Origin: Acidobacteriota bacterium
Lineage (GTDB): Bacteria; Acidobacteriota; Thermoanaerobaculia; Multivoradales; Multivoraceae
Reading direction: 5' to 3'
DNA length: 64,000 nucleotides
Assembly: GCA_003388555.1 (NCBI GenBank)
Contig: QQVD01000025.1
Location: 1-64,000, forward strand
Part shown: positions 1-64,000 of the stretch, in pieces
How the letters are laid out: each line of letters starts with the position of its first letter
Numbering within the stretch: the stretch's first letter is position 1
The notes under the pieces: model-generated
What the model saw: the letters and a program-made list of their open reading frames with translations, nothing else
What the model was told of the DNA's origin: nothing
The model's database searches: none
Made by a program: the position numbers and the translations under genes

Positions 1-1
1 C

Positions 2-2215
2 GAGCCCGAGACCGACCACCGACCACGACTGCGCACTCACCGTGCACACTCCTCCCCCACTTTCCCCACCTCCCCCACCTTTCCCGCTGCCAAGGCCGCG
101 GCTGCGCTGCTCGCCACCGCGGCCTGCCTGGCGCCGCCAGCGCTGGCGCGACCGAACGTGGCGACCCTGCTCGCCGTCGCCGCGGCGCCGGCCGCCGCCG
201 ACGAGGTCGACGAGAACCAGCCCGACCGGCCCCGCTTCCGCGACGAGCTCGAGGTGCGCGAGCGCGGCGACGACCTGGTCGGGATCGCGCTCTCAGCGTC
301 GGAGGGGTCGGTAGGCCAGGGCGATCTCGAGCACCGGCCGATCCTGCGTGCCGGCAACCTCGCCGAGGCGGTGCCCGGCCTGGTCGCCACCCAGCACTCG
401 GGCGGCGGCAAGGCGAACCAGTTCTTCGTCCGCGGCTTCAACCTCGACCACGGCACCGACTTCGCGATCAGCGTCGCCGGGGTGCCGGTGAACCTGCCGA
501 CCCACGGCCACGGCCAGGGCTACGCCGACCTCAACTTCCTGATCCCTGAGGTCGTGGCCCGCGCCCGCTACCGCAAGGGACCCTACTGGGCCGATGTCGG
601 CGACTTCTCGAGCGCCGGCTCGCTCGACATCGATCTCGTCTCGACGCTGCCGCGGCAGGTGATCTCGATCACCGGAGGCAGCAACGACTACGGCCGCGCG
701 CTCTTCGCCGACTCGTTCTCGCCCGACGCCGGCGGTGATCTGCTGCTGGCGCTCGAGGGCTTCCACGACGACGGCCCGTGGACGCGTGGCGACAGCTACG
801 AGGGTGGTCGCGGCGTGGTGCGCTACTCGCGCAGCTTCGACCACAGCGGCTTCTCGGTCACCGCGATGGGCTATGACGCCGACTGGCTGTCGACCGACCA
901 GGTCCCGCGCCGCGCCGTCGAAAGCGGCCTCATCGGGCGCTTCGACCTCATCGACCCCGGCCCGCGCGGCGCCAGCGAGCGCTTCAGCCTGTCGGCCGAG
1001 GGCTACCACTCGACCGATCGGGTGGTCGACGCGTGGAGTGCCTACGCGGTGAGCAGCGACTTCTCGCTGGTCAGCAACTTCACCTACCTCCTCGACGACC
1101 CCGAGCTCGGCGACCAGTTCCTGCAGCTCGACGACCGCAGCATCTTCGGCGGCCGCTACGCCCGCACCTGGCTGGGCAGCGTCGGCTCGCGCCGGGTGGA
1201 GACCACGGTCGGCGTGCAGCTGCGCCACGACCGCATCGACAACGGCCTCTTCCGCACCGCCGATCTCGCAGTCACCGACACGGTGCGCAGCGACAGCGTG
1301 GAGCAGTGGGGAGGTGGGCCGTACGTCGAGACCCGCGTCGAGCTCAACGACTGGGTGCGGATGAAGGCGGGAGTGCGGCTCGACGCCGACGAGGTCGACG
1401 TCACCAGCGTGCTGGCGGCCAACTCCGGCTCGCGCGACGACACCCTGGTCAGCCCCAAGCTGAGCTTCGCCTTCGGGCCGTGGAACGACACCGAGCTCTA
1501 TCTCAACCTCGGCTACGGCATGCACAGCAACGACGCCCGCGGCGCCCTGACCCGCATCGACCCGGTCACCGGTGAGGCCCTGGTGCCGGTCGACCCGCTG
1601 GTGCGCGCCGAGGGCATCGACGTCGGCGTGCGCAGCACGGCGATCGAGGGCCTGCAGACCACCCTCACCGTGTTCCAGCTCGAGCTCGACTCCGAGCTGC
1701 TGTTCGTCGGCGACGCCGGGGTCACCGAGGCGAACCGGCCGAGTCGGCGACGCGGCGTCGAGTGGGCGACCTTCTACCGCTTCACCGACCAGGTCGAGGC
1801 CGACGTCGAGATCACTCTCACCGACGCCGAGTTCACCGACTTCGACCCGGCCGGCAGCGAGATCCCCGGCGCCATCGGGCGCACCGTCACCGCGGGCTTC
1901 ACCTGGGATCCGCAGCCGCTGCTGGTCTCGATGCGCTGGCGCGAGTTCGGCGACATCCCGCTGATCGAGGACGGCTTGGTGGAGTGGGATTCGAGCTCCA
2001 CCGTCGACGCCCGCGTCGCCTACACCTTCGAGCTCTCGGGCGGCGCGCTCGAGCTCGGTCTCGACGTCTTCAACCTGCTCGACTCCGACGACAGCGACAT
2101 CCAGTACTTCTACGCCTCGCGCCTGCCCGGCGAGCCGGCCGACGGCGTCGAAGACGTGCACTTCCACCCGCTGCAGGAACGCTCGGCACGCCTGACACTC
2201 AGCTGGAAACGCTGA
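2..2215 (+). CDS. TonB-dependent outer-membrane receptor (5' end open at window edge)
   Basis: Outer-membrane beta-barrel that imports a ligand with TonB energy; the substrate cannot be told from the sequence. The plug domain is visible near the N-terminus (AEAVPGLVATQHSGGG, then NQFFVRGFNLDHGTDF and the GVPVNLPTHGHGQGYADLNF loop), followed by about 500 residues of alternating amphipathic strands ending in ARLTLSWKR. A GTG at 158 could start a protein beginning MATLLAVAAAPAAADEV, but that leader has no positively charged n-region. The same frame is open to the left edge and encodes a better signal-like stretch (KAAAALLATAACLAPPALA, about nt 92-148), so the true start is probably at or beyond the window edge. 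The next gene is convergent. Confidence 0.85.
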   Translation, partial: EPETDHRPRLRTHRAHSSPTFPTSPTFPAAKAAAALLATAACLAPPALARPNVATLLAVAAAPAAADEVDENQPDRPRFRDELEVRERGDDLVGIALSASEGSVGQGDLEHRPILRAGNLAEAVPGLVATQHSGGGKANQFFVRGFNLDHGTDFAISVAGVPVNLPTHGHGQGYADLNFLIPEVVARARYRKGPYWADVGDFSSAGSLDIDLVSTLPRQVISITGGSNDYGRALFADSFSPDAGGDLLLALEGFHDDGPWTRGDSYEGGRGVVRYSRSFDHSGFSVTAMGYDADWLSTDQVPRRAVESGLIGRFDLIDPGPRGASERFSLSAEGYHSTDRVVDAWSAYAVSSDFSLVSNFTYLLDDPELGDQFLQLDDRSIFGGRYARTWLGSVGSRRVETTVGVQLRHDRIDNGLFRTADLAVTDTVRSDSVEQWGGGPYVETRVELNDWVRMKAGVRLDADEVDVTSVLAANSGSRDDTLVSPKLSFAFGPWNDTELYLNLGYGMHSNDARGALTRIDPVTGEALVPVDPLVRAEGIDVGVRSTAIEGLQTTLTVFQLELDSELLFVGDAGVTEANRPSRRRGVEWATFYRFTDQVEADVEITLTDAEFTDFDPAGSEIPGAIGRTVTAGFTWDPQPLLVSMRWREFGDIPLIEDGLVEWDSSSTVDARVAYTFELSGGALELGLDVFNLLDSDDSDIQYFYASRLPGEPADGVEDVHFHPLQERSARLTLSWKR
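50..86. repeat. short imperfect C/T-rich tandem repeat
   Basis: Two tandem, slightly diverged copies of a roughly 18-bp unit (CTCCCCCACTTTCCCCAC then CTCCCCCACCTTTCCC) lie in the extreme 5' part of the receptor reading frame, where they would encode a Pro/Ser/Thr-rich stretch before the signal-like segment. The low complexity adds to doubt about the receptor start. Confidence 0.6.
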
Positions 2216-2242
2216 CTCCCGGCGGCTGCGCGTGCCGCACCG

Positions 2243-3334
2243 TCAGCCGGGGATCTCGCAGCTCGGCGCCGGATCGAACGACACCGTGACCGCACGGTTG
2301 CCGTGCGGTCCGGCGCACCAGCTCGGGAACACCGCCGAGTAGAGACCCGAGCCCCCGGCGACCACCCAGAGCAGGTCGTCGGGGTCGCGGAACGCAGCCA
2401 GCCGCGCTGTCTCGTCGTCCCCGCGACCGCGCAGCGCCGGGATCCAGCGCTCCATCTCGGCGCGGGGGAAGGTGGTCAGCTCGCAGATCCTCTCGGCGGC
2501 CGAGCGGCGCTCGAAGCCGGCGAGATCGAGCAGGCGGACGTGATCCGGATTCAGGGCCACCACCGCCGCGCCGCCACGCAGGATGCGGTTGTTCGAGCCC
2601 GGGTGCGCCAGCGCCGCGGCGAGGGTCGCCAGCAGCCTCTCGGCCGCCTGCTCCATCGACTCGTCGTCGCCGGGCGGCAGGAAGATCACCGAGTGCGGCG
2701 CTTCGACGCCGACCAGCGTGACGGCGCTGTCGATCCGCGCGCAGCCGCGCGCCACGTGCAGCGGCGGCCACGGCGAGCCCTCCTCGTCCTCTCCGAGCAC
2801 CGCGGTGAACTTGCCGCCGTGCCCGAGCAGCGCCATGTCCGAGATGCCCGCCCGTCCGCCGCCGAGGTTGATCATCGCCAGGCGCAGAGCGCGCCCGATC
2901 GAGGCGTTGGCGCGCGGTCCAGGGCCGAGCGCGCCGAAGCCGGAAGCGACGCCGCACAGCTCCCGCGCCGGCCCGTTGACCAGGACCAGCGGCGTGGTAC
3001 CGAAGGTCGTCGCCTGCAGCTCGGTGAGATCGAGCCGGGGATCGAGGAGCGCCCGCACGGCGGCGATCACCACCGGCATGTGATCCGGCAGGCAACCCGC
3101 CATCACCGCGCAGGCGCAGACCTTCTCCACCGTCGTCGCACCGTAGGCCGGGCCCATGACACCGAGGTCCAGGTCACCGTCGAGCCCACTCGCCAGCACC
3201 AGCCGGGCGACCCGCTGTTCGGTCGGCGCCAGCACCGGCAGTCCGTCGGTGCAGCCCAGCTGATGCAGGGTCTCGATCGCGGCCGCCTCGTCTTCCGCCT
3301 CGAGCAGCCGGGCCCGGTGCTCCTCTCCGTTCAC
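2243..3334 (-). CDS. DGLPV-motif protein, likely partner of the UGSC selenoprotein
   Basis: A 363-aa protein of a family I know as a frequent neighbour of UGSC (seleno)proteins; its biochemical role is not established. Visible signatures are LGCTDGLPVLAPTEQRV near residues 26-42, a Cys-rich segment KVCACAVMAGCLPDHMPVV at about 71-89, VNGPARELCGVASGFGALGPG, and LRLAMINLGGGRAGISDMA. No signal peptide or membrane segment is seen, so it is probably cytoplasmic. It starts with GTG at 3334, inside a GTGA overlap with the stop of the upstream UGSC gene, so the two are translationally coupled. The conserved Cys residues and the coupling suggest thiol or selenol redox chemistry with the upstream product, but that is inference. 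Confidence 0.8.
   Translation of the reverse strand: MNGEEHRARLLEAEDEAAAIETLHQLGCTDGLPVLAPTEQRVARLVLASGLDGDLDLGVMGPAYGATTVEKVCACAVMAGCLPDHMPVVIAAVRALLDPRLDLTELQATTFGTTPLVLVNGPARELCGVASGFGALGPGPRANASIGRALRLAMINLGGGRAGISDMALLGHGGKFTAVLGEDEEGSPWPPLHVARGCARIDSAVTLVGVEAPHSVIFLPPGDDESMEQAAERLLATLAAALAHPGSNNRILRGGAAVVALNPDHVRLLDLAGFERRSAAERICELTTFPRAEMERWIPALRGRGDDETARLAAFRDPDDLLWVVAGGSGLYSAVFPSWCAGPHGNRAVTVSFDPAPSCEIPG
2288..2310. terminator. perfect hairpin near convergent gene ends
   Basis: GACCGCACGG (2288-2297), a three-base loop TTG, and CCGTGCGGTC (2301-2310) form a perfect 10-bp stem. It lies 73 nt after the TonB-receptor stop and inside the 3' coding end of the convergent minus-strand gene. 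There is no T-run, so if it stops receptor transcription it does so with other factors. It could simply be a codon-driven palindrome. Confidence 0.35.
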
Positions 3335-3894
3335 CGCGCACCCGCCGGATCCGACGCGCCGCCCGTCAGTGCGGCGAGGATGCGCTCGGCGAACTGCTCC
3401 GCCACCCGCCGGTGATTGTCGCGTCCGGTGCCGGCGATCGGGTGCGGCAGAACCACCCGCGGCAGATCCGGCATGCCGGCGGCGGTGGCGACGAAGTCGG
3501 CCTGCGCCCTGAACTCGGAGGTCACCAGCGCGACGGCCGGCAGACCGCGTCGGGCGAGGGCGATTCCGTCACGCACGGTGCCGGTGGTGCAGCTGCCTCA
3601 GTGGCCGTAGGCGGCGACGACTGCCTTGCACTGGCGCGAGATGCCCTCGACCAGCGACTCCGGCGCCGCGATCGAGGCGTTGCCCTTGTCGTAGCGGTGC
3701 AGCACCGCGCCGGGGAGGATCGCCGCGAGCGCCTCACCCACCGCATCGAGGAACGCCACCGAATCGGGGAAGCCGTTCGCCAGCAGCGCGATTGCCACTT
3801 CTTCGCCGACGCCCGCGCGGGGCGGCGTGAGAGCGAGGTCGTAGGGTTGGGGCGGCGTCGCCGGCTCGGCGCGGGGGTCGAGGAAGCGGATCAC
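3331..3894 (-). CDS. UGSC-family selenoprotein with in-frame UGA
   Basis: Read through an in-frame TGA at 3600-3598, this is a single 187-residue protein. Without readthrough it would be two abutting fragments in the same frame (98 codons upstream, 88 downstream). The TGA is followed directly by Gly-Ser-Cys, giving U99-G-S-C102, the defining motif of the UGSC family, whose members carry either Sec or Cys at the first position. Coding character continues smoothly across the TGA (QCKAVVAAYGH-U-GSCTTGTVRDGIALARRGLPAV). The start is GTG at 3894 with no strong Shine-Dalgarno sequence. The gene sits 46 nt after a YeeE/YedE-like gene and overlaps the downstream partner gene by GTGA. The likely role is a selenol/thiol redox reaction; the substrate is unknown. 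The alternative is a nonsense mutation, but the exact UGSC motif argues strongly against that. Confidence 0.85.
3598..3600 (-). other. probable selenocysteine codon (UGA) of the UGSC protein
   Basis: TGA at codon 99, followed by GGC AGC TGC (Gly-Ser-Cys). In bacteria the SECIS hairpin lies within the coding sequence immediately 3' of the UGA. Here the mRNA just downstream can form a small GCAC/GUGC stem (about 10-27 nt after the UGA) closing a 10-nt loop that contains GG. This was judged by eye and not folded. Confidence 0.75.
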
Positions 3895-3940
3895 CGCCGC
3901 AGTCTACCGACACCCCGTCTCGAGACCGAGGCAGATCGCC

Positions 3941-4393
3941 TCACCGCGTCGCGCCGAGACTCCCCCAGGCGAAGCTGCCGACGACCATCGCCAGCACGAA
4001 GACCAGGATGGGCAGGCCGAGGAAGATCCAGCCCGCCAGCGCCGGGCCCGGGCACAGACCGACCAGGCCCCAGCCGACGCCGAACAGCACCGCGCCGAGC
4101 ACCAGCGGACGGTCGACGTCGGTCCGCGTCGGCCAGGAGAGGGCACCGGCGAGCAGCGAAGGCCCGCCGCGGCGGCGCAGCCAGAGGTAGCCCGGAGTGC
4201 TGACCAGCAGCGCTCCACCCATGACGAAGGCGAGCGAGGGATCCCAGTCGCCGAACAGGTCGAGGAAGCCGATCACCTTCGCCGGATCGAGCATGCCGGA
4301 GAGCGCCAGGCCGAAGCCGAAGAGCGCCCCGACTGCCAACGCGGCGGCGACTTCGAGGCCGCCTCGCGACCGCTGAGATCGCTCAGAGGACAT
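3941..4393 (-). CDS. YeeE/YedE-like membrane protein (DUF6691-type half)
   Basis: A 150-aa integral membrane protein with about four hydrophobic segments. The N-terminal [38 protein letters not shown] block and the later [15 protein letters not shown] block are typical of the shorter of two tandem YeeE/YedE-type half proteins. Relatives import thiosulfate or other reduced sulfur species; Cys near residue 117 (GLCPGPAL) is the conserved relay position. The start codon overlaps the 3' end of the preceding half gene by 11 nt, so the two are almost certainly made together and pair in the membrane. Substrate specificity is inferred from the family and from the adjacent persulfide dioxygenase gene. 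Confidence 0.88.
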
Positions 4394-4811
4394 GCCGCAC
4401 CACCAGCACGGTGCCCGCAGCGGCGAGCATGAAGGTCGGCGTGGCGACCAGCGAGCGCCGCGACATGCGCGCCAGCCCGCAGACGCCGTGTCCGCTGGTG
4501 CAGCCGCTGCCCATGCGGGTGCCGATGCCGACGAGCAGACCGCCGAGCACGATCGTCGGCCAGCCGGCGACCAGGGTCTGCTCGGGCGGCGCCCACACCA
4601 ACGCGGCGATCAGGGCTCCGAGCGGCAGCCCGACGAGGAAGGCGGCGCGCCAGGCGCGGTCGCCGGGCGCCGCGGTCTGCAGACCGCCGAGGATGCCGCT
4701 GATCCCGGCGATGCGGCCGAGCAGCGCCATGAGCAGCACTGCGGCGGTGCCGATCAACGCGCCGCCGATCAGGCTCGAGAGGTACGACGACCCGGGGACG
4801 AAGTCGCTCAT
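4383..4811 (-). CDS. YeeE/YedE-type sulfur transporter half protein
   Basis: A 142-aa membrane protein with four predicted helices and the signature [24 protein letters not shown], whose cysteines are the thiosulfate/persulfide relay in YeeE relatives. It overlaps the upstream persulfide dioxygenase-rhodanese gene by ATGA and the downstream DUF6691-type gene by 11 nt, so the three are translationally coupled. The expected role is moving thiosulfate or a related sulfur compound across the inner membrane for the rhodanese and dioxygenase to process. Length and the two-gene layout match the common bacterial pairing next to MBL-rhodanese genes. Confidence 0.9.
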
Positions 4812-6274
4812 GCTTCGGACACCACGCTCGCCTCCGACCGGACGAGGCCCTCGGCGTGCTCGAAGAGATCGTCGACCAGCACCACGTCGAAGCCTTCACG
4901 GGCCAGCTCGGAAGCGGCGAAGCTGGCGCGGCGGCCGCTGGCGCAGTGCACGTAGAGCCGGCGGTCGCGCGGCAGATCGTCGAGCAAGGTCGCCAGGCGC
5001 GTGTAGGCGATCTGCCTCGCACCCGGCAGGTGCGCCTGCTCGAACTCCGACAGGCCCCGCACGTCGAGGATCAGTCCTCTCTCGTCGGCGACCCGCCCGA
5101 CCAGCCCCTCGAAGTCGGTGGTGGCGAGCCCGCTCAGCTGGCCGGCCGCCGCGCCGTGGAGTTCCGCTGGAGTGAGGTATCCACGCACGTCGTCGAGGCC
5201 GATGCGCACCAGCTGCCTCACGGCATGTTCGACGTCGTCTTCATCGGCCACCAGGAAGATCGGCACGTCCTCCTCGACGTAGCTGCCGGCGACGTTGCTC
5301 AGCCCCGAGCCCAGGGGCGCGTGCAGCGACCCCGCCAGGTGGCCGGCGACGAAGTCGCCGCGCCCGCCGCGGGTGTCGAGGATGACGCCTCCCTCGACGT
5401 CGCGCGCCGACAGCAGATCGCCGGGCGCCATCGCCGCAGGGCGGGGCAGCTCGCCGAGCACCTCCGGACCCTCCTTGTTGAGCCGCTTCATGCGCGCGAA
5501 GTAGAGCGGCGGCTCCGGCTGCCCCTCGAGGATGAAGTCGACGAAGGCCTGCTCGCCGTCCTGGCTGTGCCTTATCGCTGCGTTGTATCGGCGCTCGTAC
5601 CCCACCGTGGAGGTGGGCACGGCGCCAAGGGCCTTGCCGCAGGCGCTGCCGGCGCCGTGCGCCGGCCACACCTGCACCGAGTCGTCGAGGGCGAGGAACG
5701 ATGGCAGCGACTCGAAGAGCTGGTGCGCCGCCGGACCCATCGCGCCGGCCTGTCCGGCGGCGCTCTCGAGCAGATCGGGCCGGCCCAGGTCGCCGACGAA
5801 CACGAAGTCGCCGGTGGCCAGCCCGATCGGAGAGTCGGCGCCGCCGCCCCGGTCGGTGACCAGGAAGCTGATGTGCTCCGGCGTGTGACCCGGCGTGTGC
5901 ACCGCCTGGACCTCGATCTTGCCGATCCGGAACGTGTCGCCGCCCTTCAGGAAGACGACGTCGATCGGCCCCGACCCGTCAACGGCCTCGGCGTCACGGC
6001 GCGCCCACTCCGACTTCCACTCCGCGGGGCCTTCGTCGGAGAGGTACGCCCTGACGCCGTGACGACGCGCCAGCTCGCGTGCGCCCGAGAGAAAGTCGGC
6101 GTGGATGTGGGTCTCGGCGACGGCGGTCAGGCGCAGGCCCTCGCGCTCGGCGAGCTCGAGGTAGCGATCGACGTCGCGCTCGGGGTCGATCACCAGCGCC
6201 TCGCCGGTCTTCTGGCAACCGATCAGGTAGGCGTACTGGGCGAGGTCGGGGTCGAAGATCTGTCGAAAGAGCAT
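4808..6274 (-). CDS. persulfide dioxygenase-like MBL fold protein with two rhodanese domains
   Basis: A 488-aa cytoplasmic fusion resembling CstB/ETHE1-type enzymes, which oxidise glutathione or other persulfides to sulfite. The metallo-beta-lactamase domain (about 1-250) shows [22 protein letters not shown] and [15 protein letters not shown]. The usual last His of HxHxDH is Phe, as expected for the mononuclear-iron dioxygenase branch. Two rhodanese domains follow: the first (about 285-365) has no catalytic Cys, the second (about 375-485) keeps [13 protein letters not shown]. The ATG at 6274 is chosen because GGAGAA lies just upstream and the MBL domain begins there; an open frame continues further upstream without similarity. 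First gene of the minus-strand sulfur cluster. Confidence 0.92.
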
Positions 6275-6371
6275 GCCTCGTTCTCCTGTCGGGGTCCGGA
6301 TGCGATCGACCGGATTGTCGCGCACCCGGCAACCGACTCCGGTCGCGGCCGGTCCGGGTGGTCTTCCTGTT

Positions 6372-6465
6372 CTGAGAGACACGACCCGCCCGCCGGGTTC
6401 CCGCTCCGAACGGCACGCACGTCGGAACTGCGGCGGGAACCCGGATCCGCTCGCCTGTCTCTCAG
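6372..6465. repeat. 94-bp nested palindrome between divergent sulfur genes
   Basis: Outer arms CTGAGAGACA (6372-6381) and TGTCTCTCAG (6456-6465) and inner arms CCGGGTTCCCGC (6393-6404) and GCGGGAACCCGG (6433-6444) are perfect inverted repeats. They share one centre (6418.5) and are separated by 11 nt on each side. A smaller TCCGA/TCGGA pair lies in the central loop. The element occupies much of the 210-bp gap between the persulfide dioxygenase and TauE genes and ends 5-6 nt before the TauE Shine-Dalgarno sequence. It could be a regulator site, an RNA hairpin controlling TauE translation, or a small mobile palindrome. Confidence 0.75.
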
Positions 6466-6484
6466 TGCGCGGAGGTGGAAATCG

Positions 6485-7273
6485 ATGGCCTGGCTGGGTG
6501 CGTTTGCGATCGGTCTGAGCCTGGGGCTGCTCGGCTCGGGGGGCTCGATCCTCACCGTTCCGGTGCTCGTCTTCCTGGTTGGTGTCGGGGAGAAGCAGGC
6601 GATCGCCGAGTCGCTCGCGATCGTCGGCCTGATCGCCGCCGGCGGCGCCCTGCCGAGAGTGCTCGGCAAGCAGGTCGCCTGGCGCTCCGTCGTGCTCTTC
6701 GGCGTCCCCGGCATGCTCGGTGCCTACGGCGGAGCCGCGGCGGCGGCCTATGTGCAGGCGGCCTTCCAGCTGGTGCTGTTCGCCGCCATCATGCTCGTCG
6801 CCGCGGTCATGATGGCCCGCCCGGCGGCCTCGGATCCGCGCCTCGCCTCCACCGCGCAGACGGATCCGAGCACCCCTGAGACGCCCCGCGCGATCTGGAA
6901 GATCGTGCTCGACGGCCTGCTCGTCGGCGCGGTGACCGGTCTGGTCGGGGTCGGTGGAGGTTTCCTCATCGTGCCGGCGCTGGTGCTGCTCGGCGGGCTG
7001 TCCATGCACCTGGCGATCGGCACCAGCCTGGTCATCATCGCGATGAAGTCGGCGAGCGGCTTCCTCGAGTACCGCAGCGTGCTCGAGAGTCTCGGGATCG
7101 GCGTCGAGTGGCCGCGCATCCTGCTCTTCGCCGCGGTCGGTTTCGCCGGCTCGCTGCTCGGCGGCCGCGTCGCCGACCGGGTGCCCAGGCAGGCTCTGCG
7201 TCGACTGTTCGCCCTCTTCCTCGTCGTCATGGGCGCCTTCATCGTCTGGCAGTACCTCCCCGACCTGCTCTGA
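6485..7273 (+). CDS. TauE/SafE-family sulfite/anion exporter
   Basis: A 262-aa membrane protein with two homologous halves of about four helices each; each half begins with a glycine-rich loop (GLLGSGGSILTVPVLVF near residue 14 and GLVGVGGGFLIVPALVL near 153), the hallmark of TauE/SafE permeases. It probably exports sulfite or organosulfonates. The ATG at 6485 follows GGAGGTGG at ideal spacing. It is divergent from the persulfide dioxygenase cluster, whose product would generate sulfite, so export of that sulfite is a sensible inferred role. The 5' leader contains the 94-bp palindrome. Confidence 0.9.
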   Translation: MAWLGAFAIGLSLGLLGSGGSILTVPVLVFLVGVGEKQAIAESLAIVGLIAAGGALPRVLGKQVAWRSVVLFGVPGMLGAYGGAAAAAYVQAAFQLVLFAAIMLVAAVMMARPAASDPRLASTAQTDPSTPETPRAIWKIVLDGLLVGAVTGLVGVGGGFLIVPALVLLGGLSMHLAIGTSLVIIAMKSASGFLEYRSVLESLGIGVEWPRILLFAAVGFAGSLLGGRVADRVPRQALRRLFALFLVVMGAFIVWQYLPDLL

Positions 7274-7381
7274 CGACGGTGACGAGAGACGAGTATGGCT
7301 GGTGTCTCGACGTGCCCTTCCCGCCGACCACGCACATTCCACGAGTCGATCGCTGCCCGGGCTCTCGGCTAGCCTGGAGCG

Positions 7382-8272
7382 ATGCGGGTTCGCGACGATG
7401 AAGACTATCCGCCGCAGGTGGGGGCCGAGCCTCAGGAGCAGCCACTGGTCGGTACCGCGGCCAGCGACGCCCTGCCGGTGCTGTTCGAGCGTGACGGACC
7501 GATGCTCTACCAGCTCGGTCTGAGGATCTGCGGCTCCGCCCAGGAGGCGCAGGACCTGGTGCAGGAGACCTTCCTCACCGCCTACCGCAAGTGGCACCAG
7601 TTCCGTGGCGAGTCTTCGGCGCGGACCTGGCTCTACACCATCGCCTCGCGCATCTGCCGGCGCAGCAAACGTCTGCGCTCCGGCGAGCCGCACCGGATGG
7701 CGTCGCTCGACGAGCTGCTGCCCGGCGCGGCGGAACCGGTCCCCGAAGTGTCCTGGAGCGAGCACGATCCGTTCGAGACGACGGTGCGCCACGAGACCGT
7801 CGAGCGAGTCGGCAACGCCATCGCCGAGCTGCCGCTCGAGTTCCGCATGCCGCTGGTGCTCAAAGAGATCGCGGGGCTCTCGATCGAAGAGGTGGCGACG
7901 GTGCTCGACCTGCTGCCGGCGACGGTGAAGACGCGGGTGCACCGCGCCCGGCTGCAGCTGCGCCGGGTGCTCGCCGACGCACTGCCCGCCAGAGAGGACC
8001 CTCGGGTCGGCAGCCGACAGATCTGCGTCGATCTGGTCAGCGCCAAGCAGGAGGCGCTCGATCGCGGCGTCGCCCACGCCCTCCCCGACGACCTGATCTG
8101 CGAGCGCTGCGAGGCGGTCTTCGCCACCCTCGACCTCACCAGCGAAGCGTGCCGGCGGATCGGCCGCGGCGAGCTGCCCGAGGAGTTGCGGCGCGAGATC
8201 CTCGCCGCCTTCGCCGCGCCCTCCTCGGGCGCTGCATCCGCCGGCGTCCGCGTCGCCGGCGACGCCAGGTAG
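7382..8272 (+). CDS. ECF sigma factor with Cys-containing C-terminal extension
   Basis: A 296-aa sigma-70 family protein. Region 2 lies near residues 38-100 (ICGSAQEAQDLVQETFLTAYRK and SSARTWLYTIASRICRRSKR) and region 4 near 140-195 (ELPLEFRMPLVLKEIAGLSIEEVA and ATVKTRVHRARLQLRR). A simple ECF factor would end at about residue 200. This one continues about 95 residues with a Cys in QICVDLVSAKQEA and a CERC pair, resembling a zinc-binding anti-sigma-like domain fused in cis. It starts at ATG 7382 with GGAG close upstream. No separate anti-sigma gene is adjacent, which fits a self-contained regulator; the target genes are unknown. Confidence 0.85.
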   Translation: MRVRDDEDYPPQVGAEPQEQPLVGTAASDALPVLFERDGPMLYQLGLRICGSAQEAQDLVQETFLTAYRKWHQFRGESSARTWLYTIASRICRRSKRLRSGEPHRMASLDELLPGAAEPVPEVSWSEHDPFETTVRHETVERVGNAIAELPLEFRMPLVLKEIAGLSIEEVATVLDLLPATVKTRVHRARLQLRRVLADALPAREDPRVGSRQICVDLVSAKQEALDRGVAHALPDDLICERCEAVFATLDLTSEACRRIGRGELPEELRREILAAFAAPSSGAASAGVRVAGDAR

Positions 8273-8281
8273 CGGTCCTCC

Positions 8282-8299
8282 CGGCACGTCTTCGTGCCG
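8282..8299. terminator. bidirectional hairpin between convergent genes
   Basis: CGGCACG-TCTT-CGTGCCG, a perfect 7-bp stem with a tetraloop, lies in the 48-nt gap between the convergent sigma-factor and SNF2 genes. It lacks a T-run, so Rho or convergent collision may contribute. Confidence 0.45.
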
Positions 8300-8320
8300 C
8301 AAGGCCTGCCGCTCGCGCCC

Positions 8321-11300
8321 CTACTCGTCGGGATCGCGTAGCAGCTCGATCAGCTCCTCGCGGGTGAAGATCTTCTGCAGCTTCGGGTCGTCTTCCTGCA
8401 CCACGCTCGACATCAGTCGTCGCTTGTGGTCGATGATCATCGCGATGCGCTCTTCGAGGGTGTTCTCGGTCACCAGCTTGAACACCTGCACCACCCGCTT
8501 CTGACCGATCCGGTAGAGGCGGTCGGTGGCCTGGTCCTCGCGCGCGGCGTTCCACCAGCGGTCGTAGTGGATCACCACCGAGCCGCCGACCAGATCGATG
8601 CCGGTGCCGCCGGCCTTGAGGCTGCCGAGGAAGACGCGGCAGTCGGGATCCTCGTTGAAGCGGTCGACGATGTCGCCGCGTTTGCGGCTGGCGCCGGTCA
8701 GGGTGACGTAGGGCACGCCCATCTCCTGCAGCTGCTCGCCGATGATGCGGATCATGCCCAGGTACTGGGTGAAGACCACCACCTTCTGGCCGCTGTCGAG
8801 GCTCTCGGAGAGCAGCTCGAGGAAGAGGTCCCACTTGCCCGACTCGTAGTCGCGCCAGGTGTCGAGCTGGCCGAGGGCGAGCGCCGGGTGATCGCAGATC
8901 TGCTTCAGCATGTTGAGCAGCGCGAAGATGTGGATGTAGGGCAGCGGGTCCGAGCCGGTCTGCAGCTTCTTCATCAACGAGACGCCCTTGGTGGCGATCG
9001 TCGAGCGGTAGAGCTGCAGCTGCTCGGGGCTGAGCGAGCAGGTGCGCACGTCCTCGATCTTCTCGGGCAGCTCGTCGAGCACCGCCGTCTTCACCCGTCG
9101 CAGCACGAACGGCGCGGTGAGGCGGCGCAGACTCGCCAGATGGTAGGAGTCCTGCTCCATGTCGGCGTTGGCGCCGTAGCGGTCGCGGAAGTCGTCCTCG
9201 CTGCCGAGATAGCCGGGGAGGATGAGGTCGAACAGCGCCTTCAGCTCGGTGAGCGAGTTCTCGATCGGCGTGCCGGTGAGGCCGAGCTTCATCCGCCCCG
9301 GCAGAGAAGCGGCGGCCTGGTAGCCCTGCGTCGCGCGGTTCTTGATCTGCTGCACCTCGTCGAAGATCACCAGCCCCCACGCGTTCTCCGAGAAGCGCTC
9401 GACGTCGTTGCGCAGCACGCCGTACGACGTCAGCAGCACGTCGCCCTCCTCGAGCGCCTTGTCGAGATCGCGCTGGGGACCGTGGTACTGCACCGCACGC
9501 AGGCCGGGAGCGTGGTCGCGCACCTTGTTGCGCCAGTGGCTGATCACGGTGCGCGGCGAGACGACCATGAACGGCTCTTCGATGCCGAACTGCTCGCGCA
9601 CCAGCACCATCAGCGCCATCGCCTGGTGGGTCTTGCCGAGACCCATGTCGTCGCACAGCAGGCCGGCGAGACGATTCTCGAACAGGAACTTGAGCCACTC
9701 GAGTCCGAGCTTCTGGTAGGGCCGCAGCTCGCTCTTCAGTCCCTTCGGCACCACCAGATCGCCCACCGGCTGCAGGTCGAGGAAGCGCTGCAGGAACGCC
9801 GAGCGGTCGCCGACTCCGTCGACGCGGATCGGCTTGGGACTCGAGGCGCGCAGGCGCAGCAGCTCGGCTGACGACAGGCGCAGCTTCTCGGCGCTGTCGC
9901 CGTTGCCGCCGCCGCGGCGCACGGCGACGCGCTCGTCGAGCTTCTTCTGCCGCAGCAGGCTGGCGAGGGCGCGCATCGAGGGCGAGTTGAGATCGATCCA
10001 TCCCGCAGCGGTCTGGTAGTAGGTCTGACCCGCCTGCTTGGCGCGCAACAGGTCCGGCAGGCTGACCTCCTCGTCGCCGAACCCGTAGCGGATCTCCATC
10101 GCCATCTCGTCGGCGTTCTCGTCGGGCCTGACCTCCATGTAGTCGAACTCGGTGAAGATGCCGAGCTCGCTCATCGGGTCCTCGAGCTTGAGCACCGCCT
10201 CCTCGCCGGAGGGTGCCGACTGCGACTCGAAGGTGCCGATGCGCGCCGGGTCGAGCACCAGCTCCTCGGGATCGGGTAGCTGCCAGGCGTCGGGGCGGCG
10301 GTCGACCTGCACCAGCACGCCGAGCTCCTCGACGAAGACCAGGTCGCCGTAGCGGAAGCGCTCGCGCTCCGGCTCGTCGAGCGTGTCCTCGCCGTGTGCG
10401 ACCAGCAGCATCACCGCCTCGCGCTGCGCGGGATCGACGTGGGTCTCCGGGCCGACGTGGAAGAGCGTCGAGGAGAGCAGCGGCTGGATCGGCTCGGCGA
10501 GCTCGACGCCACCTGGCACTTCCGTCGCCTCGGCCTCTTCACCGCCGCCGACCTGGGCCATCGCGGCCGGCGGACCGCCGTTGTTGGCTACCGCCGGCGC
10601 CGGCTCCCCACGACGCGATGCCGCCTCCGCCTCGCCATCTCCGGGTGGGTCGGGAGTGCCGAAGAAGCGCAGCACGTCGACGACCCGCGGACGCGGAACC
10701 ACGATCTGCAGCAGCAGCTCACCGTCCGGCGACGACCTCGTGGCCTGCGAGATGTCGGCGTCGCCGTTGCCCCCGGAGCCGGTGGCGGACCGCTTCCGGG
10801 TGCCGCCGCCCGACGGCGAAGCGGCCTCGGTCTGGCGTCGCACCTCGATGCAGAAGTCACCGGTGCGCCGATCGATCGACGGCTGCAGCAGCGCAGCGCC
10901 CTCGAACTCGCGGTAGCAGTGGTAGGCCAGGCGCCACACCAGGCTCTCCTCGAAGCTCTGGCGGTTGGTGCGCATGCCGGCCTTGTTGAGGTGCTGCTCC
11001 TCGGGGCTGCGCAGGAACGTCCCCAGGCGCTGCAGCAGGCCGTCGCGGTCGGCGAAGCCGCCTCCCTTGGGCGTCTTGCCCAGCCGTTCGAGCAGCCGGA
11101 TGCGCGCTGGCGACGGATCGTGGTAGCGCACCAGCGTGACGCCCTCGACGGTCAGCCAGAGCACCCCGTCGTGGCGCTCGGCGAGCACCTCGACCGCGTC
11201 GGCGGCGGCGCCGACGTCGCGATGCAGCAGCTGAGCCAGCGCCAGCCAGGCCGACGAGGCGAACAGATCCGACCACGAGCGCCCGTCGTGGTGGCGCTGG

Positions 11301-11521
11301 AAGCTCTTGATCTGCTTCCCCAGCTCGCGCAGGTGCTTGCAGTTGCTGCGTCGGCCCGCCGAGCAGCTGCAGAACGTCAGCGGCCGCTGGCTGCCGGCGA
11401 CCCCAGCGAGATGGACCGCGAGTCCCGGGTCCGGCTCGTGGGGATTCGGCAGCAGACCGATGCCCGAGCGGTGGAACTCGAGGTTGGAGAAGGTCGCGGT
11501 CTTTTCGCTCGTCTTCGGCAA
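8321..11521 (-). CDS. SWIM zinc-finger SNF2-family DNA-dependent ATPase/helicase
   Basis: About 1066 aa. An N-terminal SWIM-type finger (FCSCSAGRRSNCKHLRELGKQ, about residues 48-68) is followed by a poorly conserved, partly acidic middle and a complete SNF2 motor in the C-terminal half: DDMGLGKTHQAMAL (Walker A, near 625), VIFDEVQQIKN (motif II, DEVQ instead of DEAH, near 722), LTGTPIENSLTELK (III) and RLYRIGQKRVVQVFK (VI, near 1004). Such proteins translocate on double-stranded DNA and remodel protein-DNA complexes. The frame is open further upstream, but that part looks non-coding. I take the TTG at 11521 because homologous-looking sequence begins there and no in-frame ATG is near, so the start is uncertain. 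Monocistronic and convergent with the sigma gene. Confidence 0.9.
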   Translation of the reverse strand: MPKTSEKTATFSNLEFHRSGIGLLPNPHEPDPGLAVHLAGVAGSQRPLTFCSCSAGRRSNCKHLRELGKQIKSFQRHHDGRSWSDLFASSAWLALAQLLHRDVGAAADAVEVLAERHDGVLWLTVEGVTLVRYHDPSPARIRLLERLGKTPKGGGFADRDGLLQRLGTFLRSPEEQHLNKAGMRTNRQSFEESLVWRLAYHCYREFEGAALLQPSIDRRTGDFCIEVRRQTEAASPSGGGTRKRSATGSGGNGDADISQATRSSPDGELLLQIVVPRPRVVDVLRFFGTPDPPGDGEAEAASRRGEPAPAVANNGGPPAAMAQVGGGEEAEATEVPGGVELAEPIQPLLSSTLFHVGPETHVDPAQREAVMLLVAHGEDTLDEPERERFRYGDLVFVEELGVLVQVDRRPDAWQLPDPEELVLDPARIGTFESQSAPSGEEAVLKLEDPMSELGIFTEFDYMEVRPDENADEMAMEIRYGFGDEEVSLPDLLRAKQAGQTYYQTAAGWIDLNSPSMRALASLLRQKKLDERVAVRRGGGNGDSAEKLRLSSAELLRLRASSPKPIRVDGVGDRSAFLQRFLDLQPVGDLVVPKGLKSELRPYQKLGLEWLKFLFENRLAGLLCDDMGLGKTHQAMALMVLVREQFGIEEPFMVVSPRTVISHWRNKVRDHAPGLRAVQYHGPQRDLDKALEEGDVLLTSYGVLRNDVERFSENAWGLVIFDEVQQIKNRATQGYQAAASLPGRMKLGLTGTPIENSLTELKALFDLILPGYLGSEDDFRDRYGANADMEQDSYHLASLRRLTAPFVLRRVKTAVLDELPEKIEDVRTCSLSPEQLQLYRSTIATKGVSLMKKLQTGSDPLPYIHIFALLNMLKQICDHPALALGQLDTWRDYESGKWDLFLELLSESLDSGQKVVVFTQYLGMIRIIGEQLQEMGVPYVTLTGASRKRGDIVDRFNEDPDCRVFLGSLKAGGTGIDLVGGSVVIHYDRWWNAAREDQATDRLYRIGQKRVVQVFKLVTENTLEERIAMIIDHKRRLMSSVVQEDDPKLQKIFTREELIELLRDPDE

Positions 11522-11658
11522 AGGTTCGTCGACAGGCCCGTGGGAAGGAGAGGAGGAGATGCGTCCCCGCCCAAGCCGAAATCGGCGTTTTTCAAGAAAA
11601 CCCGGATAACAGCGGAACGGGGTCTGCGCCCGACTCGGAGCGCACGCAGAAGCCGACG

Positions 11659-11687
11659 AGTATACCGCCCGGTCGGCGCCCTGAACA
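11659..11687 (-). promoter_or_regulatory. candidate promoter for the SNF2 gene
   Basis: Reading the minus strand, TATACT (11664-11659) is a near-consensus -10 element, with TGTTCA (11687-11682) 17 nt upstream as a weak -35. Transcription would start near 11652, about 130 nt before the proposed TTG. Nothing else coding is apparent in the 364-nt gap 11522-11885. Confidence 0.35.
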
Positions 11688-11885
11688 GGTTTCGCCGGTC
11701 GCGTGGGCTGTGGGATGCAGCGCCGCACCTTCCGGTGAGCGAACAGCGCGTGAGTTGGTACCGACGCCGAGCCGGTGGCCGCCGCGGCGACTCCAGACGA
11801 CCCGACCGATCACGACTCGAGCCTGGCCCCTCGGCTCGCTCTGAGCCCTGGGCTGGGTCGAGGAGGGCCGGACCGTCGGTACCTG

Positions 11886-13439
11886 TCACCCCTCTCGCCG
11901 TCTCTGTCCGGCGATCTCCCTGTCCTCGGCTTCCCACTGCCGCGCATCGACCTTCGAGAGGAAGGTCTCGACGACGACGGGATCGAACTGGGATCCGGCG
12001 TGCTGCCGGAGCTCATCGACCGCCTCGTCGTAGCGCAGGCGGCTGCGGTACGGTCGATCGGTGGTCATGGCGTCGAAGGCGTCCACCACCGCGATGATGC
12101 GGGCGCCGAGGGGAATCGCCTCGCCCGCGAGGCCGTCCGGGTATCCCGGGCGAAGGCCGTCACGACGTCCGTCGTAGCGCTCCTGGTGCGCGCGCACCAG
12201 CCTCGCCGCCAGCGAGAAGCCTTCGATCGAGTCGAGGATCCGCGCGCCGATCTCCGGATGACGGCGCATGACCGTCTGCTCGGCCGGCTCGAGGCACGTC
12301 GGCTTGTGCAGGATCGATTCGGGAATGCCGATCTTGCCGACGTCGTGCAGCACGCTCGCGACACGCAGCGCCTCCAGCTCCTCGGCGTCGAGGCCCAGCT
12401 CGATTCCCACGTCGACGGCGTAGTCGTGCACCCGTCGCAGGTGACCCTCCGTGTAGGCGTCCTTCGCCTCCACCGCACCCGCTAGCGCTTGCACGACACG
12501 CTCCAGATCCTGGCGCAGCAGCCGATTGGTCGTCTCCAGCTGAGTCGCCAGGTCGACCTCGCGATGACGGGCGCGACCGAGCCAGACGCCGAGCATCCAG
12601 AAGACCAGGAGCAGCGCCGAGACGTCCGCCGCCCGCAGGTGCCCTTCCAGCCCCGTCGCCACCGGTGAGGCGAGGCTCAGGGCCAACAGATACGAGGTGC
12701 CTCCCAGAGCGGCTCCGAGCAATCCCCCGCCGACGGGAGCGATCAGCACGCTGGCATAGACCGGCAGCAGGTAGACGATACCGAACCACAGCGCCGACGA
12801 CGGCCGCTGCTGCACCACCAGGCTGATGGCGAGGGACAGCACGATCAGGGAAAGCGCGACCCAGCCCCAGCGCCACAGGCCCTGGGGCGGCCCGAACGGA
12901 TGGCGGCTGCTCCCGACCTCTTCCACCTCGGGCACCAGCCACTCGGAGGGGAGCAGGCGCGCCAGCATCAGTGCCGGACAGCCGAAGACGAGGAGACTGA
13001 CGCACGACGCCGTCGTCCAGATGCCCGCCGCCGTCCAGTACGCGGCCGGGAAGTAGAGCCAGCTGACGGTGAGCCCGTAGGTCACACCCGACAGCACCAT
13101 GCCTCCGAGAACAGCGATCAGGACCCGGGCACGTTCGAGCGTCAGGAGCCGCCGCTCGTACGACCGCAGCGCGACATACACCGCCGCGATGACCACCACC
13201 GCGACCCCGGTGGCCGGCTGCGTGCTCGGCACCGCGCTCAGCACGAGGGGGACCCCAGCGGAAGCGCTTGCCGCGCCGGCCAGTCCCATCCAACCGAACA
13301 CCACCGTCGAGATGAACAGGACCACCAGCCCCGGCTCGAGGTTGGCGAGCAGGTACAGATGGTCGATGGACTGGCGGATGGCGAGCGCCACGCAGCCGAG
13401 GAACGCTCCGGCGACGAAACGCAGGGCGATCTTCTTCAT
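11886..13439 (-). CDS. membrane-anchored HD-GYP domain protein (cyclic-di-GMP phosphodiesterase family)
   Basis: A 517-aa protein. Residues 1-310 hold about eight hydrophobic helices forming a membrane sensor region. A short helical linker (LATQLETTNRLLRQDLERVVQAL) leads to an HD-GYP domain with HLRRVHDYA, VASVLHDVGKIGIPESILHKP near 355-380, HPEIGARIL, RAHQERYDG, GYPDGL near 431 and DAFDAMTTDRPYR. The catalytic His/Asp set and the GYP-type loop are present, so c-di-GMP hydrolysis is likely. I chose the ATG at 13439 (MKKIALRFVAGAFLG), which places positive charge before the first helix; a longer open frame begins at 13556. No obvious Shine-Dalgarno sequence. It stands alone, so the controlled process is unknown. 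Confidence 0.9.
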   Translation of the reverse strand: MKKIALRFVAGAFLGCVALAIRQSIDHLYLLANLEPGLVVLFISTVVFGWMGLAGAASASAGVPLVLSAVPSTQPATGVAVVVIAAVYVALRSYERRLLTLERARVLIAVLGGMVLSGVTYGLTVSWLYFPAAYWTAAGIWTTASCVSLLVFGCPALMLARLLPSEWLVPEVEEVGSSRHPFGPPQGLWRWGWVALSLIVLSLAISLVVQQRPSSALWFGIVYLLPVYASVLIAPVGGGLLGAALGGTSYLLALSLASPVATGLEGHLRAADVSALLLVFWMLGVWLGRARHREVDLATQLETTNRLLRQDLERVVQALAGAVEAKDAYTEGHLRRVHDYAVDVGIELGLDAEELEALRVASVLHDVGKIGIPESILHKPTCLEPAEQTVMRRHPEIGARILDSIEGFSLAARLVRAHQERYDGRRDGLRPGYPDGLAGEAIPLGARIIAVVDAFDAMTTDRPYRSRLRYDEAVDELRQHAGSQFDPVVVETFLSKVDARQWEAEDREIAGQRRREG

Positions 13440-13617
13440 GGAAGGGGACGAGTGTAAGCCAAGGCCTGCGCCGCTGTCGCCTCTGCCGCCAGAGGCGTCG
13501 ATCGCCGGTGCACATCGCGGTGAGCACCGTGCACGGCGGAGCGCCTTCGCCGTCATCCCCCGCCGACCCCGGCAGTCGTCCCCCGAGAGTCGTCCCCAGC
13601 AGAACCCTCCTTAGGTC

Positions 13618-15864
13618 CTACTCCTTCGGTTCGACGCCTTCCGCTCGTTCGTGCGCCAGGGCGAAGAGATGCGCCGGCGTCCGCACCAGCAAGATCCCTT
13701 CGGAGATGGCGGGGGTGGCCATCAGCGGCTCGTCGAAGTCGTTGATCGCCAGCTCCTCGTACCGGGGTCCGGCCTTCAGAACGTAGAGCAGGCCGCCCTC
13801 GGTGGGCACGTAGAGGCGCCCGTTGTTCGCCACCGGCGAGCCGGTGAAGGTGCCGCTCCGGCTGAATCGCTGCTTGTAGAGCGCCGCCCCGCTCGCCGCG
13901 TCGTAGGCGACGATGCGGCCGTTGTGGTGGACGATGTAGAAGATGCCCCGGTAGAGCAGCGGCGACGGCATGTAGGCGCCGCCGATACGGTGACTCCACA
14001 GCAGCGCCCCGTGCTCGTCGCCGGGGGTGACCTCGATCTCGCCGCGCAGCCCCGCGCGCACGGCGTAGACCGGCTTGACCGGCGGGTACCCGGCCGAGAC
14101 GTAGACCACGCCGTCGCCGGCGACCGGCCGCGCCACCACCAGCTCCGAGTTCGGCCCCAGGCTCCACAGCTCCTCGCCGGTCGCCGGGTCGTAGCCGTGG
14201 ATCACCGAGGCGTTGGTGACCAGCTCGTCGCCCTTCTCGCCGCGCAGCAGGGTCGGGGTCGACCACGACGGCGCCACGTCGCGCTCGGTCTTCCAGACCT
14301 GCTTGCCGTCGGCGAGGCGCCAGGCGGCGAGGTAGCCGCCGCCGTAGACGTCGACCTGGAGGATCACCGTGTTGCGGTAGAGGATCGGCGAGCTGGCGAA
14401 GCCCCACTGGTCCTCGGGATCGAAGAAGTTGCTGGCGTTGAGCGGCCCCAGGTCGTGCTGCCATAGGACCCTCCCGTCGAGATCGAGGCAGGCGATGCCG
14501 ACGGTCGGGAACACCACCACGAGGCGCTCGCCGTCGGTCACCGGGGTCGAGTTCGCCTGCGTCGCCTTGAGGTGGCGCCGTGTCTCCGGCACGGCGCGGC
14601 CGACTTCGGTGACCCAGAGGCGCTCGCCGCTGCGCTTGTCGAAGGCGAGCACCTGCCAGCTGTGCTCGAGCGAGTCCTCGACGTCCTCGGCGGTGCCGGT
14701 GTCGCCGGTCAGCACATTCTGCTCCTGCTCGCCGCCGAGGGCGATCGCGGTGGTGACGAAGACTCTGCTTCCCCACACCACCGGGCTCGAGTTGCCGAGC
14801 CCGGGCAGATCGACGCGCCACAGCAGGCTCTCGCCGCGCGCCAGATCCCAGCTCACCGGAGCGTCCACGCCGTCGCCGACGCCGTCGCCGTTGGCGCCGC
14901 GGAAGCCGGGCCAGTGCACCGTCTCGCGGCCTGCCGCGACCTCGTCGGCTCCGGCAGCCGCGGTGGCGACGATCGGCGCCGGCGCGTCGGCGACCGGCTC
15001 GGCGACGCTGCGACGCAGCGCGGTCTGGGACCCGTCGCGCGCCAGTCCGAGGCCCTCGAGAGAGCCGAAGCGTCCGAAGAACGCGGCCTCGATGGCGCCG
15101 TCGGCGGAACGGAACGTCTTCTCCGCCACCGGCTCCACCACGGTCGACTCGCCGCCGTCGATCGAGAGCTCGAGCCGGCCCTCGACGATGCGCGCCTCCA
15201 CCCGGGTGTCGTCCGACCAGCCCTCGTAGTCGCCGACGTACGGCTCCAGATCGGCGGCGGTCAGCGCCGGCGGCGGAGGGTCGGGGCGTGACTCGGCGCG
15301 CTGCAGCAGCTCCGCCCACGGCCCAGAGGTGAGGCGGGCGCGGAAGCGCTGCAGGAAAGACGCGTACAGAGGGCCGCTGTCGACCGCCGCCGTCGCCACG
15401 CGGAGCATCGCGTCGCGCCGTTCGGCGTGCTGCAGGCCGGTGGCGAAGGCGAACTCGAGGGCATCCTCGCGGCCTTCCGCCCCGGCCTCGAGGAGCATCA
15501 CCGCGACGTCGTGGTGATCTCCGGCCAGGGCGCCGAAGAGCGCGCTCTGGCCCCAGAAGGTCTCGCGCACGCTCGGATCGGCGCCGCGCTCGAGCAGCCA
15601 CGCCACCAACGTCCCGTGACCCGCAGCGGCGGCCTTGAACAGGGCGGTGGCGCCGTAGCGGTCCTTGGCGTCGACGGCGACTCCGGCCGCGACCTGCTGC
15701 TGCACGCCCAAGAGGTCTCCCCCACGTGCGGCCGCCCAGAGCGTCTCTTCGGGCGCCGGGGTCTGCGCCCCGGCGGCCGCGGCGAGCACCGGCAGAGCCC
15801 AGGTGAGCCAGCGGCGCAGCGGCGAAGGGGGGCTACTGGCAGAAGGCGCGACGGTACTGCGCAT
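13618..15864 (-). CDS. secreted ankyrin-repeat plus PQQ-type beta-propeller protein
   Basis: A 748-aa protein with a signal-like N-terminus (RRWLTWALPVLAAAAGAQTPAPEE). Residues about 45-150 contain three or four ankyrin repeats (DRYGATALFKAAAAGHGTLV, LLERGADPSV). After a variable linker, residues about 316-740 form a beta-propeller of PQQ/WD type, starting WPGFRGANGDGV and repeating motifs such as VLAFDKRSGERLW, VIHGYDPATGEELW and IVAYDAASGAALY. Such propellers in planctomycete/acidobacterial secreted proteins mostly bind rather than catalyse; no dehydrogenase motifs are seen. The ATG at 15864 has GAGGTG nearby and gives the signal peptide; a longer open frame begins at 15912. No operon partner on the same strand. 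Confidence 0.85.
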   Translation of the reverse strand: MRSTVAPSASSPPSPLRRWLTWALPVLAAAAGAQTPAPEETLWAAARGGDLLGVQQQVAAGVAVDAKDRYGATALFKAAAAGHGTLVAWLLERGADPSVRETFWGQSALFGALAGDHHDVAVMLLEAGAEGREDALEFAFATGLQHAERRDAMLRVATAAVDSGPLYASFLQRFRARLTSGPWAELLQRAESRPDPPPPALTAADLEPYVGDYEGWSDDTRVEARIVEGRLELSIDGGESTVVEPVAEKTFRSADGAIEAAFFGRFGSLEGLGLARDGSQTALRRSVAEPVADAPAPIVATAAAGADEVAAGRETVHWPGFRGANGDGVGDGVDAPVSWDLARGESLLWRVDLPGLGNSSPVVWGSRVFVTTAIALGGEQEQNVLTGDTGTAEDVEDSLEHSWQVLAFDKRSGERLWVTEVGRAVPETRRHLKATQANSTPVTDGERLVVVFPTVGIACLDLDGRVLWQHDLGPLNASNFFDPEDQWGFASSPILYRNTVILQVDVYGGGYLAAWRLADGKQVWKTERDVAPSWSTPTLLRGEKGDELVTNASVIHGYDPATGEELWSLGPNSELVVARPVAGDGVVYVSAGYPPVKPVYAVRAGLRGEIEVTPGDEHGALLWSHRIGGAYMPSPLLYRGIFYIVHHNGRIVAYDAASGAALYKQRFSRSGTFTGSPVANNGRLYVPTEGGLLYVLKAGPRYEELAINDFDEPLMATPAISEGILLVRTPAHLFALAHERAEGVEPKE

Positions 15865-16131
15865 CGAACACCTCGGTGGGCCGACTGTGGGAAGTCGGGG
15901 GAACCGTAGCACTCACCCTCACGAGGACCACGATCGGCAGTCGCGAGAGTTTTTTCGCCGGCCGTTGCCAACTTCGACCGCCGAGGCGGCGTTATGGAGA
16001 TCGAGGATGCGATCCCACCCGTGCAGGACCACCGAGAGCCCCGGGCTCCGCAACGAGATCGCCGGGCCTCCTGGGGTCGGCGGGGCCTGCGGGGTGGGGG
16101 ATCGACGCTGGAGGATTCCGGGGAGGCGCGC

Positions 16132-16773
16132 GTGACCAGCTTCGTGGACACTGATGAGGATCCCGCCCGGTCGCAGAGGCGAGCGTCGAGGCCCGCCGAG
16201 CTGGCGCTCCACGACGACGAGCTGGTGCGGCGCGTCCTCGCCGGTGATCTCGCGGCCTACGACGCCCTGATGCACCGCTACGAGCAGCTGGTGTCGCGGG
16301 TCGCCTTCGGCTTCGGCAACGACCGCGACGACGCCCTGGACATCACCCAGGAGGTCTTCCTCAAGGTCTACGACAACCTCGGGTCCTACCGCCAGGGCAC
16401 CAACTTCCGCGCCTGGCTGCTGCGCATCGTCACCAACCAGGGGATCAGTTGGCTGCGCAAGCAGCGCCGACACCGCAGCGCTCACGATCCGCTCGAGGAC
16501 GAAGCGCCTCCGCCGGCGTACGTCGACTCCTCCCTGGCCGCCGAAGGCGCTCTGCTGCAGCGAGAGCGGGCCGATCGGCTGCTGGCGTCGCTGCAGCAGA
16601 TCCAGCCCCGCTACCGGGCCGCTCTGTCGATGCGCTACTTCCAGGAGCTGTCGATCCGGGAGATCTCGGAGGAGCTGGTGTGCACCGAGGCGGTCACCAA
16701 GAGCCTGCTCTTCCGGGGAGTACGCAAGCTGCGGGACCTGATGGGCGCGCACTACCAGCAGCAGTATGAGTAG
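16132..16773 (+). CDS. ECF-type RNA polymerase sigma factor
   Basis: A 213-aa sigma-70 family protein. Region 2 includes DLAAYDALMHRYEQLVSRVA, DALDITQEVFLKVYDNLG and NFRAWLLRIVTNQGISWLRK; region 4 includes QPRYRAALSMRYFQELSIREIS and VTKSLLFRGVRKLRDLM. It starts at GTG 16132, preceded by GGGGAGG at good spacing; an in-frame ATG at 15994 would add 46 residues of low-complexity, Arg/Gly-rich sequence without sigma similarity. It lies 75 nt upstream of a gene for a zinc-finger anti-sigma-like membrane protein and forms an operon with it and a DUF4097 protein. Confidence 0.88.
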   Translation: MTSFVDTDEDPARSQRRASRPAELALHDDELVRRVLAGDLAAYDALMHRYEQLVSRVAFGFGNDRDDALDITQEVFLKVYDNLGSYRQGTNFRAWLLRIVTNQGISWLRKQRRHRSAHDPLEDEAPPPAYVDSSLAAEGALLQRERADRLLASLQQIQPRYRAALSMRYFQELSIREISEELVCTEAVTKSLLFRGVRKLRDLMGAHYQQQYE

Positions 16774-16848
16774 CCGCGGACGAGAGAGCGACGCTCGCAC
16801 CGACGGCCGCAAAGGGCCAGTCCAGGAGTCCGGAGAGGGAGAGAGAGC

Positions 16849-18048
16849 ATGAGCACGCCTGAAGACCAGCGCGACGAAACGAACGGGAACCAGGGCGGTT
16901 GCGAGGAGTGGCGTGGCGACGAAGCCACCGAGCCGATCTGTCGGCTGATCCAGCACACCGTCCTGGGACTGACCACCGGAGGCGACGGCCCCGGCCGGGT
17001 GGAGACGGACGTCGAGGCACACCTGTCGACGTGCGCCGACTGCCGCAGCGTGCTCCGCACCGACCGCGATCTGGTGGCCTTCGCCGGAAACGCCGAGGCC
17101 CCAGCGTCGACCGTCGATGCCGGTCATTCGCTGAGTCCGTTCGAGCTCGGCACGATGCGCCAGAGGGTGATGCAGCGGATCGACCCCGACCGGCACCGCC
17201 CGACGCTGAGGGCGGCGTTGACACGCACCGCCGCGCGTTTCGGCACTGCAGCCGCGGTTCCGGCCCTGCCCTGGGCAGCCGTGACTCTGCTCGCGTGCGG
17301 CCTCGCCCTGGCGGCCGGCTGGGCCCTCGGCTCCGGCAACCCACGTTCGGCGTCGGGAGTGTCCGAAGAGCTTCCCGTCGCCGGCCTCGACGCGGCTTCG
17401 TTGCCGGTGCCGGGCTTCGGAGGCGACCCGTTTCACGCCACCGAGACCGCCGCCGTCGTGGCCGCGATGGATGCGCTGTCGCAGGGGTCGCGGCCCTTCG
17501 AATCCCGGCGCGGCTACGAGCTGTCGAACGTGCAGTTCGAGCGCGTCGGTGGCGAGCGCATCGCGCTCTCCTTCGACTGGACCGCCCACGTCGAGGTGGT
17601 GCGCCCACTGGACGACCCGCTGGTGACCGAGGTGCTGGTGCAGGCACTCGACCCTTCGAACACTCTTCCCGACAAGCTGCTCGCGGTCGAAGAGACGCGC
17701 AGCGTGCCGGACCGGCGCGTCGTCCGCGCACTGGTGCGCAGCGCTCTCGATGACGACAGTGAGGTCGTCCGCCAGCTCGCGCTCGAGCGTCTGGTCTCGG
17801 CGCGCCTCGAGGGGCAGCCCGTCGCCGAGGAGGAGATCGTCGACGAGGCACTGCTGGAGATCCTGCGCAACGAGCCTTCGGTGCCGATGAGACTGCTGGC
17901 CCTCGACGGCCTGACCGCTCCGGGTGTGCTCCTGGCGCCGCACGAGCGCGAGCGCTTCGAGTCGGCTCTCGCCGACTCTCCCGAGCCAGGAGTCGAGGCG
18001 CTGCTGGTGCGCGCCGCCGACCGCCTGGAGCGCGCACCCGGGATCTGA
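16849..18048 (+). CDS. membrane zinc-finger anti-sigma factor with HEAT-like C-terminus
   Basis: A 399-aa protein. HLSTCADC (His58, Cys62, Cys65) is the HxxxCxxC core of a ZAS/zf-HC2 anti-sigma domain, with a Cys/His pair upstream. One transmembrane helix lies at about 139-160 (WAAVTLLACGLALAAGWALG). The outside portion (about 190-399) contains HEAT-like helical repeats (ALVRSALDDDSEVVRQLALER and similar). The expected role is to hold the co-transcribed sigma factor inactive at the membrane and release it on an external signal. The ATG at 16849 follows a GGGAGAGAG stretch. The DUF4097 gene follows 84 nt later. Confidence 0.85.
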   Translation: MSTPEDQRDETNGNQGGCEEWRGDEATEPICRLIQHTVLGLTTGGDGPGRVETDVEAHLSTCADCRSVLRTDRDLVAFAGNAEAPASTVDAGHSLSPFELGTMRQRVMQRIDPDRHRPTLRAALTRTAARFGTAAAVPALPWAAVTLLACGLALAAGWALGSGNPRSASGVSEELPVAGLDAASLPVPGFGGDPFHATETAAVVAAMDALSQGSRPFESRRGYELSNVQFERVGGERIALSFDWTAHVEVVRPLDDPLVTEVLVQALDPSNTLPDKLLAVEETRSVPDRRVVRALVRSALDDDSEVVRQLALERLVSARLEGQPVAEEEIVDEALLEILRNEPSVPMRLLALDGLTAPGVLLAPHERERFESALADSPEPGVEALLVRAADRLERAPGI

Positions 18049-18132
18049 TCCCTGGGCTCGTCCACGTGGCTAGCCGCGCTCTCGCCGACCGAAGCACGAA
18101 GAAGAAAGAAACCGAGAAACACGGAGAAAGCG

Positions 18133-19353
18133 ATGAATCGATATCCAGGACCGTCCCACGGCTCGGCCGTTCACTACGACACCGAAGCCGACTCGAGCCC
18201 CAGCCGGCGCCCAGCCCTCTGGCCGGGCAGCCGCGGCAACCCCCAATGGGCTGTCGCCGCCCTCCTCCTGCTCCTGGTCGGCGCTTCCGCGCTGCAGGGA
18301 CAGCGCCGCGAGTTCGACGTCTCGCCGGGAGGGACTCTCGAGCTCGATCTCGAGACCGGCGGCTCGGTGAAGGTCACCGGCTGGGGCTCGAACACGGCCC
18401 AGGTCGACGCCGAGCTCTCGGGGCGAGACCGGGACGACGTCGAACTGTCCTTCGATCAGCGCGGCGACCGCCTGGTGGTGCGCTCGCGCATGCGCACCGA
18501 GAGGCGGCGCACCGAGGCGAGCGCCAACTTCGTGGTACAGGTGCCGCACCGCTTCAGCGTCGTCATCGACAGCAGCGGTGGCAACATCGAGTTGCACGAC
18601 CTCGACGGCTCCTTCACAGGCCGCACCATGGGTGGCCAGATCGATCTCTCGGATCTCACCGGCGACGTCGACCTGGTCACCCTGGGTGGCAACATCGAGG
18701 TCGCCGACTCGGAGGTCGACGGCCGGGTCTCGACCAACGGTGGCAACGTCGACATCCGCAACGTCGTCGGCAACCTCGACGGCAAGTCGATGGGCGGCAA
18801 CGTGCGCTACGCCGACTCCAGGGGAGCGCGGCGTGGCTCCGACGTGGTGAAGGTGCACACCATGGGCGGCAGGATCGAGGTGCCCGAGGCGCTCGCAGGA
18901 GCAGAGCTCCACACCATGGGAGGGCCCATCCGCGTCGGCCGCGCCGCCGGGTTCGTCAAAGCGAAGACGATGGGCGGATCGATCGAGGTCGAGGAGATCG
19001 ACGGCTGGCTCGAGCTCATGACCATGGGCGGAGACGTCACCGCCGTCATGGTGGGAGATCCCTCGAGTGGCCGCCGCGACGTCGACATCGTCTCGATGGG
19101 CGGCGACATCCACCTGGTGGTCCCGCAAGGGCTCGAGATGGAGATCTCGATCGAGCTCGAGTTCACCCGCAGTCACGAGGGCAGGCACCAGATCGTCAGC
19201 GACTTCCCGGTGCAGATCGAGACCTCCCCGGAGCGGTCGCGCCAGAAGGGGTCGGCGCGCAAGACGATGACCGCCACGGGCCGCATCGGCAGCGGCGCGG
19301 CGAAGGTGACGATCCGCACCGTCAACGGCGACGTGCGGCTGGAAAAGCGGTAG
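18133..19353 (+). CDS. DUF4097-family beta-repeat exported protein
   Basis: A 406-aa protein with an N-terminal hydrophobic segment near residues 38-55 (AVAALLLLLVGASALQG) after a long hydrophilic n-region, so secreted or anchored. The rest is a series of roughly 20-residue beta units repeating a glycine pattern: SSGGNIE, TMGGQID, TLGGNIE, TNGGNVD, SMGGNVR, TMGGRIE, TMGGPIR, TMGGSIE, TMGGDVT, SMGGDIH. This is the DUF4097 parallel beta fold, of unknown function. Linkage behind a sigma/anti-sigma pair is common for this family and suggests envelope or stress sensing, which is inference. It starts at ATG 18133 with GGAGAAAG upstream. Confidence 0.85.
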   Translation: MNRYPGPSHGSAVHYDTEADSSPSRRPALWPGSRGNPQWAVAALLLLLVGASALQGQRREFDVSPGGTLELDLETGGSVKVTGWGSNTAQVDAELSGRDRDDVELSFDQRGDRLVVRSRMRTERRRTEASANFVVQVPHRFSVVIDSSGGNIELHDLDGSFTGRTMGGQIDLSDLTGDVDLVTLGGNIEVADSEVDGRVSTNGGNVDIRNVVGNLDGKSMGGNVRYADSRGARRGSDVVKVHTMGGRIEVPEALAGAELHTMGGPIRVGRAAGFVKAKTMGGSIEVEEIDGWLELMTMGGDVTAVMVGDPSSGRRDVDIVSMGGDIHLVVPQGLEMEISIELEFTRSHEGRHQIVSDFPVQIETSPERSRQKGSARKTMTATGRIGSGAAKVTIRTVNGDVRLEKR

Positions 19354-19427
19354 CGATCGCCCGTCGGCGGGCGTGGCGTTCACATGGAACGCTGCGTGAC
19401 GAGGCTGCGGCAGAGCCCGCGCCACGC

Positions 19428-19456
19428 TTGACACGCGGCCCGGCCTGACTTAGCTT
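19428..19456 (+). promoter_or_regulatory. promoter of the ilv-leu leader
   Basis: TTGACA (19428-19433) is a perfect -35 hexamer, with TAGCTT (19451-19456) as -10 after exactly 17 nt. Transcription would start near 19463, about 64 nt before the leader-peptide ATG. It is the best sigma-70-type promoter I see in the window. Confidence 0.65.
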
Positions 19457-19526
19457 CACTGGCGTTCCAGTCCGGAGCCGTACCCGGCGTCAGGATGGAC
19501 TGCGCACCACGACCGCAGCACACTCG

Positions 19527-19622
19527 ATGACCCACAGCGCCCTCTCCTCCGCTCCCTCCGATGTCCGGACCGTCGTCGTCCGCTTGGAGATTCTCGTCCT
19601 TAGCGGCACGAGGGCGACTTAG
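19527..19622 (+). CDS. ilv-leu operon leader peptide (attenuator)
   Basis: A 31-codon open frame running from ATG 19527 to TAG 19620-19622. Its residues 13-25 read VRTVVVRLEILVL, nine branched-chain residues in thirteen, using codons GTC, TTG, ATT, CTC and CTT. It lies between a strong promoter and an intrinsic terminator directly upstream of ilvE, the arrangement used by classical ilv/leu attenuators: when Val, Leu or Ile tRNA charging falls, a ribosome stalls in this run and transcription proceeds into the operon. No Shine-Dalgarno sequence is obvious. The codon run, stop position and downstream hairpins support the call; function is inferred. Confidence 0.8.
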   Translation: MTHSALSSAPSDVRTVVVRLEILVLSGTRAT

Positions 19623-19647
19623 CGGACCTCCGACTCCAAGGTCCGCT
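19621..19647 (+). promoter_or_regulatory. attenuator hairpin overlapping the leader stop codon
   Basis: AGCGGACCT (19621-19629) and AGGTCCGCT (19639-19647) form a perfect 9-bp stem starting at the leader stop codon. Within the leader, CTTGGAG (19583-19589) is complementary to CTCCAAG (19634-19640), which overlaps the right arm. A ribosome position inside the Val/Leu run could therefore switch between two pairings. Confidence 0.65.
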
Positions 19648-19651
19648 GACG

Positions 19652-19684
19652 AAGCCCCCAGCTCCCCGGCTGGGGGCTTTCGTG
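19652..19684 (+). terminator. intrinsic terminator of the ilv-leu attenuator
   Basis: AGCCCCCAGC (19653-19662) and GCTGGGGGCT (19669-19678) pair perfectly around a 6-nt loop, with a further A-T pair, followed by a T-rich tail (TTTCGTGTTT). It lies 30 nt after the leader-peptide stop and 150 nt before ilvE, and is the only textbook GC-stem-plus-T terminator I find in the window. Confidence 0.8.
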
Positions 19685-19828
19685 TTTCAGGGCCGTTCGA
19701 CGCCATCGCGACGCGAGGACTGCCTGACCGACTTCCGACCAGATTCCAACGACCGGCCCGACGATCCTTCCGCCAGCGAGCGCTGCCGCAGCGCCAGGGC
19801 CCCCGAGACATCCGAGACAGGAGCCGAA

Positions 19829-20776
19829 ATGCCCATCCAACCCTCCAAAGTGATCTTCCTCGACGGCGAGTGGCTTCCCTGGGACGACGCCAAGGTGCAC
19901 GTGACCACGCACGCGCTGCACTACGGATCGAGCGTCTTCGAGGGCATCCGCGCCTACAACGGCAAGCAGGGCACCGGCATCTTCCGCCTCGGCCCCCACC
20001 TCAAGCGGCTGCTCGACTCCTGCAAGCTGCTGCACATGCCGGTCGAGGACTATCCCCAGGAGCGGCTGCACGAGATCTGCATCGAAGCGGTGACCCGCAA
20101 CGATCTCGACGAGTGCTACCTGCGCCCGGTGTTCATGCGCTCGGCGGGTGGCCTCGGCCTCTATCCGCTCGAGACCCCGGTCTCCTTCTTCGTCTTCGCG
20201 GTGAAGTGGGGCCGCTACCTCGGCCAGGACGCGATCGAGAAGGGCGTCGACGCGATGGTCAGCTCGTGGCGCCGCTTCAACGCCTCGACCTCGATGCCGC
20301 TGGGCAAGATCGGCGGCCAGTACGTGACCAGCCAGATGGTCTCGATCGAGGCGCGCAAGGCCGGCTTCGGCGAGGGCATCCTGCTCGACGAGCGCGGCAA
20401 CGTCTGCGAGGGCGCCGGCGAGAACCTGTTCGCGGTGATGGACGGCGAGGTGATCACTCCGCCGCTCGCCTCGTCGATCCTCGGCGGCATCACCCGCGAC
20501 TCGGCGATCCGCATCGCCGAGGACCTGGGCATCACGGTGCGCTACGCACCGATCTCGCGCGACATGCTCTACCTCTGCGACGAGCTGTTCATGACCGGCA
20601 CCGCGGCCGAGATCACGCCGGTGCGCTCGGTCGACCGCATCGCCGTCGGCAACGGATCGCGCGGCCCGATCACCGAGCGCATCCAGGAGCAGTTCTTCGC
20701 CATCGTCGAGGGCCGCACCGCCGACCGCTTCGACTGGCTGACCCCGGTGCCGGCAGCGTCGCCGGCCCGCGCCTGA
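19829..20776 (+). CDS. ilvE: branched-chain amino-acid aminotransferase
   Basis: A 315-aa class IV PLP aminotransferase catalysing the last step of Ile, Leu and Val synthesis with glutamate as amino donor. Signatures: FLDGEWLPWDDAKVHVTTHALHYGSSVFEGIRAY at the N-terminus, the PLP-lysine region PLGKIGGQYVTSQMVSIEA near 155, ILLDERGNVCEGAGENLF near 185-205, and GGITRDSAI. The ATG at 19829 is chosen because AGGAG precedes it and the family N-terminus begins there; the frame is open further upstream through the attenuator region. First structural gene of the ilv-leu operon, 85 nt before ilvB. Confidence 0.93.
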   Translation: MPIQPSKVIFLDGEWLPWDDAKVHVTTHALHYGSSVFEGIRAYNGKQGTGIFRLGPHLKRLLDSCKLLHMPVEDYPQERLHEICIEAVTRNDLDECYLRPVFMRSAGGLGLYPLETPVSFFVFAVKWGRYLGQDAIEKGVDAMVSSWRRFNASTSMPLGKIGGQYVTSQMVSIEARKAGFGEGILLDERGNVCEGAGENLFAVMDGEVITPPLASSILGGITRDSAIRIAEDLGITVRYAPISRDMLYLCDELFMTGTAAEITPVRSVDRIAVGNGSRGPITERIQEQFFAIVEGRTADRFDWLTPVPAASPARA

Positions 20777-20861
20777 CGCCGTCCCTGCCCGACCGCATCG
20801 AGGGCGGAAACGCCTTCGCAGATCACGACGAGATCCCACGAGACCTCACGAGACCACACCG

Positions 20862-22664
20862 ATGAGCGACCAGCCCCGCATCCTGACCGGCGCCGAGATC
20901 CTCTGTGAGTGCCTGCTGCGCGAGCAGGTCGACGTGGTCTTCGGCTACCCCGGCGGCGCCATCCTCCCGACCTACGACGCGCTGTGCCACTACCCCGACC
21001 TGCACCACGTGCTCACCCGGCACGAGCAGGGCGCCACCCACATGGCCGACGGCTACGCCCGCGCCACCGGCAGGGTCGGGGTGGCGATCGCCACCAGCGG
21101 CCCGGGCGCCACCAACATGATCACCGGTCTCGCCACCGCGATGCTCGACTCCTCGCCGGTGGTGGCGATCACCGGCCAGGTGGGCACCGCGCTGATCGGC
21201 ACCGACGCCTTCCAGGAGACCGACGTCACCGGCATCAGCCTGCCGATCACCAAGCACAACTACCTGGTCGGCCACGTCGAGGAGCTCGCGCACGTGGTCA
21301 AGGAGGCGTTCCACATCGCCCGCACCGGCAGGCCCGGTCCGGTGCTGATCGACGTGCCCAAGGACGTGCAGGTGGCGCGCTGCGAGTTCGTCTACCCCGA
21401 GGAGCCGATCCGTCTGCCCGGCTACCACCCGCCGGAGAGCGCGCCGCAGGAGCAGATCGACGCAGCGCTCGAGCTGATCGCCGCCTCCGAGCGGCCGGTG
21501 ATCCTCGCCGGCCAGGGGGTGTTGATGGCGGGCGCCCACCAGGAGCTGCGTGAGTTCGCCGAGCGGGCGCACGTTCCCATCGCGCTCACCCTGCTGGGCA
21601 AGAGCTGCATGCCCGAGGACCATCCGCTGGTGCTGGGCATGATGGGCATGCACGGCGGCGCCCACGTCAACAAGGCGATCCAGGAGGCCGACCTGCTGCT
21701 GGCGTTCGGCATGCGCTTCGACGACCGCGTCACCGGCAAGCTCGACACCTACGCGCGCAAGGCGAAGAAGATCCACGTCGACATCGACGCCAGCGAGATC
21801 AACAAGAACGTGCGCGTCGACGTCGGCATCGTCGGCGACCTCGGCACGGTGCTGCGCCAGCTGCTGCCGCGCCTCGAGCGCACCCCGACGCCGCAGTGGA
21901 TCGACCGCATCCGCGAGTGGAGCGACGACGGCCGACGCCGCGAGTTCGTTCGTCCCGCCGGCGAGGACCCCGACATGCCGGGCTTCGATCCCGAGAAGCT
22001 GATCGCGGGGCAGGTGATCTTCGATCTCTGCCGCCACACCGACGGCGAGGCGGTCACCGTCACCGACGTCGGCCAGCACCAGATGTGGGAGGCGCAGTAC
22101 TACCACCACCGTCGGCCGCGCACCCTGATCACGAGCGGCGGCCTCGGCACGATGGGCTTCGGCCTGCCGGCGGCGATCGGCGCCAAGATGGCGGCGCCCG
22201 ACGAGGAGGTCTGGGCGGTGGTCGGCGACGGCGGCTTCCAGATGACGATGATGGAGCTCGCCACCGCGGTGCAGGAGCGCGTCAACGTCAAGATCGCGAT
22301 CATCAACAACGGCTTCCTCGGCATGGTGCGCCAGTGGCAGGAGTTCTTCTACGACGAGCGCTACTACGCCACGCCGATGATCAATCCCGACTTCTGCAAG
22401 ATCGCCGAGGCGTACGGCATCCCCACCCGACGGGTCACACGGCGCGACGAGATCGCCGACACCCTGGCCTGGGCGTCGGCGATCGACGAGGGCCCGGTGC
22501 TGGTCGAGTTCGTGGTCGCCAAAGAGGACATCGTCTACCCGATGGTGCCCGCCGGCGCCGCGCTCGACGAGATGATCCGGCGTCCCACCCGTGACGATCT
22601 CGAACGGCGCAAGAGCGAGAAGGAACGCGGTGCGCCGAAGCCGGCGCCGGCGCCGAACGCCTGA
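20862..22664 (+). CDS. ilvB: acetolactate synthase large (catalytic) subunit
   Basis: A 600-aa thiamine-diphosphate enzyme condensing pyruvate with pyruvate or 2-oxobutyrate in the first common step of branched-chain synthesis. The N-terminal TPP domain shows VVFGYPGGAILPTYDAL and LTRHEQGATHMADGYARATG with the catalytic Glu near residue 50. The central domain carries FAD-binding features. The C-terminal TPP/Mg motif GDGGFQMTMMELATA...NNGFLGMVRQWQ lies near residues 455-490. Length is normal for the family. The start ATG at 20862 has only a weak ribosome site. ilvN follows after 30 nt. Confidence 0.96.
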   Translation: MSDQPRILTGAEILCECLLREQVDVVFGYPGGAILPTYDALCHYPDLHHVLTRHEQGATHMADGYARATGRVGVAIATSGPGATNMITGLATAMLDSSPVVAITGQVGTALIGTDAFQETDVTGISLPITKHNYLVGHVEELAHVVKEAFHIARTGRPGPVLIDVPKDVQVARCEFVYPEEPIRLPGYHPPESAPQEQIDAALELIAASERPVILAGQGVLMAGAHQELREFAERAHVPIALTLLGKSCMPEDHPLVLGMMGMHGGAHVNKAIQEADLLLAFGMRFDDRVTGKLDTYARKAKKIHVDIDASEINKNVRVDVGIVGDLGTVLRQLLPRLERTPTPQWIDRIREWSDDGRRREFVRPAGEDPDMPGFDPEKLIAGQVIFDLCRHTDGEAVTVTDVGQHQMWEAQYYHHRRPRTLITSGGLGTMGFGLPAAIGAKMAAPDEEVWAVVGDGGFQMTMMELATAVQERVNVKIAIINNGFLGMVRQWQEFFYDERYYATPMINPDFCKIAEAYGIPTRRVTRRDEIADTLAWASAIDEGPVLVEFVVAKEDIVYPMVPAGAALDEMIRRPTRDDLERRKSEKERGAPKPAPAPNA

Positions 22665-22694
22665 GCCCCCTCAGGGACCGAGGAGAATCGAGCT

Positions 22695-23240
22695 ATGGCC
22701 AAACACACCCTCTGCGCCCTGGTCGAGAACCGGCCCGGCGTCCTGATGCGGGTGGTCAACCTGTTCCGCCGGCGCAACTTCAACATCGACTCGCTGACCG
22801 TCGGCCGCACCCACCGCGACGACTACTCGCGCATCACCATGGTGATGGAGGGCTCGCGCGAACAGGCCGAGCTGGTGGAGAAGAACCTCTACAAGCTGGT
22901 CAACGTGATCGAGGTCGAGTACATGAGCGGCCTGCCCACGGTCGAGCGCGACCTGGCGCTGATCAAGGTCCAGGTCGACGCGGCAGCGCGACGCGACATC
23001 ACCCAGCTCTGCGACATCTTCCGCGCCCGCATCGTCGACGTCTCGGCCGACTCGATGATCGTCGAGACCACCGGCGAGGAGGCCAAGATCGAGAGCTTCT
23101 GCGAGCTGCTGCGCCCCTTCGGCATCGTCGAGATGGTGCGCACCGGCATCGTCGCCATGGGACGCGGCGACCACAACCTGCGCGACCACGGCTACCAGCC
23201 GCAGGTGGCGCTCGCCGGCGCCCGCAAGTCGGTGCTCTGA
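22695..23240 (+). CDS. ilvN: acetolactate synthase small (regulatory) subunit
   Basis: A 181-aa protein with an N-terminal ACT domain (HTLCALVENRPGVLMRVVNLF, RRRNFNIDSLTVGRT) and the ALS small-subunit C-terminal domain (ERDLALIKVQVD, ELLRPFGIVEMVRTGIVAM). It binds valine and confers feedback inhibition on the catalytic subunit encoded directly upstream. GAGGAG precedes ATG 22695. Length is slightly longer than the 160-170 aa norm because of a C-terminal tail. Confidence 0.95.
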   Translation: MAKHTLCALVENRPGVLMRVVNLFRRRNFNIDSLTVGRTHRDDYSRITMVMEGSREQAELVEKNLYKLVNVIEVEYMSGLPTVERDLALIKVQVDAAARRDITQLCDIFRARIVDVSADSMIVETTGEEAKIESFCELLRPFGIVEMVRTGIVAMGRGDHNLRDHGYQPQVALAGARKSVL

Positions 23241-23362
23241 GTCGAGGGCCGCTCCACCGGCCCCGCCGGTTCCCGGCTCCGTCGCCACCAACTCTCCATC
23301 AGCTCCATCGCCCCGACTTCCCACCCGATCCCCCCACCGCTCAGGAGACCTGATCCCTTCTC

Positions 23363-24373
23363 ATGGCCAAGCTCTACTACGACCAGGACGCCGACCTCTC
23401 GCGCCTCGCCGGCAAGACCATCGCCATCCTCGGCTACGGCAGCCAGGGACACGCCCACGCTCTCAACCTGCGCGACAGCGGCGCCCCCGAGCGGGTGATC
23501 GTCGGTCTGCACGAGGGCAGCCGCAGCCGTGCCAAGGCCGAGGCCGACGGCCTCGAGGTGCTGCCTGTCGCGGACGCCTGCCGCGCCGCGCAGATCATCA
23601 TGGTGCTGGTGCCCGACACCATCCAGGCAGACCTCTACGAGAAGGAGATCCAGCAGCATCTGCAGCCCGGCGACACCCTGATGTTCGCCCACGGCTTCAA
23701 CGTGCACTACGACCAGATCACGCCCCCCGAAGGCGTCGATGTCTCGCTCGTCGCGCCCAAGGCGCCCGGCCACCGGGTGCGCGAGGTCTACCGCGACGGC
23801 GCCGGCACCCCGGGGCTCGTGGCGGTGCACCAGGACGCCAGCGGCGAGGCGCTCGCCAACGCCCTGGCGTACGCGCGCGGCATCGGCTGCACCCGCGCCG
23901 GGGTCATCGAGACCACCTTCAAGGAGGAGACCGAGACCGATCTCTTCGGCGAGCAGGTGGTGCTCTGCGGCGGCGCCGCGGCCCTGGTGCGCGCCGGCTT
24001 CGAGAAGCTGACCGCCGCCGGCTACCAGCCCGAGGTCGCCTACTTCGAGTGCCTGCACGAGCTCAAGCTGATCGTCGACCTGATGTACGAGGGCGGCCTC
24101 GGCTACATGTGGCACTCGGTCTCCGACACCGCCGAGCACGGCGGCTACGAGTGCGGCGACAAGCTGATCACCGAGGAGGCCAGGAAGGTGATCGACAAGA
24201 CCCTGAGCGACATCCAGGACGGCACCTTCGCCCGCGCCTGGATCGAGGAGAACCGCTCCGGGCGCAAGAACTTCGAGGCGCGCCGGGCGCGCGAGCGCCA
24301 GCACCCGATCGAGCAGGTCGGACCCGAGCTGCGCCGCATGATGCCCTTCCTCAAGGCGCGCCAGGTCCCCTGA
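23363..24373 (+). CDS. ilvC: ketol-acid reductoisomerase, class I
   Basis: A 336-aa NADPH enzyme isomerising and reducing acetolactate/acetohydroxybutyrate. The Rossmann fingerprint [20 protein letters not shown] lies at residues 17-36, and [32 protein letters not shown] gives the conserved loop. The C-terminal knotted domain has [22 protein letters not shown] and [12 protein letters not shown]-like residues ([15 protein letters not shown]) with the metal-binding acids. The length is the short class I form. AGGAG lies about 14 nt before ATG 23363; the 122-nt gap after ilvN contains no gene. Confidence 0.96.
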
Positions 24374-24451
24374 GCCGAGAGCGCCCGATCACACCGCGCG
24401 ACGACGGCGCGACGACAGGCCGAGAACCTCCGAGATCGACGGAGAGCACCG

Positions 24452-26128
<1,677 letters not shown>

Positions 26129-26175
26129 GCCGGGCACTCCCGAGACCGAGCACCAACCGAGGTGGACCCCGCACC

Positions 26176-27600
26176 ATGAGCTCCGCGCCACGCACCCTGC
26201 TGGACAAGATCTGGGACCGCCATCTGGTGCGTCGGGCGCAGGGCGGTCTGCCCGCGACGCTCTACATCGACCTGCACCTGGTGCACGAGGTCACCTCGCC
26301 GCAGGCCTTCGCCGAGCTCGACGCGCGCGGCCTGCGGGTGCGTCGTCCCGACCGCACCCTGGCGACGATGGACCACTCGACTCCCACCGAGCCGGGCCTC
26401 GACCTCGACCGCTTCCGGGTGATCGACGCCCAGTGCGCCAACCAGCTCGAGGCGCTGCGCCGCAACTGCGCCCAGCACGGTGTGCCGCTGATCGACTGGG
26501 GCGACGAGCGGCGCGGCATCGTGCACGTCATGGGGCCGGAGCAGGGGGCGACGCAGCCTGGCATGACGATCGTCTGCGGCGACAGCCACACCTCGACCCA
26601 CGGCGCCTTCGGCGCCCTCGCCTTCGGCATCGGCACCAGCGAGGTCGGCCACGTGCTCGCCACCCAGTGCCTGCTGCAGCACCGGCCCGAGACCTTCGAG
26701 GTACGGGTCGACGGCGCGCTGCAGGAGGGCGTCGCCGCCAAGGACGTGGTGCTGGCGATCATCCACCGCCTCGGCATCGACGGCGGCACCGGCTGCGTCT
26801 TCGAGTTCACCGGCAGCGTGATCCGCTCGCTCGACATGGAGGGGCGGATGACGATCTGCAACATGTCGATCGAGGGCGGCGCCCGCGCCGGCATGGTGGC
26901 GCCCGACGAGGTCACCCTCGCTTGGCTCGAGGGGCGGCCCCTGGCACCGCGCGGCGAGCGCTGGGAGGAGGCTTGCGAGCTGTGGCGCTCACTGCCCAGC
27001 GACGAGGGCGCCCGCTACGACCACGGCGTGGTGCTCGACGGCGCCGCGATCGAGCCGATGATCACCTACGGCACCAACCCCGGCATGTCGGTGCCGATCG
27101 GCGGCGCCATCCCCTCGGCCGACCAGATCCCCGAAGGCTCGCGCCCCTCGTTCGACAAGGCGCTGCGTTACATGGGACTCGAGGCCGGCCAGCCGCTGCG
27201 CGGCCAGAAGATCGACGTCGTCTTCGTCGGCAGCTGCACCAACTCGCGCCTCGCCGACCTGCGCGCCGCCGCCGCGGTGCTGCGCGGCCGCAAGGTCGCC
27301 AGCGGCGTGCGCATGCTGGTGGTGCCCGGCTCGCAGCAGGTCAAGCGTCAGGCCGAGGAGGAGGGCCTCGCCGAGGTGTTCCGCCAGGCCGGCGCCGACT
27401 GGCGCGAGGCCGGCTGCTCGATGTGCCTGGCGATGAACGGCGACCGCCTCGAGCCCGGGCAGTACGCGGTGTCGACCACCAACCGCAACTTCGAGGGGCG
27501 CCAGGGCTCCGGCGGGCGCACCTTCCTCGCCTCGCCCCAGGTCGCCGCCGCCAGCGCGCTGACCGGGCGCATCACCGACGCGCGCGAGGTGACGTCGTGA
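26176..27600 (+). CDS. leuC: 3-isopropylmalate dehydratase large subunit
   Basis: A 474-aa aconitase-family subunit that isomerises 2- to 3-isopropylmalate with LeuD. Signatures: [65 protein letters not shown], and the [4Fe-4S] cysteines in GSCTNSR (near residue 354) and CSMCLAMN (near 415-418). GAGGTGG lies before ATG 26176. Its TGA overlaps the GTG start of leuD. Confidence 0.96.
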
Positions 27601-28256
27601 GCCAGGAGACGACGGCCACACCCGGGCGCATCGACAGCGTCGTCGCACCGCTGCCGATCGACAACATCGACACCGACCAGATCATCCCGGCGCGCTACCT
27701 CAAGGTGACCGACAAGTCCGGCCTCGCCGAGGGCCTGTTCGCCAACTGGCGCTGGCAGGACCCGCAGGCCTGCGCCGGCCCGCGCGCCGACTGGGTGCTG
27801 CACCAGGAGCCGTTCCGCGGCGCCGAGATCCTCGTCACCGGCGAGAACTTCGGCTGCGGCAGCTCGCGCGAGCACGCCCCCTGGGCGCTGCTCGGCGGCG
27901 GCATCCGCGCCGTCGTCTCCACCCGCTTCGCGGACATCTTCCGCGCCAACGCGCTGAAGAACGGGCTGCTCACCGTCACCGTCGAGCCCCGCGTCGCCGA
28001 CCGCCTGATGCGCGAGTCGCTCGAGGCCCAGAGCGGTGGCCGCGAGCCCGTGCGTGCCCGCATCGACCTCGGGCAGCAGCAGCTCGACCTGCCCTGGGAA
28101 GTCGTCTCCTTCGACATCGACCCCTTCGCCAAGCACTGCATCCTCACCGGCGTCGACCAGATGGGCTACCTGGTCGACCAGGAAGGCGACATCGCGAGGT
28201 TCGAGGAAGGCCACGAGCACTTCGTGGATACGCGGGAGCTGGTGGCGAGAGGCTGA
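27597..28256 (+). CDS. leuD: 3-isopropylmalate dehydratase small subunit
   Basis: A 219-aa swivel-domain subunit of isopropylmalate isomerase. [19 protein letters not shown] is at the N-terminus and [19 protein letters not shown] near residue 80. The start is GTG at 27597 in a GTGA overlap with the leuC stop, so translation is coupled and the subunits are made in balance. It is the last gene of the cluster; leuB, normally the next step, does not follow. Confidence 0.95.
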
Positions 28257-28342
28257 CGGATTCGGCTTCGGCCCGCTCCCTGGCGCCGGAGCGAGCGCGC
28301 GCACACAGAGGGGTTGCGCCTGACCCCAGCCGTGCCCTCGGC

Positions 28343-28475
28343 CTACTCGTCGGCCTGCGACTCCGCCTCGAGCCGGTACTCCAGGTCGTAGCGATGCTCG
28401 CCACCGTCGAGGTCGAGGTGGAAGGTGCCCGAGAGACCGCGCAGCTCGCCCGTGCCGGAGTCGGGCTCTGCCCGG
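28343..28475 (-). pseudogene. 3' remnant of a DUF3224-like gene
   Basis: The minus-strand frame ending at 28343 reads EPDSGTGELRGLSGTFHLD followed by LDGGEHRYDLEYRLE, which looks like the C-terminal end of DUF3224 proteins (a conserved SGTGEL-GL-GTF segment and a G-H-Y-L-Y strand). The preceding 90 or so residues expected for that small barrel are absent in all three minus frames, and a plus-strand gene starts soon after. It lies within the 381-nt gap 28257-28637, which otherwise holds nothing recognisable. Confidence 0.4.
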
Positions 28476-28637
28476 CGATCGCGATCTCGGGCACCGACGG
28501 CCCCAACGTTTGACGCCCGTCGAGAGTACAACTCCTGTGGGAGAAGGAGAGCGCCTCGAATGCACCGCGCGCCGGCTCGGACCTCAGGCAGAGCGAAGGC
28601 CGGGCGCGAACCGACCTCTACCGACAGGAGACCTCCA

Positions 28638-29519
28638 GTGCAGCGAGACCAGAAACCCCTCCACACCACCGGCTCCCCCATCCCCCGGCTTCCGAGTCCG
28701 GCAGCAATTCCGGCGCCGCGGGATCGCCCCCTCTGCCGCTTCGCGTCGCTTCTCGTACTGATCGCGGTTCTCGGAGCCGTGGGCGCACCGACCGCGCTCG
28801 CCGCCGCTGTCGACGAAGACCCGCGCGGTGACCACCAGGTGCGTGTCTTCGAGCCGCGGCACATCGACGTCGACCAGCTGCAGCCGACGCTGACCCTGCT
28901 GCGCCTCGAGCACAGGGTCCAGCCCGATCTCGGCTCGGTGGTGGTCAGCGCCCCGCCGGAGCGCATCGCGGCGTTCGAGAAGGTGCTCGCCGAGCTCGAC
29001 CGGCCGGCCAGGCCGCGCGAGTCGCTGCAGATCACGGTGGCGCTGGTCGAGGCCTCGGACGCCGGGGACCCAGCAGCCAAGGGTCCCGGCCGCGAGTCGC
29101 GTGCCTCGGGAGCGCTCAAAGTCCTCGAACCGGCGCTGGCGCCGCTGCGGCAGCGTTTCGGCTACCGACACTTCGCGGTCGCCGAGACGGTGCTGCTCAG
29201 CGTCTCGAACCACGAGCGCGGCGCCGCCGAGGGCGGCTATGAATCGGGCGAACGCTCGCTGACCTACGGCCTGGCGCTGCGGGCCCGGCTCAAGGCGCCC
29301 GACGACCCGGCGAGCTCGGCGCCGCGGCGGGTGCGCATCGACGATCTCGAGCTGCACCTGCAGGACTACGGGGTGCCACGCGAGCAGCGTCGCCTGCGCG
29401 CCGCCCTGCAGAGCAGCTTCGATGCCCTCAGCGGGGTGCCCCTCGTCGTGGGCAAGGTCTCCCCGGTGGGCTCCGAAGGCGACCTGCTGGTGCTGCTGCT
29501 CGCCCAGCTCGGCGACTGA
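28638..29519 (+). CDS. exported protein with secretin N-domain-like region
   Basis: A 293-aa hypothetical. A signal or anchor segment lies at about residues 34-56 (FASLLVLIAVLGAVGAPTALAAA). The following RVFEPRHIDVDQLQPTLTLLRL and HRVQPDLGSVVVSAPPERIAAFEKVLAELD segments resemble the short N0/N1 ring-building domains of secretins (NolW-like), but no secretin pore domain follows. The rest is unassigned beta-rich sequence. The GTG at 28638 is preferred because AGGAGA precedes it and it gives a sensible leader; upstream in-frame sequence is low complexity. No secretion gene is adjacent, so a role in secretion is not claimed. Confidence 0.7.
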   Translation: MQRDQKPLHTTGSPIPRLPSPAAIPAPRDRPLCRFASLLVLIAVLGAVGAPTALAAAVDEDPRGDHQVRVFEPRHIDVDQLQPTLTLLRLEHRVQPDLGSVVVSAPPERIAAFEKVLAELDRPARPRESLQITVALVEASDAGDPAAKGPGRESRASGALKVLEPALAPLRQRFGYRHFAVAETVLLSVSNHERGAAEGGYESGERSLTYGLALRARLKAPDDPASSAPRRVRIDDLELHLQDYGVPREQRRLRAALQSSFDALSGVPLVVGKVSPVGSEGDLLVLLLAQLGD

Positions 29520-29699
29520 TCGCGTTCGCGCCAATGGCGAAACCCGCGGCGCGCCGGCGTCGCGGTGAAGAAGGCGGGACCCGAAGCGGACTTCGAGCGT
29601 CGACGCTGCCGGCCGTTCCCTGGGGATTCGCCAGCGGCGCGACGCTCACACGCCCGCGTGCCGACGTCGCACGAGGGTACACCCCGCTACACTCCCGGC

Positions 29700-30008
29700 A
29701 TGCGGGTGATGATCGACCTCTGCGTGGTGCCCCTCGGCGTCGGCGTCTCGGTCTCCGAGTACATCGCGGCGTGCTCCAAAGTACTCCGCGAGGCGGGGCT
29801 GGAGACCCACCTGCACGCCTACGGCACCAACGTCGAAGGCGAGTGGGACGAGGTGATGGCGGCGGTCAAGCGCTGCCACGAGGTGGTGCACGCGATGGGG
29901 GCGCCGCGCATCACCACGACGATCAAGCTGGGAACCCGCACCGATCGACGTCAGTCCATGCAGGACAAGGTGGACAGTGTCGAGCAGAAGCTGGATCGGG
30001 AGGGCTGA
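29700..30008 (+). CDS. MTH1187-family thiamine-binding protein
   Basis: A 102-aa single-domain ferredoxin-like protein of the MTH1187/YkoF type (DUF77). It shows VMIDLCVVPLGVGVSVSEYIAACSKVLREAGLETHLHAYGTNVEGEWDEVMAAVKRCHEVVHAMGA spread over residues 3-75, and TTTIKLGTRTDR. Relatives bind thiamine or a precursor; no enzymatic role is known. It starts at ATG 29700; the open frame upstream is not conserved-looking. The next gene starts within its last 11 codons. Confidence 0.85.
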   Translation: MRVMIDLCVVPLGVGVSVSEYIAACSKVLREAGLETHLHAYGTNVEGEWDEVMAAVKRCHEVVHAMGAPRITTTIKLGTRTDRRQSMQDKVDSVEQKLDREG

Positions 30009-33000
30009 GCCGAGGTTCCGCCGCCGCGAGCGCCGCTGCGTCTCGGCGCTGTCGGCGGCCCTGCTCGTCTGCGCCTCCGCCGGGGTATCCGCCGGGGTAT
30101 CGGCCAGCGCCACGGCGACCCGCCCCGCTCCGCCGCCGCCCAGCGTCAGCGGACAGATCGTCGACGCCACCGGTGCGCCGCTGGAGGGAGCCGTCGTCTC
30201 GCTGTCTGCGCCGCCGCAACAGGACGCAGGGCCGAGGCTTCGGACTGCGCCCGATCCCGTCGTGCGGGCGCGCACCGACGTCGGGGGACGGTTCGTGCTC
30301 GCGGCGCCTGCGCTCGGGCTGTGGGACCTGCGGGTCGGGGCCAGAGGATTCGGATCCCGCTCGCTGCAGCTGCACCCGCTGACCCACGACCTCGAGCTGC
30401 TGCCGATCGCGCTCGAGGCGAGCCGCAGGGTCAGCGTCATGGTCGTCGACGGACAGGGGCGCGGCATCGCCGGGGCGCGAGTCCGCGCCCGGCCGCCGCG
30501 CTCGGGGACGCTGGATCTCTCCTCCCGCGAGCAGACCGCCACGACCCAGGCGGTGACGGTCGAGGCGGTCACCGGCAACGACGGAGTCGCCGAGCTCGAG
30601 ATCCCTTCCGGGTCGCTGTCGCACGTCGACGTCGCCGCGGAGGGATTCGTGCCCGCCGTCCACCACGACGTGGACGTCGACGAGAGCGTGCCGCGCCTCG
30701 AGCTCTCCGAGGGCCGAAGCCACCGGGTGTGCGTCGTCGATGCGCAGGGGGAGCCAGCACCCGAGTCGTGGCTGACGCTCCGCGACGGGCAGCACGACGA
30801 GCTCGCCACCGTGGAGGTGGGCGACGACGGCTGCAGGGTGGTGCAGCTGGAGCGCGACCTGCGCCTGGTGGCGCGCAGCACTGGCGGCGCCCGCGGCGAG
30901 GCGCGGCCGCGACTGCGCGCCGCCGAGACGACGATCCGCCTGCGGGCACCGGTCCGGGTCGCCGGAACCGTGCTCCAGGTCGCCCTCGGCGAGAGGGCCG
31001 ACGACGGCGAGGCCGCCGGCAACAACGGCTCGGCGGCGCTGTCGCCGGTGCCGGCCGCCCTGGTGTGGATCGACCCCTCCGCACCGGTGACCACAGACGC
31101 CCGCGGGCGCTTCGTGCTCGACGTGCCGGCCGACACCGGCTGGACGAGCGAGGAGAGGATCCGCGCCGCGGCCCGGGGCTTCCGAGCCGACACCGTGCGT
31201 GTCGACCTGGAGTCGCTGGGCGCGTCGCTGTCGCCCGTCGTGCTCGAGCCGACGACCACGCTGCGCGGTGTGGTGCAGGAAGCAGACTCGTTGGCGCCGG
31301 TGGCGGCGGCGAAGGTCCGGCTGAGCGAGCCCTCCAGCCTCGACGCGCGACCGACGACCACCGACACGGCCGGGCGCTTCGTGTTCGAGGGAGTGCGCGC
31401 CACCGAGAGCCTCGAGCTCGTCGCCGCCTCCGACGGCTACGCCACCTCCCGCACCACCCTGGAGCCGCTCGGGTCCCGCGATCCGCTGGACCAGGTGGTG
31501 CTGCGCCTCGAGCTCGGCATCCGCCTGACCGGAGTAGTGCTCGATCCGGAGGCCAACAGGCTTGCGGGTGCCGGTGTGTGGCTGCGGCCGAGGCCTGCTG
31601 ACGACGAGTCGCTACCGGCGTTCGACGAACCGTCCTTCGAAACCACCGCCGACGGCGACGGCGCGTTCGAGTTCAGCGACATCGGTGAGGGGCTCTACGA
31701 CCTGCGGGTGAGGGCCGCCGACTTCGTCACCGAGACCCTGTCGGAGATCGTTGTCGAGCGCCCGGTCCGGGGACCTCCCACGGTGGATGTCGGAGCAGTG
31801 ACGATGCGCCGGGGCGAGTCGCTGGAGGGTCGCGTCCTCGATCGCGCCGGCTGGCCGGTGGTGGGAGCCGAGCTCACGCTCCACGACGAGGACCAGGACC
31901 TGGCCATGGCCGCCTATCTGGATCGCCATGACGCCGAACGCAAGGTCACCCCCGACGACGACGGCTGGTTCCAGGCAAGCGGCTTCGCGACCCCGGGCTC
32001 GGTGTCGCTCGAGGTGGAGCGACGCGGCTTCGTCACCGAACAGCTGGCAGGCGTGGCGATCCCCCTCGTAGAGCCGCTCGAGATCGTGCTCGCGCCGGCC
32101 GCGACGCTGCGTGGCCGGGTGAGCGACGAGGCGGGTGCCCCGATCGAGGCCCGGGTCGAGCTGAGCTACCGCGCCGCCGCGCCGGCAGTGGCGTTCACGC
32201 CGCGTCTGCACGACACGGTCTCCTCGGCCGCGGACGGCCGCTTCGAGATCGGCGGTCTGGCGGAGGGCGACTGGGACCTCGTCGCCACCTCGCAGGGCTT
32301 CGTCCCGCACCAACGCAAGGGAATCGCGGTCGACCTCGAAGCGGGAACCGGCGAGATCGAGCTACGGATGACACCGGGGGCCGAGCTGGCCGGCACGGTG
32401 TACGGAGCAGACGGTCGAGCGCTGCGCGGCGCCCGCGTCGAGACCGTGGTCGATCGAGAGTCGAGGGATCCCTTCGGACACCACGCGTCCGGCCGCGCCG
32501 CGCTCACCGACCACGAGGGCTTCTACCGACTCACCGAGCTCGCACGGGGCCCGACGACCGTCGCCGTGCACCATGAAGAGCACCGACGCCTGGTGCGCGA
32601 CGTCGAGATCCGGGCCGGCGACAACCGGCTCGATCTGTGGCTCGAGGCCGGGTTCGAGATCACCGGCACCGTGCTCGACGCCGACGGCTACGGCGTGGGC
32701 GCCGCCGACGTCGTGCTGGCGCGCGGTCGTGGGTTGCAGTCGCTGCTCACCGCGGCCAACTCCGGCATCGACGAGCCGCTCTCGGCGACCAGCGATGCGA
32801 GCGGCGGCTTCGAGTTCGCGGGCCTCTCTCCCGGCACCTACAGCCTGCTCGCCATAAACCTCAGCGGCGGCGGTTCCTCCTCCTTCGACACCGCGGAGGA
32901 GACCGTGCAGGTGGACGACCGCTCGGTGCACGGAGTCGAGCTGCGCTTCCGTACCGGCCTCGCGATCCGCGGTCGCGTGCTCGGCCTGGCGGACGACGAG

Positions 33001-34308
33001 CTCGGCTCGGTCGAGGTGGTGGCGATGCAGGAGGGCTCCGACAGTTTCCCTCGGATGTCGGGCAGCGACGCGCAGGGACGGTTCGAGCTCGACGGGCTGA
33101 GTGCCGGTCGCTGGGTGGTCACGGCCGTCGGTCCTGGCGGACGATCCGCCAGCGAGAGCATCACCCTCACAGCCGACGATGACGGGCGCGACCTCGAGCT
33201 GGTGTTCGAGGAAGGCCTGCGCGTGAGCGGCAGAGTGCTGCGGGGAGGCGAGCCCGTCGCCCGCCACTACGTCGTAGTCCGCCGGGTCGGCGGAGTGTCG
33301 ACGGCGGACGCCACCACCGATCCACGTGGCCACTTCGAGCTCAACGACGTGCAGCCAGGTCTCTATGAACTCTCCGTCGGCGACCTGCGCGGCATCGTGC
33401 ACAGCGAGCAGATCGAGATCTCGGACGCCCGCGAGCTGCTGGTCGAGCTCGGTACCTTCAGGCTGTACGGCGAGATCCTGGTCGCGGCCTCGGGTCGCGG
33501 ACTCGCCGCCGACCTGGAGCTCGAGCCCCTCGATGCGCCAAGAACGCGTGGAGGCGGACCGCTCGAGACCTTCGCCTCGATCTTCGGCAACTCACGGCTG
33601 CGCCGGGCGCAGTCGCGCTCCGACGGCAGCTTCGAGTTCGCGGGTCTGCAGTCGGGCTCGTACCACATCACGGCGCGGGCGGACGGCTACGGGACCGCGA
33701 GCGCGAACGTGACCTTGGAGGGCGGCGACGAGGCGGTGGTGCTGGAGCTGGCCGCCACCGAAGGGCTCGACATCTACGCGCAGAGCTCCTCCGGCCAATC
33801 CGTGTCGAGCGCCAGGGTCGCCCTGTTGGATGCGAACGGGACGCGGATCCTCGTGCGCACGCTGCGGGCGCGAGAGGCGGGACGCCTGCATCTGGCCGAC
33901 GCACCGGAGGGCTCGTGGCTGCTGCTGGTCGAGGCCCCGGGTGAAGCGACGCTGCAGGTCGCCGCCACCGTCCCGGGCGACGGCGTGCGCCTGGTGCTCC
34001 CTCCTGCGGGCGACCTCCGCCTCAGCGTGCCGGGGCTCGCCGAGGACTCCGCGGCGCGGGCGGTGCTGCGCTCTCCCGGCGGAATCCCCCACCGTCAGAT
34101 CGAGCTCGACGAGTCGGTGAGCGCGAGCCGACCCGTCGCCGGAGGGGAGGTGCTGTGGAGCAGGGTCCCGGCGGGCAGGTGGCGGGTCGAGCTCGTCGAT
34201 GCGACGGGCGCGCTGCTGCGCGCCGGCGACGTCGACGTGGCTGCCGGGCAGGCGGTCAACGTCAGGCTCGACGGATCCGGCGCCGCGGTGCCAGGCGACC
34301 AGCGCTGA
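29977..34308 (+). CDS. giant surface protein of carboxypeptidase-regulatory-like repeats
   Basis: 1443 aa. After a basic, signal-like N-terminus (RFRRRERRCVSALSAALLVCASAG), about 13 to 15 beta-sandwich modules of the CarboxypepD_reg/CNA_B type run to the C-terminus. Each opens with a variant of G-x-V-x-D-x-x-G-x-P-x-x-G-A-x-V (VSGQIVDATGAPLEGAVV, LEGRVLDRAGWPVVGAEL, ITGTVLDADGYGVGAADV and others) and ends with a DGRFEF-x-L/x-GxY-L pattern. No enzyme domain or sortase signal is visible. The role is likely extracellular binding or structure. The GTG at 29977 overlaps the thiamine-binding gene by 32 nt; a later start cannot be excluded. Very large proteins of this kind are typical of Acidobacteriota. 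Confidence 0.85.
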   Translation: MSSRSWIGRAEPRFRRRERRCVSALSAALLVCASAGVSAGVSASATATRPAPPPPSVSGQIVDATGAPLEGAVVSLSAPPQQDAGPRLRTAPDPVVRARTDVGGRFVLAAPALGLWDLRVGARGFGSRSLQLHPLTHDLELLPIALEASRRVSVMVVDGQGRGIAGARVRARPPRSGTLDLSSREQTATTQAVTVEAVTGNDGVAELEIPSGSLSHVDVAAEGFVPAVHHDVDVDESVPRLELSEGRSHRVCVVDAQGEPAPESWLTLRDGQHDELATVEVGDDGCRVVQLERDLRLVARSTGGARGEARPRLRAAETTIRLRAPVRVAGTVLQVALGERADDGEAAGNNGSAALSPVPAALVWIDPSAPVTTDARGRFVLDVPADTGWTSEERIRAAARGFRADTVRVDLESLGASLSPVVLEPTTTLRGVVQEADSLAPVAAAKVRLSEPSSLDARPTTTDTAGRFVFEGVRATESLELVAASDGYATSRTTLEPLGSRDPLDQVVLRLELGIRLTGVVLDPEANRLAGAGVWLRPRPADDESLPAFDEPSFETTADGDGAFEFSDIGEGLYDLRVRAADFVTETLSEIVVERPVRGPPTVDVGAVTMRRGESLEGRVLDRAGWPVVGAELTLHDEDQDLAMAAYLDRHDAERKVTPDDDGWFQASGFATPGSVSLEVERRGFVTEQLAGVAIPLVEPLEIVLAPAATLRGRVSDEAGAPIEARVELSYRAAAPAVAFTPRLHDTVSSAADGRFEIGGLAEGDWDLVATSQGFVPHQRKGIAVDLEAGTGEIELRMTPGAELAGTVYGADGRALRGARVETVVDRESRDPFGHHASGRAALTDHEGFYRLTELARGPTTVAVHHEEHRRLVRDVEIRAGDNRLDLWLEAGFEITGTVLDADGYGVGAADVVLARGRGLQSLLTAANSGIDEPLSATSDASGGFEFAGLSPGTYSLLAINLSGGGSSSFDTAEETVQVDDRSVHGVELRFRTGLAIRGRVLGLADDELGSVEVVAMQEGSDSFPRMSGSDAQGRFELDGLSAGRWVVTAVGPGGRSASESITLTADDDGRDLELVFEEGLRVSGRVLRGGEPVARHYVVVRRVGGVSTADATTDPRGHFELNDVQPGLYELSVGDLRGIVHSEQIEISDARELLVELGTFRLYGEILVAASGRGLAADLELEPLDAPRTRGGGPLETFASIFGNSRLRRAQSRSDGSFEFAGLQSGSYHITARADGYGTASANVTLEGGDEAVVLELAATEGLDIYAQSSSGQSVSSARVALLDANGTRILVRTLRAREAGRLHLADAPEGSWLLLVEAPGEATLQVAATVPGDGVRLVLPPAGDLRLSVPGLAEDSAARAVLRSPGGIPHRQIELDESVSASRPVAGGEVLWSRVPAGRWRVELVDATGALLRAGDVDVAAGQAVNVRLDGSGAAVPGDQR

Positions 34309-34343
34309 CCTGGCGTGCCAGTGAGCCCCGAAGGTCCGCCTTG

Positions 34344-34369
34344 CGGCGCCTGCGCGTCTGCGGGCGCCG
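34344..34369. terminator. hairpin between convergent genes
   Basis: CGGCGCC (34344-34350) and GGCGCCG (34363-34369) pair around a 12-nt loop in the 76-nt gap between the giant repeat gene and the convergent ankyrin gene. No T-run; it may act in both directions. Confidence 0.35.
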
Positions 34370-34384
34370 AGGCGATCCGCAGGT

Positions 34385-36214
34385 TCACCGGCCCGGGGGT
34401 TCCACACCGACGCCCGGGCTCGCCGAGCGCCCGAGCAGCGCCGCGATCTCGGCGTAGCCGCGCCGCTGCGCCACCTCGCGGGGCGTCACGCGGCCGAATC
34501 CCTGCAGGTCGCTGTACGTCTCCGGCGAGGCTCCATGCGCGAGCAGCAGGCGGGTGAGCTCCAGGTGGCCGCGCCCGGCGGCCAGCATCAGCGGCGTGAC
34601 CTCGCCGAACGCCTCGATCCAGGTGGACGCGTCGGGATCGGCGCCGGCGGCGAGCAGCCGCGCGACGGTCTCCTGGTGCGGCCGGATCGAGGCGAAGTGC
34701 AGCGGAGTGTGACCTGCCCGGTTGCGAAGGGCCGGATCGGCGCCCGCCGCCAGCAGGCGCGCCACCAGGGCCTCGTCGCAGGCGAACGCGGCGACCATCA
34801 GGGCGGTGACTCCGTGGCGGTTGGCGGCATCGACCGTGGCGCCGGCCCCCAGCAGCACGTCGACGGTGTCGTGGTGCCCCGCCCGCGTCGCCAGCAGCAG
34901 CGGCGGCGCGCGATCCTCCTCGAGCCCGCCGGCGTCGGGTGCGGCGCCGGCCGAGATCAGACTGCGCACCACCCGTTGGTGACCGCCGGCGGCTGCCGAC
35001 TGCAGTGCGGTCCGCCCGTCGGCCCCAACCCGCCCGGGGTCGGCGCCGGCCCCGAGCAGGGCAGCCACCACTTCGGCGTGGCCCTGGCGGCTGGCGAGCA
35101 GCAGCGGCGCGTCGTGCCGCGCCATCCCGCCCTCTGCGAGGTCGACACCCTGCGGCGACGCTCCCAGCTCGAGCAGCAGCTCGACTGCGGAGAGCAGGCC
35201 GCGACGGGCGGCCTCGCGCAGCAGCGAGCCGCCCTCTTCTTCGACGGGGTCGACCTCGGCTCCCGCCGCGCGCAGCAACCGTGCAACGTCCCAGTTCCCG
35301 GCGAGCACGGCCTGGGCGAACGCCGAACGGCCGCAGGTGCCGCAATCCGCGATGTCGTGCGGCGCACCGGCCGCCACGAGCCGGCGCAGGACGGCGAGAT
35401 CGCCCACCAGGCCGGCCGCCACGAGTGCACTCTGGCCGTAGCGGTTGCGCACCGAGACGTCGGCTCCACGCTCCAGCAGCAGCTCGACCGTCTCGAGACC
35501 GCCGGCCACGGCGTAGAAGAGAGCCGTGGCGCCGGCGGCATCCGTGGCCGCAGGGTCGCCGCCGGCGTCGAGCAGCAGGCGGGTCGTCTCCAGGGAGGCC
35601 GCCGCGGCAAGCATCAGGGCCGTGCGTCCCGAGCCTCCCCTGGCATCGGGATCGGCGCCCGCCGCCAGCAGCGATCCGGTGAGCTTTGCATCGCCCTCGC
35701 GCGCCGCCGAGTGCAGGGCGCCGTCGCGGGCTGGCGGAGCTGGCCTCGCCCGGCGGTCGGCCACCTGCGAGAAGGGCACGCCGTCCGCGTCGTCCTCCTC
35801 GCCCTCCTCCTCCTCGCCCGACTGCTCCGCGGTCGCTCCGGGAGGATGCTCCGTCGCCGCGCCGGCGGTCGACGACTCGGTATGGGCCGCAGGTGCCGCC
35901 TCGCCCTCACCGGCGTCGGTATCGCCGTCGGTTCCGGCGTCGGCGATCGACCACTGCCCGACGACCACCGGAAGGCGCGCCTCTGGGGGAGTTGCCGGAG
36001 CATCCTGGTCGCTGTGGGGCGACGCCGACGGCCACTGGGCCACCGCCGCGCCCGCGAGGCCGAGGCCGAGGCCGAGCGACAGGAATACCCACGGGACAGC
36101 GCCCTGCGTCGCGATCGACGACCGCCTCCGATCGGCACGACCAGCCCGACCGCCACACCAGCGCCACGTCCGCGTCGTCGACAGCCCCGACGCCGGAGCC
36201 GCCGCGACACGCAT
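34385..36214 (-). CDS. membrane-anchored ankyrin-repeat protein
   Basis: A 609-aa protein with one N-terminal hydrophobic helix (AVPWVFLSLGLGLGLAGAAVAQW, about residues 38-60), an acidic low-complexity spacer rich in Glu/Asp/Ala, then about twelve ankyrin repeats (GDAKLTGSLLAAGADPDARG, GRTALMLAAAASLETTRLLL and similar) to the C-terminus. It is likely a periplasmic protein-protein interaction scaffold. The ATG at 36214 overlaps the stop of the upstream diheme cytochrome gene (TGATG), indicating coupled translation; an open frame extends upstream but runs through the cytochrome gene. The pairing suggests it binds or protects the cytochrome or its partner. Confidence 0.88.
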   Translation of the reverse strand: MRVAAAPASGLSTTRTWRWCGGRAGRADRRRSSIATQGAVPWVFLSLGLGLGLAGAAVAQWPSASPHSDQDAPATPPEARLPVVVGQWSIADAGTDGDTDAGEGEAAPAAHTESSTAGAATEHPPGATAEQSGEEEEGEEDDADGVPFSQVADRRARPAPPARDGALHSAAREGDAKLTGSLLAAGADPDARGGSGRTALMLAAAASLETTRLLLDAGGDPAATDAAGATALFYAVAGGLETVELLLERGADVSVRNRYGQSALVAAGLVGDLAVLRRLVAAGAPHDIADCGTCGRSAFAQAVLAGNWDVARLLRAAGAEVDPVEEEGGSLLREAARRGLLSAVELLLELGASPQGVDLAEGGMARHDAPLLLASRQGHAEVVAALLGAGADPGRVGADGRTALQSAAAGGHQRVVRSLISAGAAPDAGGLEEDRAPPLLLATRAGHHDTVDVLLGAGATVDAANRHGVTALMVAAFACDEALVARLLAAGADPALRNRAGHTPLHFASIRPHQETVARLLAAGADPDASTWIEAFGEVTPLMLAAGRGHLELTRLLLAHGASPETYSDLQGFGRVTPREVAQRRGYAEIAALLGRSASPGVGVEPPGR

Positions 36215-37866
36215 CACTTCAGCAACTCCTTGTTCGGCCTCCTCGGGGTGCGCAGCTTGCCGAGGAAGCGCAGCAACTTGCGTTGATCTCCGTCGTCCGA
36301 GGCGAGGAACGCGTCGCGCGCCGCCTGCGCCTCGCCGCCGTGCATCTCGATCGCCTGGTAGAGCGTCGTGGCGCGGCCGTCGTGCAGGTACGGCGCCGTG
36401 TCGGCCACGCCCCAGAGGCGCGCGGTGGTGAACTCGTCGTTGGCGATCTCGCCCCCGGAGAAGGTCTCGGCGAGGCGCGGCCCCATCGCGTGGCGCTTCA
36501 GGTCGGCGAAGAGAGGCACCTGCAGTCCACCACCTGCGGCGGTGTCGAATCCAGCTGGCCTGAGATCGATCTCCAGGTAGACGTTGGCCGAGGGATCGGT
36601 GGCGACCTCGGGATGGGCAAGGGGCACCTCCTTCGATCGGGTCTCGAGCACCGGGATGTGGCAGTCGGCGCATCCGATGGCGACGAAGTGGTCGAAGCCG
36701 GCGAGAGCCGCCGGGCCGAGGTTGCCGATGCGCGGCGCTGGGTTGGTGACGTCGAAGACGTGCAGCACGCTCATCTCGGCGACGGTGACCTCGTCGCTCA
36801 GTCCGTCGCCGTCCTCGTCGACGCCGGCGCCGACGACCTCGTCGGGCTGGATGCCGAAGTGGAACTGCATCGCGCCACGGTCGAAGTCGCGCATCGAGAA
36901 GTTCTCACCCTTGCGGCCGAACGGTCGCACCACCAGCACCTCCTCGGGGGGCACGCCGTGGGCGTCCTCGGGGCCGATGCCCTCGACGTCGAGCTCGACG
37001 TTGCCGGCCGAATCGACGGTGGTGATCGCCCCGAAGTCGACGCCGTGAGTCAGCAGCGGCGTCACCGTCCCCGGCGGCGACAGCCGGGCCTGGGCGAGCA
37101 GATCCTGCAGGTCGGCGGTCATCTCCTTGCCGAGCAGCTCGACCGCGCCGCCGCCGAAGAGGAAGGGCGGATTGGCGTAGCGGCCGTCGAAGTCGGCGAC
37201 GCCGTCGAACTGGAGCGGCATCTCCGGGTCGTGCCCCGGCTGGAAGACCACGCGATCGTCGAACGAGTCGGCGACGTCGATGACCTTGGGCAGGATGATG
37301 GCGTTCTGCACCACGCCTCCGACGCCGCCGAAGCCGAGCGTCGGCGGGGTGGTGCGGTTGCTGACGATGGTGTGGCACTCGTTGCAGCTCTGAGCGTCGA
37401 GCCCGTTGACGCGCAGCGAGAGGCCGTTGCCCTGCAGCGTCGGCCGGTGGCCGAAGGCGCGGGTGTCGGTCTCGCTGGGATCGAACGGCCCTTCGCCGAA
37501 GCCGTCGTAGGTGTTGAACGGTGTCGAGAACACCGCCAGCCCGAGCCGCCTCAGGTCGTCGAGATCGATCGCTCCGTGGTCGAGCGCCTCGAGCAGCTCG
37601 TCGAGCGAAGGCAGGTCGGCGTGCGCCGGCCCGACGTCGACACCCTGCGGCCAGGTGACCATCGGGGCCAGGAACAGGGCGATCGCGGCGACCAGCGAGG
37701 CCGTGCCGGCACGGCTCGCCCCGCCGCTCCCCTCCCAGACCCTCGGATCGCCCGTCGAGCTTCGAGTCGGCTGCCTGCCACAGAGTCCCGCTCCCTCCTC
37801 TGCTCGCCCTCCGGTCTGCCTCGTTCTCCTCTCTCCACACGCACGTCCAGTGTTCACTTCCCTCAC
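36214..37866 (-). CDS. diheme c-type cytochrome / thiol-oxidoreductase-like protein
   Basis: A 550-aa exported protein with a hydrophobic signal region near residues 52-72 (TASLVAAIALFLAPMV), preceded by a long basic stretch. Two c-heme sites are visible: CNECH near residue 160 and CADCH near 399. The C-terminal block RLWGVADTAPYLHDGRATTLYQAIEMHGGEA is typical of the di-haem oxidoreductase/MauG-like peroxidase superfamily. It is probably periplasmic and takes part in electron transfer or peroxide reduction; the substrate is unknown. GTG 37866 is chosen because GGGAGGG lies just upstream. Coupled by a one-base overlap to the ankyrin gene. Confidence 0.87.
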   Translation of the reverse strand: MREVNTGRACGERRTRQTGGRAEEGAGLCGRQPTRSSTGDPRVWEGSGGASRAGTASLVAAIALFLAPMVTWPQGVDVGPAHADLPSLDELLEALDHGAIDLDDLRRLGLAVFSTPFNTYDGFGEGPFDPSETDTRAFGHRPTLQGNGLSLRVNGLDAQSCNECHTIVSNRTTPPTLGFGGVGGVVQNAIILPKVIDVADSFDDRVVFQPGHDPEMPLQFDGVADFDGRYANPPFLFGGGAVELLGKEMTADLQDLLAQARLSPPGTVTPLLTHGVDFGAITTVDSAGNVELDVEGIGPEDAHGVPPEEVLVVRPFGRKGENFSMRDFDRGAMQFHFGIQPDEVVGAGVDEDGDGLSDEVTVAEMSVLHVFDVTNPAPRIGNLGPAALAGFDHFVAIGCADCHIPVLETRSKEVPLAHPEVATDPSANVYLEIDLRPAGFDTAAGGGLQVPLFADLKRHAMGPRLAETFSGGEIANDEFTTARLWGVADTAPYLHDGRATTLYQAIEMHGGEAQAARDAFLASDDGDQRKLLRFLGKLRTPRRPNKELLK

Positions 37867-37994
37867 GTCGTTCCCTCCCTGTCATTCGTTGGCGGTGGAC
37901 GCTTCACGGGGCTCCCTCCGAGCCCTCCACCTCCACCAGCCTGTGCTCCTTTGCTCCTGTGCCGTTCGGCTCCCGTGCTCGTGTGCTGCCCCCC

Positions 37995-39257
37995 TCAGCC
38001 GGTGACCGACGACCACGCGCCGGTGTCACCCGACTCGTAGCCATCGGCGAAGACCAGATCGCCCGTCGCGTCGGCCTCGAACGCGCCGCTGTCGCAGTCG
38101 GCGCTGCCGTCGCCGTCGCCGTCCTGCGGTCGCGCAACGCCGCGCTGATCCGTCGCCAGGCACTCGCCTGGGGCGGCGAAGTCGATCGCCGCGCTCCCAG
38201 CCTGCAGCGCGTGGGTCCGCGTCGGGCCGCCGTTGTCGAGCAGCGGCGACAGCATCACGTCGGCCACCGCGACGAGGTCGCTGCCGCCGAGACCGCAGGT
38301 GTCTCCCGGGCCTTCGAGGTTGCCGCCGCCCGAGACGTCGACGCTGCCGGAGCAGCTCCCGACCAGCAGGCTGTTGGCGGCGGTCAGCGAGCCGGCGTTG
38401 TGCAGCGCGTCGCCGCTGCCCGCGGTGTTGCCGACGACGGTGCAGTGCACCACGCTCATCGAGCGTGCACTCAGGTTGTAGAGACCGCCTCCCTGGTTGC
38501 CGCCGTCGTTGCCCGAGAAGGTCGAGTTCTCGAGCGTCGCCGTACCGTGGTTGTCGATGCCTCCACCGTGGTCGTCGGTCGAGTTGCCGCTGAAAGTCGA
38601 AGCCCGCACGAACAGAGTTCCGTTGTTGCGCACTCCGGCGCCGGGTCCCTGCGACTGGTTGCCCACCAGAGCGACGCCCTCGAGCAGAAGATCGCCGTCG
38701 TTCTCGACACCACCGCCGTCGCCGGAGGCGGCATCGCCACCGGCCAGCTCGAGATCGCCGATCGTCGCCACGACGCCGCCCGCCACGTCGAACACACGGT
38801 CGATCCCGTCGGCGTCGATCAGCGTCTGGTCGGCACCGGCGCCTCGGACCTCGATGTCGTCGATCAGATCGAGGTCGCCGTGCTCGCCGAGCCCGTCGCC
38901 GCGCGGCCCGATGGAGAGCACGTAGGTGCCGGGCGGTACGACGACGAGATCGACGGTCGGTGCGGGATCGCCGGCGACGCAGCCGTCGACGGCACTGTTC
39001 TGGTTGGCCGCCAGGATCGCCTCGCGCAGGGTGCAGTTGCCGTTGGGAGGCAGATCGGCGTCGTCGGCCGTCGCATCGACGGTGATGGTCGCTGCTCCCG
39101 ACGAGCTGGGCGCAGCGACCGCGAGCACGAGTGCAAGCGCCAAAGAGCCGATTGCGCGAGGCAGCCGCCGGAGCGCCATGACTGGCCGGACGGGTGGTGT
39201 CGAGGCCGGGCACTGCGCTGCGCGTTGCCTGACGATCAGGGCCATCGGATGAGTCAC
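37995..39257 (-). CDS. secreted CSLREA-domain beta-helix protein
   Basis: A 420-aa protein with a signal segment (IGSLALALVLAVAAPSSSGAA) followed by the CSLREA-type motif GNCTLREAILAANQN near residue 73. A right-handed beta-helix of short imperfect repeats comes next (GGGVENDGDLLLEG, GAGVRNNGTLFVRASTFSGN, GGGIDNHGTATLENSTFSGN), then a Ca-binding-like DGDGDGSADCDSGAFEAD and a C-terminal FADGYESGDTGAWS tail seen on many exported acidobacterial and proteobacterial proteins. It probably acts at the cell surface. GTG 39257 follows GAGGTG; an internal ATG at MALRRLPR is a second possible start. Confidence 0.85.
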   Translation of the reverse strand: MTHPMALIVRQRAAQCPASTPPVRPVMALRRLPRAIGSLALALVLAVAAPSSSGAATITVDATADDADLPPNGNCTLREAILAANQNSAVDGCVAGDPAPTVDLVVVPPGTYVLSIGPRGDGLGEHGDLDLIDDIEVRGAGADQTLIDADGIDRVFDVAGGVVATIGDLELAGGDAASGDGGGVENDGDLLLEGVALVGNQSQGPGAGVRNNGTLFVRASTFSGNSTDDHGGGIDNHGTATLENSTFSGNDGGNQGGGLYNLSARSMSVVHCTVVGNTAGSGDALHNAGSLTAANSLLVGSCSGSVDVSGGGNLEGPGDTCGLGGSDLVAVADVMLSPLLDNGGPTRTHALQAGSAAIDFAAPGECLATDQRGVARPQDGDGDGSADCDSGAFEADATGDLVFADGYESGDTGAWSSVTG

Positions 39258-39353
39258 GACCGGTTCACCTCGCTTCTTCGGTGGAGCGACGGAAGGCCTC
39301 GAGAGGCACCTCGCTCAGGGCCCGGCACTTGATGGGTCCTGCCGTCGCGCTCT

Positions 39354-39387
39354 TTGGTTCGATATATCGGAATGTCTCTATGTATCG
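39354..39387. promoter_or_regulatory. AT-rich dyad with overlapping promoter-like elements
   Basis: In otherwise GC-rich DNA, 39360-39387 is an imperfect 28-bp dyad bounded by CGATA and TATCG and containing the palindrome CGATATATCG. TTGGTT (39354-39359) and TCTATG (39377-39382), 17 nt apart, could be the -35 and -10 elements of a plus-strand promoter for the permease gene at 39675. ADOP permeases are often controlled by PadR-type repressors that bind AT-rich dyads, but no padR gene is in the window. The 417-nt gap 39258-39674 has no other feature. Confidence 0.4.
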
Positions 39388-39674
39388 CCTCGCACGCCTC
39401 CTGTCAATCGGCTGGCCGCGGACTCGTCGCGCGATCACACGTCCTTTCGCCTCCGACGCGGCGATCCAGGCGAACGAACACAACCGCGTCTCACGGCGGG
39501 CCAACCCCCTCACCCTCAGGATGGGCAACCTCGGTGGAGGCGACGACGTATGGAGATTCAGCAGCCCCCACCTTCTCTCTGAGGGAGCCGGCCCCGCGAG
39601 CGCCCGCACTCGCGCGGCATCGCTCCGCGAGCCCGACGTGAGGGGCTGAACCAGGCCACCAGGAGGTCCGAACG

Positions 39675-42110
39675 ATGAGCACCCCGAGCCGCCCGACTGC
39701 ATGGATCACCGGCGTGCGCCAGGACGTGATGTTCGCGCTGCGTCAGTTCCGCCGCAGCCCAGGCCTGGTGATCACCGCGCTGCTCAGCCTCGGCCTGGGC
39801 ATCGGCTTCCTGGCGACGATCTTCGCCATGACCGACGCCTTCTTCCTGCGTCCGCTCCCCTTCTACGAGCCGGAGCGCGTGGTGCACGTCTGGGGCACCG
39901 ACGGGCGCACCGGCGCCGAGCAGCTGCGGGTCTCGGAGTCGAACTTCCTCGACTGGCGGGCACAGTCCGACCGGTTCGACGACCTCGCCGGCTACTACTA
40001 CTCGGCGTTCACCCTCACTGAGGACGGCGGCAGCTCCAAGCTCAACGGCACCTACGTCTCCACCAACCTGCTCGGCCTGCTCGGCGTCGCGCCGGCCCGC
40101 GGACGCTCGTTCCAGCCCGGCGACGCCGAGGAGGGCGCCGACCGCGTCGCCATCGTCAGCCATCGCTTCTGGCGCGATCAGCTCGCCGCACGCGAGCCGG
40201 TGGTGGGCAGCGAGATCGAGCTCGACGGGATGCGCCACACCGTCATCGGCGCGATGCCGCCGAGCTTCGTCTTCCCGTTCAACAACATGGAGCTGTGGCT
40301 GCCGCTGGCGGTCGAAGCCGACGAGAGCTCGCGCGGCGCCGACGGTCCACTGCTGGTGATCGGCCGCCTCGCCGACGGAGCGACACCGCAGACGGTGCAG
40401 TCCGAACTCGATGCGATCACGGCGCGGCTGGCGGGCCAGTACCCCGACACCAACCAGCAGCGCGGCGCGGTGGTGGTCGAGCTGCGCTCGGCCCTGCTGT
40501 TCACCTGGGACATCTTCCGGCTCGTCTTCCCGGCTCTGTTCGCCGCGGTCGGCTTCGTGCTGCTGCTGGTCTGCGCCAACCTCGGCAACCTGCTGCTGGC
40601 GCGGCTCACCCGGCGCCGCGAGGAGCTCGCCTTCCGGCTCACCCTCGGCGCCAGCCGGAGCCGCATCGTGCGCCAGCTGGTCACCGAGAGCCTGGTGTTG
40701 GGACTGCTCGGCGGCGCCTTCGGGCTCGGCTTCGCGGCCCTTCTGACGGGCGTCCTCGAGCAGGCGATCCCGCTCGACCTCTACCGGGTCGGCGCCATCG
40801 GGCTCGACGCGCGCGGCGTCCTGTTCGCCTTCGTCGCCTGCCTGCTCACCGTGCTCGCCTTCGGCGTCGCCCCGGCGCTGCGCGTGGTCACACCGCGGCT
40901 CGCCCAGACGCTGCGCTCCGGTGGACGGGGCGCCGACGGCGAGACCAGGAGGCTGCGCAATGCCCTGGTGGTCGCCCAGATCGCCCTCGCGGTGATGCTG
41001 GTCGCCGGTGCGGCGCTGATGGCGCGCACCTTCGCCGAGATGCAGGACCTCGAGACAGGTTTCGAGAGCGCCAACCTGCTGACCCTCGAGATCGTGCTGC
41101 CGCAGACCTCGTACCCGGACGACGAGCAGGAGAACGCCTTCTTCGACCAGGTGGTGGCCAACCTGGGGGCGATCCCCGGAGTCGAGGCGGCGACCTCCGG
41201 CTACCCCCTGCCACTGAACTTCGAGAGCCTGGGCGGAGAGATCGAGATCGAAGGCTGGGAGAAGGCGCCCGACGAGGTGCTGCAGGCGAGCACCTACTGG
41301 ATCGGTGACGGCTACCTGGAGACCCTCGGCACGCCCCTGATCGCCGGGCGCATGTTCGAGTCCGGCGACAACGCCGACAGCTCGCCCGTGGTGCTCGTCA
41401 ACCAGACCCTGGCGGAGCGCTACTGGCCGGGCGAAGCGGCGATCGGGCGACGGATCTTCATCGCCGACACATGGCGCGAGATCGTCGGCGTCGCCGGCGA
41501 CTCGGTGACCATGCAGCTCGGCGAGGAGATCCCCTCGGTGGTCTACTACCCGCAGAGTCAGCGCTCGACGAGGCGACGCTTCATCTATCTGCGCCACCAG
41601 CCCGGCGCGACTCCGCCGCTGAGCGAGCTGCGCCAGCGCATCGCACGGGTCGATCCCGCCATCCCGGTGACCAACGTGCGTTCGATGCACCAGGTGGTGG
41701 CGACCTCCTACGGGCCGTGGCTGATGGGTCTCGGCGGCATCGGTGTGCTCGGCTTCGGCGCCCTGCTGCTGGCCAGCGTCGGCCTCTACGGCCTGGTCAG
41801 CTACAGCGTCGCCCAGCGCACCCGCGAGTTCGGCGTGCGCAAGGCGCTGGGAGCCGGCCGCGCCGACGTCGTGCGCCTGGTGCTGCGCGAGAGCTCGGTG
41901 CTGGCGGCGCTCGGGCTCGGAATCGGCATGGTCGGCGTCTTCGCCCTCTCCCGCTTCCTCGCCTCGCTGCTCTTCGGCGTCTCGGCGCTCGATCCGCTGG
42001 CCCTGGGCAGCGTCGCCGTGGTGCTCGCCGCCGCCGTGCTCCTCGCCAGCTGGCTGCCGGCGCGGCGGGCGTCGCGGATCAGTGCGGGGGCGGCGCTGCG
42101 CTGGGAGTGA
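39675..42110 (+). CDS. ADOP/MacB-type ABC transporter permease
   Basis: An 811-aa permease with the duplicated Acidobacterial architecture: an N-terminal helix (VITALLSLGLGIGFLATIFAMTDAFFLRPLPF), a MacB periplasmic domain, three helices (about 285-420), a second periplasmic domain, and three C-terminal helices ending in the FtsX domain (YSVAQRTREFGVRKALGAGRADVVRLVL). It is expected to work with a separate LolD/MacB-type ATPase, exporting a peptide, lipid or drug by a mechanotransmission mechanism; no ATPase gene is adjacent. ATG 39675 has a near-perfect AGGAGGTC ribosome site. Confidence 0.93.
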   Translation: MSTPSRPTAWITGVRQDVMFALRQFRRSPGLVITALLSLGLGIGFLATIFAMTDAFFLRPLPFYEPERVVHVWGTDGRTGAEQLRVSESNFLDWRAQSDRFDDLAGYYYSAFTLTEDGGSSKLNGTYVSTNLLGLLGVAPARGRSFQPGDAEEGADRVAIVSHRFWRDQLAAREPVVGSEIELDGMRHTVIGAMPPSFVFPFNNMELWLPLAVEADESSRGADGPLLVIGRLADGATPQTVQSELDAITARLAGQYPDTNQQRGAVVVELRSALLFTWDIFRLVFPALFAAVGFVLLLVCANLGNLLLARLTRRREELAFRLTLGASRSRIVRQLVTESLVLGLLGGAFGLGFAALLTGVLEQAIPLDLYRVGAIGLDARGVLFAFVACLLTVLAFGVAPALRVVTPRLAQTLRSGGRGADGETRRLRNALVVAQIALAVMLVAGAALMARTFAEMQDLETGFESANLLTLEIVLPQTSYPDDEQENAFFDQVVANLGAIPGVEAATSGYPLPLNFESLGGEIEIEGWEKAPDEVLQASTYWIGDGYLETLGTPLIAGRMFESGDNADSSPVVLVNQTLAERYWPGEAAIGRRIFIADTWREIVGVAGDSVTMQLGEEIPSVVYYPQSQRSTRRRFIYLRHQPGATPPLSELRQRIARVDPAIPVTNVRSMHQVVATSYGPWLMGLGGIGVLGFGALLLASVGLYGLVSYSVAQRTREFGVRKALGAGRADVVRLVLRESSVLAALGLGIGMVGVFALSRFLASLLFGVSALDPLALGSVAVVLAAAVLLASWLPARRASRISAGAALRWE

Positions 42111-42142
42111 GGAGGGCACTCCGGCACTCGCCGACTGAGGAT

Positions 42143-42158
42143 CCCCTTTCCGAAGGGG
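42143..42158 (+). terminator. hairpin after the ADOP permease gene
   Basis: CCCCTT-TCCG-AAGGGG, a 6-bp stem with a UUCG-like tetraloop, 33 nt after the stop codon; it lacks a T-run. A second hairpin, CTCCCCC-TGAA-GGGGGAG, follows at 42190-42207. Together they occupy the first half of the 370-nt gap before atoE. Confidence 0.4.
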
Positions 42159-42258
42159 CTCCTGCTTCACGGGACACCCCCACCCTGCCCTCCCCCTGAA
42201 GGGGGAGGAGACCAGAGGCTCGCGACTCTGCTCGAGCTCGCGGCGACCTCACCAAACA

Positions 42259-42294
42259 CGTCATCCCGGGCGTAGACCCCCGAGATCCACGCGT
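42259..42294. repeat. interspersed intergenic repeat, copy 1
   Basis: The segment CGTCATCCCGGGCGTAGAC followed by ATCCACGCG recurs nearly unchanged at 63720-63752 and, inverted and diverged, at 57942-57976. All three copies are intergenic. The core CCGGG-x-CCCGGG part is self-complementary, as in REP-like elements. Confidence 0.6.
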
Positions 42295-42480
42295 TGCCGG
42301 AAGCGGTTTCGTCGCGCAGTGATAACGCGGCCTGCAGGTCGACTCCGCTAGTCTCAGCGCCTCCACCCGCAGATCCCGGGCCGCCACCATCCGGCCGACG
42401 CCCGACCTGTCGCGGAAGCGTCTTCCCGAATTCGCCGACCGCACCGCTGCCGCTGGAAGCCAGCGAGGAGCTCCACCCGC

Positions 42481-43806
42481 ATGTCACGTCTCGCCCAGTT
42501 CCTCGCCCGCTTCTTCGTCCGCTGGATCCCCGACTCGTTCGTCGTCGCGGTGCTGCTCAGCCTGCTCACCTTCGGGCTGGCGGTGCTGGTGGCGGGCTAC
42601 GGCGCCTCGGAGACGATCGACGCCTGGGGCGACGGCTTCTGGGACCTGCTGAAGTTCACCAACCAGATCACCCTCACCCTGCTGCTCGGCTACGTGCTGG
42701 CGCACACGCCGCCGATGCGCTGGCTGCTGCAGCGCATCGCCGGCGCCATCCGCACGCCGTTCTGGGCCTACGCAGGATCGTGCCTGGTCACCGGCGTCTG
42801 CGCCCTGGTCTCCTGGGGCCTGTCGCTGATCGTCGCCGGCATCATGGCGCGCGCGGTCGGCGAGAGCTTCAGCCGCCGCGGCATCGCGCTGCACTATCCG
42901 CTGCTGGTCGCCTCCTCGTTCTCGGGCTTCGTGATCTGGCACCAGGGCCTGTCGAGCTCGATCGGCCTGGTCATCGCGACACCGGATCACTTCCTGCAGC
43001 AGACCATCGGCGTCATCCCCACCAGCGAGACGATCTTCACCGCCTGGAACCTCGGTGTGGCCCTCTTCGTTCTGGCGACACTGCCCTTCGTCATGGCGTC
43101 GCTGGCGCCGCGCGACGACGCGGCGATCGAGGCGATGCCCGAGGAGCTGGTGCGCGAGTCAGAGGTGCGGCGCGAGCCAGCGAGCACTCCCGCCGAGCGG
43201 CTGGGAGAATCACGCCTGCTGATGGCGCTCTTCGTGCTCTGCGGCCTCGTCTACATGCACACCCACTTCGTCGAACGCGGCCTCGGCAACACGCTCGACA
43301 TCTTCAACTTCTGCTTCCTGATCGGTGGCATCCTGATGGCCGGCTCGCTGATCGGCTACGTGCGCATCATGATCAGCGGCGGCCGGGTCGCCGTGCCGTT
43401 CCTGCTCCAGTACCCGATGTACTCGGGCATCGCCGCGGTGATGGGCGCTTCCGGCCTCGCCGCCCTCGTCATCGAGGCCTTCGTCAGCGTCTCCTCCGCC
43501 GAGACCCTGCCGCTCTTCGCCTTCCTCAGCGGTGGCCTGCTGAACCTCTTCATCCCCTCGGGCGGAGGACAGTGGGCGGTGCAGGGGCCGATCATGATGC
43601 AGGCCGCGGTCGAAGTCGGCGCCACCCTTCCGCGCACCGCGATGGCGGTCGCCTTCGGCGACCAGTGGACCAACCTGATCCAGCCTCTCGCCGTGGTGCC
43701 GGTGCTCGCCATCGCCGGCATCGAGCTGCGCAAGATCATGGCCTACTGCCTGATCGCACTCGGCTACACCGGCATCGTCTTCGCCGCGGCGCTGGCGCTG
43801 TTCTGA
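42481..43806 (+). CDS. atoE: short-chain fatty acid transporter
   Basis: A 441-aa integral membrane protein with about twelve helices, of the AtoE family that takes up short-chain fatty acids such as butyrate. Family blocks visible: RWIPDSFVVAVLLSLLTFGLA at the N-terminus, WGDGFWDLLKFTNQITLTLLLGYVLA, SSFSGFVIWHQGLSSSIGL, NFCFLIGGILMAGSLIGYVR, and FIPSGGGQWAVQGPIMMQAA with GDQWTNLIQPL near the C-terminus. AGGAG lies about 11 nt before ATG 42481. It is a single gene; no ato metabolic genes are nearby. Confidence 0.93.
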   Translation: MSRLAQFLARFFVRWIPDSFVVAVLLSLLTFGLAVLVAGYGASETIDAWGDGFWDLLKFTNQITLTLLLGYVLAHTPPMRWLLQRIAGAIRTPFWAYAGSCLVTGVCALVSWGLSLIVAGIMARAVGESFSRRGIALHYPLLVASSFSGFVIWHQGLSSSIGLVIATPDHFLQQTIGVIPTSETIFTAWNLGVALFVLATLPFVMASLAPRDDAAIEAMPEELVRESEVRREPASTPAERLGESRLLMALFVLCGLVYMHTHFVERGLGNTLDIFNFCFLIGGILMAGSLIGYVRIMISGGRVAVPFLLQYPMYSGIAAVMGASGLAALVIEAFVSVSSAETLPLFAFLSGGLLNLFIPSGGGQWAVQGPIMMQAAVEVGATLPRTAMAVAFGDQWTNLIQPLAVVPVLAIAGIELRKIMAYCLIALGYTGIVFAAALALF

Positions 43807-43878
43807 CCATAGGCGACGCGCGCCGCGCCCGTCCTCGCCTGCGCCCCGGGAGTCGCTCCGCAGGCAGCGGCTTCGGCC

Positions 43879-45522
43879 TCACCGCCGTGGCCGCAGCACC
43901 TCGCCGGCGCGCTCTCCGGTGATCTCACCCTCGGCGAGGGCGAGTCTTCCACCGACGACGACGGCGCGCACGCCCTCGGCCATCTGGTAGGGCTCCTCGA
44001 AGGTGGCGCGGTCGGCGATCTCGGCCGCGTCCAGCACCACCAGGTCGGCCGCGGCGCCGACGCGCAGCACACCGCGGCCCTCGATCCCGTAGACGAGGGC
44101 CGGCAGCCGGGTGGCGCGGTCGAGCGCCTGCTCGATTGAGATCACGCCGCGCTCCCTGACGTACTCCGCCAGCACACGGGGGAAGGTGCCGAAGCCGCGC
44201 GGATGCGGCACGCCGCTGCCCCACGGCGGGTACGAGCCGTCGGAGGCGGTCATCACCCAGGGCTGGCGCATCAACAGCTCGACGTCGCTGCGCTGCATGT
44301 TGAACGAGACGATGCCGACGTCGCCGCCGGCTTCGAGCAGCAGCTCGAGCGCCGTCTCGACCGCATCGCGGCCCCGCTCGGCGGCGATCCGGTCGAGGCG
44401 GCGGCCGGCGTAGGCAGGGTCGGGTGCGTAGTAGCGCAGCTGGATGCGCTCGGCGCCGCCGCGACGCGCGAGGTTGGCGCTCATCGCCTCGAGAACCCGC
44501 TGCCTCACCCCGTCGTCCTCGAGTCGCTCGGCGAGCGGCCGGTCCCCGGCTTCGGCCCAGCGCGGCAGCAGCGCCGCCGCCAGCCCGGTGGCCGAGGCGA
44601 GGTACGGGTACTGGTCCGCCCAGACCCTGGCGCCGCGGGCCCGCGCCGCCTCGATCCGGGCCACGATCTCCTCGGCGGCCCCCCACGCCGGCGGTCCGAG
44701 GGCCTTGACGTGGGTCACCACCGCCGTGACCCCGGCACGCTCGCCGATCGCGATCACCTCGTCGACCGCGGCGAGCAGGCCGACCGTGTAGTCGGACTCG
44801 TCGCGGATGTGGCTCTGGTAGACGCCGCCGAACTCCGCCGCCACCTCGGCCAGGGCCACCAGCTCGTCGGTCGAGGCGAAGCTGCCCGGCGCGTAGAAGA
44901 GGCCGCTCGACAGACCCACCGCTCCGTCCTCGAAGGCGGTCCGCACCAGCTCCCGCATGCGCCGCAGCTCGTCCGGGCTGGGCGCCCGGTCGTGGCTTCC
45001 GAGCACCGCCCGGCGCACCGCGCTGTGCCCGATCATCTGGGCCACGTGCACGCCGAGCCCGTGCTCGAGCAGTTCCTGCCGCTGCGCCGCCAGGTCGACC
45101 GGACCCCAGCCGTCCGGGTTGACCACCACCGTGGTGACGCCCTGGCGTAGCAACGCCTCGGCATCGCTCCGATCCTCCGAGGCCAGGGCGGCGGCAGTGT
45201 GGGAGTGGGCGTCGATGAAGCCCGGCGCGACGACCAGGCCCGAGGCGTCGACGACGGTCGTCGCGGTACGGTCGGCGAGGGTTCCGAGCGCGACGATGCG
45301 TGCATCGCGCACTCCGATGTCGACGCGCCGGGCCGGCAGGGCCCGGCCAGCCTCGTCGACGAGCCCGTGGGCGGTGCCGCCGAGCACGACGAGGTCGAAG
45401 TCTGTCTCGGAGCGATCGGAAGCTAGCTCGGCGCCGGTGCTGCGACAGCCGACGAGGGTCGATGCCAGGAGTGCGAGGAAAGCGCCAGAGATCGCGGTTG
45501 CACGGGGGTGGCGCCTCGCCAA
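43879..45522 (-). CDS. N-acyl-D-amino-acid deacylase-like amidohydrolase lipoprotein
   Basis: About 547 aa. A signal peptide ends in a lipobox (FLALLASTLVGC), so it is probably a lipoprotein. The amidohydrolase fold shows the strand FDLVVLGGTAHG, the metal motif APGFIDAHSHTAAAL, YQSHIRDES, VTHVKALGP, and MTASDGSYPPWGSG with the metal-binding Asp. The C-terminal VLRVGAAADLVVLDAAEI closes the composite beta sandwich. It is closest in layout to D-aminoacylase/dihydroorotase-like enzymes that remove acyl groups from D-amino acids. I chose the TTG at 45522 because it gives a short n-region; the ATG at 45687 would overlap the divergent gene's start. The gap to that gene holds both promoters. Confidence 0.87.
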   Translation of the reverse strand: MARRHPRATAISGAFLALLASTLVGCRSTGAELASDRSETDFDLVVLGGTAHGLVDEAGRALPARRVDIGVRDARIVALGTLADRTATTVVDASGLVVAPGFIDAHSHTAAALASEDRSDAEALLRQGVTTVVVNPDGWGPVDLAAQRQELLEHGLGVHVAQMIGHSAVRRAVLGSHDRAPSPDELRRMRELVRTAFEDGAVGLSSGLFYAPGSFASTDELVALAEVAAEFGGVYQSHIRDESDYTVGLLAAVDEVIAIGERAGVTAVVTHVKALGPPAWGAAEEIVARIEAARARGARVWADQYPYLASATGLAAALLPRWAEAGDRPLAERLEDDGVRQRVLEAMSANLARRGGAERIQLRYYAPDPAYAGRRLDRIAAERGRDAVETALELLLEAGGDVGIVSFNMQRSDVELLMRQPWVMTASDGSYPPWGSGVPHPRGFGTFPRVLAEYVRERGVISIEQALDRATRLPALVYGIEGRGVLRVGAAADLVVLDAAEIADRATFEEPYQMAEGVRAVVVGGRLALAEGEITGERAGEVLRPRR

Positions 45523-45685
45523 CGACTCCCGTCCCCCGCCGCTGAGGCGGATCGCGTCCTTGGCGGGCGCCGAGGCTCGCCGCGCGCTACGCTCGCCAGA
45601 CCCAGACGGCCGACGCGGTGCTTCAAGCGAAGCCAGTTCTTCACCGCGTCGACGACGATCCCCGAGAGAAAAGGAGCTCGGAACC

Positions 45686-46108
45686 ATGACTCGAATCCAG
45701 GGAGGCTGCTGCTGCGGCGCCGTGCGCTACGAGGCTGAGATCGAGAAGGCGCAGACGATGGCCTGCTACTGCCGCGACTGCCAGCGCGCCACCGGCGCCC
45801 CGCTGACCGCATTCGTCGCCGTTCCGAAGACGGCCCTGGAGCAGCAGGGTGAAGCGAAAGGCTACTCCGTCCAGGGCGAGTCCGGCCGCGGCGTCACCCG
45901 TTTCTTCTGCGCCGAATGCGGCTCGCAGCTCTACAGCAAGGTGGAGGTGGCGCCGGGTGTTCTCTTCGTCAAGCTCGCCTCGCTCGAGCCGGCCGCGGGG
46001 GAAGCGGCTCTGGCGCCTCAGGTGCACATCTGGACCGACAGCCGACCCTCCTGGTGCCCTCTGCCCGAAGGCGCAGTCGCCTTCGGGAAGAACCCGCCAC
46101 CGCGTTGA
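45686..46108 (+). CDS. GFA-family (glutathione-dependent formaldehyde-activating-like) zinc protein
   Basis: A 140-aa single-domain protein with the GFA/CENP-V zinc-binding cysteines: GGCCCGAVRYEAEI near residues 6-20, CYCRDCQRATGAP near 32-44, and FFCAECGSQLYSK near 75-87. Family members bind zinc and some bind glutathione; the actual substrate here is unknown. AAGGAG precedes ATG 45686. Its TGA overlaps the TTG start of the hydrolase gene (TTGA), so the two are coupled. Confidence 0.92.
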   Translation: MTRIQGGCCCGAVRYEAEIEKAQTMACYCRDCQRATGAPLTAFVAVPKTALEQQGEAKGYSVQGESGRGVTRFFCAECGSQLYSKVEVAPGVLFVKLASLEPAAGEAALAPQVHIWTDSRPSWCPLPEGAVAFGKNPPPR

Positions 46109-46944
46109 GTCCGCGGGACGTCGATCGCTCCGTGGGCTGGTCGTCACTCGCCATACTCGGCGGCGCTCTCCTGCTCGTCGCGGTCGTGCTGCTCGCTCTC
46201 TCGTTCCTTCTGCCGCGCATGCAGAGATCAATGCTCTTCCCGGCGCCGCGTGCGCCCGAGGCCCCGCCGCCCGAAGGCTACGTCGCGATCTGGCTCGACG
46301 TCGCCGAAGCACGTGGCCGGGTCGAGGCTTGGCTGCGAACGCCGGAGTCGACGAGCACCGGTCACCCGGCGCCGCTGATCGTCTTCGCCCACGGCAATGG
46401 TGAGCTGATCGACTACTGGGTCGAGCTCGGGGAGGTCTTCGCGCAGTGGGGCTGGGCGACGCTGCTGCTCGAGTACCCCGGCTACGGCCGCTCGGGCGGC
46501 GAGCCGAGCGAGAAGAGCGTGCGCGCCACCGCCCGTGCCGCCTACGACTGGGCGGTCGAGCAGCCAGGCGTCGACCGAGGACGCGTCGTCGCCTACGGCC
46601 GCTCGCTCGGCGCCGCGGCCCTGGCGCAGCTGGCGCGGGACCGTCGCATCGACGCTCTGATCCTCGAGTCGACCTTCACCAGCGTCACCGCGATGGCCCG
46701 CCGCATGGGAGTGCCCGCGGCGCTGGTCAGCGACCCGTTCGACACCCTCTCGGTGGTGGAGCGGTTCGAGGGCCCGGTGCTGGTCCTGCACGGCGACCGC
46801 GACGAGATCGTGCCGGTGGAGCACGGCGAGACCCTCGCCGACGCCGCGGGCGTCGAGCTGGTGCGCATGCCGTGCGGCCACAACGACTGCCCGCGACCGT
46901 GGCCGGAGATCGAGGCGTTCCTGGCCGGGCTGACGTCGCGCTGA
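46105..46944 (+). CDS. membrane-anchored alpha/beta hydrolase (serine aminopeptidase/BAAT-like)
   Basis: A 279-aa protein with an N-terminal transmembrane helix (LAILGGALLLVAVVLLALSF, about residues 12-33) and an alpha/beta-hydrolase domain: VFAHGNGELIDYW (oxyanion region), LEYPGYGRSGG, the nucleophile elbow YGRSLGAAAL near 167-173, LHGDRDEIVP with the acid, and PCGHNDCP with the catalytic His. All three triad residues are present. It resembles ABHD13/17-like hydrolases; the substrate is unknown. The TTG start at 46105 forms a TTGA overlap with the GFA gene; a GTG at 46129 is possible. Confidence 0.88.
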   Translation: MSPRDVDRSVGWSSLAILGGALLLVAVVLLALSFLLPRMQRSMLFPAPRAPEAPPPEGYVAIWLDVAEARGRVEAWLRTPESTSTGHPAPLIVFAHGNGELIDYWVELGEVFAQWGWATLLLEYPGYGRSGGEPSEKSVRATARAAYDWAVEQPGVDRGRVVAYGRSLGAAALAQLARDRRIDALILESTFTSVTAMARRMGVPAALVSDPFDTLSVVERFEGPVLVLHGDRDEIVPVEHGETLADAAGVELVRMPCGHNDCPRPWPEIEAFLAGLTSR

Positions 46945-47009
46945 CGAGCTCCGAGTCCTGCCGCGCTCCGCCCAGGCCCCCGACCGCGAGACCGGACCTG
47001 GAGTGTCGC

Positions 47010-48218
47010 TCAGCTCAGCAAGGTGACCACCATCACCCCGAGGTAGGTGCCCACTCCGTTGCCGAGCGCGCCGATCAGGATCGCCGGCAGCACCAGGTCG
47101 GAGCGACCGAGACTGCGCGCCAGTGCCAACGCCGAGGTGCCGCCGCCGATGCTCGCCTGCGAGGCGACGGCGGCGGTGTCGGGATCCAGGCGCAGAGCGA
47201 CGGCGCTGCCGAAGACCACGGCGCCGTGCACCAGCAGCAGCACGCAGACCATGACCAGCAATCCGAGACCGACCGCGCCGCTCTCGCGCAGCGCCTCGAG
47301 ATCGCAGAGCGCACCGATCACCGCCAGGAAGAGGTACACACCGAAGAGCCCGAGCGTGCGGCCGCCGCGCAGCCGCTGCACCCGGGGCAGCTGGGCGAGC
47401 AGCAGGGCCAGCGAGGTCAGGATCAGGATCCCGGGCAGGGCGAAGCCGGTGACGCTCTCGAACCACTCGGCGCCGACGATCGAGAGGCGCACCGAGAACG
47501 CCGCCAGTGCCAGCAGGATCCCCAGGTCGAGCGGATGCAGCGTCTCGCTGTCCTGCTCGATCTCCTCCACCAGCTCCGCCTTCAGGTCGCGGTCGACCGG
47601 TGAGCCCCCGCGCTCACCGCTGAGCATTCGCCCCGCCGCCAGCTCGGGCCGCCAGCGCAGCAGCAGGCGCGGCACGACCACGGTGACCGCCATCCACACG
47701 GTGGTCATGCCGGCGTCGACCGCGTTGGCGCCGGCGAGCAGCACCCCGTCGGTCATCCGGTACTGCGAGGCGATGGCGACGAAGTTGGCGCTGCCGCCGG
47801 TGTAGGTGGCGGTGAACATGCCGGCGAGCACCGGCAGATGCTCACCGAAGACCTCGGCGCCACCCGCGAGCCGCACACCGACCCAGGCCCCGAGCGTGGT
47901 GCTGAGCACCGCGAGGGCGAAGAGGATCAGGATCTGCCGCCCCGCCTTGACCACCTCGAGAAGGCGCACCTCGAGCAGCAGCAGGAAGATCGCCATCCAA
48001 GAGATCTCGAAGAAGAGCGCCGAATAGAGCGGCACATCGCCGGTGCTCGACGGGATGATCCGCAGGTTGGCGAGCACCGCCGTGAGCACGATCACCGTCA
48101 GTGCGGTGCCGCCGTGGCGCAGCCAGGTGTGGCGTGCCAGCAGCTCCGCGGCGACCACGCAGAGCGCCAGCGCGCCGAGGATCGCCAGCGGATGGGTGAG
48201 CAGGACCGGCCAGGGCAT
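47010..48218 (-). CDS. DUF819-family membrane protein
   Basis: A 402-aa integral membrane protein with about ten helices. Typical blocks are LFFEISWMAIFLLLLEVRLL, GMFTATYTGGSANFVAIAS near residue 135, GANAVDAGMTTVWMAV, and the C-terminal SQASIGGGTSALALARSLGR and ILIGALGNGVGTYLG. The TGGSAN and GGGTSA loops in two inverted halves resemble sodium/carboxylate transporters such as GltS, so a transport role is likely. The ATG at 48218 matches the start of the first helix; the open frame upstream runs through unrelated DNA of the VapC gene. Substrate unknown. Confidence 0.88.
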   Translation of the reverse strand: MPWPVLLTHPLAILGALALCVVAAELLARHTWLRHGGTALTVIVLTAVLANLRIIPSSTGDVPLYSALFFEISWMAIFLLLLEVRLLEVVKAGRQILILFALAVLSTTLGAWVGVRLAGGAEVFGEHLPVLAGMFTATYTGGSANFVAIASQYRMTDGVLLAGANAVDAGMTTVWMAVTVVVPRLLLRWRPELAAGRMLSGERGGSPVDRDLKAELVEEIEQDSETLHPLDLGILLALAAFSVRLSIVGAEWFESVTGFALPGILILTSLALLLAQLPRVQRLRGGRTLGLFGVYLFLAVIGALCDLEALRESGAVGLGLLVMVCVLLLVHGAVVFGSAVALRLDPDTAAVASQASIGGGTSALALARSLGRSDLVLPAILIGALGNGVGTYLGVMVVTLLS

Positions 48219-48259
48219 CGGCGCAGGATAGCCGACGCCGATCGGCCCCTGCGGCCCCG

Positions 48260-48679
48260 TCAGCCGCCGCGCTTCGGGAACAGCACCTCGACGCCGCGCG
48301 GTCGTACCACCGAGAAGTGGCAACGGTCCAGAGTCACCAGGTGGTCCGCTTCCAGACGTTCGGCGAGCACCACCACCGAGGCGTCGGTGCCGCCCAGCGG
48401 CAGGTCGGCGAAGCGCCGCACCAGCTCGGCGACGGGGGGCCAGTCCTCGGGGCTGGGTCCCTGGACATCGAGCGCTTGGAGACCCGCCAGGAAGCTCGCC
48501 TCGACCTCGGCTCCGAGGCGCCGGCCGATCAGGTAGGCCACCTCGGCGACGCACAACGCCGGCACGACGACGTCGTGGCGCAGCGAGGTGAGGATCTCGA
48601 GGCAGCTTCGGTGGTGCGGATCGGCACGATTCAGGGCCGCGATCAGCGGGCCCGAGTCAACGACCGCCAGCGATCTCAT
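48260..48679 (-). CDS. vapC: PIN-domain toxin of a VapBC system
   Basis: A 139-aa PIN-domain ribonuclease. The acidic residues of the active site are visible: AVVDSGPLIAALN (Asp8), CVAEVAYLIGRR (Glu near 45), GGTDASVVVLAERL (Asp near 98) and TLDRCHF (Asp near 117). Free VapC toxins cut tRNA or rRNA and stop growth; the upstream antitoxin neutralises them. It starts at ATG 48679 inside the 3' end of the antitoxin gene (23-nt overlap), the standard VapBC arrangement. Confidence 0.92.
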   Translation of the reverse strand: MRSLAVVDSGPLIAALNRADPHHRSCLEILTSLRHDVVVPALCVAEVAYLIGRRLGAEVEASFLAGLQALDVQGPSPEDWPPVAELVRRFADLPLGGTDASVVVLAERLEADHLVTLDRCHFSVVRPRGVEVLFPKRGG

Positions 48680-48902
48680 CCGCCCAGCCTGCGTCGTCGA
48701 GCTCCTCGTCTATCGCGGCGCCGTAGGTCAGCCCCGGCTCCTCGATCGACCCGGCCCACGGTATCTCGCGTCGCCCAGAGCTCAGCAGGACCTCGGTGAG
48801 GCAGAGGCGCACCAGCTCCGAGGTGCTCAGCTGACGGCGTTTCGCCTCACGTTCGACCAGGACGCCGAGCTCGTCGGGCATCGAGACGGTGATGCGCTTC
48901 AT
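48657..48902 (-). CDS. vapB: ribbon-helix-helix antitoxin of a VapBC system
   Basis: An 81-aa protein. The N-terminal KRITVSMPDELGVLVEREAKRRQLSTSELVRLCLTE block, spread over residues 2-37, is a ribbon-helix-helix DNA-binding domain with the basic strand RITVSMP. The C-terminal half is acidic (IDEELDDAGWADEIAGG) and would wrap the toxin. The ATG at 48902 lies within a set of short repeats that probably are its own operator. Neutralises the VapC encoded immediately downstream and represses the operon. Confidence 0.9.
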   Translation of the reverse strand: MKRITVSMPDELGVLVEREAKRRQLSTSELVRLCLTEVLLSSGRREIPWAGSIEEPGLTYGAAIDEELDDAGWADEIAGGR

Positions 48903-48920
48903 ACGTGCATACTAGCATAC
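48900..48920. promoter_or_regulatory. CATAC triple repeat, candidate VapB operator
   Basis: Three copies of CATAC at exactly 8-bp spacing (48900, 48908, 48916) overlap the antitoxin start codon. Ribbon-helix-helix antitoxins bind short repeated half-sites at their own promoters. Read on the minus strand, the region also contains TATGCT, a -10-like hexamer so close to the ATG that the transcript would have almost no leader. Confidence 0.5.
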
Positions 48921-48997
48921 ACCGGATCCGACCTGGCACCCAGGCACGCGACCCGCTGTCGCAGGGCCGCCGCGCTCGTCACCGCATCAGTACCCCA

Positions 48998-50122
48998 TCA
49001 GTACCCCACCAGCGGCCGCACGCACTCACCGAAACGCACCGCCTCCTCGTGGTGGGGATAGCCCGAGAGGCAGAACGAGTGGCAGCCGACGTCGACGAAC
49101 TGCTGCAGCGTCGCCGCGACCTGCTCGGGGTCGCCGACCACCGCCACCCCGGCGCCGGGCCGGATCCGGGTGAGGCCGGTCCACAGGTGGGGCGCGATCC
49201 GGTCCTCGTTGTCGGCCGCCCGCTCGGCGATCTCCTTCATCCGCGTGTTCGCCGCCGACGCCGTCCACAGCCCCCGGATCATCCGCTGCCAGTCCTCGCT
49301 CGCCCCCTCGATGATCTTCGCTGCCGCCCGCCAGGCTTCCTCCTCGCTGTCGCGACAGACGATCTGCAGGCGCATGCCGAAGCCGAGCCGGTCCTCGCGA
49401 CCCTCAGCCGCCGCCAGCTCGCGCAGCTGCTCGATCTGGCGGCCGATGCTGTCCGGGGTGTCGCCCCAGAACAGGTGCACGTCGGCGTGCCGCGCCGACA
49501 TCTTCCAGGCCGTCTCGGAGCCGCCACCGAGGTAGAACGGCGGGTGAGGCTCCTGGAGGATCTCGGGCACGCAGCGCGCTCCTTCCAGCCGATGGTGCTC
49601 GCCCTCGAAATCGACCTTGCCGCCGCGCGCCGCCCACAGGCGCTTGAGGATCTCCACCTCCTCGAACATCACCGAATAGCGCGCGTCCTTGCCGAGAGCG
49701 ATGCCGTCGGCCCGTGCCTCCTTGTCCGAGGCGCCGGCGATCAGGTTGATGCAGATCCGGCCGCCCGACAGCCGGTCGAAGGTCGAGATCATCTTGGCCA
49801 GCAGCGCCGGCTGGACGTAGCCCGGGCGCGCCGCCACCAGGGGCTTGATGCGCTCGCTGCGCCCGACGATCAGGGCGCTGGTGATCCACGCCTCCCAGCA
49901 GAGCGTCTGGACCGGCACCAGGATGTACTCGAAGCCGGCGGCCTCGGCGTCGCGGGTGACGCGCTCGAAGTGTTCGATCCCGGACGGGAAGGCGCTGGCC
50001 CCTTCGGCGAAGGTTCGGGTGTCGCCCGACGTCGGCAGGAACCAGCCGAACTCCAGCGGGCGGCGCGACGGATCGCCGGAAGCTGGCGCGTCGCCGGACG
50101 TCGACGGGCCGCCCGAGGTCAT
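48998..50122 (-). CDS. LLM-class flavin-dependent monooxygenase (SsuD-like)
   Basis: A 374-aa bacterial luciferase-like TIM-barrel enzyme. It shows LEFGWFLPTSGDTRTF at the N-terminus, the AAGFEYILVPVQTLCWEAW block, AARPGYVQPALLAKMISTFDRLSGGRICINLIAG near 95-128, the insertion with FEGEHHRLEGARCVPEILQEPHPPFYLGGGSE, and the C-terminal PHHEEAVRFGECVRP. This pattern matches alkanesulfonate monooxygenases, which need reduced FMN and release sulfite. No ssuABC transporter or flavin reductase is adjacent, so the substrate is uncertain. It starts at ATG 50122, 13 nt after the neighbouring secreted-protein gene on the same strand. Confidence 0.9.
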   Translation of the reverse strand: MTSGGPSTSGDAPASGDPSRRPLEFGWFLPTSGDTRTFAEGASAFPSGIEHFERVTRDAEAAGFEYILVPVQTLCWEAWITSALIVGRSERIKPLVAARPGYVQPALLAKMISTFDRLSGGRICINLIAGASDKEARADGIALGKDARYSVMFEEVEILKRLWAARGGKVDFEGEHHRLEGARCVPEILQEPHPPFYLGGGSETAWKMSARHADVHLFWGDTPDSIGRQIEQLRELAAAEGREDRLGFGMRLQIVCRDSEEEAWRAAAKIIEGASEDWQRMIRGLWTASAANTRMKEIAERAADNEDRIAPHLWTGLTRIRPGAGVAVVGDPEQVAATLQQFVDVGCHSFCLSGYPHHEEAVRFGECVRPLVGY

Positions 50123-50135
50123 CGTCGGATCGACA

Positions 50136-51860
50136 TCAGTGAACGGGATCGGACTCGTCCGAGTCGCCTGACTCGTCTGACTCTTCCGAGTCGCCAGGCT
50201 CGTCGTCGGCGCAGCAGAGCGGCATGCCGAAGAAGTCGTCGATGTCGAAACAGACCGTGCGCTGCTTCCACTCTCCTCCGGCGGAGCGCGGCGGCGTCTG
50301 GATGGTGATCAGGTCGTAGCTGCGCAGCCCAGGCTCCGAAGCGGGAACGACCCCCTGCTCGACGAAACGATGGCCCGGGTGCTTCTGGCGCAGCCAGGCG
50401 CGCTCGGCGGCGATCCCTTCGAGAGTGGACCGGGCGCCGCGGATCACCACCGCCTGGTCGCAGCTGCTGCCGTCGCCGCCTTCGTAGGTGACCGGTCCCG
50501 GCGCCAGCACCGAGGGAGGTGGTTCGCTGCCGATCGAGTACTCGAGGGGGGCCATCGCGGCGAGATACACGCTGTCGCCACCGTCGCGCGGCGACTCGAC
50601 GGCGAAGCGCAGCTGCAGCGGACGGCGCACCCCCGGGCGGGCGAGCAGCTCGGCGATGGGGTATTCGACGTCGACCTCGGCGTCGGCGGCGCGCAACCAC
50701 CATCTCGCCGGCTCGAGGGCGGAGCCGTCGACGGCTCCCGCGCCCTGTCCCGGTGCCGGCGCCGCCTCGAGCATCTGGTCGTCGCGTTGGGCGCTGAGCG
50801 AGAGATAGGCGCCCTCGGCAGGCAGCTTCTCCGCCAGGCGCACCCGCAAGCGGGCCGTCAGCATCGTGCTGCCGTCGACCTTCGACAGCGCCGGAGGATC
50901 GACCTCCAGGAGCTCGAGTCGGCTCGACGGTCGGTCCGCCGGCCGCGTGTCCGGCGGCAGGAAGATGGGACCGAGAGCTCGCGGCGCGATGCGCAGACGC
51001 AGCTGTCGCACCCGATGCGGAGTCTCCCAGATCCGGAACGCCGCCCGGTAGCGCGGCGTGATCAGTCCGTCCCGTGCGCGCAGCACCGAGCCGGCCGGCG
51101 GCAGCGTCGCGGGTCGGGTATCGGCGAGCCAGCGCGCTTCCACCTGCGGTGTCACGTGAAGCCAGCAGTCGGTGGGATTCTCGCCGGCGATCGAGAGGGG
51201 ATTGCCGTCCTCGCCCGTCGACTGGCCGACGCGCCAGGTACGGACCTCTTCCTCCCCGAAGTGCACCGCGACGTCGGTCCACTCTCCCGGTCGCAGCTCG
51301 ATCAGCTCGGGATCGAGCCGTGGCGCCAGATCCATGCAGTGCGCCCGCTGCTGCATCTGCTCGCGCGCGAGACGCCTGAGATGCCCCCGGAAGGCGTCCT
51401 CGTCCCACTTCGTCGTGCGCGCCGGCGAGCCCAGATCGCGGCGCACCCGCAGACCCGCTTCACGGTCGGCAGCTTCCTCGAGGTCGTAGAACCCGAGACA
51501 ACGATCCGACTCGGCAAGGGCGCCGGAGCCTTCGACCCGCAGATCGCGCACCTGCACCAGCACCCTGCGACCGACCCGTAGCGGGTGCCAGCAGCGCCTC
51601 GACGGCATCTCGAGGTCGAGCGTCGACAGCTCCGCCCCCCAGCTGCGTTCGACGACGAAGTGGTAGCGCCAGCGCTCCTCTTCCTCGGTCGAGCCGCCCT
51701 CGACGTAGACCGCCCGTCCTTCGATCCAGGCGTCGGGCTCGGCGGCCTCGGGCGGACAGCCGCAGGTCGACGTCGGCTCTCCGGCCTGAGCCAGCGTGAC
51801 CCCCGGCCACACCGCGGCGCCAGCGATCAGCAGCAGCGCGACGAGACCACCCGCAGCCAT
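50136..51860 (-). CDS. secreted protein with N-terminal NTR/TIMP-like domain
   Basis: About 574 aa. A hydrophobic leader (GGLVALLLIAGAAVWPGVTLAQA) is followed by STCGCPPEA at the expected mature N-terminus, an EGRAVYV strand and HFVVERSWGAELSTLDLEM, ending near RVLVQVRDL. This order (CxC at the mature end, a beta barrel with VERSW) resembles the netrin/TIMP-like fold. The remainder is unassigned, with several Cys, and the C-terminus is an acidic Asp/Ser/Glu tail. An in-frame ATG at 51974 would add a 38-residue basic segment, which would provide the missing positive charge, so the start is uncertain. Function unknown; it lies just upstream of the LLM monooxygenase. Confidence 0.7.
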   Translation of the reverse strand: MAAGGLVALLLIAGAAVWPGVTLAQAGEPTSTCGCPPEAAEPDAWIEGRAVYVEGGSTEEEERWRYHFVVERSWGAELSTLDLEMPSRRCWHPLRVGRRVLVQVRDLRVEGSGALAESDRCLGFYDLEEAADREAGLRVRRDLGSPARTTKWDEDAFRGHLRRLAREQMQQRAHCMDLAPRLDPELIELRPGEWTDVAVHFGEEEVRTWRVGQSTGEDGNPLSIAGENPTDCWLHVTPQVEARWLADTRPATLPPAGSVLRARDGLITPRYRAAFRIWETPHRVRQLRLRIAPRALGPIFLPPDTRPADRPSSRLELLEVDPPALSKVDGSTMLTARLRVRLAEKLPAEGAYLSLSAQRDDQMLEAAPAPGQGAGAVDGSALEPARWWLRAADAEVDVEYPIAELLARPGVRRPLQLRFAVESPRDGGDSVYLAAMAPLEYSIGSEPPPSVLAPGPVTYEGGDGSSCDQAVVIRGARSTLEGIAAERAWLRQKHPGHRFVEQGVVPASEPGLRSYDLITIQTPPRSAGGEWKQRTVCFDIDDFFGMPLCCADDEPGDSEESDESGDSDESDPVH

Positions 51861-52030
51861 CCTCGGCAGTGTCGGAGCGGCGCTCGGTCCAGTAGCAGGG
51901 CGCGGCGCTGGGCCACGTCGGCCCGGGCGGTCCTGGATCTCCAGCGCGTCAGGTCGTTGCCCCGCTCGCCCCATGCGCGGAACGCTAGCAGAGGCGCTCC
52001 GACCATCCTGCGCCCCGCGCTTCGCTAGGC

Positions 52031-52062
52031 TGCGCCACTGCGCCACTGCGCCACTGCGCCAC
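52031..52062. repeat. four perfect copies of an 8-bp tandem repeat
   Basis: TGCGCCAC is repeated four times without interruption, 78 nt upstream of the kinase-M23-aminotransferase start, within its probable 5' leader or promoter. Copy number of such repeats can vary by slippage. Confidence 0.85.
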
Positions 52063-52140
52063 CGCAGTACAGCCCCCCTGCCGCTCCAACTGCCGCGGAT
52101 TCGCCGGCCCTTCGGCGACCCGCCACCCGAGATCTGGTCC

Positions 52141-55100
52141 ATGCCCGCCCGCGACCGTCCCGAGCTCACCGTCGACCAGGTCGCTGCGATCGCCCGCGAA
52201 CGCTTCGCGCTCGAGGGCTCGCCGCGGCCGCTGCCGAGCACCGACGACCTCGTCCTGCGCATCGGCGACGCGGTGCTCAAGGTCGTCGCCCCGCCCGGCG
52301 GAGACCTCGAAGCGCTCGAGCGTGAGTGCGAGCTCATGAGCGCGTTGCACGCGCGGCGAGAGCGCAGCGCCGGCGCCAGGCCCGATCCCGATCTGCCACC
52401 GGTGCCGGAGGTGCGACGCTCGCTCGCCGGCAGCTTCGTCGAAGCGGTGGTCGACGACGCCGGCAGACGCTGCGGCGTGCGCGCCATCGCCTGGCTGGAG
52501 GGAGACCGCCTCTCGAGCCGGCCGCAGGGCCCGTTGGTACTGGAGCGCCTCGGCGCCGCGCTGGCCGCCGTCGACGACGCGCTCTCGACCCACCCACCGG
52601 CCGCCGTCGCCCACGCGCCCTGGGACCTCCTGCGCGCCACCGAAGCGATCAACGCAAAGCTCGGCGCGGTGCGCGACCCCGGGCGTTGCCGACTCGTCGA
52701 GCGGCTGACGGAACGCTTCGTGCTCGCCTACGAGCCGCTGTGCGACCGCCTCAGGCGCGGCTGGATCCACGGCGACGCGAACGACGACAACGTCCTGGTG
52801 ACTGCCGATCCGGAAGGGGTCGCCAGCGAGGAGGCGTTCCGGCCGAGCCGCATCGCCGGCCTGCTCGACTTCGGCGATCTGGTGCATTCAGCGACCGTCT
52901 GTGATCCGGCGATCGCCCTCGCCTACCTGCTGCTCGACGACCCCCGTCATCGGCGCGCCGCTCCGCTGGTGGTGCTCGACCACTTCACCCGTGGCTACCA
53001 CCGGAGGCTGCCGTTCGAGGAGATCGAGCTCGAGGTGCTCTTCCCGCTGGCGCTGCACCGGCTCTGCGCCAGCGTCGTCGAAGCGGCCGAGGCGGCGCGC
53101 CGGCTGCCGGACGACGAGGCGCGCCAGGTCACCGCGGAGCGTGCCTGGGAGGCTCTGGCGCGCCTCGAGCGACTGCACCCGCGCCGCGCCGAGTGGACCG
53201 CGCGCCACGCCTGCGGCTACGAGACCGTCGCCGGTGGCAGGCGCCTGGTCGGCTGGCTGCGGCAGCGTCAGAAGGCCCCGGTGCTCGGCGCTCCGCTACG
53301 CCCCGAGCAGACGCGGCTGCTCGATCTTTCGTTGACCAACCCCGACTTCGCGCTCGCGGCGCGACCCGACGACGAGCCCGCCGTGACCGCCTGGGCGAGC
53401 GAGCTGCTCGGCGTCGACCTCGGCGCCGAGATCTCCGACCGTGCCGCACCGCCGCGACCGATCGGCTGGGGGCGGTGGGACGAGCCGCGCCTGGTCTACG
53501 CCGGCGAGCAGTTCGGGGCCGATCCGTTCGCCCGCGTCGCAGCGCGCCTCCCCGACGCGGCGCCTACCGCCGAGCAGCAGCGCACCGTACACCTCGGGAT
53601 CGATCTGTTCGCGCCGCCTGGAGCCGCGGTGCACGCACCGCTCGACGCGGTGGTGTGGAGCGTCGCCGACAACGACGAGCCCTTCGACTACGGCGGTACC
53701 GTGATCCTCGAGCACCGTGTCGCCCTCGAGGGCGTCGACCAGGGGGACGAGGCCGAAGCCGCGGTGCCCCAGGCACGTTTCTTCAGCCTGTACGGCCACC
53801 TCGACCCAGCCTCCCTGCAGCGTTGGCGACCGGGTGCCGAGGTGCGGGCCGGCGAGGAGATCGGGCGCCTCGGCGACCCTTCCTGCAACGGCAACTGGAC
53901 GCCGCACCTGCACCTGCAGTTGATCCTCGACCTGCTCGAGGACGACGGCGCAGAGGAGTCCCCGCAGCTCCGTCGCGGCAACTTCCCCGGCGTGGCGCCG
54001 GCCAGTGAACGGGCACTGTGGCTCGAGGCGAACCCAGATCCCGCCGCCCTGCTGCTCGATCCTGCGTCGGCGCGGGCCGACGAGGCCGCTGCCTGGCGCG
54101 CCCTGCTGCCGCCGGCGGTGATCGAAGCGGAGCCGGTCCGGCGACGCCGACAGGAACACGTCAATCCCGCCCTGTCGCTCTCGTACCGGTCACCGCTGCT
54201 CATCGTGCGCGGCCGTGGCGCCCACCTCTACGATCACCTGGCGCGGCGCTACGTCGACCTGGTGAACAACGTCTGCCACGTGGGTCACGCCCATCCCCGC
54301 GTGGTCGCCGCGCAGCACCGTCAGTCGGCGCTCCTGAACACCAACACCCGCTACCTGCACCCGCGCATCGGTGCGTATGCCGAGAGACTGCTCGCCACCC
54401 TGCCGGAGCACCTCGAGGTCTGCTTCTTCGTCAACTCGGGAAGCGAGGCGAACGATCTCGCCCTGCGCCTTGCTCGTACGGCGACCGGCCGGCGCAGCGT
54501 GCTCTGCCTCGAAGGCGCCTATCACGGCCACACCGAGGCGCTCATCGACGTCAGCCCCTACAAGCACGACGGGCGGGGCGGGCGAGGCACGCCGGAGCAC
54601 GTGATCAAGCTGGCGTTGCCCGACCCGTACCGTGGCCGATACCGCGAGGGGGACGCCGGGAGGTACCTGGAGGACCTGCAGCGGGTGCTCGCGGGGCTCG
54701 AGGACCGACCGCCGGCGGCCTTCATCGCCGAGCCGATCCTCGGTTGCGGCGGACAGATCCTGCCGCCGCCGGGCTTCCTGCGCCGAGGCTTCGAGGCGGT
54801 GCGGGCAGCCGGCGGGCTGTGCATCGCCGACGAGGTGCAGACCGGCATGGGCCGCGTCGGCAGTCACTTCTGGGCTTTCCAGCTCGACGGCGCAGAGCCC
54901 GACATCGTCACCGCCGGCAAGCCGATCGGCAACGGCCACCCGCTGGCCGCCGTCTTCACCACCCGCGAGATCGCCCGCGCCTTCGACAACGGCATGGAGT
55001 ACTTCAACACCTTCGGCGGCAACCCGGTCTCTTGCGCCGTCGGCGACGCGGTGCTCGACGTGATCGAGGACGAGGGACTGCAAGCGCGAGCGCGGCGCGA

Positions 55101-55401
55101 GGGCGGGCACCTGCTCCGCCTGCTCGAGCAGCTCGCCGAACAGCACCCGTGCATCGGCGACGTGCGCGGCGCCGGCCTCTTCCTCGGCTTCGAGCTGGTC
55201 GCCGATCCTGTCGAGCGCACACCGCATCCGCTGCTCGCCGCCTACCTGGTCGAACGACTGCGCGAGCGCGGCCACCTGCTGAGCACCGACGGGCCGCAGC
55301 ACGACGTGATCAAGATCAAGCCACCCATGGTCATCGAGCGCAGCGATCTCGAGCGCACCGTCGAACGGCTCGACGAAGCGCTGCGGGAGATCGGCCTGTG
55401 A
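52141..55401 (+). CDS. three-domain fusion: APH-type kinase, M23 peptidase, class III aminotransferase
   Basis: A 1086-aa cytoplasmic protein. Residues 1-400 are an aminoglycoside-phosphotransferase/choline-kinase-like domain (WIHGDANDDNVLV near 207-219 with catalytic Asp, then GLLDFGDLV). Residues about 480-620 contain an M23/LytM-like domain with HLGIDLFAPPG, LYGHL and HLHLQL, so zinc ligands are intact. Residues about 660-1080 are a class III PLP aminotransferase fold (NSGSEANDLALRLAR, DEVQTGMGR, TAGKPIGNGH with the PLP Lys near 926). Relatives pair a kinase with a phospho-lyase of the ethanolamine-phosphate/phosphohydroxylysine type, so phosphorylation followed by PLP-dependent elimination is plausible. 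ATG 52141 is the first residue of the kinase domain. It overlaps the next gene by GTGA. Confidence 0.9.
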   Translation: MPARDRPELTVDQVAAIARERFALEGSPRPLPSTDDLVLRIGDAVLKVVAPPGGDLEALERECELMSALHARRERSAGARPDPDLPPVPEVRRSLAGSFVEAVVDDAGRRCGVRAIAWLEGDRLSSRPQGPLVLERLGAALAAVDDALSTHPPAAVAHAPWDLLRATEAINAKLGAVRDPGRCRLVERLTERFVLAYEPLCDRLRRGWIHGDANDDNVLVTADPEGVASEEAFRPSRIAGLLDFGDLVHSATVCDPAIALAYLLLDDPRHRRAAPLVVLDHFTRGYHRRLPFEEIELEVLFPLALHRLCASVVEAAEAARRLPDDEARQVTAERAWEALARLERLHPRRAEWTARHACGYETVAGGRRLVGWLRQRQKAPVLGAPLRPEQTRLLDLSLTNPDFALAARPDDEPAVTAWASELLGVDLGAEISDRAAPPRPIGWGRWDEPRLVYAGEQFGADPFARVAARLPDAAPTAEQQRTVHLGIDLFAPPGAAVHAPLDAVVWSVADNDEPFDYGGTVILEHRVALEGVDQGDEAEAAVPQARFFSLYGHLDPASLQRWRPGAEVRAGEEIGRLGDPSCNGNWTPHLHLQLILDLLEDDGAEESPQLRRGNFPGVAPASERALWLEANPDPAALLLDPASARADEAAAWRALLPPAVIEAEPVRRRRQEHVNPALSLSYRSPLLIVRGRGAHLYDHLARRYVDLVNNVCHVGHAHPRVVAAQHRQSALLNTNTRYLHPRIGAYAERLLATLPEHLEVCFFVNSGSEANDLALRLARTATGRRSVLCLEGAYHGHTEALIDVSPYKHDGRGGRGTPEHVIKLALPDPYRGRYREGDAGRYLEDLQRVLAGLEDRPPAAFIAEPILGCGGQILPPPGFLRRGFEAVRAAGGLCIADEVQTGMGRVGSHFWAFQLDGAEPDIVTAGKPIGNGHPLAAVFTTREIARAFDNGMEYFNTFGGNPVSCAVGDAVLDVIEDEGLQARARREGGHLLRLLEQLAEQHPCIGDVRGAGLFLGFELVADPVERTPHPLLAAYLVERLRERGHLLSTDGPQHDVIKIKPPMVIERSDLERTVERLDEALREIGL

Positions 55402-55805
55402 CAGCGGGAGGCAGGTCGGACGAGCGATCGGCAGACGGCCGCCGGCGCCTTCGCCACTGGATCGTCGGTGCGCTCGTCCTCGCGAGCACCGGCGCGCTGG
55501 CGAACGCCTTCATGATCGACCTCTGCGACCTGGTCTACGACTGCGGATGCCGGTCGCTGTGGGATGGCGCCGCGGAAGACTGCAACATCCACGATGCCAC
55601 CACCCATGACTGCCCGTGGTGCACTACCGGCCGGCTGGGAGTGGTGCTGCCACCGGCGCTGGTGCTCGCGACCCAGGGCCTGATCGCCTTCTGGCCGGGC
55701 AGGCTCGCCTGGTGGAAACGGCTGCTCCTGGCCCTGCTCGCCTTCCCTGCCGTCGGAGGCGCGGTCGGGCTCGGATTCGGGCTCGCCACCGGCTACTGGA
55801 GCTGA
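55398..55805 (+). CDS. small Cys-rich membrane protein coupled to the fusion enzyme
   Basis: A 135-aa protein of unknown function, with about three hydrophobic helices. Between helices 1 and 2 lies a Cys/His-rich loop: DLCDLVYDCGCRSLW, then CNIHDATTHDCPWC, giving six or seven Cys and two His in about 45 residues, which could bind a metal or form disulfides. GTG 55398 overlaps the stop of the large fusion gene (GTGA), so it is translated with it. I know similar loops from uncharacterised proteins in Acidobacteriota but cannot name the family. Confidence 0.75.
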   Translation: MTAGGRSDERSADGRRRLRHWIVGALVLASTGALANAFMIDLCDLVYDCGCRSLWDGAAEDCNIHDATTHDCPWCTTGRLGVVLPPALVLATQGLIAFWPGRLAWWKRLLLALLAFPAVGGAVGLGFGLATGYWS

Positions 55806-55912
55806 CGATCCGGACGCTCGCGGCCAAGGCGGGCGAGCAGGCGGATCCACGGGCGGTCGGTGCCTGTGACGGCTTCGTCGGCAGCCAGGAGAGCTGTACA
55901 CTGCGTCGGACC

Positions 55913-57868
55913 TTGCTTTCTTCTCAACTGGCCGAGCACATCGAGTCCGGGGTGTCGGTCATCCTGGCGACACGCGACGCAGCGTTGCGGCCGGATGCAC
56001 TGCGCGCGCTCGGCGCCGAGGTCCCCGGCGACGGCACCGTCACCGTCTTCCTGCCAACGGCCGTGGCGGGCCGCTGCCTCGCCAACATCCGCGACAACGG
56101 CCGCCTGGCGGTCGCCTTCTGTCGCATCGCCGACCACTACACCGTGCAGCTCAAGGGCACTGTCGTCGGGGTGGAGGCGGCCGATGGCTCGCAGCGTCAG
56201 CGGGTCGACCGCTACCGCCAGGTCCTGGCCAAGGAGCTCGCCGCGGTCGGCCTACCCGAGCACGTCGTGTTCCGGGTCAATCACTGGCCGTGCGCCGCGG
56301 TGACCTTCCGGCCCGAGACTCTCTTCGATCAGACACCCGGCCCCGAGGCCGGAGCACAGGTCGAGGGCACCGAGGCGCGACCGGGCGCCGATCGGGAGGA
56401 ACCGGCGGCGCCAGGCGGCAGCGCCCTCGAGGTACCGCTCCCACGCTCCACCGCCGAGCCCCTCAACCACCTCGACTTCGCCTGCTTCCAGGGCCTCATA
56501 CCGTCCCTCCTCGCGACCTGCGACGCCGCCGGCGAACCGAACATCACCTACCTCTCGCAGGTGCACCTGGTCGATGCCAGCCACGTGGCGCTGTCGTGCC
56601 AGTTCTTCAACAAGACCAAGCGCAACCTGCTCGAGTACCCCTTCTCGTCGCTGCAGCTCTACCACCCCTTGAGCTTCCAGGCCTGGCAGCTGCGTCTACG
56701 CTTCGAGCACGAGGAGAAAGAGGGGCCCCTGTTCTCGTCGATGGCTGCACGCATCGAGGTCATCGCGTCGCACACCGGCATGTCGGGCATCTTCCGGCTG
56801 CTCTCCGCCGACGTGCACGAGGTGCTCTCGGTCGAGCGCCTGGACGATTTCCTGCTCCCCGAGATCGTGGAGCCCGTGCCGTTGCCGACGACTGCGGGGC
56901 GCCTCAACGAGCTGCAGAGCCTGCAGACGATCTCGGCGCGCATCGCGCAGGCCAACGACCTCGACGAGCTCCTCGAGCACGGGCTGCAGGCGCTCGACGA
57001 CCTGCTCGGCCTGCAGCACACCATGGTGCTGGCGCTCGACGCAGCGGGACTGCATCTCGACCTGGTCGGCCAGCACGGGTACGACGACTCCGCGGCGGGC
57101 TCGTGCGCCGGGCGGGTGTCGATCGAGATGGGCAAAGGCGTCATCGGCACCGCGGCGATGACCCGCCAGGCGGTGCGGGTGACCGCGATCGGCAGCGGAC
57201 TCAGCTACGGGCGGGCGGTGCGCGGCCGCGTCGCGGAGCTCAGCCCGGGCCAGGCTCTGCCGCCCGAGGTCGGCCTGCCCGGGCTCTGCGACGCGCAAGC
57301 GCAGATGGCGCTGCCGATGCTGGTCGGCTGCCGGCTGGTCGGCGTGCTGGCGGCCGAGAGCCGCGATCCGCTGGGCTTCGACGAGTGGGACGAGGCTTTC
57401 CTGCGCATCGTCGCCAACCAGGTCGGCGCCAGGCTGCAGAGCCTGATGGCGCCTCACGAGCGCACCACGTCAGTCGCCGGCCCTACCCATCCGGCGACAG
57501 CGAACGGCGACGGCGGCGAGGTGCCGCGGAGCGCCGTCGCCACCAGCCGCCGATTCGTCTTCTACAGCGATCAGGACACCATGTTCGTCGACGGCGAGTA
57601 CCTGATCCGCAACGTCCCGGCTCGGATCCTCTGGCGCACCCTCAGGCGCTACGTCGACGATGGACAGCGCGAGCACGCCAACCGTGAGCTCAGGCTCGAC
57701 CGCTCCCTCGGCCTGCCGGCCTACCGCGACAACCTGGAGAGCCGCCTGCTGCTGCTGCGCAGACGGCTGGAGGAGCGTTGCCCCGAGGTACGGCTGGTGC
57801 CGGTGAAACGCGGCCGCTTCGCGCTCGAGACGGACTGCCGCATCGAGCTGGAGGAGCGCGCCGGCTGA
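55913..57868 (+). CDS. PPOX-like / GAF domain / winged-helix-like regulatory protein
   Basis: About 651 aa. Residues 1-130 resemble a pyridoxamine-phosphate-oxidase split barrel (ESGVSVILATRDAALRPDALR, LANIRDNGRLAVAFCRI). A second such barrel begins near LDFACFQGLIPSLLATCDAAGEPNITYLSQVHLV, spread over residues 183-217. Residues about 340-520 hold a GAF domain (LQTISARIAQANDLDELLEHGLQALDD, MGKGVIGTAAMTRQAVRV, LPMLVGCRLVGVLAAES). The last 100 residues, starting RRFVFYSDQDTMFVDGEYLI, look like a response-regulator-type winged helix with a VKRGRFAL wing. Together this suggests a flavin- or ligand-sensing transcription regulator. The start is uncertain: TTG 55913 is chosen as the first plausible codon before the barrel. 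Confidence 0.75.
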   Translation: MLSSQLAEHIESGVSVILATRDAALRPDALRALGAEVPGDGTVTVFLPTAVAGRCLANIRDNGRLAVAFCRIADHYTVQLKGTVVGVEAADGSQRQRVDRYRQVLAKELAAVGLPEHVVFRVNHWPCAAVTFRPETLFDQTPGPEAGAQVEGTEARPGADREEPAAPGGSALEVPLPRSTAEPLNHLDFACFQGLIPSLLATCDAAGEPNITYLSQVHLVDASHVALSCQFFNKTKRNLLEYPFSSLQLYHPLSFQAWQLRLRFEHEEKEGPLFSSMAARIEVIASHTGMSGIFRLLSADVHEVLSVERLDDFLLPEIVEPVPLPTTAGRLNELQSLQTISARIAQANDLDELLEHGLQALDDLLGLQHTMVLALDAAGLHLDLVGQHGYDDSAAGSCAGRVSIEMGKGVIGTAAMTRQAVRVTAIGSGLSYGRAVRGRVAELSPGQALPPEVGLPGLCDAQAQMALPMLVGCRLVGVLAAESRDPLGFDEWDEAFLRIVANQVGARLQSLMAPHERTTSVAGPTHPATANGDGGEVPRSAVATSRRFVFYSDQDTMFVDGEYLIRNVPARILWRTLRRYVDDGQREHANRELRLDRSLGLPAYRDNLESRLLLLRRRLEERCPEVRLVPVKRGRFALETDCRIELEERAG

Positions 57869-57941
57869 GCCTCTCAGCGCGGCAACCTCCTGCCAGCCCA
57901 GCCTGCCCATTTCGCCACCGTCGCCGACCGGCGGGGACGCA

Positions 57942-57976
57942 ACGCGTGGATTCCGGGTCTCCGCCCGGAACGATGA
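57942..57976. repeat. interspersed intergenic repeat, inverted diverged copy
   Basis: ACGCGTGGATTCCGGGTCT followed by CCGCCCGGAACGATGAG is the reverse complement, with several changes, of the element at 42259-42294 and 63720-63752. It lies in the 176-nt gap between the PPOX-GAF gene and the IS110-type element. Confidence 0.5.
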
Positions 57977-57989
57977 GATGGACTCCTCC

Positions 57990-58830
57990 TCCTCCGCGTG
58001 GGAGTTGGAATCACCTAGCAAGTTCTTCTGAGAAGGAGTCCGAGATGAAGAGTACCGTGATTGCGATCGACATCGCCAAGAACGTGTTCCAGGTAGCGGT
58101 GAGCAAGACGCCGGGCAAGGTGTGCGAGGAGCATCGCCTGAGTCGTGGCAAGGTCTTCGAATGGCTGGCCCGGCGCGAGGAGTCGGTGGTGGTGATGGAG
58201 GCCTGTGGATCGGCCCATCACCTTGGGCGCAAGTGTCTCGAGTACGGGCACGAAGCAGTGCTGCTGCCACCGGATCGGCTCGGTCCGATCTCGAAACGAG
58301 TCAATCGCTACCTGCGCGAGATGCTGATCCACGGCGCCCGGAGTGCCCTCAACAGGGCCAAGGCGAGAAGCGAGGACGATCGCACCCACCTCGAGACGTG
58401 GGCCGTTCGCCTCGACGCCAGGAAGGGCTACAACAAGGCCGTCGTCGCCCTTGCCAACCGCATCGCTCGCGCCGTCTGGGCCGTTTGGACGCAGAGGCGC
58501 ATGTGGCAGCCCGATTGTCCGCCGGCCACTGCCGCCTGACAGGTCGAACCCTTCTCCGAGGAGAACGACGGCGATGAGCCGCGGGCTACCCCGAATCGAG
58601 GCGAGCCGCTTCCGTCATGGCCTATAGGGCCGCCGGAATGATTGGCACCTCGTGATCGGAACTCATCTTGGCCAGGATCCACACAGATCCACCTACGGGC
58701 CGGAGACATGACTGAGTCCCTCAACAACTCGACAGCCCCAGCTCCACACCGCTCCTCATCCAAAACCCGAACTCGGACCAGAGAAAGGCCACGAAGATGA
58801 CTTGACAACGAGTAGGAGCCCAGACATGAC
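57990..58830 (+). mobile_element. internally deleted IS110-family (IS1111-like) insertion element
   Basis: A truncated IS110-type transposase frame with its own ribosome site (AAGGAG), short left flank and about 290 nt of 3' non-coding DNA ending near a CTTGACAACGAG sequence of the kind found at IS1111-group right ends. IS110 elements lack long inverted repeats, so the boundaries given are approximate. In the IS1111 group the guide (bridge/seek) RNA is encoded between the transposase gene and the right end, so the retained 58540-58830 segment could still specify one. Beyond it, to 59104, I see only one copy of another intergenic repeat. Confidence 0.6.
58045..58539 (+). pseudogene. IS110-family transposase with an internal deletion
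   Basis: 164 codons where about 340 are expected. The N-terminal RuvC-like part is intact (TVIAIDIAKNVFQVAV with the first Asp, VVVMEACGSAHHLG with the Glu, YGHEAVLLPP). It then jumps in frame to the far C-terminal end of the family (LGPISKRVNRYLREMLIHGARSAL through ALANRIARAVWAV). The missing middle contains the last two acidic residues (the KTDAxDA region) and the catalytic Ser of the C-terminal domain, so the protein cannot be an active recombinase. The joint lies near 58270-58290. The frame is otherwise undamaged, which suggests a recent deletion. Confidence 0.8.
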
Positions 58831-58914
58831 GGCGAATCGGGCGGTGACTGCGAGAAGGGCCGTTCTCTCCCTCCGTCACCACTTCCCTCCGTCGCGTCTC
58901 CGTCTCGTTCGCTC

Positions 58915-58938
58915 CCCTCCGTCACCCTGAACTCGATC
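58915..58938. repeat. second interspersed repeat family, inverted copy
   Basis: Its reverse complement, GATCGAGTTCAGGGTGACG plus GAGGG, matches 63541-63561 and 63627-63649 with one or two differences. It lies in the non-coding region between the IS element and the cytochrome c gene. Confidence 0.55.
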
Positions 58939-59104
58939 TTCGGGTCCAGGCGGGGCGGACTGCGGCTCCTCGCGGCCGTCGACAGCGTTTCCGGCTCCAG
59001 AAAGAAAGGAGCGGGCCGAGCGCCGAAGCGCCAACGGCCCGCCGAGGGGATTCGTCCTCGCAAGGTCCCGAGGACCACCGAGGGACGACGATTCGATCCA
59101 AGCG

Positions 59105-59695
59105 TCAGTTCGCGGCCGGCGGAATCGGATCGGGGACCCGGTTCGAGATCGGCGGCAGGCTCCTCAGGAAGGTGTAGATCGCCGACAGATCGTCGTCGCT
59201 GGCCTGCGACAGGAACGGCCAGGGCATCGGCGGCAGGATCGGCCGGCCGCGGCCGCGATGACGACCGCTGCGCACGGCGGCGACGAACTCGTCCTCGCTC
59301 CAGGCGCCGAGCCCGGTCTCGACGTCCGGGGTCAGGTTGGCGGTGAAGCTGACGCCCCACGCTCCCGCCCAGGCCGTGTTGGTCTCGTTGGCGGCGCTCG
59401 CCCAACCGTTGTCGAAGGCCGGCGCACCGGTCACCTTCACGCTGGCCGGGTGCCCGGAGAGCATCCGGCTCATGTCCGGCTCGGGCCCGTTCTCGCCCAT
59501 CTTGAAGGGCGTGTGACAGTCGTTGCAGAACATCACGGTGGTCAGGTAGCGACCACGCTCGACCTTCGCGGGGTCCAGCGCCTTCGACGCGTCGGCGGGC
59601 GTCTTCGCGGTCGATGTGCCACCCCCGGCGCCCAGCAGGGGCAGGGTGGCGGCAGCCAGCAGGACGACGAACCACGGCTTCAAGCGATTCGGCAT
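59105..59695 (-). CDS. exported monoheme cytochrome c
   Basis: A 196-aa protein with a signal peptide (LKPWFVVLLAAATLPLLGAGG) and one heme site, MFCNDCHTPF (CxxCH), near residue 52. It continues with FTANLTPDVETGLGAWSEDEFVAAVRSGRHRGRGRPILPPMPW in the region 110-155 and a distal Met, and ends TFLRSLPPISNRVPDP. This matches small cytochrome c subunits that accept electrons from periplasmic dehydrogenases. ATG 59695 is preceded by AAAGGAGAA. The diheme gene upstream on the same strand lies about 100 nt away across an 8-bp repeat tract. Confidence 0.88.
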   Translation of the reverse strand: MPNRLKPWFVVLLAAATLPLLGAGGGTSTAKTPADASKALDPAKVERGRYLTTVMFCNDCHTPFKMGENGPEPDMSRMLSGHPASVKVTGAPAFDNGWASAANETNTAWAGAWGVSFTANLTPDVETGLGAWSEDEFVAAVRSGRHRGRGRPILPPMPWPFLSQASDDDLSAIYTFLRSLPPISNRVPDPIPPAAN

Positions 59696-59712
59696 ACGGT
59701 TCTCCTTTGATC

Positions 59713-59757
59713 GTTCAGTCGTTCGGTCGTTCGGTCGTTCGGTCGTTCGGTCGTTCA
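59713..59757. repeat. 8-bp tandem repeat in the cytochrome c leader
   Basis: Five to six near-perfect copies of CGGTCGTT (the outer ones are CAGTCGTT and a partial copy) lie 18 nt upstream of the cytochrome c ATG, between its ribosome site and the diheme gene. Such tracts change length by slippage and could alter expression. Confidence 0.85.
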
Positions 59758-59792
59758 GTTTCCCGCCGGCCCGCGGGGCCGACGGCACGGGT

Positions 59793-60851
59793 TCAAGGGG
59801 TCTCGGAGGCAGCCGCGGTCGGCTGCACCAGGTCGTGGCGGACCCAGGCGGTCAGCAGCTCGAGTGCCTTCTCGTCGACCACGCGGGTCCCCAGCGGCGG
59901 CATCTGCGCGAACGGGTCGCGGGTACCGACACGTTGCAGCAGCTGGCTGCCCTCGGGGTTGCCGGGATCGAGGCGCAGCGCCGCCGGCGCCGAACGGGCC
60001 GAGGTCGAGGCCGCGATCCCGGAGGTGGTGCGAATGGCTGCCGGCTCGCCCGCCGGCTCGTCGATCTCCATGCGGAGGTCGAGCTGCAGTGACGCCAGCG
60101 GGCCCTCCGAGTTGTGACAGTGACCGCAGTTGCCGTGCAGGTAACCGCGGGCGAGTACCTCGCGGGACTCCGGGCCGGGGTCGGCCGGAGCCGAGAGGAA
60201 GCGCTCGGGCAGACCGCGGAGCAGTCCGCGCCGGGTCAGCTCGACGACGTCGGGTCCGTCACCGGTGCGCCCGGCGGCGAGCTGGACCGGGCCCAGACCC
60301 AGCACTCTCTGCTTCTGGCCGCGATGGCACGAGGCGCAGTCGAAGCTGCCAGGGATGTCGTGCCGGGCACCGGGAGCGATCTCGGCCGCGGCCCGCACAC
60401 CCTGGCGCGGCGCCAGGGTGGCGGCGCTGGCGTCCTCGTTCCAGGCGTAGGAGGCGAAGACCCAGCCGCCCTCCACCCGCTCCATGTAGCGGGTCTCGAT
60501 CGGCTTGCCGCCGAGCGCGAACTGCTTCCACAGCTTGGTGCCCACCGGGAACTCCCACAGCTCCGGGGAGGCGGCGTCGATCGACGCTCCCGCCGGGAGC
60601 TGCATCCATCGCTGCTTGTCCAGCCCGTCCGTCCAGAGCGGGAACCGCGGCTGGTAGGCAACGATCCCTTCACCGACGATGCGACTGGCGAAGTCCGAGT
60701 ACAGGCCGGTCTCGGCCAGGGTGGCGGGCGCCGACTGTCCCTCGCCGGGGTCGCCGGACCCGAGCGCCGGCAGGGCTGCCCAGGCCGAGGTGGCGAGGAT
60801 CGAGAGCGCCGCCGAGTATCGAACCAGATCGTTCTTCAGGTGGAATCTCAT
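59793..60851 (-). CDS. SO_2930-family diheme c-type cytochrome
   Basis: A 352-aa exported protein. The N-terminal segment YSAALSILATSAWAALPALG is a signal peptide. YQPRFPLWTDGLDKQRWMQLP is the family signature, and two heme sites follow: FDCASCHRGQ near residue 168 and GNCGHCHNSEG near 245. The C-terminal LLTAWVRHDLV helix closes a cytochrome-like fold. The family is found beside other exported cytochromes; its redox partner is unknown. GAGGAGG precedes ATG 60851. The monoheme cytochrome gene follows on the same strand, so the two may act together. Confidence 0.88.
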   Translation of the reverse strand: MRFHLKNDLVRYSAALSILATSAWAALPALGSGDPGEGQSAPATLAETGLYSDFASRIVGEGIVAYQPRFPLWTDGLDKQRWMQLPAGASIDAASPELWEFPVGTKLWKQFALGGKPIETRYMERVEGGWVFASYAWNEDASAATLAPRQGVRAAAEIAPGARHDIPGSFDCASCHRGQKQRVLGLGPVQLAAGRTGDGPDVVELTRRGLLRGLPERFLSAPADPGPESREVLARGYLHGNCGHCHNSEGPLASLQLDLRMEIDEPAGEPAAIRTTSGIAASTSARSAPAALRLDPGNPEGSQLLQRVGTRDPFAQMPPLGTRVVDEKALELLTAWVRHDLVQPTAAASETP

Positions 60852-61045
60852 AGCCCCTCCTCAGGGGATCTATGCGCCCGGTCGAATCCGGGCGTCCACC
60901 TCATTACGAGAACGTGACACTACGATGACACCGACGACATCCTGACTCTTTGCTAAAAGAACCTTAAGTTCGAGAAAAGCGCCGCCCGGCCACATCCGGA
61001 GGCTCCCGTTCGCCACCGCCGGATCGACTGCTAGCGTGCCTGCCC

Positions 61046-61774
61046 ATGCCCGCCAGTGAGCCCCCTTGCCGCGACAGCCTGCCGGACGGTCTGCCGCGAG
61101 GCCTCGAGGCGGCGCTGGCGACACTCGCACTGCTGGCGCTGTCCCCGCTCGCCGTCGTACTCGCTGCCTGCGTCAAAGCCAGCTCGCGCGGGCCGGTCCT
61201 CTTCCGCCAGACGCGTGTCGGTCGCCACGGCAGGACGTTCGTGCTGCTGAAGCTGCGCACCATGCGCAGCAACGAGCCCGGCTCCACTTCGGTCCCGGCG
61301 CCCCAGGTCACCGCCGCCGGCGACCGGCGGATCACCGGTTTCGGGCGGCTGCTGCGCGCCACCAAGCTGGACGAGCTGCCGCAGCTCTGGCACGTGGCGC
61401 GAGGCGAGATGTCTCTGGTCGGTCCCCGGCCCGAGGTGCCGGCCTACGTCGACCTGGACGAGCCGCTGTGGCGCCGGGTGCTCGCGGCGCGCCCCGGGCT
61501 CACCGATCCCACGACCCTGCGCCTGCGCGACGAGGAGATCCTGCTGGCGAGGAGCGCCGAGAAGCTCGGGCGCGACCCCGCCACCGTCTACCGCGAGAGA
61601 CTGCTGCCGCTCAAGCTGCAGTTGTCGGCCCGCTACCTCGAGAAGCGTAGCGCCGGCTCCGATCTCCGGGTCCTGCTGGGTACCCTCGCCTCGATCGTCC
61701 GGCGCCCCCGCGTCCCGGAGCTGGAGGAGCTGGAGCTCGAGGTGCGGGAGCCCGCAGGCACGGGCCCGGCCTGA
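61046..61774 (+). CDS. undecaprenyl-phosphate sugar phosphotransferase (bacterial sugar transferase family)
   Basis: A 242-aa protein of the WcaJ/PglC-type family that loads the first sugar-1-phosphate onto undecaprenyl phosphate for polysaccharide synthesis. It has the single N-terminal membrane segment (LATLALLALSPLAVVLAACVKASS), GPVLFRQTRVGRHGRTFVLLKLRTM near 50-70, RRITGFGRLLRATKLDELPQLWHV, and GEMSLVGPRPEVPAYV. No other polysaccharide gene is nearby. ATG 61046 precedes the membrane segment; no strong ribosome site. An AT-rich patch with GAAC/GTTC arms lies at 60959-60971. Confidence 0.88.
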   Translation: MPASEPPCRDSLPDGLPRGLEAALATLALLALSPLAVVLAACVKASSRGPVLFRQTRVGRHGRTFVLLKLRTMRSNEPGSTSVPAPQVTAAGDRRITGFGRLLRATKLDELPQLWHVARGEMSLVGPRPEVPAYVDLDEPLWRRVLAARPGLTDPTTLRLRDEEILLARSAEKLGRDPATVYRERLLPLKLQLSARYLEKRSAGSDLRVLLGTLASIVRRPRVPELEELELEVREPAGTGPA

Positions 61775-61837
61775 AACACCGGGCATCGTACTCCCCCCGC
61801 GGGCACGACGGGGTTGGCGGATCCCGGACTAGGCGAG

Positions 61838-61984
61838 ACATTTTTGTCGAACCAGGCCTCCTGCAGGCGTGTTCTCGACAAAAAAGTAGCGACCGGCGGA
61901 ACCTCCTCTCTCGGGCGCGTTTGCCGGCGTCGGCCCGCCGAGGCGCTGCCTCCGCGCCCCACGCGACCCACATTTTCGTCGCAC
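61838..61984. promoter_or_regulatory. three copies of a TTTTTGTCGA motif upstream of the sigma-54 promoter
   Basis: ACATTTTTGTCGAAC (61838-61852), its inverted near-copy GTTCTCGACAAAAAAGT (61871-61887), and ACATTTTCGTCGCAC (61970-61984) lie 90-235 bp upstream of the -24 element of glnII. AT-rich motifs of this kind stand out in GC-rich DNA. The distance is right for upstream activating sites bound by an NtrC-type enhancer-binding protein. The first two also form a 10-bp inverted repeat that could act as a terminator for the sugar-transferase gene. Confidence 0.55.
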
Positions 61985-62072
61985 GCCCCTGGCCGCTCGA
62001 CGCGCCTCCGCAACGCGGCCGAAGTCGCCCCGCTGGCGGCTCCCGGCACCGTCCCGCCTCCACCGCCGCCCG

Positions 62073-62088
62073 TGGCACATCACTTGCT
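62073..62088 (+). promoter_or_regulatory. sigma-54 promoter of glnII
   Basis: TGGCAC-ATCAC-TTGCT matches the -24/-12 consensus, with GG and GC exactly 10 nt apart (62074-62075 and 62086-62087). Transcription would start near 62099, leaving a 225-nt leader before the glutamine synthetase ATG. It is the only such site I noticed upstream of a gene in this window. Confidence 0.75.
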
Positions 62089-62323
62089 CTTATGCAGAGA
62101 CACGGACGGCAGATCCGATTCCGCTGTGGCGGCGCGACGCCAACCGGCGGACGGCGCCGCCGCAGCGGCTGCGACGGATGGCGACTCGGACGAATCCCAG
62201 CTGGCTGCCCATTCGGGGCAAGCAGGGCCTTCGTCCATCTGCCCCGACCGCCGCCAGAACCTCGACGGTTCATCCCCTCGAACTCCCCGCCTCTAACCCG
62301 AAACAAGGAGCAGCTGAGATCCC

Positions 62324-63313
62324 ATGGCCTTCAAACTCGAATATGTCTGGCTCGACGGCTACAAGCCCGAACCCAACCTCCGCAGCAAGACCAAGATCGT
62401 CGCCGACGAGCCGAGCTCGCCAGAGGAGTGCCCGCAGTGGTCGTTCGACGGCAGCTCCACCGAACAGGCGGAGGGCAGCCGCTCGGACTGCCTGCTGCAG
62501 CCGGTCCGCATGATCCCCGATCCCGCCCGCGACAGCGCCGCCCTGGTGCTCTGTGAGGTGCTGGCTGCCGACGGCTCGGTGCATCCGTCGAACCGTCGCG
62601 GTCAGTTCGAGGACGACGAGGACCTCTGGCTCGGCTTCGAGCAGGAGTACACCCTGATGGCCGGCAACGCTCCGCTCGGCTTCCCGCCCGACGGCTACCC
62701 CGGTCCCCAGGGCCCGTACTACTGCTCGGTGGGCATCAACAACTGCGTCGGCCGCGAGGTCGTCGAGGCCCACCTCGACGTCTGCCTCGAGGCGGGCCTC
62801 AACATCACCGGCATCAACGCCGAGGTGATGAAGGGCCAGTGGGAGTTCCAGCTCTTCGGCAAGGGCGCCAAGCGCGCCTCCGACGATCTCTGGCTGGCGC
62901 GCTACCTCCTCTACCGCACCGCCGAGGCCTTCGACGTCCGCGTCTCGATCCATCCCAAGCCGATCAAGGGCGACTGGAACGGCAGCGGCATGCACACCAA
63001 CTTCTCGAACACCGCGATCCGTGAGGAGGGCGGCGAGGATCTGATCAAGGAGATCTGCGAGAGGTTCCGGCCGGTGCACAAGGACCACATCGCCGAGTAC
63101 GGGTCCGACAACGAGCAGCGCCTGACCGGTCTGCACGAGACCCAGGCGATCGACAAGTTCTCCTACGGCGTGAGCGACCGCGGCGCCTCGATCCGCATCC
63201 CGGTCGGCACCGTGCAGGCCGGCTGGAAGGGTTACCTGGAGGACCGCCGGCCGGCCTCCAATGCCGACCCCTACCGGGTCGCGGCGCAGCTGCTCAAGAC
63301 ACTGAAGTCGTAG
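62324..63313 (+). CDS. glnII: type II (eukaryote-like) glutamine synthetase
   Basis: A 329-aa enzyme making glutamine from glutamate, ammonia and ATP. The sequence matches the GSII class rather than the 470-aa GSI class: WSFDGSSTEQAEG near residues 45-57, WLGFEQEYTLM near 104, CSVGINNCVGREVVEAHLDVCLEAG, INAEVMKGQWEFQL near 165-180, and HPKPIKGDWNGSGMHTNFS near 211-229. Metal-binding Glu and His residues are present. AAGGAG lies somewhat far (about 13 nt) from ATG 62324. Expression is probably under sigma-54 and a nitrogen activator, as at other GSII loci. A strong GC hairpin follows the stop. Confidence 0.93.
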   Translation: MAFKLEYVWLDGYKPEPNLRSKTKIVADEPSSPEECPQWSFDGSSTEQAEGSRSDCLLQPVRMIPDPARDSAALVLCEVLAADGSVHPSNRRGQFEDDEDLWLGFEQEYTLMAGNAPLGFPPDGYPGPQGPYYCSVGINNCVGREVVEAHLDVCLEAGLNITGINAEVMKGQWEFQLFGKGAKRASDDLWLARYLLYRTAEAFDVRVSIHPKPIKGDWNGSGMHTNFSNTAIREEGGEDLIKEICERFRPVHKDHIAEYGSDNEQRLTGLHETQAIDKFSYGVSDRGASIRIPVGTVQAGWKGYLEDRRPASNADPYRVAAQLLKTLKS

Positions 63314-63359
63314 AGCCGCGGCGTCCGGGAGGTTCGCGCCCGGGACGATCGACAGGGAG

Positions 63360-63385
63360 CGCTGCCCCGGGAGACCGGGGCAGCG
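63360..63385 (+). terminator. GC-rich hairpin after glnII
   Basis: GCTGCCCCGG (63361-63370) and CCGGGGCAGC (63375-63384) pair perfectly around a GAGA tetraloop, with one extra C-G pair outside, 47 nt after the stop codon. No T-run follows. Confidence 0.55.
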
Positions 63386-63926
63386 TCCGACACCGAGGCG
63401 GTGTCGAGCCCACGCCGGGCGGCGTCGCAGTCACGGCATCGCCGGAGCGAAGAAGCGCGATCCCGTCCAGGGCTTTCCGGGAGGGGTGCTGTCGAACGCC
63501 ATTGAGGCATAGGCCGCAGCACGCCAAGCGTCGACCCTCAGATCGAGTCCAGGGTGACGTAGGGAGAAGCCGGCCGAAGTCGACGCCAATGGAAGCGTGC
63601 CTGCAGCCCGCCACGCGTGGAGCGTGGATCGAGTCCAGGTGACGGAGGGCAGAGAGAGCTGGGGTTGGGGTCGCGGAAGTCAGACTCCAGCCGCTGTCGA
63701 AGTCACGAGCCGAAATGGGCGTCATCCCGGGCGTAGACCCGGGATCCACGCCTTGCGCAACCTCCGTCCTGCCACGATGGCGTTTCGGGATTTGCCCGGG
63801 CTACCACCATCGCTTCCCGGCAACCTCGAGCCGCCCACCACGGCCCTCTGAAGAACAGCCCGCAAACTGACCCTTCAGCTCGCGATGTCGCGAGCCAGCG
63901 TGCGCCGCCCGTGCCGCACCTCGCCT
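63386..63926. other. repeat-rich non-coding region
   Basis: No convincing gene. It holds two same-orientation copies of one intergenic repeat (63541-63561 and 63627-63649) and a copy of the other repeat (63720-63752, CGTCATCCCGGGCGTAGAC and following). Near 63878-63895 there is a perfect stem-loop, GCTCGCGA-TG-TCGCGAGC. The short open frames here have no coding-like composition. Confidence 0.6.
63878..63895 (-). terminator. stem-loop downstream of the partial minus-strand gene
   Basis: GCTCGCGA and TCGCGAGC pair perfectly with a two-base centre, about 30 nt past the stop of the incoming minus-strand frame. It may end that transcript; there is no T-run. Confidence 0.3.
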
Positions 63927-64000
63927 TCACTCCAGCCAACCGACGATCTCGGCTCGATACCGCCACTCCGGCTCGTGCTGGTCGACCCGTCGCAACAGAT
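63927..64000 (-). CDS. 3' end of a gene entering from the right edge
   Basis: The minus-strand frame ending in TGA at 63929-63927 reads RRVDQHEPEWRYRAEIVGWLE at its C-terminus. The residue mix (charged, with Trp and Tyr) is protein-like and unlike the neighbouring repeat DNA, but only about 23 codons are visible and the family cannot be named. Confidence 0.35.
   Translation of the reverse strand, partial: LLRRVDQHEPEWRYRAEIVGWLE

Follow-up and report, generated by a model that had tools for sequence, protein, structure and literature searches.

An in-frame UGA as selenocysteine in a UGSC gene of an Acidobacteriota bacterium, and a conserved partner protein with which it may form a reductive enzyme

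A minus-strand reading frame in an Acidobacteriota contig is interrupted by a TGA codon, and the codons that follow encode Gly-Ser-Cys. Does this codon break the gene or does it encode selenocysteine (Sec), and, in the latter case, what kind of enzyme would the protein be? The question extends beyond this locus. Selenoproteins of the UGSC family have been known since 2008 and are among the commonest in the sea, with 255 genes in the GOS survey (PMC2398784), and they account for 8.2% of the selenoprotein genes in a second study (PMC9402790), yet the family is without an assigned function. The gene described here is a further member of it; what makes it notable is its partner, its fold and its link to the reductase subunits GrdB and PrdB. 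The window, by which we mean the whole 64,000-nucleotide stretch of DNA that was analyzed, contains the features listed in Table 1.

Table 1. Coordinates of the UGSC locus and of neighboring features in the window
Feature	Position	Strand	Remarks
UGSC selenoprotein CDS	3331..3894	minus	187 aa; GTG start at 3894; TGA stop at 3333-3331; one in-frame TGA (Sec99); PF24696 match
In-frame TGA, Sec99 (U of UGSC)	3600-3598	minus	39/39 aligned Cys homologues have Cys here; Sec relatives almost all have TGA
Cys102 codon (C of UGSC)	3589..3591	minus	putative resolving cysteine
Candidate SECIS hairpin, CCG.CAC[CGUGC]GUG.CGG	3566..3584	minus	GU-containing apical loop starts 20 nt after UGA; weak
Partner protein CDS	2243..3334	minus	363 aa; family without a name; 4-nt overlap (GTGA) with the UGSC stop
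Partner Cys81 codon	3092..3094	minus	in AVMAGC motif
Upstream sulfur genes	3941..6352	minus	MBL-rhodanese 4808-6352; Sulf_transp 4383-4811; DUF6691 3941-4393; 46 nt before UGSC start

A sequence-only reading of the window had proposed one continuous gene split by an apparent stop. Its coordinates, Sec99, Cys102 and the length of the product were all correct when the frame was read again, and to these we add the strand, which it had not given. With the TGA read as a residue, the sequence around position 99 is ...AAYGH-U-GSC-TTG..., and the whole protein matches the Pfam UGSC model (PF24696) over its full length (E 1.1e-44, 153 bits against a gathering score of 25). Residues 1-98 alone match the same model at 8.6e-10 and the part downstream of the TGA alone at 7.5e-21, so that both halves and the whole belong to one family. 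The protein scores 107 bits with the NCBI equivalog model NF041046, under its cut-off of 125, and is consequently a divergent member. The warning that gene callers would split the locus into two unrelated fragments has lost some of its force, since Pfam and NCBI now both have UGSC models. The tetrad reads U99-G-S-C102; CGSC is invariant in a 40-row alignment, and tetrad positions 1 and 4, Sec or Cys and Cys respectively, are conserved together in 109 of 118 distinct sequences. Furthermore, the same gene uses TGA twice, as Sec at residue 99 and as the true stop at its end, which fits context-dependent recoding. The assignment of Sec99 and Cys102 is thus well supported, and Cys102 would act as the resolving cysteine.

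Reading UGA as Sec requires the host to possess the corresponding machinery. The genome to which the window belongs (6.8 Mb, 74 contigs) has SelA, SelB and SelD, together with a tRNA-Sec (selC) with anticodon TCA; the complete insertion system that had been predicted for the host is therefore present, including the selB and selC on which that prediction depended. A second UGSC gene with TGA lies in the same genome. In a survey of the phylum, UGSC was found in 41 of 396 genomes, nearly every gene having TGA at the same codon and almost always a single one, a recurrence that excludes chance; its presence in independent genomes also rules out a sequencing error. The closest Sec relative, L049, comes from another family of the same order and has UGA at the same codon, with 54% identity over the protein. 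The expectation that homologues would carry Sec or Cys at position 99 was likewise borne out, Cys being found there in all 39 homologues aligned to the window protein. A scan with a Cys pattern found 49 Cys loci in Proteobacteria, Actinomycetota, Bacteroidota, Binatia and archaea, which shows the wide existence of Cys forms and not the ratio of Sec to Cys. The window's own subfamily includes both forms: L049 has Sec, whereas L052 and L053 have Cys. SelA was present in 36 of 37 genomes with Sec-UGSC, the lone exception being 76% complete, versus full-length SelA (over 300 bits) in 12 of 36 genomes with Cys-UGSC (Fisher 2e-9, a value that overstates the independence of the data, as the two sets of genomes differ in taxonomy). 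Full-length SelA was not found in the genomes of L052 and L053, the two Cys relatives nearest to the window protein. Together, this evidence strongly supports the insertion of Sec by SelB at UGA 99.

The SECIS fold anticipated after the UGA is clear in the main Sec clade of the family and weak in the window gene itself. In the main clade a strong hairpin with GU in its loop lies about 13–33 nt after the UGA; its stem has a mean of 7.9 of 9 pairs in Sec genes versus 5.8 in Cys genes, double changes occur at two pairs, and the covariation score was reached by 4 of 500 shuffles. The six pairs of the candidate hairpin are all formed in the window gene and in L049 (6/6), versus 4/6 in L052 and 1/6 in L053. 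Codons +3 to +11 are all identical between the window and L049 (9/9), versus 34/71 at the other positions where the residue is the same (Fisher 0.036 for the stretch +1 to +12). Exact complementarity of the six pairs occurred in 4% of synonymous shuffles (pairing p 0.04); the fold energy was not significant, 74% of such shuffles folding at least as well, and an Rfam search gave no SECIS match. These comparisons are suggestive of a SECIS function for the window hairpin.

Directly downstream, and overlapping the UGSC gene, lies the gene of a partner protein that no Pfam or NCBIfam model matches. With a profile built from this partner, homologues were detected beside UGSC in 48 of the 49 Cys loci, in bacteria and archaea and on either side of the gene, and next to UGSC in 18 of 31 Sec loci; in the other 13, mostly from one genus, no partner adjoins that UGSC copy. 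The one exception among the Cys loci is a Methanobrevibacter CGSC homologue (L092:4737-5255), located beside a lysyl-tRNA synthetase gene. Adjacency often involves a 4-nt overlap. The cysteine of the AVxAGC motif, Cys81 in the window partner, is present in every one of the 71 distinct partner sequences from outside genus g61; within g61, 32/40 have Ala instead. Many partners, such as that of L063, have an N-terminal domain with a CxxC-like motif, which structure comparison identifies as a thioredoxin fold. Among solved structures none is related to the partner core at E 0.001 or better, and sequence searches with UGSC and partner against PDB chains gave no match. We conclude that the UGSC gene is probably translationally coupled to the partner gene and that the two products together probably constitute one enzyme.

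The two proteins are also found as a single chain. In all 36 copies examined in genus g61 (L051, L101-L129, L154, L155), UGSC and partner are fused into one chain of about 600 aa; as judged by eye, most have N-termini resembling signal peptides, and Tat-like motifs are visible in a few. Four genomes of this genus have 16–20 UGA-containing UGSC copies each over the cut-off, which is an exceptionally high number for a single selenoprotein family. A separate case in Actinophytocola (L066:7680-9332) is a fusion with a degenerate active site, CDTG replacing CGSC, near an intact split pair. L056 had been considered as a further fusion and was rejected on inspection.

In an AlphaFold model of UGSC (40 sequences, Cys in place of Sec; pLDDT 92, pTM 0.87), strands alternate with helices, and residue 99 falls after strand 91–97, just ahead of helix 100–115. 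Foldseek ranks flavodiiron proteins, flavodoxins and FMN reductases highest (E about 2e-4, TM about 0.5), and these matches assign a class of fold and not FMN binding. The predicted fold is therefore flavodoxin-like alpha/beta, not thioredoxin-like as published. At the profile level, hhalign aligned UGSC with the Sec domain of GrdB/PrdB, represented by sequences from genomes of the same phylum, over 82 columns (probability 88%, E 3e-6, score 45.5), with the Sec/Cys position and the Cys at +3 both in register. Reversed and column-shuffled control profiles scored at most 21.2 versus 45.5, and the alignment was still found at E 4e-5 with both cysteine positions masked. UGSC searched against PF07355 itself was not listed up to E 10. 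This profile homology indicates that UGSC is a distant equivalent of the GrdB/PrdB Sec domain. The partner profile shows no detectable relation to a GrdE-like pair (probability 3.8%); with a partner not detectably related to the pyruvoyl subunit GrdE/PrdA, the catalytic cycle must differ from that of GrdB/PrdB. The window's genome has, in addition, a gene for a PrdB/GrdB-like C-terminal domain (G000:C9:103626-103991), whose relatives in the phylum read UPxC.

Other explanations of the locus have to be weighed against these data. The frame is interrupted by TGA and the SECIS of the window gene is weak, as they would be if a nonsense mutation had produced a pseudogene, or a sequencing error the TGA, leaving two fragments; we find this scarcely credible, given that independent genomes share this TGA at the corresponding codon, that the protein is conserved on either side of it, that the Sec machinery is complete and that relatives carry Cys at this very codon. 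A functional UGSC protein could, as assumed in the 2008 ocean-survey paper, be a thiol-disulfide oxidoreductase or antioxidant of thioredoxin type with UxxC as its active site; the literature has suggested a Trx-like fold (PMC2398784), and both the UxxC motif and the thioredoxin domain fused to many partners are in keeping with it. However, the confident model is flavodoxin-like, no thioredoxin is found among its 50 best Foldseek matches, and the profile homology is to GrdB/PrdB instead, so that we regard the thioredoxin-type function as unlikely.

The genomic surroundings raise a further alternative. Positions 3941-7273 of the window hold a sulfur group comprising the MBL-rhodanese, two YeeE/YedE-type transporter halves and, on the other strand, TauE. 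Its same-strand genes end just upstream of the UGSC start and are perhaps on the same transcript, and the UGSC-partner pair might accordingly serve in sulfur detoxification with the persulfide-dioxygenase-like MBL-rhodanese and the transporters, acting on a persulfide- or thiosulfate-like substrate. This we consider quite improbable, since none of these sulfur genes was near UGSC in any other fetched locus, for which reason they were also rejected as a conserved context of the family, and since the second UGSC copy of the same genome adjoins thiolase genes. Genes near other UGSC copies encode thiolase, CoA-transferase, acyl-CoA dehydrogenase, AMP-ligase and BKACE and are not uniform, and the neighbors of the Cys loci have no single pathway in common. 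A role in organic-acid catabolism fits the neighbors of these other copies, and the acyl-CoA genes near several of them hint that the substrate may be a small organic acid or the CoA ester of one.

On balance, we favor as probable the explanation that the UGSC selenoprotein and its coupled partner form a reductive bond-cleaving enzyme resembling GrdB/PrdB. SelB would place Sec at UGA 99, where strand 3 of a flavodoxin-like domain is predicted to pass into the helix that follows it. With the substrate held between UGSC and partner, the selenolate of Sec99 may attack an activated carbon (C-N, C-S or C-halogen) or a disulfide-like bond; Cys102 would then resolve the selenium adduct as a Se-S bridge, and a thiol relay, provided by the thioredoxin domain fused to many partners and here by a separate thioredoxin, would regenerate the selenolate. 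C-N bonds are the target of GrdB-like proteins, which have also been linked to the C-F cleavage of fluoroacetate (PMC10838667), and by analogy with them reductive C-X cleavage is our preferred reaction class for UGSC. More tentatively, and with somewhat more doubt than confidence, we propose that UGSC and partner are a widespread two-protein reductive bond-cleaving selenoenzyme, related to proline and glycine reductase but with another kind of subunit binding the substrate; a single genus would have joined the two proteins into one exported chain and amplified it to 16-20 selenoprotein copies per genome. Given its near-obligate partner, its revised fold and its homology with a catalytic domain already known, the "unknown redox protein" becomes a concrete, expressible complex with a testable class of reaction.

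Among the closest known systems are the Sec subunits GrdB/PrdB (PF07355) of the glycine/betaine/sarcosine and D-proline reductases, which share with UGSC a homologous Sec domain and the UxxC motif. Those reductases are multi-protein systems, and glycine reductase has a link to thioredoxin (PMC13188914), a further likeness to the UGSC system. Unlike them, UGSC has no PF07355 match and no detectable GrdE/PrdA-like partner, and many of the lineages that have it are not known to ferment amino acids. Within the UGSC family (PF24696, NF041046; PMC2398784, PMC13188914) the window gene belongs by its full-length match and its U/CGSC tetrad with Sec or Cys in first place; its subfamily is divergent, with the signature GH[UC]GSCT[TA]GTV[RK]D, and lacks the third Cys (UGSCTxC) of many members. 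Finally, the UGSC/Unknown_1 fusion of the GOS survey (PMC2398784), in which UGSC is joined to a conserved domain of unknown function, resembles by its description the fusions of genus g61.

Follow-up and report, generated by a model that had tools for sequence, protein, structure and literature searches.

A sigma-54 glnII promoter with palindromic upstream sites and its probable NifA/AnfA-like activator

Several described enhancer-binding proteins (EBPs) bear on the control of nitrogen genes by sigma-54. The glnII gene of Sinorhizobium is described as being driven by NtrC (PMC5127829), and sites for the nitrogenase activator AnfA are reported to have the consensus TAC-N6-GTA (PMC7294313). Two proteins of Desulfovibrio vulgaris are relevant here: DVU1949, presented as a one-component EBP for nitrogen metabolism and transport operons, and DVUA0143, assigned to the nitrogenase (nif) operon on phylogenetic and comparative grounds (PMC4641369). 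The NifA-like protein Nlh1 of Aquifex is proposed to act in nitrogen assimilation instead of fixation (PMC9866876); structures of its GAF domain are present in the PDB. One-component EBPs for nitrogen assimilation have thus already been proposed elsewhere (DVU1949, PMC4641369; Nlh1, PMC9866876). Among openly licensed full texts we found no account of the operator, or of this family's nitrogen regulon, that we describe below.

The locus considered here lies in a stretch of 64,000 nucleotides (the window, 64 kb). Our preferred explanation, to which we give a probability of about 0.75, is that the region at 61838-62088 serves glnII as an enhancer-dependent sigma-54 promoter, and that the predicted activator encoded at positions 39682-41193 of another contig of the same genome (C25:39682-41193) acts on it from three palindromic sites, A, B and C.

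The glnII promoter and its upstream sites

The glnII gene (62324-63313, forward strand) encodes a type II glutamine synthetase with the Pfam domains Gln-synt_N and Gln-synt_C. Its product aligns over its full length with the GlnII model NF041605 and scores 426.3 bits, below the 500-bit equivalog cut-off. The gene is the sole Pfam Gln-synt_C match in the genome of the window (G000). The same is true of the type II enzyme in a second genome of the family (G002). The sister genus g2 instead possesses GSI; in G000 and G002, GSI has been wholly replaced by GSII. A bacterial sugar transferase gene (PF02397, 61046-61774) lies immediately 5' of the glnII control region on the same strand, and an open reading frame at 57778-58539, which has no Pfam match, encodes what we take to be the start of an IS110-type transposase.

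The -24/-12 element TGGCACATCACTTGCT is located at 62073-62088 on the forward strand. It has GG-N10-GC spacing and agrees with the TGGCAC/TTGC consensus, so that the TGGCAC-N5-TTGCT with perfect GG/GC spacing that the original prediction had placed before glnII is borne out. On a simple -24/-12 score the element reaches 18 out of 18, and it is the sole position scoring 16.5 or more on either strand of the window. The exact string TGGCACN5TTGCT has five matches genome-wide and five in a reversed control, which is the chance level, and the element is therefore convincing only in context. Transcription from this promoter would give a leader of about 225 nt (62099-62323, forward strand), starting about 12 nt past the -12 element and ending at the start codon. 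The leader has no significant Rfam match and belongs to no known RNA family; a riboswitch or other known RNA at this position was rejected on the strength of that search.

Upstream of the promoter are three imperfect palindromes of the form CGACA-N4-TGTCG, to which no strand is assigned. Site A, AGACATTTTTGTCG (61836-61849), is centred 231.5 bp before the -24 GG and differs by one mismatch from the query CGACAWWWWTGTCG used below. Site B, CGACAAAAAAGTAG (61876-61889), is centred 191.5 bp upstream, 40 bp from site A, and keeps the AC-N6-GT core; site C, CCACATTTTCGTCG (61968-61981), is centred 99.5 bp upstream. AC-N6-GT is invariant in all three. Site A is the only ACA-N4-TGT in the window, the other two sites being degenerate. 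The region had been described as holding three copies of a motif, two direct and one inverted, 90-235 bp upstream. Copies of TTTTTGTCGA do occur at 61841, 61875 (inverted) and 61973, and their positions and distances hold, but each copy is half of a palindrome, so that "direct" and "inverted" tell merely which half is better preserved.

The sites differ from those of the familiar nitrogen activators. The NtrC consensus GCAC-N5..7-GTGC does not occur in the 549-bp upstream region (61775-62323), and the NifA-type TGT-N10-ACA occurs neither upstream of glnII nor anywhere in the window; canonical NtrC sites and NifA sites were rejected on these grounds. The AnfA/VnfA-type TAC-N6-GTA is likewise absent from the window, where sites A-C have AC-N6-GT with the outer T/A replaced.

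Distribution and conservation of the palindrome

The 6.8-Mb genome of the window was scanned with CGACAWWWWTGTCG (CGACA-W4-TGTCG), allowing up to two mismatches, and yielded 50 sites compared with eight in the reversed control. The sole perfect match, at C18:115321, lies 5' of an ammonium transporter gene (amt, by Pfam) with a P-II gene after it, the arrangement of amt-glnK; the promoter there carries a -24/-12 element, TTGGCTCCCGTGTTGCAG, 210.5 bp from the palindrome. Site A is second-best in the genome and the sole one-mismatch match, with B and C among the remaining 48, and the three are the only matches within two mismatches on their 186-kb contig. The expected association of the motif with other nitrogen genes is thus found at amt-glnK, which has the best site, and fails at gltB. 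None of nine readable gltB upstream regions in the family contains the palindrome (the tenth, in G003, is a fragment), and gltB was rejected as a member of the regulon; the one core match at G002 gltB is inside the gene.

Conservation was assessed in 24 genomes of the family (G000-G023) from four genera, of which g2 contributes 21 genomes, by asking for a palindrome with at most one mismatch upstream of the gene; 5000 control windows and Markov-shuffled promoters served as controls. Three loci whose upstream DNA ends at a contig end (L167, L249 and the G022 glnA fragment) were excluded from the counts. The palindrome is present at 3 of 3 glnII, 18 of 23 amt and 16 of 19 glnA loci with readable upstream DNA, as compared with 1.3% of the control windows and 1.9% of the shuffles. 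The glnII gene is found in G000, G002 and G003 and is missing from the 21 g2 genomes; the glnA (GSI) counts come from 19 g2 genomes with readable upstream DNA. A sigma-54 element and palindromes are present at each of the three glnII promoters, which indicates that the motif before glnII is conserved in relatives, and one site of G002 lies 99.5 bp upstream, the same distance as site C of G000. The g2 genomes are closely related and the family counts are therefore not independent, yet three genes and four genera concur.

The spacing of the sites is also conserved. Two exact ACA-N4-TGT cores with a separation of 30-31 bp occur in 20 of 23 amt promoters and in none of 20,000 control windows; paired sites are 31-32 bp apart at 16 of 19 glnA loci, and the glnII pairs are separated by 30 bp (G002), 31 bp (G003) and 40 bp (G000). 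Downstream of the palindromes a -24/-12 element is present at 3 of 3 glnII and 16 of 19 glnA loci, and rpoN (PF04552) is present in all 24 genomes. In the g2 amt promoters (L166-L187) the paired palindromes are followed by a near-invariant TTGGCACGATTCTCG or TTGGCACGGTTCTGG, with a conserved -24 part, TTGGCACG, and a non-canonical -12 part, TCG or TGG in place of TTGC; possibly this is a tolerated variant of the sigma-54 promoter. The amt site of G018 (L171) is weak, with two mismatches. At glnA of G011, G023 and G010 (L243, L244 and L245) the palindromes and the sigma-54 element are both missing, as if the gene had exited the regulon.

Palindromes of this kind are typical also of dimeric repressors, and the sites could in principle be bound by a repressor or another regulator that is not an EBP and lie upstream of sigma-54 promoters incidentally. 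We regard this as quite improbable, given that the sites are located some 85-250 bp upstream of the -24/-12 elements and are paired about three helical turns apart, and that the same core precedes a sigma-54 nifH promoter, to which we return below.

The regulon appears to be narrow in both its gene content and its taxonomic range. No site within two mismatches precedes any of six second amt paralogs examined in g2, and ACA-N4-TGT is found at none of eight additional glutamine synthetase-like genes examined in g2 and G003. Across the 24 genomes, 30 loci were examined among the listed matches to CGACANNNNTGTCGC, and most fall within predicted coding frames, the exceptions being amt and glnA upstream regions. 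Outside the family but within the order, neither the palindrome (0 of 19) nor the NtrC site (0 of 19) is found before glutamine synthetase genes. Of 80 GlnII loci from other groups, eight show a sigma-54-like element no more than 700 bp away and three have a site within one mismatch of GACAWWWWTGTC, none of which is upstream of a sigma-54-like element. Two glnII loci of Pseudomonadales (L088 and L089) have a sigma-54 element preceded by pairs of GCAC-N7-GTGC with a spacing of 30 bp, and a gene for an NtrC-type protein downstream; their geometry is identical to that of the family and the letters are different. The retention of the palindrome before glnII, amt and glnA within the family, and its absence from other families, argue for a nitrogen regulon at the level of the lineage, with sites unlike those of NtrC. 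Comparative genomics, through this conservation and the lack of an NtrC consensus, thus supports the view of the region as a complete enhancer-dependent nitrogen promoter with activator sites other than NtrC's.

The chance-level count of the exact sigma-54 string would suit a reading of the sites as chance AT-rich repeats beside an unremarkable promoter. That reading is hardly credible, as it is contradicted by the genome-wide ranking, the clustering, the controls and the conservation at three genes in four genera; a chance origin of the sites was rejected by the scan, window, shuffle and other-family controls.

The candidate activator

G000 has 27 Sigma54_activat matches, 22 of them strong, corresponding to about 22 EBPs. 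NCBIfam models were scanned against 21 of the 22 strong matches (L155 was left out), and none of the 21 reaches the NtrC equivalog cut-off (best score 457.8, cut-off 558.6). The product of C25:39682-41193 scores 527.9 bits against the NifA model TIGR01817, just under the cut-off of 528.85. It has GAF, Sigma54_activat (PF00158) and Fis-type HTH_8 (PF02954) domains and a GAFTGA motif, and among proteins of solved structure its best match is a Nif-specific regulatory protein, with an alignment that spans residues 6-497 of 504. The original prediction had looked to an NtrC homologue as the local activator. With no EBP at the NtrC cut-off among those scanned, an NtrC-type protein is not supported, and the likely activator is a one-component protein of the NifA/AnfA type (GAF-AAA+-Fis HTH). 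Despite this resemblance, nifH is not found above cut-off in any of the 24 family genomes.

An ortholog of the activator is present in 23 of the 24 genomes, the exception being G018 (88% complete), and full-length matches in 36 genomes of other families are merely 38-42% identical. In G002 the activator gene is co-oriented with glnII and starts about 47 bp downstream of it, if its start codon is correctly placed. In G003 (L218, C1307) a palindrome and a sigma-54 element lie between two tandem paralogs of the activator, an arrangement that suggests a cascade or feedback. In G000 the activator gene adjoins neither glnII nor amt; the 19-kb region around it holds no site within two mismatches, and a weaker GCGACAAAAACGTAA is located upstream of the gene. 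An open reading frame, presumably for a nucleotide-sugar dehydrogenase, precedes the activator gene in G000 (C25, L165) and the glnII-activator pair in G002 (C28, L007), and it looks as though glnII has entered or left this neighbourhood.

An NtrBC-type or other response-regulator EBP that binds the palindromes with drifted specificity would also account for sites paired about 30 bp apart, which resemble NtrC enhancers (the canonical pair of L088 and L089 has a spacing of 30 bp), and the genome does encode several response-regulator EBPs, for example an NtrX-like one at 510 bits. We consider this alternative unlikely: it is at odds with the failure of all 21 scanned EBPs at the NtrC cut-off, with the restriction of the palindrome to the family, which parallels that of the NifA-like gene, and with the physical linkage of the NifA-like gene to glnII in G002 and to the site in G003. 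Another of the approximately 22 EBPs of G000 could nevertheless be the binder of the sites.

The promoter elements, the palindromes with their conservation, spacing and distribution, and the distribution and linkage of the activator gene are facts of the sequences. The mechanism that we propose to connect them is as follows. Dimers of the NifA/AnfA-like protein would bind palindromes A, B and C and assemble an AAA+ ring, and looping of the DNA would then bring the ring to sigma-54 polymerase at 62073-62088, with the promoter being opened under nitrogen shortage. A response to nitrogen is predicted, and contact with P-II or a ligand of the GAF domain is a plausible signal; transcription is expected to depend on rpoN. 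The same protein and site would control the amt-glnK operon and, in g2, glnA. Co-transcription of glnII with the activator gene in G002 would result in positive feedback.

Relation to nitrogenase activators and other known systems

The best plasmid-borne homolog of the candidate activator is that of Nitratidesulfovibrio vulgaris (44.6% identity over 95%), which we identify, by its plasmid location and similarity, as the probable ortholog of DVUA0143. On that plasmid, the nifH promoter contains GCTACAAAAATGTAGC followed by TGGCACATCCCTTGC, and has the ACA-N4-TGT core of the family sites. GCTACAAAAATGTAGC is the only site within one mismatch of GCTACAN4TGTAGC in 49 kb, and a sigma-54 element lies downstream of it. 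The family palindromes, this nifH site and the AnfA consensus have AC-N6-GT in common, at an equal distance from the dyad, which argues that the activator of the family and its sites descend from the nitrogenase-activator type. The proposal of a lineage-specific nitrogen regulon consequently stands for the regulon itself and not for the core of its sites, since AC-N6-GT is shared with the Desulfovibrio nifH promoter and AnfA sites. We think that the family operator is a site of the nitrogenase-activator type in which G/C has replaced T/A outside the core. The evolutionary proposal that follows is, in our estimation, an even bet: that in this nitrogenase-free family a GAF activator of the NifA/AnfA type replaced NtrBC and runs glnII or glnA and amt-glnK through (G)CGACA-N4-TGTCG(C), a site derived by base substitution from an ancestral AC-N6-GT site.

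If correct, these findings would identify the operator, the candidate activator and a small core set of target genes for nitrogen control in a lineage whose scanned EBPs include no NtrC equivalog, and would supply an example of a nitrogen-fixation-type activator working without nitrogenase. Were the takeover of the NtrBC role by a NifA/AnfA-type protein to be true as well, regulators of fixation and assimilation would be linked by a traceable change in protein and operator. The graded changes in the sites, together with a diazotroph relative that has nearly the same core, make a handy test of how EBP specificity changes.

Compared with the NtrC/sigma-54 promoters of Proteobacteria (glnA, glnII, amtB), the family has in common the targets, the -24/-12 element, at least two upstream dimer sites and a spacing of about 30 bp (cf. 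L088 and L089). The sites themselves are different, GCAC-N7-GTGC in NtrC systems and CGACA-N4-TGTCG in the family, and so are the proteins: NtrC has a receiver domain and the candidate has GAF, with no NtrC equivalog among the 21 EBPs scanned. Nlh1 and Nlh2 of Aquifex are NifA-like, as is the candidate, but belong to a distant organism, and the passages of PMC9866876 considered here show neither an operator nor a regulon for them. DVU1949 resembles the candidate in being a one-component nitrogen EBP, a likeness that is drawn from its published description. For DVUA0143 the assigned target is nitrogenase, according to the same description, whereas the targets in the family are assimilation genes. 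From NifA, AnfA and VnfA, the candidate differs in its NifA score just below cut-off, in the lack of nifH from all 24 genomes, in the absence of TGT-N10-ACA and in its targets, which are glnII, glnA and amt-glnK. It nevertheless has their GAF-AAA+-Fis architecture, shows 42-45% identity, across almost the whole protein, with a NifA and with the Nitratidesulfovibrio homolog, and is associated with a palindrome that shares AC-N6-GT with the AnfA site TAC-N6-GTA as it is given in PMC7294313.
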